Source: Sialis fuliginosa (lineage: Eukaryota > Arthropoda > Insecta > Megaloptera > Sialidae). From it: DNA of 64,000 nt. A program made the translations under genes and the position numbers. The notes beneath the pieces are model-generated. The model worked only from the letters and a program-made list of their open reading frames with translations, was not told where the DNA came from and did not search any database. This document shows positions 1 through 64,000 of the stretch, piece after piece (the stretch's first letter is position 1; each line of letters starts with the position of its first letter). The DNA lies in NCBI GenBank assembly GCA_961205875.1, contig OY540811.1, forward strand, positions 20,205,248 through 20,269,247, in the 5' to 3' direction.

Positions 1-1490
1 GATTTTGCCTTTTGCTTGAAATATTTTGTAACTTGAGGAAATGATAGTTCAAAGTATGCTGATCAAAAGTTGTAATAGGTACAACCTACGAAAATCCATA
101 ATTACTGCTCCAGGGGACACTCATTTCTTAAAGGATTATTTTTTATCAAATTTTTATTTTATTTAATAACGATAACAACTAAAAGAACAAGAAAAAATGT
201 GATATGGAAAATTAAGACTAAACCTTTAATTAATAAAACATAAAATTACTTCAAGCACCTATTAATTATACAAAATAGTATTTCTGTAGTATATGTTTCT
301 ATAATTCAAATGAAAAAAAAAGAAATACAAAACATTTAAAAGCTTCCAAACAATTTCAATAAAAAAACACACGCAACCAGCAAACCTATGTAAATAGAAA
401 TAAACCAGTCATTACCCAGTGATCCAAAAAATTATCCATAAAAAATAAACGCCCGTCAAATAGGCAGTAGGTGACAGTTATATGAGTCGGTTAAAAAAAT
501 GGAATTCCAGAAATGCATCAGGCACCATACAGTGTCTATATTTTTCAAAACTTCTATTCTAATGCAGATGCTCCATAAGAGAAGATGTCTCTGTTAAATG
601 GGGTAAAAAAAGCATCCCTTTGTAATTCTATCATCTAGCCAGTATAGAAGAGATTATACGCATTTTTATGTTATGTTAAACATGGCATACTGAGATGTCT
701 CTGATGATTTAAGGTCCCTATATTATGTTGTTATTAATTTTTGTGGTTATTTTTTGAATATAGTTATTTGATGGTATCTGGGTATAGAAGCAATAGTGAA
801 AACATATGTTTTATCGTATGTTTAATAGTTTTTGAAGTATTTTTGTATGTTTGAATTATGTTTATGGTAATTTTTCTGTCATTTTTGGTGGAAGGATATT
901 ATTTATGATATCTGAAATTAAAATGTATATTTTTTTTATAAAAAAATATATATATATTTTATAAATTATTTACATTTGTGCAAAACGATATTATAAGTAT
1001 TGCTAAAATTATTTTAATATATTATTTATATCTACATCTATTAGGTGTCTGTATTGTGTTTAAAATTAAACTGCGTTTTCTATTCTTAAACATTAAAAAG
1101 AAGAAGCTTGTATTCAAATATCCAAATTCAATAGTTCGAATTATTTATTTTTTTGCTTTGGTTTTTATTTTTGACGTTATATATATACGTACATGCTTAA
1201 TTTATTTTTCCTTAAAATGATGTATTACGGACATTAAGGTTACAAAAAGTGTGTTTAATATACACATATATTTTTGTATAAAAATTTATTAGTACATTTT
1301 ACCTGAGCAAACATACATTATCTTTATTATTTTGACATATTTTGAATTATTACTGCATAAATCGTTTTATAGTCATAATAAAAATATTGCAGGTATTTTA
1401 AGATTTATATTCATAATTAATAATACATAAAGTTATCAGGTATAAATTTAAAATGCAAAAGTAAATGAAAACATTATGAAGTTTTTTAAA
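1..1490. other. AT-rich intergenic sequence, nothing recognised
   Basis: No gene, transposon end or strong repeat was seen. The 80-codon frame at 978-1220 (GTG start) is Ile/Leu/Phe/Tyr-rich because the DNA is AT-rich, with no recognisable domain. Confidence 0.6.
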
Positions 1491-1501
1491 TTTATTCTGT
1501 A

Positions 1502-1560
1502 ATGCTGTGTTTAGACCAGAAAGACAAAACAGCAACACGGTATTTTTTTGACAAAATACC
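1502..1560. repeat. Partial copy of the GCCGTGTTTAGACC fold-back MITE
   Basis: The sequence ATGCTGTGTTTAGACC followed by ...GACAAAACAGCAACAC matches one arm of the palindromic element at 18811-18953 and another fragment at 9300. Only one arm is present here. Confidence 0.65.
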
Positions 1561-1578
1561 TACCAACAAACCCTTTTT

Positions 1579-2304
1579 AGGGTTTCGTAGAAAACTAGGA
1601 ACCCTTATAGTTTCACTCTGTCCGTCCGTCTGTCTGTCTATACAAATTTTATACCTATTAAGATGAAATTTGGCATACAAACGTAGATTGATGACCTAAA
1701 AACAGAAATGATGAGATTTTTGAAAAAAAGGTTTTTGGACCCCTTTCTCATCGACTGAAAAGTATATTCAATTTTTTTTTCACTTATCCCATTGAGTGGG
1801 GTAATATTAGAGAGGTCTCCTAAAATGCGATAGAAAAAATGTTTTAGGACCTTTTGATTTTAACGCTATTTTCTAAACTATCAATTCAAAAAATCAGAAA
1901 AAATTCAGAATGTAGTTTTTAGAACTCTTACTGAAAATCATAACAAACACTGTTGTTGTGGACCCCCTCCCATAAACTGAAAATTGTACTAACATTTTTT
2001 TTTCATTAACCCCATTGAGTGGGATGTCTTTAGATAAGTCTCCTGAAATGCAACAAAAAATGTGATATGACCTTTTGATTTTAACTCTTTAGTCACGATA
2101 TATTTGCTTTTCAATGTGGTTATAAGAGCGTCCCACCCTCCTTTCTAATTTTTGAACTATCAATGAAAAAAATCTAAAAAAAATCCAGAGTGGAGCTTAA
2201 TTAGCATTTTCAATTAAAATTATAACGAACACTATAGCAAGTTTATGAAAAACTTTGAAAGAACTCTTTTTTATAAATCGTAGTGAGAATTACTACGGAA
2301 CCCT
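1579..2304. mobile_element. Non-autonomous TIR element with AGGGTTYCGTA ends and an internal duplication
   Basis: The ends are inverted copies: AGGGTTTCGTA at 1579 and TACGGAACCCT ending at 2304. The left end continues into AGGAACCCTTATAGTTTCAC and a CTGTCCGTCCGTCTGTCTGTC run, a pattern I know from abundant insect repeats. Inside, a unit of about 220 bases occurs twice in tandem (about 1747-1965 and 1972-2200), each with CCCATTGAGTGGG followed by TCTCCT.AAATGC and CCTTTTGATTTTAAC. No transposase frame survives. Confidence 0.6.
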
Positions 2305-2691
2305 ATCATGTGCGTGCCCAACAACTGGACCGTTTTATTTAATTATTTTATTGTAAGTATTGATTTATAATGTAGGTACTTGCAGAAAAAAAAAGTATTT
2401 TGTGGTTATTTTTATAAATGATAAATTCCTCGAAAATATTTCTATATTTCTTTTGTTTACCTCTTGGCTTTATTTCTGGATAAATCTAGTTATTACCAAT
2501 GATATTTCTATAAATACAATATATGCATCAGCTTGAAATGAATTGCCTTTTAGATACTTAAGAAATTGGTCAAAACGTAGCATATATCACGAATAGACCA
2601 ATCGAAAGAATAAACAAAACTAAATAGAATGTGATCATCAGAAAATATTCAAAATGTCAGCTATCTTGTCTTTGATAAACATATAAGATTA

Positions 2692-2831
2692 ACACTTAAA
2701 CTAAATATACACCTTAACCACAAAAAAACAATGTCACTCGACACGTATTTCGACTTCACAAGAAGTCCTGATCAGGAGCCTTACAGTTCCAGACTGTTGT
2801 GGTTAAGGTGTATTTTTAGTAAGTGACTAAA
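2692..2831 (-). mobile_element. Short Penelope/retrozyme-like element with a hammerhead-like core (family B)
   Basis: Arms CACTTAAACTAAATATACAC (left) and GTGGTTAAGGTGTATTTTTA (right) are inverted copies flanking a centre that reads, on the minus strand (2775-2747), CTGATCA, then a GGACTTC-TTGT-GAAGTC hairpin, then GAAAT and ACGTGTCGAG. This is the layout of a hammerhead ribozyme core (CUGAUGA - stem II - GAAA), here with CTGATCA in place of CTGATGA and GAAAT in place of GAAAC, so probably inactive. Related copies lie at 17391 and 47992. Penelope-like elements are known to carry minimal hammerheads. Confidence 0.55.
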
Positions 2832-3177
2832 TACTACAGTAATCGAAGGGCTTGGTAAAGTTTATATTTTAGATACAGGCAACATTACAAAACTACACAA
2901 CATTGTTTTGTATTAATAATTCTCTTGATATAATATTTTGATATTTAGATTACCTATTACAATAAGATAATTTATTTTCTTAATGAGGATGAAGTTATTG
3001 TAAGGCAAAATATATCAAATTTTATACGTAAAATATTATCGAATCGATTAAAATTATAAAAATTAAACATTCGCATTAAAATGTAATTAACATTAAACAG
3101 TAAACTACATCTCAATCAAAATCACAATAAGTTTGTATACAAATCGCACTATATAAAGAGAACTACTTGAAAAGTTT

Positions 3178-3560
3178 CATCTCAACAGAAACTTCATCCC
3201 TCTGTCGTTGTATCGCACGATGTTTCATCCCCGTTCTCCCTCTCAACATTTGAACCCCTATCCATGACTCCCACCTCCACCCAACGTCTTCGACCGTCAC
3301 ACTGTCACGGTGGGAAGGGTTGAGTTTTATTAAAACAACATGTTAATGTAAAGTGTCAGCCCTCGAGAAGTGAGCCATATTGTGAAAGCAAAACTTAGCG
3401 ACAACTTCGTAATATTGTATACATACACCTTACCTCCCGAGGGAGTGTAGTTTTGATTTTCACTTTTATGTTGGCAAAGATTAGCCTCGGCTGTACGTTG
3501 TTACACTATTGCAGCTGTTGTAGTGTGTTGTTGTGTTCCAGTGGATGGAAATTGTGTTGG
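3178..3560. promoter_or_regulatory. GC-richer non-repetitive island upstream (candidate regulatory element)
   Basis: This stretch is clearly less AT-rich than its surroundings, has no transposon ends, tandem repeats or long open frame, and does not recur in the window. Such islands in the gene desert beside an Iroquois gene are candidate enhancers. This is inference from composition only. Confidence 0.22.
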
Positions 3561-4139
3561 CAGGATTTTTTTGTTTAAATTAAATGTGTACATTTTATAC
3601 TTAATTTTTAGATTTTGTACCTATGCATATTTTATCCATACAATTTTTATGTGTTTATTGAATATAATCCAATTATAATAAAGTATACTATATGAACATT
3701 GAACATATTGTTAATTTGAGTTGATACATTTTGTAGATTATGGGGTATCAATAATAAAATATTAGATAAATATAATTACCTCTAAATTTTTTGTTATTAC
3801 CACGTTAATAACCACTTCGGAAAGAAAATTTTAATGAATATAAAATATGCGGCCAACATTTTATACTTAATACGATTATTTTAACAGTTATGAATAGTAA
3901 AATTAAATTTCAGATATTAGATATGTAATTGATGAATAAATGATCTGATCATTTAAGTTACAAATCAGGGCGGTTTTACGAAAAAAAAGATTATTTTAGG
4001 CAATGAAAACGTCAAAGACAATTTTTTTTACTCAATAATGTCAACCAGCAAATAATAATAAAAGATCATTGAATTTCGTAATTAATAGGTACATACAGGA
4101 TACACACAGTGAAAAAAATACACCCGCGCTAAGGTACAA

Positions 4140-4385
4140 TACATAAACATAGAGAATGAACCGCGCATCTGACTCGAAAAGAAAGCATTGTCAAAAGAAA
4201 TATATGGAAATAGGTTTGGGATATACTTGTCCTTTTTTAAACAGGACTGTCTATTTCATTCTTATTAGAAAAAGAGATAGATATATCCCAAACGCGACCG
4301 CATCTCTTTCACTGTTTTGGAGAAATGTTACACAATTATATTAATACAAAATGCGCAGTCCATGCTCTATATCTATGGTACAGAA
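4140..4385. mobile_element. Fold-back element
   Basis: Left arm ACATAGAGAATGAACCGCGC and right arm GCGCAGTCCATGCTCTAT are imperfect inverted copies, with an inner pair GGTTTGGGATATA / GATATATCCCAAAC. No transposase. The open frames at 4156-4344 and 4325-4564 fall in this element and its flank and do not look like genes. Confidence 0.45.
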
Positions 4386-4773
4386 CACAGGTTTATATGA
4401 ATCCACCTTTTATATCTGTTGTGGTACGTACTGTGGCGGGTGTATTTGTTCACTATAGGCAATATCTGTTGTGGGTGAGTAAAAGCGTACGTTACCTCGT
4501 GCGTACGTGGTCCTTAATTAAGTGTATTTTTACTCAGGGGTTTTCAACAAATGGATTTGTATAATTTTGTTCAAAAACTCACTGAACGATTCAATAACAA
4601 CGAATCTATTTACTAAATTACTTCAAATGATTCGAGTCAATAATAATAATAATAATAATTAACTTTATGTTTCTATTATATAGACATTGATAAAAAAAAT
4701 ATATAAGCAACTATATATATAAAAAAAACTGTTTTTGAGTTGAACATTCTTTTAAATTTTAATATTAAATTAG

Positions 4774-5326
4774 GTAGGATCAAATGGGGTAAAAGTGAAA
4801 CAAAATACAAGTCTTTCATGTTTTTTGACAGTTAATGATACAAATTTATACTTTAATTTTTTCTACTAGTATAGATGCGCTTATGAAGAACCATTTTAAA
4901 TACTTACACGTCATTTGAACTGTACTTCATTTTTAACCTCTAGTTTGGGAAAAAGTGAAACAGGCCTCTAATGGAAAATATTTCTCGAAAAATTAAAAGA
5001 AAAGCTACAAACGCAACTTTGATTTATCTTCTTTGTGGTATATCAATGTGAAATTGTAACTTTAATTATTATCTGAGCTATACAGAAAGTTATGTGCAAA
5101 GAATTAAAATTTAATTCACACGTTTTGACATCGACTAACAGGGAAATCTGTAGGGGTGACACATGACTTATAAGGCGATTAATATTTTCAGGTCGCTTTA
5201 ACAAACCTTTAATGATGATGTCAGTTTTTATAATTCTCCTATAAACAAATTAGTTTTTTTGTTGCATGTTTGTTTCACTTTTACCTCATTTTTTTCGTGT
5301 TTCATATTTACCCCACTCGACCCTAC
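4774..5326. mobile_element. TIR element with TAGGRTCRARTGGGGTAAA ends
   Basis: The left end TAGGATCAAATGGGGTAAAA and the inverted right end (TTTACCCCACTCGACCCTA) match at 17 of 20 or so positions. GTGAAACA-type words follow inside both ends. About 550 bases, no coding capacity, so a MITE. This end sequence looks familiar from other insect genomes. Confidence 0.6.
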
Positions 5327-5486
5327 ATTAAAACATAGTTTATTTATTTTTCGAGTATATGATATAATATATCCATAACGTTAAGACTCTTATGTCAGAA
5401 GCTGTCAGTAATGTTTCAGAATAACTTTTAAAGAAAACTTTAGCAAAATATGTATAGCTATCAAAATGTCAAGGATATACGAAATA

Positions 5487-5817
5487 CAGTAAAACCTCTT
5501 TAAATGTATACAATTGGGACCTAAAAACTTCTATATAAGTAAATATGTTTCCCTCTACACTTGATAAAAACTCATTCCACATCGAATTAAACTATAAAAT
5601 TGTTTGAAGATGATTTTTTTTGGATTTTGTATTATTAGTATGGGAGTGATATTTTCTCTAAAAAAGATATAAACGTATGTGATAGTTACAAAAACAATTC
5701 AAAGTTAAACAATAATTTAAAGTAGGGAAAAATGTATGTTTAGGAAGGTAATTTTTTTTTACCATAAGACAGGTTTGTACTTTTATGGAGTATATACTTT
5801 AAGAGAGGTTTGTACTG
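5487..5817. mobile_element. pogo/Tigger-type MITE
   Basis: A TA dinucleotide precedes CAGTAAAACCTCTTTAAATG; the right end, inverted, reads CAGTACAAACCTCTCTTAAA. CAGTA-ACCTCT ends and TA insertion sites are typical of the pogo branch of Tc1/mariner. About 330 bases without coding capacity. A lone end of similar type (AGTAGAACCTCTATATAACT) occurs at 57804. Confidence 0.55.
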
Positions 5818-6179
5818 CATAATTTAAAAATTATGTACAAAAAAAATAGGTCAATAAATACATATGCTAACATAATATTAAGTAATAGCCGAAGTATGGA
5901 ATATTATAATATTTTACAACAATAGGTATACTCAACTTTGTAAAAACTTTAATTTAATTTATAAACTAACGTAATATAAAACAAAAGTTTAAAAACTAAA
6001 CTAAATATAACCTCGAACCGTACCCTATTCAAACTTCATATCTCGCAAGAGTTTTTCATAAACAACACCTTGTTTATCCTTTAATTATCAAAACTATTCA
6101 CCACTCTACTTCCCCCTTTTAGTTATAAGTTACACTAATTAATAAACATCAACGCATAAACGTGCTAATTTAATTTCAA

Positions 6180-6295
6180 ACTAATAATTATCGAGCCAAA
6201 TGTTGCGCATCGAAACCCCGACTTTGGTGATAAATAACGTTGTGGGGGGACAGAGGAATGGGGTCATAGGGGTGGTACAGGCTCATCTATAATAT
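6180..6295. promoter_or_regulatory. GC-richer island (candidate regulatory element)
   Basis: A roughly 115-base block from CGAGCCAAATGTTGCGCATC to GGTACAGGCTC stands out from AT-rich flanks and is not repeated. No motif assignment is made. Confidence 0.18.
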
Positions 6296-7070
6296 ATTTT
6301 ATTCTATGTTACATTTATATGTAGGTATATACATATGCTAACATACAGGGTTAGTAAAAATTAAGAATCGGGTTATTTATATTTATGAAATTATTAATTA
6401 TATCAAAAAATGTTTCAATTAAGTTAAATGAGAAATTCTACAGCATTAATAAGCACTGAAACTTAATTTTAAGCCACAAAATGGTAAAACATTTTATTGA
6501 GATTTAAAAATGTCTGGGAATTCGCTGGCTGGTGCAAATATTTAAATTTAGTTTCTATATTATTAGTTTAGTTTTAATTGTTTTTCTGAGAATTTATTTA
6601 TTTATATTTTTAAATGCATAACTATGTCATAATAGAAGAAGCTTTCATTACTAAATAATTATGAAGTCATGGAAAATAAAAAAACAAATGACTGTCTAAG
6701 AAATGTGCTTCTATGTAAATTAATAGTTATACAAATAAATCGCCTTTTTGACTAAACCTGTAGAATAGTATGTATAAAGTATATAGTATATTATTAGGAT
6801 TATTGAACTTTTGAGGACACTCTGGATTAATTTATTATAATCTACGAAATATGTCCTTCAAAATGATAGATTTTTAAGAGATAATCAAAATCAAAAGCTA
6901 GTAAGTCCGAATTTTAATTCTGTACAGTGTGATGTACAATTCTAAAAATATTCTTTATCAAAGAAGTTTTATTTAATTATTGTCTGTAAATTATGTCAGC
7001 TCAATCTTTATTCTTTAAAATATAGTTTTAGGTGTAACAGAGAAAATTAATAACAATAAATCTATATATT

Positions 7071-7806
7071 TTTGCTTCCTCGCAATATCGAAGATATGAA
7101 CTTATTTGTAACCGTTTTAGAATGAGACAAAAAAATATTCTCCGATTTCAAAATTTATCTTTCCGTTTCACGTCAAGACAAACACGTTTCGTTCTATGTC
7201 TGTCTGTCTGTCCGTCCGTGTGTCCATCTGTCCCCTGAATCCTTGTCACACGCATAACTCATTAACCAACAAACCGATATTATTGAAACTTGGTCGGATG
7301 GTTGGATCTGGCTTGAGGACAGTCCCATTTCAAAATCATCAAAATCGTGTGTAAGGCTGAGGGGTGACACCCCATAATATTTATTTTTTCAAGATATCTC
7401 AAGAACGACACATGTTACGTGAAAATTTTATAGATTATTTTTTGTAAAGCATTAACTATAATATGGGTCTACAACGTTTGTTGTAAAATATTCTCTTACA
7501 AAGATTTATCTCAATTTATTTTAAAAATTCGTATTTTGTTTTTCTAAATTGATATTTGCTTGGATAAATTAAATGTCATTTTGACATTTACGTAAATTTA
7601 GATTTAGATTGAAATTGTAAAAAAATTAAAAATATAAGAAAAAATATTTTTTAGTAAAATTGTATAAAATTAAATGGTTAACCAATTCCAGGCAATTTAT
7701 ATAAACACTATCGGTTTTTATTTAAATTGTTGAATAATTAACTATACCTTTGGTAAATTTAGCACGAGTAAACACTGTGCATTTATTTGGCAGATGTTTT
7801 TTTTTA
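7071..7806 (+). repeat. Dispersed repeat family X, copy 1
   Basis: It begins near CTTCCTCGCAATATCGAAGA, contains TTTCCGTTTCACGTCAAGAC, a CTGTCTGTCTGTCCGTCCG run and AGAACGACACATGTTACGTG, and ends CACTGTGCATTTATTTGGCA then GATG(T)n. Copy 2 at 14950-15600 matches it almost throughout in inverted orientation. Copy 1 has about 115 bases (from about 7225) that copy 2 lacks. No TIRs or coding frame were seen, so its class is unknown. Confidence 0.7.
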
Positions 7807-8556
7807 ATGAAACGAATATTTAGTCAATATCAGTAATGCCAACACATCAACAATTTAAAATTTCAATCACCAATATCAATAAATAATACAACAAATTACT
7901 TAATAAACATAAATAAAAAATAAAAATTACCGAAAACAAATCATGTACTCGTTTTATATTTAATAAAACGGTAATAAAAAGAAAATCATACCTTTTATAA
8001 ACACTAATAGTGTATTGTTGGTGAGTGTATATTGCGGAAATAGCGCTTAATGATGATACAAATGACTGCCATCACGTAGGGACGATTCAAACGTTTTGTT
8101 TTAACTTATTATGACATATATGATTATTACATTTATATGTATATTTAAATACGTCTCTATATCATTGGCAGGTGTTGTACCAACGTGTCCAAATGGCACT
8201 TTGTAACTGTGTATGTATTATACTTGTTCATGTGTATGTATGTATGTATATCCTGTGTAGGTTGAAAGAAATATTGTTATTATTGAATTTGTTTTTATAG
8301 TAAATATTGAACACCACCTACTTTTTTGAACAATAGGTGTAAATTGTATTATTAGTTAACAATTATAAAATATCTCAAACCGTGAATGAAGAGTAAAAAA
8401 ATTTGTGTTTATAGCTTATTTAAAAAAATTAACTGTGAAGAGAATAGTACCGTTATTGAAACAAAATGTATTATTTGTAGTTTTGGGTTCATTGTGATTA
8501 TTATTTACATTAATTGTAGTTTTAAAAAATATCTGACTATACTTTCTTATACTATA

Positions 8557-9110
8557 CATGGGCTGAAAAGTCTTTGGTCTGACATACAGATGGCGACATA
8601 AACAAAAAATCCTTATGCTCCCAATAGAGTACTAATCTTAACTAGAATACTGTCAAAATTTCATAACATTTCATGTACTTTTGTTCAAGTAACAGCCTTC
8701 GAAGTGACGTTACTTTTTTAATCATAAAAAACGTGAATTTCGTGTTTTGATTAAACATTGTTTTTGATGGGGTAAAATAACATCCAAAAAAATGGCTTAG
8801 CAAGTGTTACGGCACATCTGCCCCAGCAAATTCAACCGTAAAATATTGGTTGATCGAACCGTGCGAGCACATATGATGCGCCACGTTTAGAAAGGTCAAA
8901 TGAGGCAGCTACTCCAGAAAACATTTGAAAAATTCGTGAAATTGTCCTTGTCATATCCTTCATAAGTGTTTACATATGAAAAAGCTTCGCGCGATGGGTA
9001 CAGCGTTTTTTAAGAATTGGCCAAGAAGATGAACGTGTTCGACTTTCAAAACAAAATTTGGCACTGTTTCACCACAATAAGAAGGACTGATGAGAAATTG
9101 ATGTAACTAA
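8557..9110 (+). pseudogene. Degenerate mariner transposon with dead transposase
   Basis: The 5' end GGGCTGAAAAGTCTTTGGTC followed by TGACATACAGATGGCGAC matches mariner inverted termini. Broken reading frames give recognisable mariner transposase pieces: KREFRVLIKHCF at about 8729-8764 (then a frameshift), KKWLSKCYGTSAPANSTVKYW at about 8789-8850, EAATPENI then stop then KIREIVL near 8900-8950, and MKKLRAMGTAFF near 8978. Several stops and frameshifts are present. The catalytic C-terminal half and the 3' terminus are missing. The N-terminal half would be the helix-turn-helix DNA-binding domain. It is an old relic and not expected to be active. Confidence 0.85.
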
Positions 9111-9164
9111 AACTTAAAATTTTTCAGTTTTATTTATTTACTTTTATTGAAAAGTAACAATTTT

Positions 9165-9190
9165 GACGATGAGACGAGACCCAGACGATA
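9165..9190. repeat. GAGACGAGAC-type repeat fragment
   Basis: ATGAGACGAGACCCAGACGA matches words at 9484-9590, 10229-10298, 53755-53785 and 63708-63720. Part of a family of GAGACGAGAC-rich DNA transposon ends. Confidence 0.4.
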
Positions 9191-9591
9191 TCAACTTCAA
9201 CTTTAAGTTTATTAAAGTCATTAATTTAAAAAATTACATATTTACTTTGTGATGTTAATCTTCAAATCAATATAATTAATGTTAAATATATTTATAAAGC
9301 CGTGTTTGGACTATAGAGACAAAACAGCAATTCGGCGTTTTTAAAACACTTCGTTTTTAAAAATGTCGTTTGATTCTATTTTGTAAAAAAAAGTGTTTTG
9401 CCTATTAGGTGTAAACAGAGCATAAAATTAATTTGTATTTAAAATGTATTTATTTATTATTTATTAGGAACATTAGATTAACACCAGACCGAGACATTTC
9501 TAGCGATCTCGTTTTGGTCTCAGTCATATATACGAGACGAAACCGTAACGAGATGACTTTAATTTTCACAAGACGAGTCAGTCAATATGTA

Positions 9592-10199
9592 CACAGGTAG
9601 AAAAGTGACTTGGGCCAAGAAAATCTTGTTTTATGTAAAACGAAAACAATATTTTCTTAATATAAGAATATATTCTTTATCCAAGTATGTTTTGTTTTCG
9701 TCCGAGAATATTGTTTTAAAGGGAAGCAAGAGTTAAGATTATATTGTTGTACACTCACGGAAAAAAATTAATGGACCACCTAAATTTTTTGAAAAAATTG
9801 CTCATTTTCAAAGTAGTGACAATAGGTCAAATATAATCCTTTTTTTACTTATAGGGTATGAAAATTGAAGGAAATTTTTTTTTTTTTTGCAATTTTGAAA
9901 GTTACCCACGGGGATGTTTAATTTTTTTTCCAAAATTTAAAGATAACCATAATTTAGAAAATCTTCTCTGCTTTAAAACTCTTTGCTGAAATTTGTTTTA
10001 GCATTTTTTGGTGTATAAGTACCCTATAAGTAAAAAAAGGATTATATTTGACTATTGGCACTACTTTGAAAATGAGCAATTTTTTCGAAAAATGTATGTT
10101 GTCCTTTAATTTTTTCTGTGAGTGTATTAAGAAAATATTGTTTTCGTTATATTATATAAAACAAGGATTTCTTGGCTTAAGTCAACTGTTCTACCTGTT
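9592..10199. mobile_element. TIR MITE with ACAGGTAGAA ends, split by a second MITE
   Basis: The left end ACAGGTAGAAAAGTGACTTG and the inverted right end ACAGGTAGAACAGTTGACTT lie in inverted orientation, continuing through CCAAGAAA.TC.TGTTTTAT and CGAAAACAATATTTTCTTAA on both sides. A TA lies at each edge (9590-9591, 10200-10201). The centre is interrupted by the element at 9751-10125. Confidence 0.65.
9751..10125. mobile_element. Tc1/mariner-type fold-back MITE with ACACTCACGGA ends
   Basis: The left terminus ACACTCACGGAAAAAAATTA and the inverted right terminus ACACTCACAGAAAAAATTAA flank arms of over 100 bases that mirror each other (for example GCTCATTTTCAAAGTAGTG and CACTACTTTGAAAATGAGC). 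TA occurs at both edges. The ACACTCAC-GA-AAAATTAA end is one I know from Tc1-like elements. The open frame at 10048-10230 is part of the right arm. Confidence 0.75.
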
Positions 10200-10815
10200 T
10201 ATTTGTCAGTTAGTATTTGTAACATTTTAGACCGAAACGAGACATCAATTACAAAAACCGAGACGAGATTCTCGTGTCGTCTCGTGTGCAACCCTATTAT
10301 TAATATTATCAATTAAATAAACATCAAATACCAAACTCTGTGATAATATGATCAAATTTTGTACCCCATTATTTTCTAGCCAGTACCATAAATTAATGTA
10401 TAAATAAATTGTATGAACAATAGTAGATACATAATTACACAATTAAATTTTGACATCAAATGTAATCATATTAATAGTATAGCTTATTCGTGTTGTTTAT
10501 TTATACATAATTATAAATAAATATTAATGTTCTAAAACATCCCCTCGGTTTGGTTACAGATGTAACAAATGACAAAACAGAGGGCGCGTACAGATTTGTC
10601 TTTAGGGTTAGTTTTAAATAAAATAAATATACATATTAATTATTTTTAATATCTAGCACTGATTGACTGTTTTTGAATTCTGGTTTGGCCAAGAAATTTA
10701 AAGTAGGATGTACTTAAGTCATTAAAATAGTTTGAAGGATCAATGTTCTTATATTGTAACACTTGAAGAATCTAAAAATAATCTTTTGTTTTCCGAAACG
10801 CTTAACCCTATAAGC

Positions 10816-10850
10816 AGTGGCGTATCTATAATTTAGGGGTTTTTCTGTAA
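10816..10850. repeat. Solo hAT-type end (CAGTGGCGTATCTA)
   Basis: AGCAGTGGCGTATCTATAAT resembles the CAGTGGCGTAGCTA terminus of a common hAT family. Similar lone ends occur at 20337, 21653 and 33615, and inverted at 32510. No partner end is evident. Confidence 0.35.
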
Positions 10851-11444
10851 AATATATTTTTATGTAAGTAAGTCAAAAAAATGTTTAAAATTATATTTAT
10901 AAAAATGTTAATCAGTTGTTTTTTTCTTCTACTATTGGTTTTCAAATCTGCACTTTAACAGTGGATGAAACATTGTTAATCAAAATGAATCAACAGAAAT
11001 AACAAAGCAGTGGTTTGACATTTTATTTTAATACTACCCTGTGTTTATATTGAATTGGTCAAAATGCATAATTTGATTGCATTAATACAGGGAAACCGCG
11101 TATAATCAAAATATGTATAGTGTATCAATTAATTACCAACATTCATTAACACACGCCGAGTAATACATGTAAAAACAATTTATTTTAATGACATTTTTAT
11201 CGTGCTCGAATGTTGACATGAATGTACAGTTAACAGGTACCTTGTTGCGGACCACTGTTTGACAACTATTGGATTTGAATGTGATAATGTTCAATGTGTA
11301 CATATAAATATATATATTTTTTTATTTATGAATTATTGTATATGTTTTTTTGAGTTCTATCTAAATATCTGGATAATAATGGATATAGAATACTTCAAAT
11401 TCTATTTGCATGATAATCAAATCTATTCGAAAACAAAAATATCT

Positions 11445-12275
11445 GCCACGGGACTTTCTTATACATAATCCTGACAGTGATTCTTATTTTATTTCTGATA
11501 AACTAATAAAAGATATAATAAAATGAATGGGGTATAAACTATAGATTTCTTCTCTGTTATGAACTATTTGAATTATAATAAATTTGTTTTTTCGAAAAAA
11601 TGAATAGAATATAAATTATAAATGATAATATTTATTTTTAGAACGATCACTAAACCGGAAACGGATGTTTACTCTTGTTAATTTTCGAATTATTTTTGAA
11701 ATAAGAAAAAAATGTTTTAGATAAAAATGTATAGTACCTATAATCTATATTATTATCTATAATTTATTCTCAATACATTTTTTTTCAACATTTTTGATTT
11801 AGTCAGAAATAATTTTTTAAATAATTATATTACGTATAAGAAAGTCCCATGGTACCTATAGCAAACACGCACACTGTTCAATCTCTGTAATACGTATAAG
11901 AAAGTTCCATGACACTCATGGCAGATATTTCTTCTCTATTATGAACCATTTGAATTATAATTAAATTTTTTTCTTAAAAAAAAATTTTTTTTAAAAAATG
12001 AATAGAACATAAATTATAGATAATAATATTATCTACAATTTTTTACTTCATCATTTTTCTTTAATTAGCACTATTTCAAAGTAAATTTTTTAATATTAAA
12101 TTTCTACGATTTGTCATATTTGAGTTACAGCGCTTACAGACACACAGACATCTTGGAGAAAATAGTTAGTATGGATTCAGGGAAGATCAAAATGAATAAT
12201 TACATCAAAATCCGGATTTCGAAAAAATCGGCTTCACTATACTTACTTAACACTATATACATATAAGAAAGTAAA
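11445..12275. repeat. Two tandem units of a dispersed AT-rich repeat
   Basis: The block TTTCTTCTCTRTTATGAAC then ATTTGAATTATAAT and GAATAGAA-ATAAATTATA occurs at about 11,549 and again at about 11,927. The words CGTATAAGAAAGT-CCATG occur at 11,833 and 11,889, and inverted (GGGACTTTCTTATACATA) at 11,450. A related word, ACCGGAAACGGATG, occurs at 11,654 and 16,200. This is a partly duplicated, partly inverted repeat of unknown class. Confidence 0.5.
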
Positions 12276-12397
12276 ATTATTTTGAAGACCGGATAACTGA
12301 GTATAATATATTTGATCTGTACCTTTTTGAAAAGTACCTATACTTCGTTGGCCAATTTTACTATGAGCTAGATGGAACGTACCTACACTTAAAAACT

Positions 12398-13244
12398 AGG
12401 GTTATTCCATAAATAAAAAATCACTTTTTAGGTCAACCTTGAGGATTTTTTATATATACGAGTTATTCTGTATAATTTTTCTTGATAATTTTGCGTAAAA
12501 TGCACAGTTTTTAAGACATTTGGCATTAAACAAAATTGGCTAAAATGATCAATATGTTATAACTTTTTTATAAATAATTATAAAAACTTAAAATTATGCT
12601 GGAACATATCCTCATAAAAGCCTTTATAATAGAGATGCCACGAATAGTGATTTTGCCGAATACCGAATACCGAATATTCGGCTAGGCTCTCGGCCGAAGC
12701 GCCGAATATTCGGTTGCCGAATATTCGGGCGTATTTGTTTCATTTGCGAGTAGGTCGTGTCATAACACGCATTTATTTGTTGATTGTTACATCAAATTGT
12801 GTTACTTATAGTGTGTATAAAAAATACACTATAAGTGTGTATATTTTCGCGAAAAGCTTTACGAAATGGTACCATTTAATAAAAAATCACCTATTTTCGG
12901 AAGCAGGTATAATTTATGAGGAAAAGCGCAATCGTTTACTATCAACAAATGCTGAAAAAATTGTTTTCATTCATCATAACTTACCACTGATAGATTTGAA
13001 GTATTAAATGTGCTGATTTTTTGTTAAGTAAAAAATTTTGTGAGTAATATTTATTATGCGTTTTTTTCATGAATATTGCGAACCGTTCGGCCGAATACCG
13101 AATAGTAAAAAAAGTAGCCGAATAGGCCGAATACCGAATAGTAGCCGAATATTCGTGGCATCTCTACTTTATAACATATTATAAATTCATGTAATCCTTG
13201 AGGTTGACCTGAAAAGTGATTTTTTATTTATGGAATGACCCTGT
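12398..13244. mobile_element. TIR MITE with AGGGTYATTCCATAAATA ends, interrupted by a hAT MITE
   Basis: The left end AGGGTTATTCCATAAATAAA and the inverted right end AGGGTCATTCCATAAATAAA extend as about 50-base inverted repeats through AAATCACTTTT.AGGTCAACC. Removing the hAT insertion at 12630-13166 leaves a MITE of about 300 bases. The target duplication is not clear. Confidence 0.7.
12630..13166. mobile_element. hAT MITE with exact 8-bp target duplication
   Basis: The ends TAGAGATGCCACGAATA and TATTCGTGGCATCTCTA are perfect inverted repeats, and CTTTATAA is repeated exactly on both sides (12622-12629 and 13167-13174). An 8-bp duplication is the hallmark of hAT transposition. Both subterminal regions are packed with CCGAATA/TATTCGG words, probable transposase-binding repeats. 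The open frame 12714-13007 lies inside and resembles no hAT transposase. Confidence 0.88.
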
Positions 13245-14039
13245 AATTGGAAAAATCAACAATATTATATTACAAATTAATATCCAATGGAATAAAAGGT
13301 TTTTAAACTATTGCATAGTACACGAATAATCTTAACATGTACTACATTGTACACTACAAAAGGCATTGATATTCCATAGACACAATCAATATGCCTGAAT
13401 GCATACATTTAATTTGAATATTTATGTAATTAAATAGTTCAACAATAGTTGTAGATACATGATGTGTATACTAGAAAAACGGATATTCTATGTAACAAAT
13501 GTCTACAAGTTGGGCATTACTATTTCCGGACATGTTTAGTTGTAAAACAGTGGTTCTATTTGAGGAACTTACCATTTGTATGAATAATGTAAAAAAATTA
13601 TTTCGATTCATTTACAATTTAATAAAAATATTGTTTTCATAAATTTTCTTAAGAATCTTTTCTGCAATATGAGTCAATCAATACAACGATTATCTCCATA
13701 ATATAAACCTTTACAGACCTACTGAAAAATAAACTCTTAATACAGAAATTATCTTATTTTTTTACCAAATTAATAAAAAGTTCAATTTTAATTAGAAAAT
13801 AGCTATTCACATAGAATGAAGATAATTGTTTTAACTGTAATGTTATATTGTATTTGTATACATATATACCTACGTTAAAATTATATTGTAAAATAAAATT
13901 TGTTTGCTAAATTAATTTTCCTCTTATGTATTTTACTTTACAGGAAATCATTTCTAAATGTTCTAATTAAATTAATTGAAGTTTACACAATCAAAAAAAC
14001 AGTTTATTTATTAATGTAACTGCCAATCGATATTTCTTA

Positions 14040-14340
14040 GAATTGAGAATACAAGATCTTGTACCCATTTCCTTAGAAGACTTCGACTTTTCAATGCTCC
14101 ACATGTCACAAAATTCCTTTAAACTTTTAAGTAATCTCAGAAACATGTATGTATCGCTACAACTAGCTCATTTAGTCCGCTATTTCCACCCGGCGACATC
14201 AAACGGTATGAATTAGCGATTTTTTGCACGTAGTAAATCCACATACTCCATTTTACATCTTCCACAGTTAACTGTGATCGGTTAGCCGTTAGTGTCAAAC
14301 AATTGTACCGAGTTACAACTAATAGACAGTATGGCATTTA
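14040..14340. other. Less AT-rich unique stretch, no gene recognised
   Basis: It contains a minus-strand frame of 66 codons (14337 to 14137) with no recognisable domain. It is not repeated in the window. It could be a regulatory island or an old degraded fragment. 13,250-14,040 and 14,340-14,630 are plain AT-rich. Confidence 0.2.
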
Positions 14341-14629
14341 GTATAAGGAATGATTCGAAAGTGCGCATTTGTAAATATAATTTGGTACATTATTAAAATT
14401 GATTTTCTTGTCACTTTAGTTAACTTTCAGTTTTTCGAGATTATAAACGTCGTTGATAAAAAATATTTATATTAATATTTTTTTAAATACTGCGGGATTA
14501 CAAAAGGCCAAATTAAATAATTATGTTTTTACAATTACAATACAATACAAGTATACTGAAATCACTAGATTTTAAATTTCGTTTAAGTTTTGTTTAAATT
14601 TGATTTATTAATATGATTTATAATCTGAT

Positions 14630-14800
14630 ATCCGCTCCAGACATCAGAGACTTATCAATCACACCTGAGTAGCGCGTACCGGAAATGGCTATGTGCATCC
14701 CATATATGTCCGGTTATTGGCTCGGGCGGAACTGGCGACACCCGCTAACATGTGTACGACACGTTCTCGGACGGAAATCACAGCCGCATACAAATCATTT
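14630..14800. promoter_or_regulatory. GC-richer island (candidate regulatory element)
   Basis: The block from CCGCTCCAGACATCAG through GGCTCGGGCGGAACTGGCGA to GGAAATCACAGCC is unique in the window, GC-rich for the region and free of transposon ends. The frame 14685-14909 crossing it has no recognisable protein. Confidence 0.22.
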
Positions 14801-14949
14801 ACTCTATGTCTTACCTATTATACACACATATACAAATGCACATACACAAAGATATTACAAGTGTAAATGTATTGTACATATGATAACGCAGGTAGATAGA
14901 AACAGCTAACTTTATGTTGTAGATATATACAAGTTACAAGACTTTCAGT

Positions 14950-15600
14950 TAAAAAAACATCTGCCAAGTAAATGCACAGTGCTTCTTCGTGTTAAATTCA
15001 CCAAAGATAATTAATTATTGAACAATTTAAATAAAAACCGATGCTTAGATAAATTGCTTAGAATTGGTTAACTATTAAATGTTTATACAATTTTACTAAA
15101 AAATATTAGTTCGAAATGTTTCATAAGACGCACCGGAGTATTTTTTCGTATATTTTTAATTTTTTGATAATTTCAATCTAAATCTAAATTTATGCAAACG
15201 TCAAAATAACAGTTAATATATCAAAGTAAATATCAATTTAAAAAAAACAAAATACGATTTAAAAAAATAAATTTAGATAAATCTTTGTAAGGAAATATTT
15301 AACAACAAACGTTAATGTGGACCCATATTATATAGGAAATTTAATGCTTTACAAAAAATATTCTATACAATTTTCACGTAACATGTGTCGTTCTTGAGAT
15401 GTCTTGAAAAAATAAATATTTTGGGATGTCACAGACGCGGATACACGGACAGACAGACAGACACGGAATGAAAAGTGTTTGTCTTGACGTGAAACGGAAA
15501 GATCAATTTAAAATTCTGAAATCGGAGTACATTTTTTTGTCTCAATCTAAAACGATCACAAAGCTTCTCGTATCTTCGATATTGCGAGGAAGTAAAATAA
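14950..15600 (-). repeat. Dispersed repeat family X, copy 2 (inverted relative to copy 1)
   Basis: Reading the minus strand reproduces copy 1 (7071-7806) from TTCCTCGCAATATCGAAGAT to CTGTGCATTTACTTGGCAGA. It lacks about 115 bases present in copy 1 and has a short insert near 15,110-15,145 (AGTTCGAAATGTTTCATAAG). The frame 15426-15620 is inside this repeat. Confidence 0.7.
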
Positions 15601-16780
15601 TTAAATTCACGATTTGTTGATATTGTACCAGATAACTGAGATAACTTAATAAGTATATTTTTTAGAAAAAGAAAATATTGATAAATAAATGAAATATCGA
15701 AATTTTGAAAATTAAAGACGCAAAAGCTAACTTTTCTGATAAATCAATACTTATTGCTGATAATCATTATTTTTAGTGAAGTTAGTTGATAGTAAAGATG
15801 TTTACAGTGTGTCCCAAAATTATTAATTCTGATATTTATTTTAGCTGGGAATGACCTTGACGGTTCAATTAAGTTCAACAAAAAAAATGACACCTATATA
15901 TTATTTAATCCGGAATATAATTTTGCATAAGGAAACGAACTTTTATTTGTAATACTTTTTTTGTACGACAAGAGAAAAATGTTTAAATTAAAATAAACAT
16001 GATTTTTTTGAAACATTTTCTTTAAAATTAGAAATTTTTAAATTAATTTGGGGCCCTTAACAATTTTTTAATTTTAAAATCTATATTTTTTTTGTTTTCA
16101 GTATAAAATGTTTTCAACAAAAGTTTTTTTATTTTCTTGTACTCTATATACGTTATAAATATGTAAGAAAACTTCTAATTTTTGTAAATGATCTTATAAC
16201 CGGAAACGGATGATTAAATTTGTCAATTTTGGAATTTTTTATATTATTTTTGAAACGAGGCTAGTAAGAAAGAAAGAGAATATTATTATCAAGCATTTCA
16301 GCACTAATCACTACTAACAAAGTAAGTAGATGTTACTTCCAGTAATTTAGTTTAAATAAAATTAATGTTTTAGATACAAATATATTTAAATACTTTAATA
16401 TAAGTAATACACGTAAATTCAACCGATTTTGTTTCTAAAGCACTAGTCAGTTAAATCGGATGTTAGTTAATCTGGATCCACCATATAAACAGCTAAAGTA
16501 TTAGATATTTAAAGATGAAGATGCATACTTCTTCAATACTTATTAATTAAATTCATTTCTAATAAAAGGTTTTATCATTAGTTTCTTTAATTCGGAATTC
16601 TGCTTATTTTAGAATATTTTCCCTCCAGTAAACCAAATTCTTGAGGCTTTACTAAAACTTAATTTTCGAGCTGATGATACTTATCATAAGTTTCAGTTGG
16701 TAATGTATAAAATACAATCCACAGCCAACTGCTTGCAATTTTAATACAATTCTACAACCGCTATTTCTGAAGCCAACTAT

Positions 16781-17655
16781 TACTCCAGTCAAATTTTAAA
16801 AAATTAGAACAAAAATTCTATGTTCGGTTTTTATACGTGGTATTAGTAGGAGGGTGCTTCCTGAGTGTAAAACCAAAATGTTGGTTGTTGGATAACAGTT
16901 TTTCGCTATTATCTCGGAAACTGTTGATCCTACGATAAAATTATCAAGGACCTTTTTGTCCAGAACTAAATTTCTCATTTCTCTTTACTGATTTTTTGTT
17001 TTGTAAAATCTATAGTTTTTTTAAATGTTTTTTTTTTTATCATAAACTGTTGATTTTATGGAAGAAATGTTATTATCAAACTTATTGAGAGTAAACATTT
17101 CTAAAAATTTATCCAAAGTTTTTTATTGTAGGATTAATAGTTTACGATTTACAGCGCGACAGATGTCGTTGCTCGGTGCATTAGCAAATTAGCACGTTAA
17201 ATTACGTACCAAATACATTTCGAGCTATTGTAATCAATTTAAAAAAACGATTTAAAAAAAATTTCAATAGTTATAAATAAATAATAAACCATTAGAAAAA
17301 GATCAAAAAAAAGTTTCCAGTAAAAGGAAATGGGAAATTTAGTTCTGAACAGAAAAGGCCCCTAATAATTTTATCGTAAGATCAATTGTTTTATTGTGGT
17401 TAAGGTGTATATTTTTAGTTTAAGTGACTAAGAAACCACAGTTTCTCCGTTTTTCCAGTAGTAAGATCAATAGTTTCCGAGAGAATAGCGAAAAACTGTT
17501 CTCCAATATGGTGGACAACGCTGATGCCCAACAAGGTCAACATTTTGGTTTTACATTCATAAAAACACCCCCTCCCCTACTAATACCACGTGTAAAAACC
17601 GAACGTAGAATTTTTGCATTATGGAACTAAAAAGTTCGGTAATTTGACTGGAGTA
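16781..17655. mobile_element. Fold-back TA-flanked element, right arm interrupted by a 70-bp insertion
   Basis: The edges TACTCCAGTCAAATT and AATTTGACTGGAGTA are inverted. Inside, both arms contain AAAACCGAAC(G/A)TAGAATTTT, GAAAAACTGTT and CGA(T/G)AAAATTAT in opposite orientation. The frames 16796-16978 (minus) and 17424-17630 (plus) are the two arms read in mirrored frames and share AAAAACCGAAC, so they are not genes. The right arm is split at 17391-17460. Confidence 0.7.
17376..17475 (+). mobile_element. 70-bp ribozyme-family B fragment with 15-bp target duplication
   Basis: GTAAGATCAATTGTT (17376-17390) and GTAAGATCAATAGTT (17461-17475) flank an insert of exactly 70 bases that begins TTATTGTGGTTAAGGTGTAT and ends CCGTTTTTCCAGTA. 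The insert matches one arm of the elements at 2692 and 47992 but lacks the hammerhead core. The 15-base duplication with one mismatch points to target-primed retro-insertion of a truncated copy into the older fold-back element. Confidence 0.75.
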
Positions 17656-18020
17656 TACGAATAAATAAAACACACACACACACATATAATTCTCACTGCA
17701 AAATCAACAAGCACAATCAATTTTAATTACGGATTCTTGTGTGTAGACTGTATCTACAAATCATGTGTAGTGGTACCAACATATAATAAATAAACACTGG
17801 CCGGAAAGAAGTGCTGCAATGTAATTTTTCCAGGCAGATGCGTTTGTGTAATTATTGCTACACGGTTTTTTACAATTCGCGTTACAAGGCCCCAATAAAG
17901 TACGGATGAAATAGTGAATGCGATCGGACTGTTGCGGTATTTATTTAAACTTGTTGTTGCCATATGGTAATTTCTATATACGTGGATCATATGGAGGTTT
18001 ATTTATTTAGAAGGGGCACT

Positions 18021-18810
18021 AGGGTGTGTCAAAAAAATATTTTGCTCTCGTTAGTTTTTGATCTAAAATAAACCCTCGCCGAAGGATTACCCTGTAGTTC
18101 AATTTTAAGAAGTGCTGCAAGGAGGAGAGTTCCCATTTAAATAACATGGAAAAATTATTTTTTAGTACCTACTAAAGTTGATATTACAGATTTATGATAA
18201 CTGATGAAACATTTTTAAGAACATCATTTTGTAGAAGTTAAATTTCTCTACAAAAGTGTCATGTCCTCAATTCAGTGTATCAAAAGTTGTAGGCATTTAA
18301 AGTGATTTATTTTTTAAATTTTACATCTAAAAGGCTTTTACGGCTAAACTATTGTTTTTATAAAAATATGTTAAATAGTAATTTTGTAGGAAATTTAATT
18401 TTCTATAAAAATAGTTCAAAGAGCTATAGGTGTAAATGCAATGAATTAAAACTTATAAGCATTTTAAATATTTATTTAATTTTAACGTAAATTTTTTCTA
18501 AATATCAATTAAATAGCAATTTATTATTCTACTACTGAACTGTCGGAAAAAGAATGACCAAACCGACAACTAGCATTATTAAAACATATTCATTTTTATC
18601 AGTTATCATGAATCAGTAATACCAACTTTAATACTAAATAATAATTTTTCCATGTTATTTAAATGGGAAACAAGACCCCCCTTGTGACACCTCTTAAAAT
18701 TGAACTACAGTGTAATCCTTGTGGGGGGGGGGTTATTATGGGTCATAAGCAATCTTATTTCGTAACGAGAGCGAGGAAAAAAAATCGATTTTTTTTGACA
18801 TTTTTGACAC
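18021..18810. mobile_element. Long-TIR MITE with AGGGTGTGTCAAAAAAAT end
   Basis: The two halves mirror each other over some 200 bases: AACATGGAAAAATTATTTTTTAG at 18,144 pairs with ATAATTTTTCCATGTT near 18,640, and AGTTCAATTTTAAGAAGTGC pairs with CTCTTAAAATTGAACTAC. The left end is AGGGTGTGTCAAAAAAATAT. The right end stops at TTTTTGACAC where another MITE begins. A half copy lies at 28443. The G9-10 homopolymer near 18,722 is at the mirrored position of a CTCGCCGAAGG word. Confidence 0.65.
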
Positions 18811-18953
18811 AATGCCGTGTTTAGACCGAAAAAACAAAACAGCAACATCGTGTCTTTTTGACAAAAGTACAATAAACCCTACGCATTTTTAAATACGATG
18901 TGTTTTCAAACACCGTGTTGCTGTTTTGTTTTCTTTGGTCTAAACACGGCATA
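18811..18953. mobile_element. Fold-back MITE with ATGCCGTGTTTAGACC ends
   Basis: ATGCCGTGTTTAGACC at 18812 and GGTCTAAACACGGCAT ending 18952 are perfect inverted repeats, followed inward by AACAAAACAGCAACA and its mirror. It is about 140 bases and abuts the right end of the 18021 element. Single-arm relatives lie at 1502 and 9300. Confidence 0.75.
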
Positions 18954-19839
18954 ATGTACACTCATCAAAAATGGTACAGAATCAAAATATTTCTATAAAA
19001 GCATTATCAATATTCAAAGCTCTGTAATTGTATTAAAAATTGCATGTATACCTACATGTAAAATAATATAAAAAATTAAATCTCTTCTTTTTGCAAATTG
19101 AACTTTCATTCATTCGGAAAATTGTAAAACTTTTTGTAATTTTTGTTAGGGTGCTCCGAGCCAAAATTTATTTTAGACAAAATCTGCTGACGCAGTTTAA
19201 ACGCATATAATTTCAGTTTTAAAATGTTTATTTTTAGATTAGAGTTATTTGACATCTAACATAAAACATAAACATTGCTGTCAAAAAGTAAGTACAAAAT
19301 TGAAAACTATAGTAAAAATGGTCGTACATAGATTGGAAAAACTATTTTCAAGTTTGAGTTGTGGGATTATAAAACAAACAAAAAATATATCGATTTTTTT
19401 TGGCCTTAATATGTATCGATTTATTAAAATTATTTTTCTTGATTGTATCTAATTGGACTTGAAAGTGTCTTAAAAAAATATATCTACAATAATTTATCAA
19501 TTTTCCAATTCATTGAAACTTTCTAAATAATTAAACCGACATAATTCCTATGAACAAACATCCTTGAGATCTTTTAAGATGTAAAATACGATATTTATCG
19601 GTCAATTATAAAAAAATCACAAAAGATGAAAAGGTACTTAACAATCTAATCACTTCTTTATCTAAAAGCAATCAGTTGTCAAACATTACAGATCCGTTCA
19701 TTAATTTTTATAATTTTCTTAAAAAGATCAATGAAAATATACGCCCAGGTTATAAAAAACAACCACCTAATAACACTTTTATCTGAATCGTTAATCTATC
19801 AAATAAAATAAAAACTAAACGATAGCCTAATTAACAGAA

Positions 19840-20100
19840 AAAATACAAACGGTTACGCTTGAAAACAGTCGGGCGGAAAAAAGAGTATAAAACGAAAGAG
19901 GGCAATAAACGAACAAGAGAGATCACGTTTATTGGATGAAACGTCGGGATGTGTCGCCAAGATCACAGAGATAGGGCGCAGTATCATTAACGTGGCAGTA
20001 TTTAAAACCGGATTGACCCAAACATTATAACACTTTGATTGGAGTCATAGGCGTCGATAAGATAAACAACAACGGTAATTTGACATGAAGATTATCTTCC
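19840..20100. promoter_or_regulatory. Unique, less AT-rich island (candidate enhancer)
   Basis: It runs from ACGGTTACGCTTGAAAACAG to GGTAATTTGACATGAAG and includes GGATGAAACGTCGGGATGTG and ATAGGGCGCAGTATCATTAA. It has no open frame, repeat or transposon end. The candidate status rests only on composition and on lying upstream of a developmental regulator. Confidence 0.25.
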
Positions 20101-20336
20101 ATGAAATATAATTTATATCTGATGTATGATAATCATGATGATTATAGAAACTCTTGTCAGCATTGGATGCAAAAATGTAGATATATTTTAGTTTTATAAA
20201 TATATATAGGATTTAATAACTAGACACATTACATATATTTTTGGAGTTTAATAAATACAATATTTTATATCAATAACTATCATGTATCTTCGAAATAATA
20301 TACCAATATACTTTGATGGGTTATATATGATCCCTG

Positions 20337-20380
20337 TAGTGGCGTACCCATGGGGGGGGGGGGTAGGGGTTAGACTTAAC
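20337..20380. repeat. Solo hAT-type end with a G-run
   Basis: GTAGTGGCGTACCCATGGGG followed by a run of G resembles the CAGTGGCGTA hAT terminus. No partner end is visible nearby. Confidence 0.3.
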
Positions 20381-20959
20381 AAACACGAATTTTAGATAAA
20401 TGAAAATTAGATATAATTACAAAAAATATAATTGGAAACCTCTAAACATATTTCTTATTGTATAGTATCTATAATTAATAAAATATTATAGGGGTATATA
20501 GGTAATTGGACAAGAAGGAACACAAAATGTTTGATTCAGAAAAAAAATAGAGTTAGATTGAGGATTAATTGAATGTATCATATGAGAGTTATTTTTATTA
20601 AAATATTTTAAATATCAAATTATACATAGGTATTTGTAGATTTGTATAGAATATTTTTTATTTAGTTATATTACTTTGGTATGATTTTTAATTGAAATAT
20701 AGTAAGCATGATTATTTTTATTTTTATAGACAATAAAAGTATGTTTATTTTTTGTCGTAAGGTATTAACAATTTTCATACACTTTTTTCTAAAGTTTTTA
20801 AATTTATTGCTCGTCTGTTTACGCTTCAAATATTTTGGCTTTGTGTCATTTGGCTATGTAAAAAAATAAACAAAATTTATTTGCGTCAACATTTACTTCG
20901 ACTCACAGTTTTTCCAATTCTTCCAAAAGAACACATTGGCAGCATTTTTTATAACAATA

Positions 20960-21330
20960 CAAAAAAAGATCCCATCTTTACGAAGTCCGTACGTATCCGG
21001 CCTATGCAGTCCCGGGTTCGCATCCCGGCGACACGGAGGCGTCATCGCGGACGTGTTCGGTGATTGATAGAGCAGCACCGTCCATCGACAATCATCGTCA
21101 TCATTCACCAGGTACATGACTGGTGATCTCGAAGAGGCGGTCCGCGCGATCGGGCGCCTCTAATGAGAGGTGTTGCCGCCACTCGATTGGTGGATGCTGG
21201 TACCACGATTGGTCCATGCCCGCTGTAAAAAATTGTTACACATCTGTACCACGATCAGAATCCGTCGGCTGAGAATGTGGTACCAAATACAGATCGCTGA
21301 ATTTAAATTGTGGTAAGTGCCTTAGTCTCG
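20960..21330 (+). repeat. GC-rich possible tRNA-derived SINE or tRNA pseudogene remnant
   Basis: At about 21010 the bases CCGGG-TTCGCAT-CCCGG form a perfect 5-bp stem with a 7-base loop, the shape of a tRNA T-arm (usual loop TTCRANY; here the A is C). Downstream is a GC-rich body (GAAGAGGCGGTCCGCGCGAT, GGTGTTGCCGCCACTC) quite unlike the surroundings. A convincing A box and anticodon arm could not be placed, so SINE origin is only a suggestion. The frames 20881-21063 and 20893-21117 are opposite readings of this block with no recognisable protein. Confidence 0.35.
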
Positions 21331-21652
21331 TACGAATGTGTTAACTCGATGAGATAGTTCGGGTCACTGTTAAACAGAAGCAGGGTTTTTGTAGGAACAA
21401 CGTTGGCTAAATATGATATATTAAAGGGTTTGATGTCCTCTTGTGGGTAACGTTTCATGAATTTTTATTTATTTATTAAGAAGGTTGGCTACCGAATCCA
21501 AAATAGTTTATAGGCTATTCACGATTCTAATGAGATTCCATTATTTTCAAAATTTTCTGTACCTTTTTAAAGTAATTAATAATTAATGATGGATTTTTAT
21601 ATATAGGTTTTTTTGGTGACGTACAATAAATATCACAATTGTATCATAAAAT

Positions 21653-22260
21653 CAGAGGCGTAGCTAGAACTTAGGTATCCGCGGAAAAATCTTCCAAAAT
21701 TTTTCGAGGGCACAACGTCTTGTACAAAATAGTAAAATTGTTTTTAAAATATTGTTGTGAACTATGAAGAATTATCACACGAAAAATAAAATTTTTCGTC
21801 TATCATTTCAAAATATGAATTAAAAACTTTAGTTAATGGTTTTGAAGTGCAGGCTTACACATTAATACACAAGCTAAGAAATTTGGCAATGTTGCATAGC
21901 TTTGACACAAGAGATTTGAATTAATTTGATTTGTTTTTCGATTCATTTGCTATTTTAATAAAATTAGTTATTCAGATGCCAAAACATTTGACTCCACAAA
22001 ACTAATCAAGTATATTGGGTACGACCCACACATCTTATCGTGGTCCCCCGGGCCAAGATTTTCGGTGATGCTACTCTTGATAAAAAACCTAGGACATATT
22101 TTTTGCTGACGACAAAAAAAGAGCTTATTGAATCACCGCACCTGGCCCTCTTTAGCCCCAGGTCCTCAGCGTTGTGCTCTTTCACCCTCCCTCCTTTGTG
22201 GAGTCATGATTTTGATATCAAAATTAAAAAACTGAACACGTCTTGATCAGTATTTCTCAC
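21653..22260. other. Region beginning with a hAT-type end, no gene recognised
   Basis: It begins with CAGAGGCGTAGCTAGAACTT, a hAT-type end, and includes a moderately GC-rich stretch at 22,020-22,210 with a 68-codon frame (GTG start, 22040) lacking any known domain. A right end was not found. 21,340-21,650 and 22,260-23,050 are plain AT-rich. Confidence 0.3.
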
Positions 22261-23055
22261 ACCTTTTTGGTGGAAGCACAAAAATATTAAAATTAAAAAA
22301 TACGTCGTACTATTTTGTTATTTTTATATTTTTTATTATTATTTGGAGCCTCTACATATACCGCAGTACGCTGTTTGAATCTAATATATATAAGGCTATG
22401 GTAATTTTTTTTAGTTACTATCTATTATATTACTAATTGAAATATAAATATGTTTAATATGACAATTATTTAATCGATTCCCATTTAGTAAATAAATGTT
22501 TTAAATGAATATAAATATATTTTCCTAGTTCCTTATCAGAAAATGTATGATAGAATACATTTTGCTGTATTGTCGAAGTCATATATATGTACATAGATAT
22601 TCTATTTAGAGGATTAATTGAAAAATATTGTTAAGTGCAAGTCGAAGCTCATGTACTAGTGTCCCGTAACCCGTACCTTGTAGAGTTTCAATTTATTTGA
22701 TTATGGTTAATGGACTTACACTCGTGAGCACTATTGCAATGATAGATATGTATATAGAAAATACGAACCAATAATTGTAATTCAGTTATTGGGTTTAAAT
22801 GATTTAATTCTTTAGAAAAGTTAAAAATCAATTTTTGCAATTAATACAGAAAATACATGTTTCATAGAAAAGTTGGCAGCATAACGTATTTTATATTTAT
22901 TATTGCATTATAATTTTGAATTATTTTTGAAAAATCTTACGGTAATTGCTGATCATTTTCTTTTGATTTCGACATTAGTATATAAGTACTTTTTTTGAAA
23001 ATGGATATTGGACGAAACATTTTAACGATTTTTTTTTCTTTTGCTAAATAAACTA

Positions 23056-23270
23056 CAGTAGGCGCTCGTTAATCCGGCACCCATTTCTATAGAAAGGTCG
23101 GGGACCAGACTGCAGAGCGAGAACGAAATTGCGACGAACAATGTGCGTACCTATATACGCTTTCGCTCTGTAATTTGGCAGTTTAATGTGCAAATCTGCC
23201 GGATTATCAAGGAGAGTTGAGTTGCAAAATGCCGGACTATTGGACGTGTCGGATTGGCGAGCGCCTAATG
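23056..23270. mobile_element. pogo-type MITE (CAGTAGGCGCTCGTTAATCC)
   Basis: CAGTAGGCGCTCGTTAATCC and the inverted right end CATTAGGCGCTCGCCAATCC are flanked by TA on both sides (23054-23055, 23271-23272). Internal GCCGGA/TCCGGC words recur. It is 215 bases. Ends with CTCGTTAATCCGGCA are typical of pogo/Tigger-like MITEs. The minus-strand frame 23292-23053 is the element itself. Confidence 0.8.
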
Positions 23271-24114
23271 TATTATTAATGTAGCCTGGCATTGAAATTG
23301 CTCATTAAAATACATAGGTACACAACCTAATATATCTAAGAAATTATCATAAAAAGCCGCTTCTTAGAGACGGTGATTGAAATTATGGGGCGTGTTTTTA
23401 TCTCTTAGCTTGTTAATTTTATCAAAGACTAAATAAAAATAAAATGAAAATACATTTTTAATACCCATGTTTAAAATACTACATCATAGATATCCATGGC
23501 GAAAATACTACAAGTATAAGATGCCATTCAATTATTTATCATTGGGTTTTATTAATGAAGTTTAATGTCAGTTGTTTTGTTTAAGATTTGATAATTTATC
23601 ACAACAAAGAGCTTGTTTTTAAAATAGTTTTTTTTTATTATATTTTGGTGGAGGAAATTTAATAAGGATAAATATACAAAAGATGTTGATATTATGTAGA
23701 ATTATACAAGTAAAAAATTGTTGCAAATTTGTTTTGTGAAGTACAATGAAATATGCATAATTAAATATTACAATACAAATTATAATTGTTTTTCTCTCTC
23801 TTTTTGTAATATAGTATAAAAAATATTATTTTTAAATAATAGCAGGACTAGTAAGATATAATACCTAATTAAAAATAAGATTTTGAGAGCATTTCAAGTA
23901 ATAATAATTCTTAAGAAGATTTGATATGACACTAGAAAATTTCACAATACATGTTAAAATATATAATATATAATACTAGCTATGCCTAATTTTTGAAAAA
24001 TATAGTTGAATTATGTACAAACACGATTAGTTATTATTATAGTAAAAACAAACCAACACCTAAACCTAATTATTGTTCTGTTTAAAAAAGGTCATTATTG
24101 AAAACAAAATAAAC

Positions 24115-24215
24115 AAGTGGCGATCAAAAGACAACGACCGAGCCGAGGGAGTCAAAATGGCGGCCGAGATGCTCCGACGTGGCACTTGTTCTTCAGTTTG
24201 CGCGTTATTAATAAT
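24115..24215. promoter_or_regulatory. GC-rich block with an AAAATGGCGGC (YY1/Pho-type) site
   Basis: The sequence AGTCAAAATGGCGGCCGAGA lies in a 100-base GC-rich island. CAAAATGGCGGC is the classic YY1 site, and the GCCAT core on the other strand is that of fly Pleiohomeotic (Pho), which marks many core promoters and Polycomb response elements. The same word occurs inverted at 44904. It also reads as an ATG with good context (MAAEMLRRGTCSSVCALLII, stop after about 24 codons), so a small first exon cannot be excluded. Confidence 0.3.
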
Positions 24216-24400
24216 ATTTTACCGTATATAACTTATTTAAAGTAATTTTCTAAACTATACGACTAAATTGGATGGTGTAAAGAGAAAATTATTATCTCTA
24301 CATTAAGTACTAATGACGATGAGTTCATAGAATACAACTGTCCACGTATGTAAACAGAACCCAAACATTTTAAATTTTCTTTGTAACATAAAAGCGGTTA

Positions 24401-24724
24401 TTGTGGCTTAGATATAAAAGTTAGATATATAGTATCGCGGACTTTATTTGAGATGTTTTGATTCTACATAGTTTTTTACTATATTATTTAGTTCAATATT
24501 TAACGGTTTAGGCAGCGTATTGCAAAAGAGCGCGCTGGCGACAAACTCTTTTTTGACTTGATTTACTATTATCGTCACTGCTTATTCCTTATGTTACCTA
24601 ATGTAACAAAATATATCCTATAACCTGGTCAGAGAACATATCTACGAATTAAAAAAAAACACACGTAAATCGAATAAGAGACAGAGAGACATTGAGCTTT
24701 ATACATATATGTATATTAAGGATA
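24401..24724 (+). repeat. RTE/SINE-like retroposon fragment, copy 1
   Basis: It matches 60549-60893 over most of its length, for example TATCGTCACTGCTTATTCCT, AGAACATATCTACGAATTAA and CACGTAAATCG. Both copies end in an AGACAGAGAGAC...TTTATA tail, as in insect RTE-related retroposons. No coding frame. Confidence 0.6.
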
Positions 24725-25424
24725 ATGTTGTCTACTTTCAACCAAACAATGATTTATTAAGAGTTGTTCTTTACATTCTGTAAAAATATTTATTTTAAAA
24801 GTTAACGTATTCGTTTTAATATAACAAACATTTCTGACGTTTATAATACGTACCGCGTATTTTTAAAAACAAAAAATAAAATAAATAAAAAAGTGAAAAG
24901 TTTGGGTCATTAATTTTTCAGATAATCGGTGTTCGCGCAATCGACATGCTTACTGTATTTATAATAAAAACAATACAGAATATAATGGCCTTTTGAAATA
25001 TATGCATTGAGTTGTATACAATGTGAACAATAAAACTGAATTTTTAAAATTAGAATAACACTTGTCATTGTACAATATGCACTAAATTTTATTGGAAATA
25101 CATAATTAAATATACAAAGTATTGTGTGTTAATAAATATCTGGACGTTGACTTATGTGAACAGTAAATTTAGTTTAGTTCACAAACAATTTATTGTATTT
25201 GTATAATACATAATGTTCCACTTTAAATGCGTATTATTGAATATTATACGTATTATAAGGATAAAAAATAATGTAGTATTTTGAATATATACAATGAAAT
25301 TGTTGTTTTCATAATCAAAATGTTACAAAACATATATATGTATATATCCATTGATTAGTTTTATCGGAAAATAAAATATTAGTGACTTACAAATTTACTT
25401 AAGTTTTTATTTATATATTTACAA

Positions 25425-25565
25425 AACTCGCTAATCTGGTACTTGCTAGTCCGGCATTTCAATAGTCCGGCGTACCTCCACCGCGATGGCCTACGTGCAG
25501 CATTACATTCACTAATCCGACCTTGCTAGTTCGGCCACTCAACAGTCTGGTGTACTCTATACAAT
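25425..25565. repeat. Degenerate pogo-type MITE (TCCGGC-rich)
   Basis: CTCGCTAATCTGGTACTTGC and repeated TAGTCCGGC/AATCCGAC/GTTCGGCC words match the subterminal repeats of the element at 23056. The right side reads AACAGTCTGGTGTACTCTAT. Boundaries are eroded. Confidence 0.45.
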
Positions 25566-26301
25566 AAAATACAACAATTTAAAGAAATTACTGGTCATGT
25601 CACATGAGGACTGAGAGTAATCCGACCCACTCTATAGTGAGAGACTAGTGTATATCGTTATGTATTTATGGATCAATTTCGATAAAATAATAAACTTTAT
25701 ATTTAGTTACTTTTTCATTATTAACGTGGTTTTTATTTTTATAAACATTTTTTATTAATCTTATACTATTTGTACTGTTTACTAGAATAATTTTATACTT
25801 CTATTAGAGTGGAACTTCGCGATAGACGTGTGTTTTTACTTTAATAGAAAAGTATTTTGTCCGAAATTCACCCTTATAGTATTTATAAGCAGATATTTGC
25901 AGATAAAAGTATCAACATAAAAAATAGTTTCTTTTCTTTTCCCCCTTAGATGTTGAATTTTGCAAAAATAAAAGCAAGATACCTACTCATGAAATTTCCC
26001 ATTTCTAGATCTAGGGATTTTTCATAATTTTGATTTAATTTCTATTTTAAATGAAATGATAAATAGTGAAGAGCATTAAATAAACTACCCTAACACTTAA
26101 TAAACTATTATACCATTTGTAAACAATATTGAACAGTATTTTTTGTGTTTTAGCAATAGTTAATATAAACTAGCGTTCAGAAAATATTTTTTGTTCATTA
26201 AAGAAATAAAATGACACAAAAAAAATTACTCCTTAAAATGGCTAAATGAGAGGTTGGTGAGATTTGTACTAAATGAGCAATATCATATATTTATATAATA
26301 T

Positions 26302-26476
26302 CAAATACAAATCCCCTAACCATAAAAATTGTAAGAGTTTTTTGTAAGAGTCTTTAAGACTCTGATGATGATAGCATTGCTATTGAAACACGTGTAAGTC
26401 TAAACTCTTACAATTTTTATGGTTAGGGGATTTGTATTTGATAAGTCATAACCATAGTTTTTGTCTGTTGTTTGTT
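26302..26476 (+). mobile_element. Retrozyme/Penelope-like mini-element with hammerhead-like core (family A, copy 1)
   Basis: The 175-base insert is flanked by an exact 15-base duplication, ATATTTATATAATAT (26287-26301 and 26477-26491). Its arms, 26302-26340 and 26402-26442, are perfect inverted repeats containing AAATACAAATCCCCTAACC. Between them lies CTGATGA (26362-26368), a hairpin ATAGCA-T-TGCTAT, and GAAAC (26385-26389) followed by the palindrome ACACGTGT. CUGAUGA - stem II - GAAA is the hammerhead ribozyme core. One extra base sits before stem II. The tail after the right arm (ATAAGTCATAACCATAG...TTTGTT) is shared with copy 2. There is no protein frame, so it must be mobilised in trans. 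Confidence 0.65.
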
Positions 26477-26600
26477 ATATTTATATAATATGTTATAAAT
26501 CATACAGAGTTAATGTTCAAATAAAATACAAGTTAGTTAGGTTAGGGCAATTTATTTGGGTGAAATCGAGTTAATTATAGTTTTGGGTTGGTTAGTTTTC

Positions 26601-26617
26601 GTTAGGTTAGGTTAGGT
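26601..26617 (+). repeat. Short interstitial TTAGG run
   Basis: GTTAGGTTAGGTTAGGT is three units of the insect telomeric pentamer, with looser GTTAGGTTAGG words at 26,535. Too short to mean more than chance or repair. Confidence 0.4.
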
Positions 26618-26696
26618 CTATTCTAACACATCAACACGTGATATTTGATAGTTGTGACGTCGGTAACGGCATATTCTTCAGTTTAACCTTATTTTA

Positions 26697-26736
26697 TTTG
26701 AGGGGGGGTAATTGAACATCACCCCCCTCAAAAAAA
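26697..26736. other. GC-rich hairpin in AT-rich context
   Basis: TTTGAGGGGGGGT and ACCCCCCTCAAA form a stem of about 12 bp around a short AATTGAACATC loop. It could be a MITE relic. No U-tract follows and no function is assigned. Confidence 0.45.
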
Positions 26737-28442
26737 AGAAAAGTTATTAAATTATACAATAACGTAAATATTATGGCGCAAAATAAAATTTTAATGCTCA
26801 AAATTGAAAATGTTATTGCTCAAATACAATATATTTAATGCTCAAAGTATATAAAATATTGGGTGTTTAAATACTACCCATAAAAAATCCAACGTTGAAG
26901 GGTTATAATTCGAAGAGGAATATTTTAATATTTAAATACACATATATTGTTTTAATTTAACATTTTAAGTTGGGAAGTAATAGTACTTATTCTATAAAAT
27001 ATAATTTAGTCAATATATTAATATATTTAATAATTATTTATTATATGACTGTAACTGTCTGCATTGTTGTGTATAACATACAATGTACATATGGCATATT
27101 GTTTCTTTTACAAAATACACTTTAACCTTTTCTCTTATTAATTATTCAAATACATACAACTTTTAGAGAGGGATGTACGAATATAAATAACAATACAACA
27201 GTAAAAGATAATTTAACATTAACATCAAATATAAATATGGTGTCATTGTCCGGTAGTAAATTGATTTACATTTTTTGTTTAACATATTTTTGAATAATGC
27301 ATAAACATTACAATAATAATAAATTTAAATTAATGTGTTGATTTTGATTTATCGCAAAAAATTCAGTGTATGATATACCTATACTTGAAATCTTCAACTT
27401 AAAATTTAAAACTTTTGTTTAACTTCAACATTTTTATGAAAAATAATTAGGTATATACAGAATTTATATTATAAACTTGCAATTTTTTGACATAATGTTA
27501 TTTTATAAGAAAAATAAAAATGTATTCTACTTAATAAAATCTTATAATTATCAGTGCCAAAAATATAAATAAATTATACTATACCAGTAGCGTATGTGGA
27601 AGGTTTAAACAGAAATTAAAATTAGTTCACAAAGGGTTATAAAAGAAATGCAACGACATATCTAAAACTATACGTCTTGGTCTTACATCGGTAAGATTCT
27701 TACAGTCTTGCTTTTTTCGCACCCTTCTGTGACTCATTTACACGTATTTTATAACTTTCACAAATAACGAAAGAAAGCTACTAACATCGACAACAAAAAA
27801 GCAATTGAAACTACTTGATCTATTAGTACATATCCAAATTTATTTTTGATAGAATATAAAAATATCGTCCTATTATAAACAATAAACATATTGGCCATTA
27901 AAAAAAAAGAATTAAACATTGGAAATATAAGGTTGCGCCTTCATTACTGTAAATATATTCAGTTCTTGCAGTTTCAAGGAAAGGAACTTTAGGAAACTGA
28001 TGTAGCTAGAGAGCTTATTAAAAACTACTGCCTTCGTCCGTGCTTTGGCAGTAATGACACCTTTTTAAAATATTATTCAAGTAGCAAGAATGCAATATTA
28101 AGATCAAGACTGATTTCTCTCATCACTAAAGGTTATTATTAAACTTTTTTACTCCTATTTAGTAGGTATGTAAGTAGGTATAGATGCGAATATGATATTA
28201 ACAATATTTTAAATAAAATTCGTAGTATAAACAATAAACATACCAGTTAAAAGAAGGTGTGGGTATTATCTCCCCTTCTCGAAAAAACACTAGGTTAACA
28301 TTGTCATCCTTAACTAACAAATTGCAATTATATTCAAAATAAAATAAAACATTTTTTTATTGTAAATAGTAAATTTAATATTCTTTTCGGAAAAGGACTT
28401 ATCCAGACCTACCGATATATCATTTAAAACACCTTAACGTAT

Positions 28443-28760
28443 TAGGGTGTGTAAAAAAAGCAATATTTTTTTCTTCGCTTTCATTACGAAATAAGTTAGT
28501 TTATGATCCTTGCCGAAGGATTTCCAAGTAGTTCAATTTTAAGAGGTGCCACAAATGAGGGTCCCATTTACCATTTAAATAACATTAAAAAATTATTCTT
28601 TAATACTAAAGTCAGTATTACTGATTCATGGTAATGGATAAAAATGTTAAGTACGTGTACTCTACATTTTGTAGAGAATAAAATTATTTTCTAATAATGC
28701 CAGTAATCGGCTGGGTCACTCTTTTTCCGATTGTTCAGTAGAATATAAATTCCAGGATCC
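28443..28760. repeat. Half copy of the AGGGTGTGTCAAAA MITE
   Basis: It matches the left half of the element at 18021 (AGGGTGTGT, GCCGAAGGATT, AGTTCAATTTTAAGAGGTGC, CATTTAAATAACAT) and then the centre words GGGTCACTCTTTTTCCGA. The right arm is absent. Confidence 0.6.
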
Positions 28761-29991
28761 TGACGTAACCTAGCTCTAATTATAATTATTGAAATTTTTT
28801 TAGACTGTGTCGCCTTATTCCTAATTTTTTTTATAATTAAAAATGTTACGTGACTCCGAAAAGGTTAAAAACTGCACAAATATAATGCAACAGTTAATAA
28901 TACAGTTTGTAAGTTCCTATCAAAGTCAAAATAACAAGCAATATAAGACACTTGTCTTTCAACGAAAAGTGGTACCTAACAGAAAAGAATACATGTTATG
29001 AAAACATTTGAACATATTCCTTTTTGATATTGAATGTTTATATTATATATTATTGTCTGCACAGTAAATGATTATTAATATTCCTGTCAGAAACAATATC
29101 CATTACCATAATAATGAGGGGATTGTGAGTTAGTCATCATTTGATTTGATTCAACAGTTCTTTGTTGACAACGTTATTGGTGACATCGAGTATTATTTCA
29201 TAGTCGACTTCATTATATTGAATAGTGATTGTTATCGTTATCTACAAATAGAAACTGGTGCGTTTTGTTGTGATTTTGTTAAATTTATTTTTTAATTGTG
29301 TTAATAAAGGTAAGACGTTTTTAAAATTATATTGTGATTTTTGATATATTGGTTTAATATACATACATACATCATAAGGGTCCTTACGCTACACTTTTTT
29401 CAGTCTTGGCCAAATTTCGTGATCTTTTTGAATTTGGTCAAAATGTTAAATGCAATTAAAGTGCGACGGGGAAAAAACTTATTAGTATTTTCATATTTAA
29501 AATTTGTTGTAAAAGTGGTCGTTTTTGACATCTCTTACTTTTACTCTGATTTGAAGTCTAGAATTTCGGAATACTTTATTTTATAAATGTATCCTATATA
29601 ATGGTTATCAAGTTCAGTGGTTCTTAACCTTTTCATAGTCGTGGACCCAGTGCCAATGTTACGCCTATAGGTAAAGCAGGAATCTCAAATTTAAGAGGGT
29701 GGCCGAATACAAGTACATACAATAAATCCTTTTTTTATCAGTGGGCGAAAAAAATATAATCTTGTCTATTGCTTGTATCATATTAAATTATAAAAAAATG
29801 TGCAACAATTTTTATATAGTACCTACGACCAATTCAGGCTGCTTGATATACATAAATGTATTTTTTTAAACTTTGATCCAATCATTTTGATATATTAATA
29901 ATTCGAGAAATATCGAATACAAAAGTTACAGATTTGAAACGCTATTTTTAATAATCTAGAAATATAGTTCAATTTGTCTAAAATTCGCGAA

Positions 29992-31143
29992 AAGAGCCGG
30001 CCTTAGCAAGTCTGGCGCCCTTTTTCCGTCCTTTCTCCCCCTAAAAAAATGTTCAAAAATCACCGAAAATGTCAATTAAAATTGATAAATTAACAAATAA
30101 GTTGAATAGTTAATATCTCAGCTTGGCGCGATCCTACAGACTCAAACTTTTTTTTAAAATATAGCTTAGATCATTAACTTTAAGATTATCAAATGCCCTA
30201 AGACCGTCGAAACTCCCATCACCTATTATTAACAAGTTAAAATTGATTAATTATCAAATAAGTTGAATAGTTAATATCTCAGCTTGGCGTAATCCTATAG
30301 ACTCCAACATTTTTTTTTTAAATATAGCTTACATCATTATCAAGTGCCCAAAGACCGTCGAGACCTCCTTCTCTTCTAATTAGCGAATTAAAATTGATAA
30401 ATTAACAAATACATTGAATAGTAAATATCTCAATATCATCTCACATACTTTTTAACGACTCTAATAAAAAAAAATTATAGAACTTAATTTATAATAGACT
30501 ACATTACGAATAAAATGAGCTCAGTTTGAACTCTCTACCACTAATAGAACCGGAGATATGTAGTCGTGAAATTGGGTTTCATAAGTATATGGTGAGCATT
30601 TTATAGGTTGTAATTTAACAAACTACAACTAAAATGATTGATTGACCATATCTCCTTAACAAATAAACATAGTGAGTTCATTTTTAATTTATTTTCTTTG
30701 TAATTTTATAGAGAACAAAAAGTACCTACAATTTTGATGGATTTCGCGATAGGGTTACAGATAAAACGGAAAACTTCAAAAATTGTACATATGTGGTATA
30801 TGTGTGCCTTTCCTAATACATTTTTTAGCTCTGGGGATTGGCCTAACAATGCTTGTACTTTTTTCATAAAAATTAATAATTTTTACAAGAATTTGAAGAA
30901 AATATTTAAGAAAAATAGATAGTTTGAAAGAATAAACATCAACCTTTAACCCTTGTCCTAAAATACATTATTAAAGATTTTCTGGGTTGCTGAATACGGA
31001 TTTGTTAGTTAGCAGCTATCAAATAATCGATTTTTCATAGATTTAAACCAAAAAAGTATCTTATACTCCATTGTGCGCCATCCAACCTAACCTGGCGCCC
31101 CGGACGGTCGTCATGGATCCCCCCCCCCCTTAAGCCGGCGCTG
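29992..31143. mobile_element. Inner hAT-like element with GCCGGCYTWAG ends
   Basis: The left end AGAGCCGGCCTTAGCAAG with TCTGGCGCCC and the inverted right end CAGCGCCGGCTTAAGGGG with GGGGCGCCAGG are imperfect inverted repeats lying within the CAGTGGTTCTTAACC element. CAG-GCCGGC ends are known for hAT elements. No target duplication could be seen. Confidence 0.5.
30077..30432 (+). repeat. Tandem repeat, about 150-bp unit, 2.3 copies
   Basis: AAATTGATAAATTAACAAATA with GTTGAATAGTTAATATCTCA starts units at about 30077, 30238 and 30388. The first two continue with GCTTGGCG.RATCCTA.AGACT and AAGACCGTCGA, and the third is truncated after TAAATATCTCAA. It lies within the nested hAT elements. Confidence 0.8.
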
Positions 31144-31559
31144 AGTACAGTATTAATAAATGTATTACTTATGAAATATACTAATATAATATAATATAAT
31201 GAAATAATTGTATATTTCAACAATTAACGAAAAGTCGTCGATATAAATATTATAATTTTGCGGAACACTGGTTAAGAACCACTGATTTAAGTATTTTGTA
31301 ACTGTCTTAAATTTTTTACTCTTTATTAATGCAAAAATATTTTATTCTATTTTTTTTTTAATTTTTATTTAAAAAATATAATTTTAAAAAACTTTAAAAA
31401 CATTTTCAAGATTACAAGCGTTGCGTTTAAAATCCGAAACAAATTTAATCCCAATATCAATAAACTTGTTGAATAAAAAACTCTTTATTTATATAATATA
31501 TCCAAATTAAACCCCAAGTTTAATAAAACAATGAACAAACATTTTGTAAGGATGAAAGT

Positions 31560-31745
31560 AAGAGACTCACAAAGAAGGTGTGGGTGGATTGTGAAGTAGA
31601 TGGGTCGGGGGTGGTAAAGAGTTTAAGAGTGTAGGGTAAAGTGGGGAGGAAGTCTGTTAATCAAAACGCCACTCGACACTAAGACAAGTCATCAATCTTG
31701 GTGAGATTAATGTCTAAACTTTGAATATGACTCCTTCAGCTCTTC
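31560..31745. promoter_or_regulatory. GC-richer island upstream of promoter (candidate regulatory element)
   Basis: It is a G-rich stretch (GAAGGTGTGGGTGGATTGTG, GGTCGGGGGTGGTAAAGAG) followed by CGCCACTCGACACTAAGAC. It is unique in the window and lies about 4 kb upstream of the promoter. The assignment rests on composition only. Confidence 0.22.
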
Positions 31746-31965
31746 ATCTTGCTATACATACATGTATTCGTACATACATATATATCTTATCAGTGGTGTG
31801 TCTGTATATGTATGTAAGTGGTGTGTATTGTGGGTAATTATATACTTTTTGTAAAATATAGTTCATAGTAAGAGAAATATCGTGTTTAATTTAATTTTCT
31901 TATATAGTTCTTGACAGATATTCAAAAAGTCAATTTTGATGTTTGTGAAAATATGTAGTTGACCA

Positions 31966-32182
31966 TTAAATACAAATCCCCTAACCATAAAAATTATAAG
32001 AGTTTATACTTACACGTGTTTCAATAGCAATGCTATCATCATCAGAGTCTTAAAGTCACTAACTTAGTTAGTTAGCATTGCTATTGAAACACGTGTAAGT
32101 CTAAACTATTACTATTTTTAAGGTTAGGGGATTTGTATTTGATAAGTCATAACCATAGTTTTTGTCTGTTGTTTGTTATGTT
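31966..32182. mobile_element. Retrozyme/Penelope-like mini-element with hammerhead-like core (family A, copy 2)
   Basis: Flanked by GTTGACCA on both sides (31958-31965, 32183-32190). Arms carrying AAATACAAATCCCCTAACC (from 31968) and its inverse (ending about 32142) match copy 1, as does the tail ending TTTGTCTGTTGTTTGTTA. A complete core (CTGATGA, ATAGCA/TGCTAT stem, GAAAC) lies on the minus strand at 32045-32018, and a second partial core (GCATTGCTATTGAAAC) on the plus strand at 32083. This is a head-to-head pair of units, an arrangement known in Penelope-like elements. Confidence 0.65.
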
Positions 32183-33225
32183 GTTGACCAATTTATTTTC
32201 TCGTATTAAGTCTTATCTATAATATCTCTTTTATAAGGATATGACCGGCGGCACACTGGGCAAATTCTCGATGGGCTGACCAAATACAAAATACAACAAA
32301 AACTAAAAAATTTTTGGTTAGACATTCTAGTGAGATTTGAACATTTATGTATTCACTTTACATTACTCATAAAAAATACATTTATTAACTGAAAAAATTA
32401 AATAAGTAAAATTTTTCACCCTACTTTTTGAAATAAATAATTAAATAATTTAAATATTCAATTTTAATGTACCCAAAATATTTTCAATCATCTTCAACCT
32501 ACGCCACTGTGCCATATACCTACTTATAAATACATAATATACATACATACGAACAATATCCATGTACAAACACATACACATGGCACATATACACACACAC
32601 AAACATATCTCTATACTGTCTATATACATTCGACAACAATATACGTATACTAGAACATATACTCGTACATACATACATATGCACATTTGTATACATATAA
32701 GTGTTTATATGGTACGCGTGCGTGTGTGTATGTATAACGAAACGTAATTTATGTGAAGTAACAAGGTTTATGGTAGCTGGGATACGGGGACCAGATACCC
32801 GATCTCAAACACACAATTTCGTGTTCGCCTCAGACGTGCAATGACTTGAGTATGATTAATTTCCTGAAGAATTTATCAAAATACCAGTGCCGTATTAAAT
32901 TTTCGAAATGTACCTATTCGCATTATTTTATATTGCTTAATTACAACTTGTAATTAACTAAATTATTTTGAATATTGCTTATGTTAGTTATTTATATTAA
33001 AAACATTCATACGAGATATGTATTTACATATAGGTCTTTTTTTCTGGTAACAATTGATATGTTGATTTTAGAACAAGAAGTTAAACTTGGCTAAATTTGA
33101 TGTACAATTATATAGAGTCAGTTTAAATATGCGTAGAAAAAATGCCTTATGCATTATATTAATAAATGTTGAATCGCAAAATCAAATGCATTTTTGGAGT
33201 CAAACTGAAAATTGAGACATAGTGT

Positions 33226-33320
33226 AAAAACATCTGCCAAGTGATTACACAGTGCTTCCTTGTGCTAAATTCACTAAAAGAAGATAAATATCGAAAAATG
33301 TTAATAAATACCGATCAAGT
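33226..33320 (-). repeat. Dispersed repeat family X, short terminal fragment
   Basis: AAAACATCTGCCAAGTGATT and ACACAGTGCTTCCTTGTGCT match the terminal part of family X copy 2 at 14950. The rest of the repeat is absent. Confidence 0.6.
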
Positions 33321-33864
33321 ACAGTAGACGGTCTCTACTGTAAATGTCCGTACTGTTAAATGATCCATATTTTTAATTCCTTTCGTTCCGTATTGCTTAT
33401 TTGATTACCACCTACACCTGATTTTTCGACTAATCGTTTAATGTTTACTGATTTGTGTAAACGAATTTGGATGGTCGTCATTCATCAAAATTATTATTAT
33501 TTTTTCATTGAAGTACCTATAATCAATAGAAAAAAGTTTCATTCGTGTTATTGAATAATTTTTTTATATATTATTTTGTATTATCTATTTATACTATCAT
33601 TATATATACATTTACAGTGGCGTGCACACTGTATTTATAATACTGAGAAATTATTTAAATCTAAAATTTATACAATAAAGTAGTACAAAATTATAATATT
33701 TTTCTAACAAATAGTTTTAACTAATTAAAAACATTAATTGAACTGAAAATTGAATTGAATTTCTAAAATATTATTTTATTTATTATTTTAATGGTTTTAA
33801 ATCGCCCATGTGTGGTGTTATTTGGTCGAAAATAAATATCAACTGACACGTTTTATATCTACAA

Positions 33865-34013
33865 CAGTGGTCTCCAACGTGGGGTACGCAAAGTGATACT
33901 TGAGGGTACGCCAAGTTTATGTGTTATATTATATTATATTATTTTATATGGGGTACAAATTATTATAATTTTCGTGTTAGGAGTATGTGATAAAATTTTT
34001 TTGGAGATCACTA
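33865..34013. mobile_element. Short hAT MITE (CAGTGGTCTCCAA)
   Basis: CAGTGGTCTCCAA and the inverted right end TAGTGATCTCCAA bound a 149-base element with two GGGTACGC words. The flanks ATCTACAA (33857-33864) and ATCTATAG (34014-34021) match at 6 of 8 positions, a plausible eroded hAT 8-bp duplication. Confidence 0.65.
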
Positions 34014-34021
34014 ATCTATAG

Positions 34022-35199
34022 AAGATAGAAGATAAATGTAAAAATAGTTATTAATAATTTTTGATTGTATATTCGTTTAATACATACAAATACATTTCAC
34101 CATATTTGATTTGTAGTAGGTACCAATACTTAAACTAAACAAAAACTCCAAAACGAAATTAAAACAGTTCTAAAAATTAATTTTAACAAATAAATAAATA
34201 AATAATATAAATGATAATAAAACTATCATCGGCTTTAGTGAAAAACAAGCCATACTAAAATAAATAATTAAACTTAAAAAATCTTCAGCCGCTATAATGA
34301 AGGAGTCAAATTATAATCAGAATTGATTAGAGCCGATAAAATCTGGTTGTTGATTCAGCATTGCCGTCACAGAGGTCTCTAGATCTTTAACGTGGGTGTA
34401 ATGCTAATGTTGTTTCTAGATACAACAGTGATAAAATCTTTTGGAACTTGAAAGGACCATTGCCGTTAAAATAAATATTTGAAAATACATATACATATAT
34501 GTACATATATAAACTTTTTATAAATGCGTTAGTCAGAAGATTTATTTATATTTGATGGTTATACCCTTTAGATAGATAAATGCCGATAAATATATGTACC
34601 TATATACGAATGTTTAATATGTATAAAAAGAGTTGAAATATTAATGGTCCATGTCTTCAATATGCAGAAATGTTGGTATATCCATAGTATTGGAAGAAAT
34701 ATTTTAGATGATACCTATAATATTAGATACCTACATGATATTTTTAGACAATATATTGAGTTGTTTACATACTGAAGAACTTATACGATAAACGATAGAA
34801 AACGTAAAGTTTAGAAAAAGTAGGTATATATGTCTAAATGCCTGTATATTGTTTATATATATACAAATAAACATACATAATATATTTTCTTAACACGTTC
34901 TAATAATTCATAATATTTTTAATCATTAATTTCAAATAAATTTTGATATTTGATCGGTTATAGAAAATAATATGTATCACAATTTTTTTGTGTCAGTATT
35001 AAGTACGAGTATAAGTGGACTAAATTATATATAAAATAAAATAAAATGATACAGTATATAACGTACAACTGTATATAATTAAGGGAATACATGTAAAAAC
35101 AGCGAGTACGTTGTCTGCAGTCATGTAGGTTAAAAAGAACACGGATTATTATATATAAGGTTTCACAGAGAAAGGAGAAATATGTACAAACAAGCAACT
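34022..35199. other. AT-rich sequence just upstream of the promoter, nothing recognised
   Basis: No transposon ends or long frames. 34,310-34,440 is slightly less AT-rich (GCCGATAAAATCTGG, CCGTCACAGAGGTC). The minus frame 35197-34958 is low-complexity Tyr/Leu. It ends where the CpG-rich promoter begins. Confidence 0.5.
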
Positions 35200-35300
35200 A
35201 CTAGAGAGCTTATGCTACGTACACGAAAGCTTACGACTACACCTGTAGTAAAGTGTCGCCCTGGGGCGGTGATCCCGTGAACTAGCTTGTGAGCGAGTAT

Positions 35301-35310
<10 letters not shown>

Positions 35311-35337
<27 letters not shown>
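35311..35337. repeat. (GT)n microsatellite at the promoter edge
   Basis: A 27-base uninterrupted GT run at the upstream border of the CpG-rich promoter. It causes the Cys/Val- and Thr/His-rich shadow frames on both strands. Confidence 0.95.
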
Positions 35338-35526
35338 GCCCTCACACCATCCCCGCGGGTCCCGCACGCCCGTGTCACGGTTGCGAACAGAGCTGCCATC
35401 TGGGAGCGGCGACGCGGATTGTTTATTGCGCGCGCTCACCGAAAAGAAATCAATTTGATGATGGAGACAGAGTTCACGTACCCGCGCGCACCTCGCCTGT
35501 CGCGCGCGTGTGAGTGTGAGCGAGTA

Positions 35527-35560
35527 CGTGTGTGTGTGTGTATGTGTGTGTGTGTGTGTG
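35527..35560. repeat. Second (GT)n microsatellite in the promoter
   Basis: An almost pure GT run with one TAT interruption, about 190 bases after the first. Alternating purine-pyrimidine tracts can adopt Z-DNA under negative supercoiling. Confidence 0.95.
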
Positions 35561-36247
35561 CGAGTGTTGTTTAATCTGATCGACAAGGGAGGTCGGCGGG
35601 GGTCGCGGAGGTGTCGACACATCAACTGGACTAGACACAACTGCCACGAGCGCGTAGTGCCATTGGGCGAGACGGTGGGCGGAGCGTGTCAAAGACGTGC
35701 CCTCCGTAGCCGGAGGGGAAAAAAACTCGTCGCGGGTGGGAGATACACGAAAAGAAGTAGGGGTACGTATTTTTAGTAGTGGTGGCGGATAGTAGGGGAA
35801 CAAAAATGATGAGAAAGTTTGTGGTGCCGTGTACTTCAGTACGAATCCCCACGGGCCGTGTGAGTGTTATCCCCTCTCCACCGATCGGAGCAATTTGTCG
35901 CACGTTAAAAGAATGTAAGCGGCGGGGCCCCTGCTCCCGGTCCCTACCACGCCAGTGGCCCACGGCTTGCTACCACCCACTGGGCTGCGGCAACTCGCAA
36001 AAATCACCCACAGCAAGAAAAGAACTCGACCGCCGAGACCCGTGTCGTTGCGACCAACTACAGTAATTATCACCTGCTGCCTGTTGTTACAGATTGCTAC
36101 CGTTTTAGATTTTTACACCGCCGTGGGTGTCTATGCGCGCTGCTAGTGCTCCGATACCGTCGCCGCGAGCGCTTTCGCCTTACCGCCGCCGGTCGACTCC
36201 TGGTGCATCACGACAGTGCACGTGGTGACAGTGTTGTTTTGTAGACG

Positions 36248-36253
36248 ATGTGA
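36248..36253 (+). other. Start-stop upstream ORF (ATG TGA) in leader
   Basis: ATG is followed immediately by TGA, 124 bases before the coding ATG. Start-stop elements can stall ribosomes and lower downstream translation. This matters only if the transcription start lies upstream of 36248, which is unproven. Confidence 0.3.
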
Positions 36254-36256
36254 GAC

Positions 36257-36277
36257 ATGGGGCGCGTCGGGACATAG
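36257..36277 (+). other. Short upstream ORF (MGRVGT)
   Basis: A six-codon frame with TAG stop lies four bases after the start-stop element at 36248, in the presumed 5' leader. Together they could tune translation of the Iroquois mRNA. The peptide shows no feature, and existence in mRNA is not shown. Confidence 0.25.
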
Positions 36278-36376
36278 TGAACAGTGTGCTTTATATATTA
36301 CTCTACATATTCGATATTGTTGGTTCATTGTTGTTTAGTGTTGTTGTTCGCCCACGGGTCAGCGGGACCCCACAAC

Positions 36377-36415
36377 ATGTCCCAGTTTGGGTTCCGGACA
36401 TCACCTATTAATCAG
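36377..36415 (+). CDS. ara: Iroquois gene, coding exon 1 (N-terminal 13 residues)
   Basis: This short exon encodes MSQFGFRTSPINQ. The start context CACAACATG fits the insect translation-start preference (AAC/CAAC before ATG). It ends CAG followed by GTCAGT, a good donor at 36416. It joins in phase 0 to the exon at 53005. It lies at the 3' edge of the GC-rich promoter/leader, as expected for a first coding exon. A short N-terminal exon before a Pro/Ser-rich second exon is consistent with insect araucan genes as I know them. It is too short to stand alone, so the assignment rests on position, phase and the start context. Confidence 0.85.
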
Positions 36416-36984
36416 GTCAGTACCTCACAACTGATTTACATCCAATCATTAAACACATAACATACAAACACTCATACACTCTCATGACACTTTAATAACT
36501 AACTGTTGTTATCAACACAAAACTTTCTTGTACTCTAGCGTGTATATTACGTGTTTTATTACTCTTGTAATTATTCTAAACTACTATGTTCAACACTAAA
36601 ACTATAATAATAAAAGTATAATATGAAAAAAATTATATGATTTAATATACATATATGTTGATGGCTATTATTATTATATTATATTATGGTTGAATGTGTG
36701 TGTGTATATATGTACCTATATATAAAGTATATATGAAAAGTATGTATTGAACCATACATATTTAAAAAAATAAAATTTGAAAGAAATGTATTCTTGAATA
36801 CACTTGGTGTATGGAGGTAACTTCCTTAGAATACTCAAATTGTATTTAAAATAATATCATATACATATACATTATACATACTTAGTTATGTTTATATACA
36901 CACACAATGTACATCCACATGTATATATGCAGTAGAAGTGTGTGAGTAGGAGTAAAGATAGAGAGTTAGATTGGTGGGTTTAGT

Positions 36985-37110
36985 TTTGGGAAAATGGCAA
37001 TCGTGGAAAACCGCTGCAAAGACAGGGTCGCAAATCCGGACAAAGAACCGGTACTTTACCGGTTACGCGTACTTAATGACGGCCCGTCAAACGCAAACTT
37101 GACGAATTTT
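36985..37110. promoter_or_regulatory. GC-richer island early in intron 1 (candidate enhancer)
   Basis: It runs from GAAAATGGCAATCGTGGAAA to CAAACTTGACGAATTTT and includes ACCGGTACTTTACCGGTTAC. It is unique, without transposon ends, 570 bases into intron 1. CGTGGAAAAC resembles a Suppressor-of-Hairless site but differs from the consensus, so no factor is assigned. Confidence 0.28.
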
Positions 37111-38109
37111 ATTCTCTGTATCAATCTTTATAACTTATTTAAACGTAAATGGTAAAATATATATCATGTTTGATATTATAATATGTATTTAAATCAGTAA
37201 AATTTATTTGATTTGTTTTGTTTGCTGTATGATAAACTAATAAGCATTGATTTTTTTATTTATAAACAATTCATTATTAATTATATTAATAGGCAAAAGC
37301 TATAACTAAATAATGAGAATTTTAAAATTATTTTTTTAATAGATAAACAATTTATAAAATGTAATTAACGATTTATATCAGAATAAAAAAAAAACTAAAA
37401 ATATTATTTTAGTAGGTACTTACATTAATATCACTACAATTTATTTTAATCCTATTTGTTAACTAAAGATAAACGAATAATCCCTATAGATTACCTATAT
37501 ATTATATATAATACTATATATTAAACAATAGATGTAGGCAAATTTAATATTCTTTTTATTTTATATAGTTAACCGTTTAATATAAATACTGAAAGTTAAA
37601 TATTTCCATTAAAAAAATAATATCATAATAAATATTATTAACATAATTACAGACTTAGTAGGTACATATATATTAATTAATGCAATTTAAATTGTAAACA
37701 TTTTATTCAACATTTAAATAAAATTGAATCCGTGTTTTGATTTACTATCTAGAAAGACAATAGTAAAGATTTCGTGACAAATAGCTTTAATTAGCAAAAC
37801 TATAATTCATTCAACAAACAAGGGAACTGCAATAAATAATAACTATATTAAGTAAACACGCGTTTATATTATATATTAGTGAAAACGAATGTATATTTAA
37901 ATAATATACATAAATAAATAATATATACACATGCAATTTATGTTTTATAAAATTACTTTATTTTTTACATTTTTAAATACTTAGGTATTATTTAATTAGT
38001 AAGAGTTCAATTTTTATATCAAACAAAACTTTGGTAAAATATTATTATAATATTGATAATTGATTTTACCAAATATCAATATTATCTATTGTTTAATAAC
38101 ATCACAACT

Positions 38110-38259
38110 ACAATTGTAATTTTGCCTTAATGCGTGCCTGAACTTTTTAGTGAATTTAAATTATTAGTACTTATCACAACAAACTTTGATTTCTTTAGTT
38201 CATTTTAACACATTTAAAAAAAAATCAATTGTAACTTTTTCTTAATACGTGCCTGAACA
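38110..38259 (+). repeat. Two-copy direct repeat
   Basis: CAATTGTAATTTTGCCTTAA with TGCGTGCCTGAAC (38112) recurs as CAATTGTAACTTTTTCTTAA with TACGTGCCTGAAC (38227), 115 bases apart, with similar intervening ATCACAACA and TTTAAATT words. A local duplication. Confidence 0.6.
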
Positions 38260-39239
38260 AATTATTTTGTATAGGTTTTATATTTTGGTTTAATTTATCA
38301 ATCAACAACACAACTTCTGTTGAGTTTTTTTTGGTCATTTTCATATATTTTTAATATATCAAATCAAATGAATATTTTCTTTAATACAGTTATCAAGTAA
38401 TCATACTATATTATAGCCTAAGCTAGTTCTAGAATTTTAGAATTTTTAACAGTGAAAGTCCCCTAAATTCGATTATTGTGTAAATAAGAACAAACAAACA
38501 CTTAGGTGAAATTTTTAAAAACTATAAAAAAGGATTTATTGTTCATAAAACGACGTACAGACTAAAAAAATCAGAATATTTTCATTTTACAGACGAATCT
38601 TGAATGAATTTATGTAAAAGTATGTATTATTTAAAATAATTGTTAATTTTACTAAAGAAGTCTTTAAAATTTTTTCTTGTGTATTTTTCATAAATTACAT
38701 TTTTGAAGACTTTGCAGATGACTATAAGAAATGTTTCCCTATAAACCTTTTTTGATATACATTTCTTTTTGTATCTTATATATTTTATTTATTCCACAAT
38801 AAACGGCTACACATAATTCAACAAATTGTCAATTATAAATTACACAATCTGTGAAATATATTCTCAGGTTATTAATTAGGGCGTGACATGAAATCAATCA
38901 ATTAAAAAATGTGTACATGTAATGTAAAACACCACAGTGTTACTATCAATAAATTAAAACAAACGGTATACCTTGGAAACCCGCTGAGCGAATTTTGGCG
39001 CGAGTATATGTGTATTTGTATATACTTAAGTGTATGTGTGTGTGTGTCATTGGCGGGTGTGAAATTATAATTTTAAATGAGCTTAATGATTTAATAAAAA
39101 AATGATTTTATGTATCAATGATACCAGCATATTTCCATAAATATTCTTCTATAATAGCGTAAATAAGAGTGATCTATAAATAATTTTTCAAAGCAATTAA
39201 AATTATGATGAAAATAATGATGAAGTTAAATCTTTCATA

Positions 39240-39370
39240 AAATATTTATAGCCACGATACTGCTTAGAAAAATTATCTAACTATTGGTAAAAATTGCATT
39301 GAAATCGGTTCAGTAATTTCCGAGTTTATAAGCCTCACACAAATGAACATTCTTTTTTATATATAGAGAT
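39240..39370 (+). repeat. Retroposon 3' end (GAAATCGGTTCAGTA type), copy 1
   Basis: TTGAAATCGGTTCAGTAATT followed by TCCGAGTTTATAAGCC and an ATATATAGAGATA tail. This is the familiar 3' end of RTE-like retroposons in insects. Copy 2 is at 52200. Confidence 0.6.
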
Positions 39371-40369
39371 ATTTTCAATACTTATGTATATTTTCATTTT
39401 TGTACAAATATTTGTAGAAAAGATATTGTTTTTATTTAATAAAATTCTAAATCGCAGGTTTTTCTTAATTTTCTTAAGGGTGAGAGGGGTAGATCTGGCT
39501 TAATTATATCTTTCATTATTTAGATTATTGTTTGACCTGATACAAAAGAAATCATTTCTAAAATCTAATAAAAAAAAACATTATTTAATTCAGTTAGAAC
39601 GGGAGATACTTTGTTAATCTAAATCAGTGAAAAAACTCAGATAGATAGTAAAGACATGGATTTACGTATCAGTTAGTGATTTTAGATTTAAATACTGATG
39701 AATCAATTAAAACAGTCATTAAGTAATTGACGAATCAATCAATTAACCTTACGCTGAATATTTATATTATTGTCTTATTAAATATACCCTCATGAATCAT
39801 AAATTATTGATGGATGCGTTCATCATTGATACGAGAAACAATTTATACTTTCTCATTCCACACTTGATGAAATTTTACATAAATATCCATATACTTATTG
39901 TAAAACATATCATCTCGAAGAATTTAATTTTGTTCTCACAATCTGTTCTAACATACTCCTTGAACTTTTTTACAATAAGAACAGTTAAAATCATTGCCGC
40001 CGATTGCAGTCTTTATCATTATTAGAAGTAGACGTAGTATACAGACTTTATTTTCTAATATAATTTTGGAAAAATTAGATTTGTTATTGGCTATTCCTCT
40101 AAAGATGTTTATTTAAATTATTATTAAAAACAAAATATTTATACGTATTAAATACCGGTATTTTTTCATCAATACCGCGATATCTTAATACTTAATTAGA
40201 CCTTGTTAGTGTTATCACAAATTCAGAGATTAAAAATATTATTTTTTGTAAAATAATAATAAAAATCTGAATATTTTTTCTTTAAAAAATATGATACCTA
40301 CAATTACACGGTGATTACTTAATTAACAAATGAGAAGAGATGAGTATAATTTTTAAGATCTGCCACTGG

Positions 40370-40620
40370 TGTACACATACACAGTACGCATGTATGTATG
40401 TGTGTGATCGCGACGCGATAACTGAGTGACTAAATTATTACAGCAGGTTGGTGCGGCGTTAGGTTGAAATAGTGTTTAAGTCCACTTAGAGCCCCGTGTC
40501 GTTATCTGGTGGCCCGATCGGGCCGGAAGAGCAACGAGCACCCGCCGAGGTGTTGTTGTAGTTGCGCCGTGGCCCAACATCTGGTCGCGGGTAGCGCGAT
40601 CATTCATGTGATCTTAAGTC
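40370..40620. promoter_or_regulatory. GC-rich island in intron 1 (strong candidate regulatory element)
   Basis: This is the most GC-rich block in intron 1, with GATCGCGACGCGATAACTGA, TGGTGCGGCGTTAGG, the palindromic GGCCCGATCGGGCC (40510-40523) and CACCCGCCGAGGTG. It carries no transposon ends. The frame 40509-40718 has no recognisable protein. It could be an enhancer, a Polycomb-type element or an alternative promoter. Confidence 0.35.
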
Positions 40621-41096
40621 ACACGGTACTCATTTATGATTATAAAGGCTTTTATTGCGTATTGTTGAATAGGAAATGTGTAAACAAATTTTATATTATT
40701 CTTCTATATCATTCATAAGACAAAAGGAATAAGTCCACTTAACACACAATTGAGGAAATGATGTTTTATTTTTATATTACCTATGTACCTACAACATGCA
40801 TATAAAAGTGTTTCTCATTTTTATTGGCGAATAAATTTATTTGTAAAGTTAACATAAGAAATTAAGTTATTTCAAGATAACTACATAGTAGATACAAAAA
40901 AAATTAGAAGTATCTATCAATTAACTAAAATTTTGACAGAATTAATTTTATTTTCTTATCATTAAATTAAATTATTGTTAATTTCTTATATATTTTTTTC
41001 TGAAACTTCACTAATCAAGTAGGTACCTTGAAAAAAATTGTATTAGTAGACATAAATTAAGAAAATACACTATTTTTAAAATAATATATAGGTATA

Positions 41097-41640
41097 AGGT
41101 ACTGGCACCAGTTACGGCAGCTATAAGAGCAAGGTTTACTGTTTTTGTGATTGACGGGCTTCTTTTTTGTAATTCTCATGATCTCATATTACTAATGAAA
41201 ACAAGTAACTCTTTATTTAATCAATTTAATTATCAAAGTCCGCAAATATAGTTTTTTTTTTAATTATAGCCTTTTATTATTTTATGTTTTTTCTCGAGTA
41301 ATGGATAAAGTAAAACCAGTAATGAGCACGCAGTGATGGATACTTGCTAATGATTATAAAATGATAAGTACTACGACACAAAAGATATTAAAGAAAGAAT
41401 CGTCAAATTTGAAACAATGTAAAGCAGTGGCTATGATAATATAATAATTAGTTTAAATGTACACCATTTTGACACCTATTGGGCGATTGTCATAAAATCA
41501 CACTGTAAGACAGTTAAATATATATAGATTAATATTCAGAAATGGTAGTAATCAAATATCAACATATATTTGTAATATAGTACTTTTAATTAAAAAATAG
41601 CCATTACTGGGGTCTTTGCCAAGACTGCGGTGCCATAAGT
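41097..41640. mobile_element. AGGTACTGGCACCA MITE, copy 1
   Basis: TA followed by AGGTACTGGCACCAGTTACG; the right end is eroded (GACTGCGGTGCCATAAGT). The interior matches copy 2 (46681-47200) in inverted orientation: GGGCTTCTTTTTTGTAATTC here, GAATTACAAAAAGAAGCCC there, and CCAGTAATG...GATACTTGCTAATGAT mirrored as well. Confidence 0.7.
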
Positions 41641-42599
41641 TTATTTTATTTTTGTCGTAAAACTAATAAAAATATTTCTATATTAGTTATACATTAGCAT
41701 CTTAAAACATTGTATCTTATCGAAGGATCTATAGAAATAAAATATTTTATCGATATAAAACCGAAAACGTTTTGACGACAGTCAGTTGAATGTTTTAATT
41801 TTTTTCTGTAAACTCGTTTAGTAACAGCTCATGTAACATATCTGAGAACTACTGTAGCCGGCATCGAACACGAAAGTTGTTTTAAAAAATCAACACAAGC
41901 GCTTTTAAGCATTATTTTAAGATTCAATCAAATATCCATTAATTTAAAATTATTACTCAATCAAATTATATTATCGACGTAAAACAGTTCTAAAGAATTA
42001 AATATACATAGGTACTTGTAAAAGGAGATATAAATATGTCTATTTATTATCGGGATATTTTTCTTTATATCTTTTCGTTTTATTGGTTATGTTGCGATAT
42101 TTACATATCAGTAAATAAGTGTATTTCAAAATTTTAATGGTATTATTTAAAGTAATTTAAATGTATGATGATATTTTAACATGTTTATACATAATAATTA
42201 TTAACTATAAGTGGAATAAAATGTTAAAGATAGCAATGAAACTGTTGATTTTTATGAATAATAATATAAGTAAAGATAACTTGTATGAAAACATTAAACA
42301 TTATTGTAATGTTATTAGTATAATAGGTATATCAGTTACATTTATATAATTTTAAAAATATATAGATTTCCAGAAATATTATTACATTTAAATTTAATTA
42401 AAAAATGTATTTTAAGTTTTTATTTGTATTTGTATTATTTTGTATTAAAAGTATATCTGACATATATTCCGATGATTCAAACATTCTTAAATTGACGTAT
42501 TTAAAATAGCGTTGGTTTTGTGAATGAGCTACACCGAAGGATGGATATTTAGTAGATGGTTGTTTAAATAGAGGCAGATGGCCCGAGGAGACCAATTAC

Positions 42600-42770
42600 A
42601 AGAATTTATAAAACGGGCATTTGACACTTGCCGTTTATATATTCTCTTTCGTTTGATTTAAATGATGACCGCCAGTTTGTTCGTTGACGTACGAAACCTG
42701 CTTCGTAACTATCATCAACAACAGCAAACGGACTTGGAACGTTAGTTTGCATGATACGTATTTCTTGCGT
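42600..42770. promoter_or_regulatory. Less AT-rich unique island in intron 1
   Basis: Contains ATGATGACCGCCAGTTTGTT, CGTTGACGTACGAAACCTGC and AACAGCAAACGGACTTGG; unique and free of transposon ends. Candidate enhancer by composition only. Confidence 0.22.
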
Positions 42771-44110
42771 GCCTGTATGTATGTATTTGTGTGAGTATTT
42801 TAATAGGGGGTAATTAACAGCCGTGTTAAGAAAATAACTACTTGATTATTATTTGTAAAAATATTTACCTTGATGAATTTGAAGCGATTATAAAATTATA
42901 GTTGTGTATAAGGTGACTTTAAAAATGTTGCTTCGAAATTGATATCATATTGTTTTATGTAGCTAGGTACTGTATAAAATAAAGTAGGTATTTGAGAGGT
43001 CATGAATCGAAAATAACGTATGTGTGCCTATCTGTTGGTTTGTTTAATAACCAAAACGGTGAAAATTATTTAAAAAAATAGTTGTACTCTTTTATACAGT
43101 TGATGTTCATATTAAGTATATTTGTACATTTTTGAGATTTTCTGCAGTGTGTAGTAAAAATGTTGATTAATAACAAATCGTTTTATAAATAGGTATTATG
43201 GTCACAGCAGTTTATTATGATTAAAAAAACTTTGTTATAAAATTATATTATCAACATATGAAAAAGACAAAAAGATATTATAAGAGATTGTATACAACTT
43301 AAAAACTATATTAATTAAATTAGTAGATATTATTGACATATAGGTAAAAATTAAATATGATAAATTATAATTTATTATATGCATAACCTCCAAGTCTATT
43401 GAAAATATACCCTCCAATCAATTAGATAAAACTTAAGAACCTATACATGTGTTCAATTAATATATCATTCAGTATTTCTGTTTCATTAGTAGACATTGAA
43501 CAATAAAAAACATTGCTTACATTATATATAACATTTTCTATCAACACAAAACCACTATAAAACAGTTTACCATTCTTGACTGAAAACCAGTCTATCGGCA
43601 CAGATACATTATTAATAATAAAATATATATATATACTTATCAATATGTACATCACCAACACATTAATATACATGTTTCTTCAGAACTCTCATCATATACT
43701 GGTTAAACGACATAGAAATTAATATTTCGCATACGTACACGTAACGCACAACTTGTAACATGTTTTAACTTTGCAAAATGCGTAGAGAATTAATTTCAAT
43801 AAGGTATTAAACTGAATATTTTATCTTTTATGTAATATATATATGTTCACATTTATTTTAACAAGTTGGAATTCTCAGAGTTGTAGGATAAATTCTCACA
43901 CAAAGTTGTTGAATAGTTTTCATAGAAATTTATTTGATATACGGTTGTTACAACTTTAAAGTATTTGTTCATATGAAGAATGATTTATTTTATTGCCGTT
44001 AATTGCAAGTTACGAATGTATCAAAATATTAATAAGCAATTAGAATATATCAAAACTATTTTGAATTAGTAACATTTTTATATTTAAATTAAAATACTAT
44101 TGCATCATAT

Positions 44111-44311
44111 TATATAAGGATTTGCGGAACAAAATCGGATGAGTCAATTTTTGCAAATTAAAACTTTTTCTGTCTTTTTATAGTAGATTTGTTAGCTTTT
44201 GTTCCGCGACACGTATTAAAGCCATTTATAGAGGTTTTAGCAATATTTGATTCGTGATCTTTGGTCAGTCGATTCAGTGATGGATTTATCCGGTTTTGCT
44301 CCGCATATATA
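44111..44311. mobile_element. Short TIR MITE with TATATAWGC-GGARCAAAAYCGGAT ends
   Basis: TGCGGAACAAAATCGGAT at 44123 and the inverted right end TGCGGAGCAAAACCGGAT match at 16 of 18 positions, and TATATA lies at both edges. About 200 bases, no coding capacity; a third TTTTGTTCCGCG word lies inside. Confidence 0.55.
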
Positions 44312-44889
44312 AAATGTTTGTATGTATACTTTCCTTTATCCCATATGAAACATTATGTATTAAACACAAAAGTGATTTAATATCATCAACAAAAAGAAAA
44401 AAGAGCACACACACACACACACATTTTTATCCCATAACACTTATTCATTTTAATATTTACTACACTACAACAAAAAACTGTCCATGTCAAACAAGAACAA
44501 ATAATATGTAAACCACTGTTAACAATAATGTCATCTTTCTCCAACACCACCGCATTAACTTACAAAATACAATAATATGTTTACATAGGACTTTTCGCAC
44601 CTTTTCTCCCCTCCTTAACAATAAGGGGGCAACCCCCTAATGCTTTTGAAACGCCAAATTTCACCCATCAAAATAAATATATTAAATCGTTATAAATCAT
44701 GCTTAAGTAGGGGATTCCTGCGTTAGATCCTGAATAAATATAAAACCCGTAGCTACTGTACATAATGTATAAAGTGGTTTTTGTATATTGTTATATACAG
44801 TTACGGAAGGATAGACAGGGATAATGTTTCAGTGTTAATTGTTTGGTGGATTCGAAATATGGCTGTACATATGTACATACCTTTTTGAG

Positions 44890-44925
44890 TTCTTTTTTTT
44901 CGACGGCGGCCATTTTGAATAAAGC
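44890..44925. promoter_or_regulatory. YY1/Pho-type site GGCGGCCATTTTG in intron 1
   Basis: CGACGGCGGCCATTTTGAAT carries the inverted form of the AAAATGGCGGCC word at 24159. GCCATTTT is the YY1/Pho core. A single site proves nothing, but the recurrence of a 12-base GC-rich word in AT-rich DNA is notable. Confidence 0.25.
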
Positions 44926-46374
44926 GTATGTGAGTATTCTTTATTTTTATATGTTTCTGTTATTTATTTTATGGTTGTAATGATTTTATAATATTCTCTT
45001 TGTTTTTTATTTAACAAAAAAACAACGCATTTTTTGATAGGTACCTACTTTAATTTAAAGGTAGAAATTAATCAACTGCATTTCTCATAAAAAATGACAT
45101 ATACTTTACTTAGGTATATATTTACTTACAATTAGATAAAATATTTGAGTACCTATCAACTTATTAAATATGCATATATGTATATAGAGTAATGTATGTA
45201 TATAAAGTTCTAAAAATTATTTAAAAAATTTTTAAACACAGTAAAACGTTGTAATACATAATAATTTATTAAATCAGTAGGCAACTATAAAATGATTATC
45301 GTTTAAATTATATTTTAAGTACACAGGTATATCGTTTTATCATTATCTTATAAAATTAATATTTCAAAACAAGAGTGCTGATAACACAAATGACGGTTAT
45401 TAAATCGGTTTTAGATGTTAGATGAGAAAAACCGCTATCACTAATACAAATAATCAATATAAGTTTATTCTAACAAAAATACTTGTGCATTTTTAATGTT
45501 AATTACGTGTTATATTATTTGATTAATTATTATCTTGATGTGCAGGACTGGCTGCACTTTAAGAAAATAAAATTATTTATTATTTATTAATTATTAAATT
45601 TTGACAAACAATAGTTACCTTTTTCGATTATTCAATATTTTTATGATTGATTTTTAAGTTTATTATTTATTCGTGAGTCGAACAAAGTGATTTTTGTTAA
45701 TGCTATAAATCGAATTAACCATAATCAAATCGATTTTTTATAGTTTTTTATTTGAGATAGGTAATATAATGTAAACAGATTATGAAGAAATGCAAATATG
45801 AATTGATTTAAAAAAAGATTAAAAAATTCCTGGTAAAAAACCATCCGTCCCTGTATCTTTTTAATTTTCAACAACACTTTTACACCTATGTAGTTGTATT
45901 GATATATGTAATAAAAATGAATACTACATTATGTACAATTAGTAATAACAAGGTATTCAAATATTACAGTGTACTGATAAGGCATGTGTAATTGATTATA
46001 ACTGTATGTTTTTTTATTATATATTTAATGTAATACAAAATGGTGGAGATAAAAGGAACAAATATTTTTATTATTAATTGAAAATGAATATGTATTTTGT
46101 GATAATAGTTATTAAAAAAAAGTTGCACACTATATGTTTGTGTACATAATGCAATCGATGCAATTTATTAAACACGAGAAATATTTGTGCATCCTACTGA
46201 TAGGTATTATAATTTTATCACAAAACATGCATTCATATGTCTCGACAATTTTTATTTATTTACTTACTTAACATATATTATTATAAGTGTAATACAATAG
46301 CACCTTGTCGTATTTTTTTAATTGTAATTTCTGAAAGTAGAAATATTTTTGATTTCCCATTTGAAAATTTCCAT

Positions 46375-46640
46375 TTATTTTTCCGTTTCAAGTCGAAATA
46401 AAGGTGTTTCTTGTTTGTCTGTACTCTAAATCTTATCACTCTTAAGAACAGAAGGGGTTTTAATGGAACTTTATTTGCTAGATGGATCTCATATAAAAAT
46501 AATCAACCCGGGTGGTAGTGGTATTCCATTTTTTTTTTTCAAAATATTTCAATAACGGTGATTGCGACGTGAAAATTGATTTATAGGATACTTTTTGTCT
46601 AGTTACCTTCGGTTTTTAGTAATTTTTTTCAAAAACTGTC
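46375..46640 (+). repeat. Distant relative of repeat family X
   Basis: TTTCCGTTTCAAGTCGAAAT, GTTTGTCTGTA and CAAAATATTTCAATAACGG..GACGTGAAAATTGATTTATAGGA follow the same order as family X (7130-7440) but are strongly diverged. Confidence 0.35.
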
Positions 46641-46680
46641 TCTTATCAGCACGTTTTTATTTGTAAATAAGTATAAAATA

Positions 46681-47200
46681 AGGTACTGGCACCAGTCTTG
46701 GATCATATTGGATTCTTTCAATGTACTAAAATAGAAATATTTGTAGATATTTGATTATTGCCATTACTGAATCACAAATGACAAAACTATAAAACAGCTT
46801 GATTTGATGGGTGTCAAAAATGGACATTTAAATTAATTATGAGTGTAATCTATTTATTATTATATTATCATAGCATCTGACTTACATTGTTTCAATTTTT
46901 ACGATTCTTTATTTTATAACTTTTGTGTCTAAGTACCTATCATTTATCATTAGCAAGTATATATCACTAGATACCCATTACTGGTTTTACTTTATCCATT
47001 ACTGGAGAAAAAACATTAACAAAATAAAAGATTATAATTTAAAAAAAACATGTTTGAGGACTTAAGCTATTAAATTGATTTAATAAAGAGGTACTTGTTT
47101 TATGAGTAGGTAACAAGAGTTCATGAGAATTACAAAAAGAAGCCCATAAATCCCAACAGTATACCTTGGTCTAAAGAATCCAAGATTGGTGCCAGTACCT
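46681..47200. mobile_element. AGGTACTGGCACCA MITE, copy 2
   Basis: AGGTACTGGCACCA and TTGGTGCCAGTACCT are inverted ends, with TA immediately outside each (46679-46680, 47201-47202). 520 bases with no transposase. It belongs with copy 1 at 41097, in opposite orientation within the same intron. Confidence 0.82.
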
Positions 47201-47564
47201 TATTGTATTGTAAACATTTCTGATAATTTTTGGATTATACCATTTCTGCGATTTGTACATTTTAATAATATAACTATTTAGTGTCAAAAAAGTGTGTTTA
47301 TAATGAATTTTTATTGACTAAAGTAATATGCTGTGCCTTCTTGATTTTGGCATTTTTGACACACTTTCTATAGATATTTAAAGGAAAAAATATTGAAGAT
47401 TTATTTAATATACTAACAATAAGTGTCAATTGAATTTTTTTTTCGAATTTTTTTTTCTAAACTTGAAAATAAATGTTAGAATCATTCTATTATTGTGGGA
47501 TATTTAAAATAATAAATCAGTATAATTACATTTAACAAAAATAAACACTCTACACATCTTGCTA

Positions 47565-47833
47565 CCGTTGGAAATAACAAACGTATAGAAAAAGCATTCG
47601 GTAACAAAATAATCCGTTTTGCCACGAATCCCTGCTGGCAGTCTGTCACGTCCAAAGGGGAAAGGGACCCTCCGCATAATAGTGCCATCTATCATTGCCG
47701 AGTCAAAAGTGGCGGGAATCTGGCCACGGTTTGAACTGCGCTGATATCATTATACACACACTTTTACCATCATCCCTTTCATACCGTTACGTCGGACGAG
47801 ACCTGAATGTAGAATTGTTATTATTTCCAACGG
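47565..47833. mobile_element. Possible short TIR element (CCGTTGGAAATAA)
   Basis: CCGTTGGAAATAA (47565-47577) and TTATTTCCAACGG (47821-47833) are perfect 13-base inverted repeats around a less AT-rich 240-base body (GTCACGTCCAAAGGGGAAAG, GTGGCGGGAATCTGGCCACG). No clear target duplication. Either a MITE or a regulatory island with a chance repeat. The overlapping minus-strand frames (47688-47482, 47695-47504) show no domain. Confidence 0.45.
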
Positions 47834-47991
47834 CCTATTCTATTGATGATACACACTTCAAGGTTTGATTTTACGTATTTTGCTTTATTTTTGTTCTGTT
47901 GGCTTATAGATGTCCAATTTTTTATTCGGGAGTTTTTTAAATGTTATTTTTATTTATGTTTAATAAAATGTTAATTAACATATTACTACGG

Positions 47992-48121
47992 GAAAAACAG
48001 AGAAACTGTGGTTTCTAATTCACTTAAACTAAAAAAAAAAAACTGTTAGGTTCCGGATGAGGACTTCTTGTGAAGTTTTATTGTGGTTAAAGTGTATATT
48101 TTTAGTTTAAGTAACTAATTA
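47992..48121 (+). mobile_element. Ribozyme-family B fragment with decayed hammerhead core
   Basis: The left arm GGAAAAACAGAGAAACTGTG with GTTTCTAATTCACTTAAAC and the right arm TTGTGGTTAAAGTGTATATT are the family B arms seen at 2692 and 17391. The centre reads CGGATGA-GGACTTC-TTGT-GAAGT, with the stem II hairpin kept but the CTGATGA changed and the GAAA box lost, so it cannot be an active hammerhead. Confidence 0.6.
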
Positions 48122-49210
48122 CTGTGTATGATTATTTAATACAAATACTTATAGTAAAAAAACTGGATTGGTTTTATGTTATTTATTTTATTTTTCACTA
48201 ATCCAGCGATGTAAAATTAACAAATATATTTTTAGACATGTAAAGTGAAAAAAGCGAAATACCTTTAATATGGATTACTTTATATTTATGTATAAGTATC
48301 ACCAAAAAAATTGTTTCGTTTATAATCGAAAAATCTTTTAATTAAAATATCCTACCTATAAGTTTGTCAATCAAAAATGATCATTTAAAATAATATAATT
48401 TTACAATCACACCAATATTTGTAATGCTGTACATATGGATACAATGAAATATGTAATTAAATTTAAATTATTATAATGATAAACAAAAATATTTCGATCA
48501 ATCTAATCTAGATATAGAACGAAATATTAATTAATTATTTTGCATGCAGTTTATTGATATAATAAATTATAATTTGTGGATTGTATATTCTGTTATAATG
48601 ATTAATTAATGACTCGAAATGTTTTTTGCTGATTGTTTTAACATGAAACAAATTTGAAATATGTGTATGTACATATGTTATATAAATGAATATGTATATT
48701 TATGTATTTATAACTTACACGTGTGTATGTATGTACAAGTTTACATATGTGCATATTAATAAAGTAAAAAATATGTTATACGTATTATAAAGACATCCTA
48801 TATTAACTCTTTCAAAATTAATTTTACAGAATTATTAAAATAAAATACAGATGATTCAGGAAAAGCGTTTGTATGAACATTTTTAGTTGTGAGGGAGCTA
48901 CATTCCCCCAAAAATGTGTTTCATTTATTATCTTAAGAACTCATTGTGATACAGTTATGAAAATTGATACGCAGTTTAGTAAAAATATAAGTATCTATTA
49001 TTTTTTTTAGTATCGATTATTAACTATTTAGACAACATGTGTATTGGAGCAGTGGGTTCTTCAGTTTTATTTTTGTATTTTGTGTTCTTTATATTCTTCA
49101 TCTTTAATCTGACATTTATTATGATTATATGATAATAAGTACGTTAAAAAATTTCATGACCAAAGTTATATAAATATTTTCGCTTTTTAATAGTCACATT
49201 ACTCAACATT

Positions 49211-49918
49211 AGAGCTGGCGCGGGCCGTGAATTTTTCGATTTGATTTTTAAATCTTGAATCGTGAGCGTGCGTGATCGTGAGTCAAATTAAAACAACTGT
49301 GCGTGGGTACAGTTTTCTCGCGAGTGATTCCGTGAGTATATTTTGACTAATAATGCATAGATATAATAATAGTCCAAGTAAATTAGATATTTTAGAAGAA
49401 CAAATTCATAAAGTTTTGATACTTTGTCCACGAACTCTTAGTAGGGTTTGAAATAAGAGCCCGAAAAGTTCCCACCTAAATCGTGGATGGAACATCCCCT
49501 TTCACTTAAAAAACTACCCCCGGAATGAAATTTATTCCAGTTTTTCCCATTTTTCATCCGAACCGCTATTCGGAGAAAAAAATATTACAGGAATTAAAGA
49601 TTCTACATAAAATTCTACGTAAAAAATGTCATGTGCACTATTCGGTTAATTCCCAGCCTACTCTCGCAATCGTTGCTCAAAGTGAAGGGTAGTTTTGGGA
49701 ACGCAGCGAAAAATCGGTGTAACAATAGTTTTCAACATACATATTTCCAAAACGGCTGATTTTACGTATAAAATTCATCATTTCAATATTTAATTTACAA
49801 CAATTACATTAAATCGTGTAACGAGCATGATCCGCTGTGCGTGATCAGGCGTGAGTAAAAAATGTTCCCTCGTGAATGTGCGTGGTCGTTAGCAAAAATT
49901 ACTCACGCGCCCAGCTCT
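49211..49918. mobile_element. TIR element with AGAGCTGG ends and 10-bp target duplication, copy 1
   Basis: AGAGCTGGCGCGGG at 49211 and the inverted right end AGAGCTGGGCGCGTGAGT (ending 49918) bound 708 bases. ACTCAACATT before and ACTCAATATT after match at 9 of 10 positions. A duplication of 9-11 bases points to a Mutator-like transposase as the mobiliser. Both ends carry CGTGAGCGTGCGTGATCGTG-type words, likely binding repeats. A related element is at 61872. Confidence 0.68.
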
Positions 49919-50109
49919 ACTCAATATTATCAATTTTAACGTACATTATCAATGAAAAACTTTTAATATACAAATTAGCATTGTATTTAGATTGTCTGTC
50001 ACATATCCCATGGCACACAGTTGAGAAGCTCTAGTCTATTTGCATTGTATCTAACATTTTTCGATACAGAATTAATTATTAATATTATCTGATATATTCA
50101 TTAAAATAA

Positions 50110-50400
50110 ACAATATTAAGAGATGTAAATAAAATAAACCGTAATAAGATACGTTTGAAAACAACACAAAACAAAAAAAACAAACTTGTCCATGTCACAT
50201 TTTGTCTTCAGTGTGACAAATGTCTCGATACAAAATATCATGTAACACAAATTCGTCTCAACGATCTGTCTTTGGAAATGTTTCCTGTTGAAAGGACTTT
50301 GTCTTGACATCAATCAAAAAATGTCCTGAAAACTAAAACAAACCGTAAAAGTGTTTCAAATTGATATCCTCTCAAGTACCTCCTCGATGTCATAGTCCTG
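50110..50400. promoter_or_regulatory. Less AT-rich unique island in intron 1
   Basis: It includes CAAACTTGTCCATGTCACAT, TGTGACAAATGTCTCGATAC and CTTGACATCAATC. Several TGTCA/TGACA words are present; TGACA/TGTCA is a core of TALE (Meis/Iro-like) binding sites, but short words like this are common. Minus-strand frames here show no domain. Confidence 0.22.
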
Positions 50401-50984
50401 AATATTGACAAAGAAATATCAGTTCTAGCTGCTAGTTTTATTGTATTTTTTGAGCAGTTCGTGGTTGTTTTTAAAATTAATGGAGAAATATACTTATTTA
50501 CGTTTATGTCATATATACTCGTATATTGTATATACATATATAATTGTACATACGAGTTTTTTATTTAATCTAGTATCGGTGGTAGTTATTTTTTAACATT
50601 TTTTTACAATTTATAAAATAAAATTGCATTGAAATATTAATGTGTGTATTAGTACCTAAAATTTAAAAGAACTAGATCGATAAATTTAGGCCTGAATTTT
50701 TTTTGGTTTAGTTAGGTGTCAACATAATGGATTTTGACTCAAATATTAGCTAATAATATTATTGCAGTACTCTTGATTCGTACATACATAATTTTATTAG
50801 ACATGTAGTAAAAGGATGGTCAGGAAACTTTAGGGTTCTAACATCCCTTCTTACTCCAGATAGGCCCTTCATTGATTTTTTTTTTTAATATACAAAAACA
50901 TGTCTACAGCATGTTTAATCTAAATAAATACACGAAGAAAAAACAATTTATTGTCAAACCCATTAAGAAAGATTGAAAATAATG

Positions 50985-51450
50985 TATTCCATTTTTACTT
51001 TAGTGATCGGCGTGTCGTTAGAAAACCGTATCATACAAATCTGTTTGCAAACAAAGTGAAAGAAAACTTCTCCATACACACACACAAATACGATGACAAC
51101 CGCAAACAACCGACTGTTCACTTATTTACCCGCGGCTTCTTTACAAAGCGGACGACAAAGAAAATAGTCAATAAAGAAAGAACGACAAAAATAAATGACA
51201 GCAAAGATTATGATGCTAACTTGTTTATAATGAATGCACACAGTAGGCGTGGTCTGACGTTCGCGGTTCCTACATTATCGACATTAGCGGCGACAACCAA
51301 CCCCGCATCGCGTGTGTGTATGCGAGATTGTATGTGTGTGTGCACTCAGCCGAGCGTTATAAACCACATTATTTATTAACAAACAACCATCCCCTTAGTG
51401 AATGTAGCCGCTCATGCGTAAATAGGTCCATAGAGGGCGTACAGAGTTTT
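50985..51450. promoter_or_regulatory. Less AT-rich unique island near exon 2 (candidate enhancer)
   Basis: It spans GTGATCGGCGTGTCGTTAGA, CGCGGCTTCTTTACAAAGCG and GTTCGCGGTTCCTACATTAT. The overlapping 142-codon frame (TTG start at 50951) has no family resemblance, no good splice signals, and a poly-CV tail from GT repeats, so I read the block as non-coding. It is 1.5 kb upstream of exon 2. Confidence 0.28.
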
Positions 51451-51667
51451 GCGTATATGGATGTAATGTATGTGTAAAATGTTATGAGCGGCAAATTTGA
51501 ATTTAACTTATTATTGATTGTTGAAATTATACCTTTTTTTGTTTTAAAAGATGAAGTTTTAGAGTTTTTGTATATTTGAAGAGATTTAGGAAAAATCATG
51601 AATGTTTTAAGGAACTACAATATCAATATCTTTTTATTATCTATTAGCGCATTGGATCCAATGCTAC

Positions 51668-51748
51668 ATGTTCACCCAACATTCTCACCCAGCATGCACA
51701 CCCAACATATCCACACAACATACCAACCCAACATGCCCACAACATATG
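51668..51748 (+). repeat. Degenerate minisatellite (CACCCAACAT type)
   Basis: CACCCAACATTCTCACCCAG is followed by five further loose copies of a 15-17 base unit containing CCCAACAT/CACAACAT. It explains the His/Pro-rich frame at 51598-51813. Confidence 0.7.
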
Positions 51749-52199
51749 TTTCACTACGAATTGTTTTTTCAGACTTGAAATTGACACAACATATCCAAAA
51801 ATTACACATCTAAACCTAACCTATCTGTTAGTGAAAACCAGAATAAAATTCGTTAAGTATACTGAGAAAATCGTGTAAAATTCAAACTTCCAAGAAACAC
51901 TATTGTGTCTTAGAATTTGTATGAAAATCAAAAAATAAAAATAAGTAGGTTAGCAACAATCATAATCAATTTCGATAATTTACCATACTTAAAAGTGAAG
52001 TGATTCTTTATCAAAATAAATAAAATATATGAGAGATATATATAAATGTAAAAATAAAATATTTTTCAAAATAATTGAAAGAGACGTGATCATAGTAACT
52101 AAAATGACAGTTGTATGCTGTGATATTATGAAAACAAAACACAACTTGATAAATATTGTTTTAGTCTTTTGATGTTAAATCTTAGGTTTTCAAAAATTA

Positions 52200-52322
52200 T
52201 TAATAGCCACGAACATGCACAGACAAATAATCTAACTATTGGTGAAAACCGCATTGAAATCGGTTCAGTAGTTTCCGAGTATATAAGCCTTTTACAAATC
52301 TCTATATATAGAGATTTGTAAA
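52200..52322 (+). repeat. Retroposon 3' end (GAAATCGGTTCAGTA type), copy 2
   Basis: TTGAAATCGGTTCAGTAGTT with TCCGAGTATATAAGCC, preceded by AATCTAACTATTGGTGAAAA as in copy 1 (39240). It ends in a perfect hairpin, ACAAATCTCTATATATAGAG with ATTTGT. Confidence 0.65.
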
Positions 52323-53004
52323 ACTAAAAAATAAATAAATGTTATATGATTTTACATTCAGAATGAAAAATTTAAAATCATTAACGAGAAAAGAACGTTC
52401 TTATCTTCAACTACAATCATTATGTTTATGCAATTTTTATGTACTACACTTATAAGTAATGCGCTATATTATAAATATGTTTTGTTCATATAGATAATAA
52501 AAATACATGTTTGATTCTCTTGTATATATATTTTTTTTAATGTAACACGTATGTTAACTTAATGCATGCAATTATAATGACTTTCAGCTACCCATATTTA
52601 GATGTCATAATATACATTAATATGCCCATATGAAACGACTAATAAAGCAATAATAATAATAATTACTAATTGCTGCTTTTATTAATCATGTCATTATACA
52701 TATAGTATTTACCCATTTTTTTTCTTCCGTGATCCCTTGTATGTTGATATCATTAAAATAATAATAATATTGTTGGCATGATGTATAATTAATATGCACT
52801 GGTTAGAAGATATGAAGCAAACCTATATTATTTGGGTTAGTGTCTCATTAATTTATACCGAAAAACAACACGTTAATTAAATTTAAAACAACAAAGTTAA
52901 TATTTTTTAAATATTAATTTTCACAAAAATATTTTTTGGAGATTATTTTGTTTGGTATTCTTAGAAGGATAACGATATTAATTTATTTTATATTTATGTT
53001 ACAG

Positions 53005-53394
53005 CCTACAAGTGTAACACTTCCTTCATCTACAGTTCGAGGTCCACCACCGTCACCTTCCCCACCGAGCATGGCAGTATCTGGACCTCTGCGATCAGCT
53101 AGCCCTGCTCCGGGTTCCGGTCCGCCATCCGGAGCACCACCTCCAGGCAGCACCGGAACACCTGGTGCAGGAGGTGCCGGAGGACGATGCTGTGATACGG
53201 GCAGGCCCATATTCACTGACCCTTTAACCGGCCAGAGCGTGTGCTCGTGTCAGTACGACCTCCTAGGATATGGGAGACTAGGGACTGCTGGGATACCGCC
53301 GTTGTCGATGTACAGCGCTCCATACCCCGATGCGGCGATGGCTGCGTACTTCCCGGCACTTGGTGCTGATCAGGCGCCTTTTTACACATCGACG
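53005..53394 (+). CDS. ara: Iroquois gene, coding exon 2 (Pro/Ser/Gly-rich region and CC-GRPI-VCSCQYD motif)
   Basis: The exon is 390 bases, phase 0 at both ends, and encodes residues 14-143. Residues 14-73 are low-complexity Pro/Ser/Gly/Ala (PPPSPSPPS, SGPPSGAPPPG, GAGGAGG). Residues 74-98 hold the conserved Iroquois block beginning RCCDTGRPIFTDP and ending VCSCQYD. Residues 99-143 are Tyr/Pro/Ala-rich (SMYSAPYPDA, AAYFPALGADQ, PFYTST). The acceptor is TTATGTTACAG before 53005, and the donor is ACG followed by GTGAGT at 53395. The open frame extends upstream to 52936 and downstream to 53415, but those ends are intron read-through. Base composition is sharply more GC-rich than the flanking introns, as expected of a constrained coding exon. 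The role of the Cys motif is not established from sequence alone. Confidence 0.96.
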
Positions 53395-56300
53395 GTGAGT
53401 AAAATAAATAATTGAATAATTAAATTGGCCATATCGCTGTTCTATAGCACAAGTATAATACTGACTCATTGAGATATCTTTCATTTAGATAACGCATAAA
53501 AAAAAGTAATATAATAAAAATTATTAGAAAGTAATTAATCTATTCTGATATGAGTTAAGGTTTTAAGAGACCAACTTAAGTTTTGAAAAAAAACAAGACG
53601 ATGTAAAATTTAATTATGTCTTGTCGAGAATTTCAGTTTTATTAATGAGATTGTCAATAATTAATATTTTAATATGGTTGTAATTTTTTGATGACTATAG
53701 GACAGAGTATATAACATTTACCATACGTTAAACTAAAAAAGGAAAAAAAACTAACCGAGACCCAGACGAGACCTGATTAATTTTTTTAAGTCAAAAGGCA
53801 AATATGCGACCGCTGAAATTTGACATGAATGAATAATAATAATAAGAATGAACACATATTTTATTTTATTTAGTTTTTTAATAGTAATTTCAACATCTGT
53901 AAAAGATATAATGAAATTAATAACTAAAAATATAAATATTTAATTTTATTCTGAATACTGAACTTCCAACTACCTACCTACTTATATAAATTTGCATAAA
54001 ATATTATAAATGTAATAAAACATTTTAATAGGTATATCTACTTATTAACAATTAATTGAATGGAGATTCTGAAAATCTGTTCTGTATTTGATCCTACTAA
54101 ACAAACATAATTATTGGAAAGCATATTAGAGTAGAAATTCAAATTGAAGTATTTGTCATTCACGCGGACCAAATTGAATGTGAAAATCATTAAAATAAAA
54201 CAGATTAACAAACGGACAGTGACAAGACTTTGTTTTCACACAAATTCACGAAAAACAACGAAGAAAATCCGATTATCAGTTTATTTCATTTCCACGTAAT
54301 CGCTATACACATGTCGAATGTTATTTTGTTTATATGATTTATATAAAAGGATTTTGTGTACAATACCGTATAACGAATTTCGATCGTAAACAGAAAATAA
54401 ACATTTGTGTTTCAATTCAGTGTTATTTTTAAATTCTGAGTTTTGTGTAAAATGTGTATGTAATTTTTAAAAACCAGCAATAGTAGGTACAGCTGGTACA
54501 TATTACATAATAATATATTAATATTTTGACTGAAACTATGATAAAGTTATTATCTTTATGGAAATAACACATATGGTACATAGAGCTGTGTACTTAAGTA
54601 CTTTTATGTTTGTTGTTCATGTACAATTACATTTTAATAAATATATGTATACATTGTACAAGTAGAAAGTACTTTTTCCAAAAAGTATGTATATATAAAG
54701 CCTGCAGGGTATGCAAAGTCGTCACTGCCGGGGCAATGTCAGCATTGCACATCGCTGCTGGGCAAAGTTCACAGAAATGGTTAATTAACATACTTGATCC
54801 GGTTTTAAGCGGACATTGTCGACAATGCTAAATCGTCGTTGGCAGTACCTACTACTGTATTATGATGTTAAACTGATATTAAATTTCAAATAAAATTACT
54901 TGGTACAAATTTTAAAATAATTTATTACAATTAATCAACAAAAATTAATCATAATATTTGGTATAATGTAAATTTGCAAAGAAAACATTTTAAAAATAGG
55001 ATGTACATAACTTAAACCGGACCAAGTCCGTTAATAAACCATTTCTGCGAACTTTGCCCAGCAACGATTTGCAATGCTGACATTGCCCGGACAGTGTCTA
55101 TTTAGCACACCCTTATTTTATTAGTTTTATTGTTCACAACTCCTGAAAGTTTGTCGGTATGTTTACGGGATACCCTGTATATTAATTATTAGTACATGTT
55201 ATAATATTATATGTATTTATTTCTATTAATGCTCAGTTTATTGATTAAACAAAAAACATAATTTAATTATCAGTCTTCAATACGACACAAGCGTGATCTC
55301 TGCGATAAACTCACGACTGGGAGAAACATTCTACGTGTCAAAATACAAGTTATGAGCTTGAACCAAAACTGTCTTCAACACGACCTATGATCCATAGCGA
55401 TCAGGTCTGTACTTGAAATTTTGTATCGATACATGGTATTGTATTAAAATTTGTACAAATTATTTTTATACCTAGGGTATCTTCACAAAGTTATTCGGAA
55501 TCTAAATTTATTGCTACGTCTTCATAAGAAAGAAATAGTAAAGCTGATATAAATATGTACAATATAATCAAGAAGGTGAGAATTCAGAATATTATTATAA
55601 TACATCTACCCAAAAAAAATTTGATATTAATTATTCATTTATATTCAAATTTTTATTTTTCATCATTACAATGTACCTACTATAAATTATAATAAATATT
55701 AATTGTCGAATTATTTAATGAAATAACAGAAAATATTATTTTAAACTGTAAAAATATATTTAATAAATATAATATTTCTTTTAATACATATTATTTGTAC
55801 TAATTAAAAATACCAATTAATACAGTATTAATTAAACAATATACAATGTAGACATTAGGAACAAAATTCTTGTTAATTCTGTACGATAAAAAGTTGTTAT
55901 TTCTTTTTCATTAACATCTACAAAATTTTTAATTATCTGAGTTCAAAGGGTATCAGACCACACAATTAGATTTTAGAAACAAAAACAAGATTAATTCTTA
56001 ATTGATACATGTTTTAGCATGTATTTCAATTAATTTTAACCTATTTAAACAATAAACAAAAATATTAAATTGAGACAAATTCATAGCATGTTAAATGATT
56101 TCAAAATTTAAAATAAAGTCAATATGAGATACGAATAAATAATAAGAACAATAAACAAACATAATTATATTGATTTGTATTTTTAATTAGATTCCTAATA
56201 ACTTATCAATTAATTAGTTGTTATGGCAATTAATATCGAGAATATTATAATTAGTACTCATAACTATTCTATGATTTGAAAATGGTAATAATATACGAGT

Positions 56301-56473
56301 ACCTACTTATAAATAATAATTATGATTTTATTAAATTATCTATACTTTTTTGTTTATTCTTGATTTTCTTAATTTGTAAAAATATTCTAAAATTTACCGT
56401 TTGAGAATGAAATATAGTTTTAATAAATAAATAAAATTATGTACATTTGTAGTAAATTTATGTTTCCTTACAG
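53395..56473 (+). other. Intron 2 of the Iroquois gene
   Basis: 3,079 bases, starting GTGAGT and ending TTTCCTTACAG. It contains a fold-back element at 54706-55113 and a moderately GC-richer stretch at 54,150-54,310. The final 1.3 kb (55,120-56,470) is plain AT-rich sequence with nothing recognisable. Confidence 0.93.
54706..55113. mobile_element. Fold-back MITE with AGGGT ends in intron 2
   Basis: Arms of about 100 bases mirror each other: GGGCAATGTCAGCATTGCAC with ATCG.TGCTGGGCAAAGTTC on the left (54731), and GAACTTTGCCCAGCAACGAT with TTGCAATGCTGACATTGCCC on the right (ending 55088). The outer ends AGGGTATGCAAA and AGGGTGTGCTAA agree. Internal GACATTGTCGACAATGC is a smaller palindrome. The frame 54610-54831 lies in the left arm. 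Confidence 0.8.
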
Positions 56474-56580
56474 GCCGCTGGTCTTGAGTTAAAGGAAAAT
56501 ATAGCAGCCGGCACGACGTGGCCCTACCCCTCCATGTATCACCCATATGACGCAGCTTTTGCTGGATATCCCTTCAATGG
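56474..56580 (+). CDS. ara: Iroquois gene, coding exon 3 (pre-homeodomain segment)
   Basis: The exon is 107 bases: 35 codons plus GG of a split glycine codon. It encodes AAGLELKENIAAGTTW, then PYPSMYHPYDAAFAGYPFN, then G. The acceptor is TTTCCTTACAG and the donor is GG followed by GTAAGT. It continues in phase 0 from exon 2 and leaves phase 2. In insect araucan/caupolican this segment is followed within about ten residues by the TALE homeodomain (ATLKAWL... to WFANARRRLKKENK), so the next exon should begin with bases completing Gly and then Tyr-Gly-Met or similar. No such exon is visible up to 64000. Confidence 0.95.
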
Positions 56581-56625
56581 GTAAGTTAAATAAATTTTTT
56601 ATTTTTTTATTTGAGTTTTTTTATA

Positions 56626-57204
56626 TTGAGACTGCTTAGTATCTGGAAAACTAAGGATTTTTAAGGAAAATCTTTGGTACAAAAGTTTCAGGGTTTGGAG
56701 GGGAAAACCAATGGAATAAACATTTTGACTTTGAGTGGAGGTTTCAAGGTCATTTTGTGGTTAGCTAATTTTTTTCAAATGGGAATCTATTTATTTTTTA
56801 CAAATTAGAATTTTGTACAAAAAAACTTTTTTTTAAAACATAAATTTTAACTGATTTTTCTTTTTCATTTTTTTACATTAAAAAAAATTTTTTAGTGTTA
56901 AAAAATTCTGAAATTATAAAAATGTGTTTTTTATGTATTATTTATTAAAAATTTAGGAGAATAATTTCAAAATTTTTGTACGCATAAAAAATTGTATGTA
57001 ATGCAAAAAAAGAATAAAAATTACGTTAAAAACTTTTCAGAAAAAAAATAGTAATTTCCATTTGAAAAAATTTATTTGACCCCAAAATGACCCTGAAACC
57101 TCCACTTAATGACAAAATTGTTACCTCCATTGGTTTTGCCCCTCCAAATCCTGAAACTTTTGTACGAAACATCCTTATTTTTCCAGGTATTAAACAGTCT
57201 CAAG
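56626..57204. mobile_element. Fold-back MITE just inside intron 3
   Basis: TTGAGACTGCTTAGTATCTG and the inverted right end TTGAGACTGTTTAATACCTG are the termini. Long arms mirror each other (GTGGAGGTTTCAAGGTCATT versus AATGACCCTGAAACCTCCAC, and AAACCAATGGA versus TCCATTGGTTT). TA-rich flanks on both sides. It starts only 45 bases after the exon 3 donor. Confidence 0.8.
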
Positions 57205-58239
57205 ATATAAAACTCATTCTGTATATTTATTCGCATTTTTTATAAAATTAAAATAAAACTAAAAATTAGATCAAAATACTGATCTACGAATAGATATAAA
57301 AAATCCAATATTTGGTATTTTTGTAAAAAATATCTAGAAAATAAATAACGTTTCCTAAAAAATATGAATTTCGCAAACCATATTTTATGAACCATTGGTT
57401 TTAAGTTATAGGAATTCTCTGGTAATAAAAAACTACATGAAATATCGCTACACAAGTTAAAAACAGTGTTCTTGTTCTGAATTTTAATCGAATAAATAAC
57501 ATTGTTCAAGATAACAAACAAAATGTTGTATTGTAACGGGAGAAAATAATTTCCAAAACATATAACACACGATTCTTTTGGAAATGGAACATGCATATTT
57601 ATACGATATTAACAAGAAAACACGTAAAATGAAAAGCATTGGAATTAACAAGTCATTTGGTAACATACAAACAAATAATTAAAATATTTTTCGTTTAATA
57701 AAACGTATTTTTCTCTAGTTTTGTTAAGTGAATGTCATTTTTTATATGCTATTAGCATAAAACTGATTGATAACAAAATAGTAAACATGGTCTGATGGTA
57801 TAGTAGAACCTCTATATAACTCGAGAAAATATTTTAAATTAAAATATGAATTTTTTGAAATATTTTTTTTTTATATTTTTTTCCAAGTTAAATTATTTTA
57901 ATAGGTAAGTTAATGCAATGCAATCCAATCATTGTTTTGTTCAGGTATTGTTTCAAATAATAATACAATTAATATCCATATTATATTATTATAATATTAC
58001 GTTTTAAATATATTTAATATAACATAATTAACATTACGTATATATTCATATACTCTGAAATATATTGGACCAAAACATTATTAAATTAAATTAGTACACC
58101 AATCTGCATCAAAATTGAATATAAAAAAAATAAAATTGAAATGCTCGCTGGTATTCAAAAATTTAATAGGATTCGATTTACTCTATATGAAAACATTTAT
58201 TTATAAATCTGGTTATTTAATCTAAAACAACACACCTAC

Positions 58240-58266
58240 GTTTGTATATGTGTGTGTGTGTGTGTG
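58240..58266. repeat. (TG)n run in intron 3
   Basis: GTATATG followed by about nine TG units, directly before the CGCAG acceptor-like site at 58271. Confidence 0.9.
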
Positions 58267-58271
58267 CGCAG

Positions 58272-58344
58272 GTACCAAGCGGTGAGATCGTCGGACTGTT
58301 CGCATGATAATGGACATTATCCCTGTTTTATAATGCGTGAGTGA
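58272..58344 (+). CDS. Candidate alternative last exon of the Iroquois gene (homeodomain-less isoform), speculative
   Basis: After a (TG)n tract ending in CGCAG at 58271, the sequence continues the phase-2 frame from exon 3: the split GG is completed to glycine and reads GYQAVRSSDCSHDNGHYPC then FIMRE and a TGA stop at 58342-58344. AATAAA-type signals follow near 58,550 and 58,610. Joined to exon 3 this would end the protein without a homeodomain. An inner GTGAGA at 58282 could instead make a 10-base microexon, but that would change the downstream frame. The acceptor has a purine-interrupted tract, and any 24-codon frame can arise by chance. The stretch is locally less AT-rich, so it may simply be a regulatory element. 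Confidence 0.15.
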
Positions 58345-59100
58345 ACACATTTTAGTGCCACAAAAGTCCCTAAAAATACGAATCGGATACGCACATAAAA
58401 TGTAAATTTTGTTACATTAACAGACGGCTTAGTTGATGCGGTGGTAACGATACAGTTACATACCTGATTAACTCGCGATATTGTTATACATTTAATATAA
58501 ATACATGCATTCATGCATATAGTATATATGGAAATTGTTGATACTAGAATAAATAAGTAAATATTTAAACATTTGAAAAAGAGGAATATGATTTTGTAGT
58601 ATATTTTTAATAAATAAAAAAAAAATTTTAATAGAGTTTCCGTTTTTATTATATGAAGTCAGCAATTATGTGCACGAAACAATCAAGATACTAAATTCAA
58701 TATTTATTTATTATTGTATGGTTTACACAATATATCATGTACCTATCTTAAAATATGAATTTAAAAAAAATCTTAAAAAGATACTACTACAAAAAATACA
58801 AATCTTAATATTAAATTAAATTAAAAGAATTCGCAATGAAAGGGTAAATTGTTTAATTTTACTAAATGAATATGATAAATATGGGAAAACAGTTTCCGTT
58901 GCCAATTTTATTTTTATTTTTTGTATTTCTTGTTAATTTATATAATACTAAAAATCAGCTGATGTTACACTTAAATCCTTTTGTAATCTCAAGATAAATG
59001 TGGGAACAGGACGAGCACAACGAACGTTCGGAGGGTTCGCTGAATATTGCTCGGCACGGTCTGCTCGTTTTATTCGTTCATAAATGAACTACTGCACACA
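58345..59100. other. Intron 3 stretch with two less AT-rich islands
   Basis: 58,345-58,490 (GAATCGGATACGCACATAAA, GATGCGGTGGTAACGATACA) and 58,980-59,100 (GGAACAGGACGAGCACAACG, GCTCGGCACGGTCTGCTCG, ATTCGTTCATAAATGAAC) are unique and free of transposon ends: candidate enhancers. 58,500-58,970 is plain AT-rich. Confidence 0.25.
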
Positions 59101-59209
59101 TAAAAGTGAATTTTTTTAAAATTACATTGTTCATTATAAAAAAATATCTGTAAAATAGAAAAAATATAAGTAATTTAAATTTTCATCTTGGTTTGTAATA
59201 AGATTCTCA

Positions 59210-59490
59210 ACATCCGTAATGACGTACACATGTGAACACGGTCTCGCCACACAAGACAACACAACAATCGCTTTGTATTGCGTATATTTACGTTATTGTT
59301 CATGCGACGCCAGTCGGCGTCTCTACAAGTCAACTAGAGTGGCCAATAAATAAAATGTTCACACATTGTACACACACACACGCGCACACAAAAGTGCTTG
59401 CGTCACGAGACGGCTATGACAACGCATGCGATTTCGGAAACCACGGTGTGACTGATTCTGGGCATGCAAGAGGTTGCCGAAATGTTTTTG
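59210..59490. promoter_or_regulatory. Less AT-rich island in intron 3 (candidate enhancer)
   Basis: GTGAACACGGTCTCGCCACA, CATGCGACGCCAGTCGGCGT and GTCACGAGACGGCTATGACA lie here, with a short CA run at 59370. The frame 59232-59564 shows no recognisable domain. 59,490-60,540 holds nothing recognisable. Confidence 0.25.
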
Positions 59491-60548
59491 GGAGTAATTG
59501 TGAACATAAAATATATTTTACTACTTATAATTTAAAATATCGGTATCTTAATATATTTTTTTAATAATTTGTAATGTATGAAACATTTGTCAGAATTAAA
59601 ACTCATATTTGTATTATAATATTAGTTTTCTAATGTCCTAATGTCAAAAACATAATATACATTTATTTGTAAAATAACTAATTTGACAATTGACAATTGA
59701 ATTTAGTTGCATTTATTTCCAATGCAACATGAATTAATGACGTATTTATTAGTATTTAAAATTCAAATTTTGAGGGTAGTTTTCACTCCTTTAATAGCTG
59801 TTTAGATACGTACAAATAATAAATGTCTCTTAGGTTCAATTGAACTACAAATGTACCAAGTCTTATCAAAATTAGTGAGATAACGTTCACTTTTTGGACG
59901 TTAAAAGTTACAAAATTTCCAATATTTCCAAAATTCCTAATCCAATTAGCATCAAAATCAATAGGTCTGGAGTACTCACTGAGACAAACATTTTCCCTAA
60001 AAATAATTCAAATTAGTGCATTTTTATAGTAGTTATCGTGAACGAAAGAAAATTATACATCCAGGCACACAGACACACGCACAGTCGCCATGCGGAAATC
60101 AACTTTTCTTTAAGTTTTGAAGGTAGTACAATCAGAATATACTTTTATCTCGGACACGATTTTTCGACGGAATTTCGTTTGAAGTGTCAGTTATTTCTTT
60201 GAATTAATTTTATTTTAAAATGTATTAAAATTTGTTCCTGATAAATCGGTATCATTCACATTGCATAATTTCGCGACAATATGATAGATTGGGAATGTTA
60301 CAAGGAATGTAATGTCATTTGTATCGACGCCCAAAACAACAAGTCTGTTTTTGATGTTTAGTAAACTAGATCAAAGTATCTCTATTTACAACATTATGTG
60401 ATTTGCCAATAGACATTCTATTATTTGTTGCAAGATATTGAATGAGTCGAAAACTTTGACCTTTTAGACTTTAGATACCTTTCAAAGGATATTTTGACGG
60501 TAATACTTTGGTAGAATTGTCTTTGTTCTTATTTTGAATTTATAATCA

Positions 60549-60893
60549 AACTAGCTATGCCCGCGGCTTTACTAGCTTAAATATAATAGCTATAGATATA
60601 TGGTATCGCGGAATTTATTTTAGATCTTTTTATTCTACATAATTCTTTACTTCATTATATTGTTCAATATTTAACTGTTTAGGTGGCAATATTTTTTCCA
60701 ACTCGATTTACTATTATCGTCACTGCTTATTCCTTATGTTACCTAACGTAATAAAATATATACTAAAACCTGGGAAAAGAACATATCTACGAATTAAAAA
60801 AAAAACACGTAAATCGGATAAATGGGTTTCAAGCGATAAACGCATTAATGGTTAGACAGACAGAGAGACGTTGCGTTTTATAATATGTAAGGA
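60549..60893 (+). repeat. RTE/SINE-like retroposon fragment, copy 2
   Basis: It begins ACTAGCTATGCCCGCGGCTT, a common head of insect RTE-related retroposon fragments, matches 24401-24724 through the middle, and ends in GACAGACAGAGAGACGTTGC with TATAATATGTAAGGAT. Confidence 0.65.
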
Positions 60894-60937
60894 TTCAAAC
60901 ATTACTAATGAGTCGATGAGATACGATTTATTATATA

Positions 60938-61065
60938 ACTGAACCCAAACCTGAACCTGAACCCTAAAAAATAAAGGTTTTTGAACCCAAATAGTTTGCA
61001 ACATGTTGAACCCGAGCCCGAACCGAAATTTATATTTGAACCCGAATCGAATCCGAACCATAAAT
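60938..61065. repeat. Degenerate GAACCC-type hexamer array
   Basis: Loose tandem copies of GAACCCRA/CCTGAACC/CCCGAACC run over about 125 bases. On the minus strand it reads as a Phe/Arg/Gln/Val repeat (frame 61061-60852), which is a product of the hexamer and not a gene. Confidence 0.7.
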
Positions 61066-61871
61066 AAATTCCGGTAGTTTTCTTATGTGTTTAAAAAAGC
61101 TCGATCTTATGAATTTCTATTGTTTTTGGTTTTCTTAATTTTATAATTAACATTTTGATAACGCCTGGTACAAGTTACTTGTATTTTGTTGCGTTTATTG
61201 AATATGCTAATTTGCCGGTTCCGATTCATAATATATTCCCTTGTTATCCTACGTTGTTTTATGATGTCCTAAATTGTGCTTTGCTATCTTTGTATAAGAT
61301 CACAATTAATGAATCTATTTGGCTACATAATTTATATCACAGATAACAGATACAATCGTATATATCTTCAGAATCAGGTATCGGGTTTATTATAAATTGT
61401 TTCTTATTGCGTATTTAAATTTATTTTCATTGTAGTTACACGAAATAAAATTAATAGTACATCTGTATTCGTATTGATCTTTGTTAAAATAATTGTTGTT
61501 ATTGTGGCAAACAAAGGGTTTGTGAAATAAAGGTGGTGTATTGAGTTTGATAATTGATACATAATTTTACTTTATTTAATTTTTTCAGTTGATAGTTAAT
61601 GTTTTCCTGTACTGGAATAGTAGAATAGGGGTGATGAAAAGTTAATAGTGATACAAGAATTTAGAAAATAAATGTCTATATATTGTATTTAAACTCAACC
61701 AGTTGTTCAAGAACAAAGTCAAAGCGATATATGTATTATTATTTAAAAAGAAGTGTATCTTTTACTTTTCTAAATCTAATTAACAAAATCAAATTATTTA
61801 AATCCAACTTAAGTTAATTTATTTAACTTTTTTGTAACATAAATATATAAAAAATAGATAAATGCAATATT

Positions 61872-62415
61872 AGAGCTGGGTGCGTCAGTCATTTTTGCTC
61901 ACAATCACTTCCGCTCACTCACGGAAACAGGAAAAGAAATCACGACTACGCACGTTTTCGAATTGAATTTTATACTGTCATGCTCGTGACTCTAATTTAT
62001 TTTGTTATAAGTTAAATTTTTAAGTGATGAAAATTAATTTTTTACGTATTGTTTCACTTAAACTGTATTTTTAGTGCAAGTAATAGCGAAAAAAATGAAG
62101 ATAAAAAAGTGTGCATTTTTAAATCTGGAGGTTTTTTGACACGCCAGCAGAAGAATTTTAGATTTTGAGTTGGCAACACAAACCACGTACCTTGCTTCTT
62201 CTTTGAACTTATCTTATAAAATTTCTGATAAGAATGAAATTTTTTTTTATACTAGATTATTATTATATTCACCTATCATAAATTATGAAAAAAAAAGTTT
62301 TATAAATTTTGTTCTTTTAATTTTAAAATTAAGGGAAAAAATGTGATCACAAATACTCACGATCCAAAGTTTTAAAATCACTCACGCTAACTTGAGGTCA
62401 CGGCCGACGTAACCC
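61872..62415. mobile_element. AGAGCTGG-type TIR element, copy 2 (diverged)
   Basis: It starts AGAGCTGGGTGCGTCAGTCA with CACTTCCGCTCACTCACGG, like copy 1 at 49211 read from its right end. Near 62,340-62,400 it has GATCCAAAGTTTTAAAATCA with ACTCACGC and GGTCACGGCC, the mirrored counterpart of the copy 1 left end. The right terminus is eroded and no target duplication was found. Confidence 0.5.
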
Positions 62416-62639
62416 GAACGATTCACAACCACAACAGCGAGCGTCAAGAATGATGTTCCATCGAAAATTAAAATGTAAAACCAGACATTAAATTTATCAA
62501 AAACAAACATAAAATAAATACACATGCATCAAATGCGATAACATAAAACATAATAAAACAAACAAAAGTATATTTACAGCTTCATCAATGGTTGAAATGA
62601 AATAAAATAATTAAGCTACAGAATTCAACCCTCATTATT

Positions 62640-62830
62640 TTTCAATTTCAATTAAAACGCATTACGCTATGTGTTATTTAAGGGTAGATACGGTTTCACA
62701 CCCTCGCGCAAGGGTAGGTTTTCCCCGATACGTTATCTGTACCAAATAATAAACGACTAGGCGGTATAAGGGCGAGGCGAGGTTGGCATATGCAGACTTA
62801 TCTATTAGCTCTATGTATATACTTGATGCC
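62640..62830. promoter_or_regulatory. Less AT-rich unique island in intron 3 (candidate enhancer)
   Basis: AAGGGTAGATACGGTTTCAC, CCTCGCGCAAGGGTAGG and GGCGGTATAAGGGCGAGGCG lie here. Unique, with no transposon ends and no open frame. Confidence 0.3.
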
Positions 62831-63529
62831 CCATTGTAAATGATATATGTTGGACTCTTTTATGTACAGATAAGTGATGTTTTAGGTGATACTGTTTTCA
62901 GAAAGGACATTTGTTTATGTTGTAATAATTTCGTGAGATACGATACTATTATGTAAACATGAACTTAAAAATAACTGTAATTTTATTAATGCTGAATTGA
63001 TAAAAGATATCAAAAACGTAATGGAATAAATAATTGAATTAGTAATCAAAACTTCTTCAATCATCTAATGAAAACTAATATCGATTCTATACAACTCGTC
63101 CGCATGATGTTTATAGAAGACATAAAAAGTAATATGGCTCGATTCAATATCAGAAATAGAAATATATTTTTTAATTCAACGATTGTGCATACTACGATGT
63201 AGAATAAGTCAAAATCATACAATATATGTACATGTACATACTAAAAATATAATTTACTGCTGGACAGCTCAAGAATTGAAATATCATAATATTCCAATTT
63301 ATAAAAAAAATGCGTTAGAAGGAAATTTTTAAGCTCATGTTATAATTTACTGGGAGGTAATGTCTTAAAATTTATAAGTAGATGATTATAAATTATAAAT
63401 ATAATCTGGTTTCGAGTACTTTTGTAAATTGTATTGGTAGTTGTTTTACTTTTTTTTCTTTTTTTTTCCTCTCGAAATGGTATTAATATTTCTTTATGAA
63501 AGTGATGCATTCTAGTATGTAAATGTCAA

Positions 63530-63665
63530 TGATATTGTTGCAATAATGGCCGATATGAGGTGCGGGAGACGACCTTGTGTAGGGCTCTGAGACAGTGCTT
63601 TTGGCTACGTAGAATGTCTTGAATGAGGACTGAGTTACTTTCGACTTTGGATATTATGTAAATAT
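63530..63665. promoter_or_regulatory. Less AT-rich unique island near window end
   Basis: It reads ATAATGGCCGATATGAGGTG, GGGAGACGACCTTGTGTAGG, TTGGCTACGTAGAATGTC. Unique; candidate regulatory block by composition only. 62,830-63,530 and 63,665-64,000 hold nothing recognisable apart from a GACGAGAC word at 63,710. Confidence 0.22.
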
Positions 63666-64000
63666 TAAAAATAATTGAATGTTAAAATTAAGGTTTTATC
63701 CCGTAATAAGACGAGACCGTGTTAAATTTTGACTTTTTCATCGAGAGTTTCGGTTTTAAGAAGTAATCAGTAATTAGAAATACAACATGATTTTAGGTTC
63801 GTTGATGACGAAAAGATACAATAAAAATAATATGGCATTCTTTCATATGCTAATATCAGTTTTGAGCAAAATTCGCTCATAATATGATTGAGAAAGTCTC
63901 GCTCAAAACTGACAAAAAATCTGAAAGAATGCTAAAAATTATTACAAAATCCACTGTCATTTCGTTTTTTTTTTAAATAGAACGGAGTTTTGGAATCGGC

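Follow-up and report, generated by a model that had tools for sequence, protein, structure and literature searches.

A 175-bp insert with a hammerhead-like motif in Sialis fuliginosa looks like a copy of the mRNA leader of a Penelope-like element

Introduction

Penelope-like elements (PLEs) are counted as the third class of eukaryotic retroelements, and the completion of their insertion is at issue: the later steps are described as "yet to be validated" in an in vitro study of PAc, a Penelope/Poseidon-type PLE of Anolis (PMC11167929). PAc has a single ORF with a reverse transcriptase (RT) and a C-terminal GIY-YIG domain, pLTR repeats, a hammerhead motif beside the ORF start, a "tail" bounded by two start sites and AT-rich targets, all of which recur in the family described here. 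In vitro, the purified PAc protein cuts and extends both strands, and two adjacent start sites bound the tail; the PAc hammerhead is inactive without its protein, and mutating it leaves insertion unaffected (PMC11167929). The PAc hammerhead cuts 26 bp after the start codon, whereas here both the tail and the predicted cut precede the first ATG, within the leader; unlike in PAc, short leader-only copies prevail in the exact-tail sample analyzed below.

The copies of Pen2a_Av and other Penelope elements of the rotifer Adineta vaga, as presented in PMC3846280, resemble those described here in having pLTRs of inverted and direct orientation that face each other, one of which may bear a tail (31 bp in A. 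vaga), as well as target duplications (8-10 bp in A. vaga) and TATA and Inr motifs in the pLTR. That report reads the inverted structure as self-priming on an antisense template, the older explanation; the copies analyzed here fit two independent cDNAs better.

Metazoan retrozymes, according to PMC7229834, consist of tandem 150-450 bp repeats with type I hammerheads and give linear and circular RNA. The non-LTR retrozymes described there share with the present insert a small size, the lack of coding capacity, a motif of the type I hammerhead kind and duplications of more than 4 bp. They differ in their tandem repeats, for which there is no counterpart in 86 copies here, in their canonical or weak-helix-III hammerheads and in their circular RNA. 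In PMC6155905 and PMC7761336, PLE hammerheads are described as minimal variants without helix III, and the latter source adds that PLE hammerheads may cleave as dimers. The small variants cleaving as dimers (Lunse et al. 2017, as cited in PMC7761336) have a minimal stem III, as does the motif described here, for which a dimer fold is predicted.

Results

The insert and its borders

The window, by which we mean the whole 64,000-nt stretch of S. fuliginosa DNA analyzed, has a GC content of 28% and contains GTTAGG runs. A 175-bp insert at 26302-26476 is flanked by an exact 15-bp duplication, ATATTTATATAATAT, at 26287-26301 and 26477-26491. If an ambiguous T is assigned to the duplication, the latter is 16 bp long (26286-26301 and 26476-26491, 16/16 identical; left copy TATATTTATATAATAT, whose first T is the ambiguous one) and the insert 174 bp. 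This duplication scores 16, and only 4 of 430 swapped-flank controls reached a score of 10. The inverted arms are perfect over 39 nt (26302-26340 against the complement of 26402-26440), and pairing continues through three further outer arm bases that are common to arm and duplication. A preliminary description of this DNA had reported a 175-base insert with an exact duplication and perfect 40-base arms; the insert and its duplication were confirmed, and the arms to within one base. Folded as RNA, the insert far exceeds 200 shuffles in stability (z -11.4), mainly because of these arms. A match to MIR821 on the minus strand (47.6 bits, cut-off 249) is likewise explained by the arms.

The insert can be read as two pieces of one leader sequence, which we number with c counted from the transcription-start-like A of a relative, L009, introduced below; for the direct unit of this insert, the window position equals c + 26346. 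The direct unit (26350-26476, plus strand) runs from c4 to c130 and ends with the tail (c99-c130, 26445-26476), which is bounded by two putative reverse-transcription start sites. Its start at c4 was called by eye, and local alignment continues to c-10 via weak matches. The inverted arm (26302-26340, minus strand) is the reverse complement of c56-c94, or to c97 with the three bases shared with the duplication; it has no tail, and its outer end lies at what would be start site 1. Between the two, a junction stretch (26341-26349, plus strand) repeats the inner end of the arm, giving a direct repeat of 26329-26341 in 26342-26354.

A second, different copy of the family lies 5.7 kb away at 31966-32176 (plus strand; L040), and consists of an inverted arm followed by a direct unit that spans roughly c26 through the tail. 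Its arm contains a complete hammerhead core (32019-32045, minus strand), and its target duplications, TATGTAGTTGACCA at 31952-31965 and TATGTTGTTGACCA at 32177-32190, match at 13 of 14 positions. Elsewhere in the window, a P/G-rich open frame at 52918-53415 (plus strand) contains RCCDTGRPIFTDPLTGQSVCSCQYDLLGYGRL and presumably resembles Iroquois homeobox proteins; a Pfam scan of this frame gave no match. Imperfect self-inverted stretches at 56612-57216 (about 600 bp) and 54706-55113 (about 400 bp), with 69-70% identity, are perhaps foldback elements.

The source element is a Penelope-like retrotransposon

In the genome (392 Mb, 20 contigs), the 175-bp query gave at least 85 matches among the 40 of 1219 first-look candidates that were scored. 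The 30-nt 3' tail matched 555 times at up to two mismatches (272 forward, 283 reverse), and the reversed-pattern control gave none. Thirteen larger regions around matches were taken for closer study. One of these, L009, is a tandem PLE with an 815-aa stop-to-stop frame on its minus strand (3719-6166), in which RVT_1 was detected at E=2.7e-13, so that a single ORF with an RT adjoins the leader unit that is shared with the insert. The GIY-YIG domain (PF01541) reached 23.0 bits on the C-terminal piece alone (cut-off 22.6) and a sub-cut-off 18.6 bits on the whole frame. A phmmer comparison of the frame with PDB sequences gave no match at 0.001.

The leader unit stands directly before the first ATG of L009, where the tail end is followed by ATAAGCATGG, and again after the frame end of the upstream copy. 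A TATA box, TATAAATA, lies about 31 nt upstream of c=1 by hand count, and c=1 may be the start of transcription. Since the RT/endonuclease frame of L009 is preceded by the same unit, the insert is the leader (c1-c130) of a PLE; it looks like a copy of about the first 130 bases of the PLE mRNA, carrying the hammerhead motif of that mRNA, rather than an independent ribozyme-driven element. The pLTR units of the family show the direct/inverted layout with an optional tail of 30-40 bp (here c99-c130) that is expected of PLEs. The search for further copies and an RT donor proposed in the preliminary description was thus productive, and its suggestion of a Penelope-derived retro-insertion with no protein of its own holds, the insert being non-coding leader. 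It had also weighed membership in a long element in which this stretch is not conserved; the long element exists, and the stretch is conserved in it.

An RT search of the genome returned 55 matches, among which are families with about 54%, 47% and 30-38% identity. Among longer copies, six loci have a tail-less inverted unit facing a tailed one, and in L009 two ORF pieces meet head to head (8441/8446). In another region, L010 (C7:20164000-20172000), four leader pieces of mixed orientation lie within 360 bp (about 3831-4194). In L012 (C12:11365000-11372000), a copy of the leader unit closely precedes an open frame (2997-3506, minus strand) and shares its reading frame; we take this open frame to resemble an insect cuticle protein, although Pfam gave no match for it.

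The leader carries a hammerhead-like motif

The centre of the insert reads CTGATGA (26362-26368), a hairpin, GAAAC and ACACGTGT, as first reported, and this arrangement recurs beside other PLE frames with a different stem II. By comparison, and by the dimer fold of the L009 relative, the hammerhead-like motif would span 26357-26401 (plus strand), with stem I AGACT/AGTCT (26357-26361/26397-26401), the core CTGATGA followed by an extra unpaired T (26369), stem II GATAGC/GCTATT (26370-26375/26379-26384), GAAA (26385-26388) and the palindrome as stem III (26388-26395); cleavage is predicted after A 26396. Stem III consists of the palindrome only, which would give 2 bp and a loop in a monomer and 8 bp in a dimer. 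A long extension of stem I (GTAAGAGT/ACTCTTAC), which is due to the stretch duplicated at the arm junction of this copy (26329-26354), is not found in 13 leader units compared from other copies.

For the pattern CTGATGA-N4-30-GAAA, 0.69 occurrences are expected in the window and two are present, both within copies of this insert; 17 of 100 shuffles contain at least two, so the pattern is weak on its own. A descriptor that adds stem II (CTGANGA, at least five pairs with at most one mismatch, then GAAA) finds these two copies in the window and nothing in 10 window shuffles. Among 17 flanks of PLE frames it matches 14, where shuffled sets give 0.01 each; the flanks within a family do not count as independent observations, and the matches fall into five sequence families. 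L082, L090 and L095 are the flanks with no match. As judged by the descriptor rather than by a covariation score, stem II differs yet pairs in all five: GATAGC/GCTATT in family A, GACTTC/GAAGTC in B, GGCCGA/TCGACC in E and GGACAGT/ACTGCCC in F (one mismatch each in E and F), and GATTC/GAATC in G. Family G, which may belong to a PLE, was found next to PLE frames, in L097 and, on the opposite strand, in L092. Each match also contains a palindrome (ACACGUGU, ACGU or AGCU), part of which has been lost in the family A copy of L094, and which we take to run from A15.1 to U16.1 in hammerhead numbering.

The 14 matching flanks, with their differing but paired stems, speak against the resemblance being a sequence fossil or a chance likeness, devoid of structure or activity, a reading that we regard as rather unlikely. 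In its favour, the Rfam hammerhead models gave no match in the window at gathering level, none at the site up to E=10, where the preliminary description had proposed such a check, and none in the 17 PLE flanks up to E=3. The preliminary description had named a complete lack of covariance-model matches as refuting its reading, and this lack was observed; but PLE hammerheads are described as minimal variants without helix III, and the motif recurs beside other PLE frames with changed stem II sequences. Moreover, every descriptor match in the five families (L009, L012, L081-L097) has a single additional unpaired base separating CUGANGA from stem II, two elements that are joined directly in canonical hammerheads. 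Folding speaks on both sides. The family A core, taken from the L009 leader, folds without constraint as a double hammerhead when two copies are joined (-26.3 kcal/mol, against -8.2 for one copy), and the monomer fold of family F shows stems I and II with an open core; both recover the motif. Shuffled family A dimers, however, average -23.3 kcal/mol (sd 3.6), less than one sd from the real one, the whole leader as a monomer is most stable in a fold other than the hammerhead, and no double hammerhead is predicted for the dimers of families B, E and G. Because of the near-equal stability of the shuffles and the divergent folds of B, E and G, a hammerhead structure would be supported by sequence comparison and not by energy. 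The earlier proposal that the self-complementary stem III suits cleavage as a dimer agrees with the predicted family A fold. An exact motif search in viral contigs found nothing.

The ends of 86 copies

We analyzed the first 86 copies of the ordered list of exact tail matches (C1, 35; C2, 33; C3, 18). Selection by an exact tail makes pairs that are tail-less on both sides invisible, left ends of longer copies often go unseen since less than 1 kb upstream was examined in 63 of the 86, and microhomology leaves the alignment ends imprecise by a few bases. In 50 copies the duplication scored 10 or more, as it did in 4 of the 430 swapped-flank controls, and in 38 of the 50 it is 12-14 bp long; the other 36 copies have no clear duplication. 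The duplications are AT-rich (84% A+T, against 72% in the window). When the flanks of the 50 inserts were joined and compared with the sequences retrieved from this genome, unoccupied related sites without a gap at the joint were found for seven (L047, L048, L051, L053, L079, L130 and L132); for three more (L077, L100 and L124), related sites matched but required a gap there. L048 (C1:8626590) and L051 (C1:11525321) are inserted at an identical position in one family of repeats, unoccupied copies of which exist, and share a 17-bp duplication whose last four bases may be common to the arm.

The direct units pile up at one base: their 5' end is at c=1 in 19 of 86 copies and at c=0 to 4 in 30. 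Sixty reach c45 or further 5', and were therefore copied through the predicted hammerhead cut site. This matters for the idea of a retrozyme, that is, a short non-autonomous element with a transcript that undergoes hammerhead self-cleavage, becomes circular and is reverse-transcribed in trans. The hammerhead-like core, the small size, the duplication and a PLE enzyme encoded in the genome would all fit. Yet no direct unit of the 86 starts exactly at the predicted cut (c51) and only six start at c49-53; leader units arranged tail to start in tandem are absent from the 86 copies, three of which (L044, L113 and L137) have another piece in the same orientation; the leader belongs to an autonomous element, L009; and the inserts end at a base resembling an mRNA start and at two sites like those where PLE reverse transcription begins. 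We consider the retrozyme reading, which the preliminary description had offered alongside a Penelope origin, very improbable. Considered as a possible footprint of ribozyme cleavage, inner ends of arms near the predicted cut (c42, 44, 47, 51, 53, 54 and 56 in the 86 copies; c47, c51 and c52 in further copies) look like general stops around a structured region. By eye, arms or direct units in L033, L035, L044, L003 and L038 jump internally across the hammerhead/leader region, as if the RT had skipped a folded region.

Inverted arms (score of at least 16) are present in 58 of the 86 copies. Their outer end falls at c87-106 in 54, of which 40 lie at c96-99, and elsewhere in four; none of the 58 in this exact-tail sample includes the tail. 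The inserts thus have two preferred outer ends, one for the arm and one for the tailed direct unit. A clear duplication accompanies 42 of the 54 arms. The inner end of the arm lies at c-5 to 6 in 26 of the 54, and both units end there in 11. In 22 of the 54 (17 with a clear duplication), the 5' reach of the arm exceeds that of the direct unit by 6 nt or more, while only the direct unit has the tail, so neither was simply copied from the other. At 35 of the 54 junctions the two units overlap (10 being the largest overlap that could be scored), touch or leave 1 nt between them; at the other 19 an extra 2-46 nt separates them.

The same measurements speak to two further explanations of the inverted arms. 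In one, proposed for rotifer Penelope (PMC3846280), a single cDNA or antisense RNA folds back and serves as its own template. Inverted repeats that meet head to head at a near-palindromic junction are indeed common, as self-priming would have it; such palindromes are, however, expected anyway if two cDNAs stop at the same RNA 5' end. The confinement of 54 of 58 arms to the neighbourhood of one site, the lack of a copied tail and the 22 arms holding leader sequence absent from the direct unit all count against self-priming, which we judge unlikely on this evidence. The other explanation is a foldback or MITE-like hairpin family that multiplies as a finished unit, to which the perfect arms, the duplication and the hundreds of tail matches would correspond. 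However, 56 of 58 junctions are distinct, as are 49 of 50 duplications, the length of the arms varies, and 10 of 86 copies are armless and start at c-4 to 4, six of them with a duplication score of at least 10. The tail, moreover, lies outside the right arm, so the ends of the insert are not mirror images. A hairpin family is accordingly the kind of origin to which we give hardly any credence.

Discussion

The sister copies suggest that such inserts often arose through head-to-head joining of two DNA copies made separately. For the insert at 26302-26476, we think it probable that it is a non-coding product of PLE insertion, made of two target-primed cDNAs, one on each target strand, that ran towards the 5' end of the mRNA and were joined. 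The template would be the leader RNA, the first ~130 nt of the PLE mRNA with its predicted minimal dimer-type hammerhead motif. The PLE endonuclease would make staggered cuts, mostly 12-14 bp apart, and each cut target strand would prime reverse transcription within the leader RNA at one of two different start sites, the outer one giving a cDNA that becomes the direct unit with the tail and the inner one a cDNA that becomes the inverted arm without it. Both cDNAs would run towards the RNA 5' end, and their ends would be joined head to head. Such joining would give inverted arms and a variable junction, and the stagger of the cuts would give the target duplication.

Two outer sites, tail-less arms, the 5' pile-up and leader bases present in the arm only are jointly hard to get from one self-copying cDNA; all four follow if each cut strand primes its own cDNA. 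Longer copies show the same layout, in the six loci where a tail-less unit faces a tailed one and in the head-to-head ORF pieces of L009; the related unoccupied sites of seven inserts, and the cutting and extension of both strands from two start sites by PAc in vitro, count in favour as well. Several observations run against a two-cDNA origin. L094 and L095 are longer, direct copies that end at site 1 without a tail and have no partner within about 3.5 kb, so arms are not alone in using site 1; L137 has a piece ending at c114; and the four of 58 arms that start elsewhere and the 36 of 86 copies without a clear duplication also have to be counted. Unequal arms could alternatively result from deletions at the centre of the palindrome after insertion. 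Furthermore, in the in vitro work of Frangieh et al. the start site was alike on both strands, contrary to strand-specific starts (PMC11167929).

For PLEs at large, we lean towards the view that integration joins two independent target-primed cDNAs, begun at different start sites in the leader and often run to the capped 5' end, so that head-to-head pLTRs and junction palindromes would be its footprint rather than a sign of self-priming, and leader-only inserts one of its main products. A two-cDNA account of head-to-head pLTRs was not found stated in the literature that we searched, which consisted mostly of papers outside subscription journals.

The Penelope origin first proposed for this insert is right, its reading as a retrozyme is not supported, and its sister copies are unusually informative. 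The hammerhead motif lies within the copied leader, and, to judge by the direct units, reverse transcription passed its predicted cut site on most templates. With hundreds of short inserts of one family, a single genome provides footprints, near base resolution, of the starts and ends of both cDNAs, so that the two-cDNA and self-priming models of PLE insertion make different, testable predictions.
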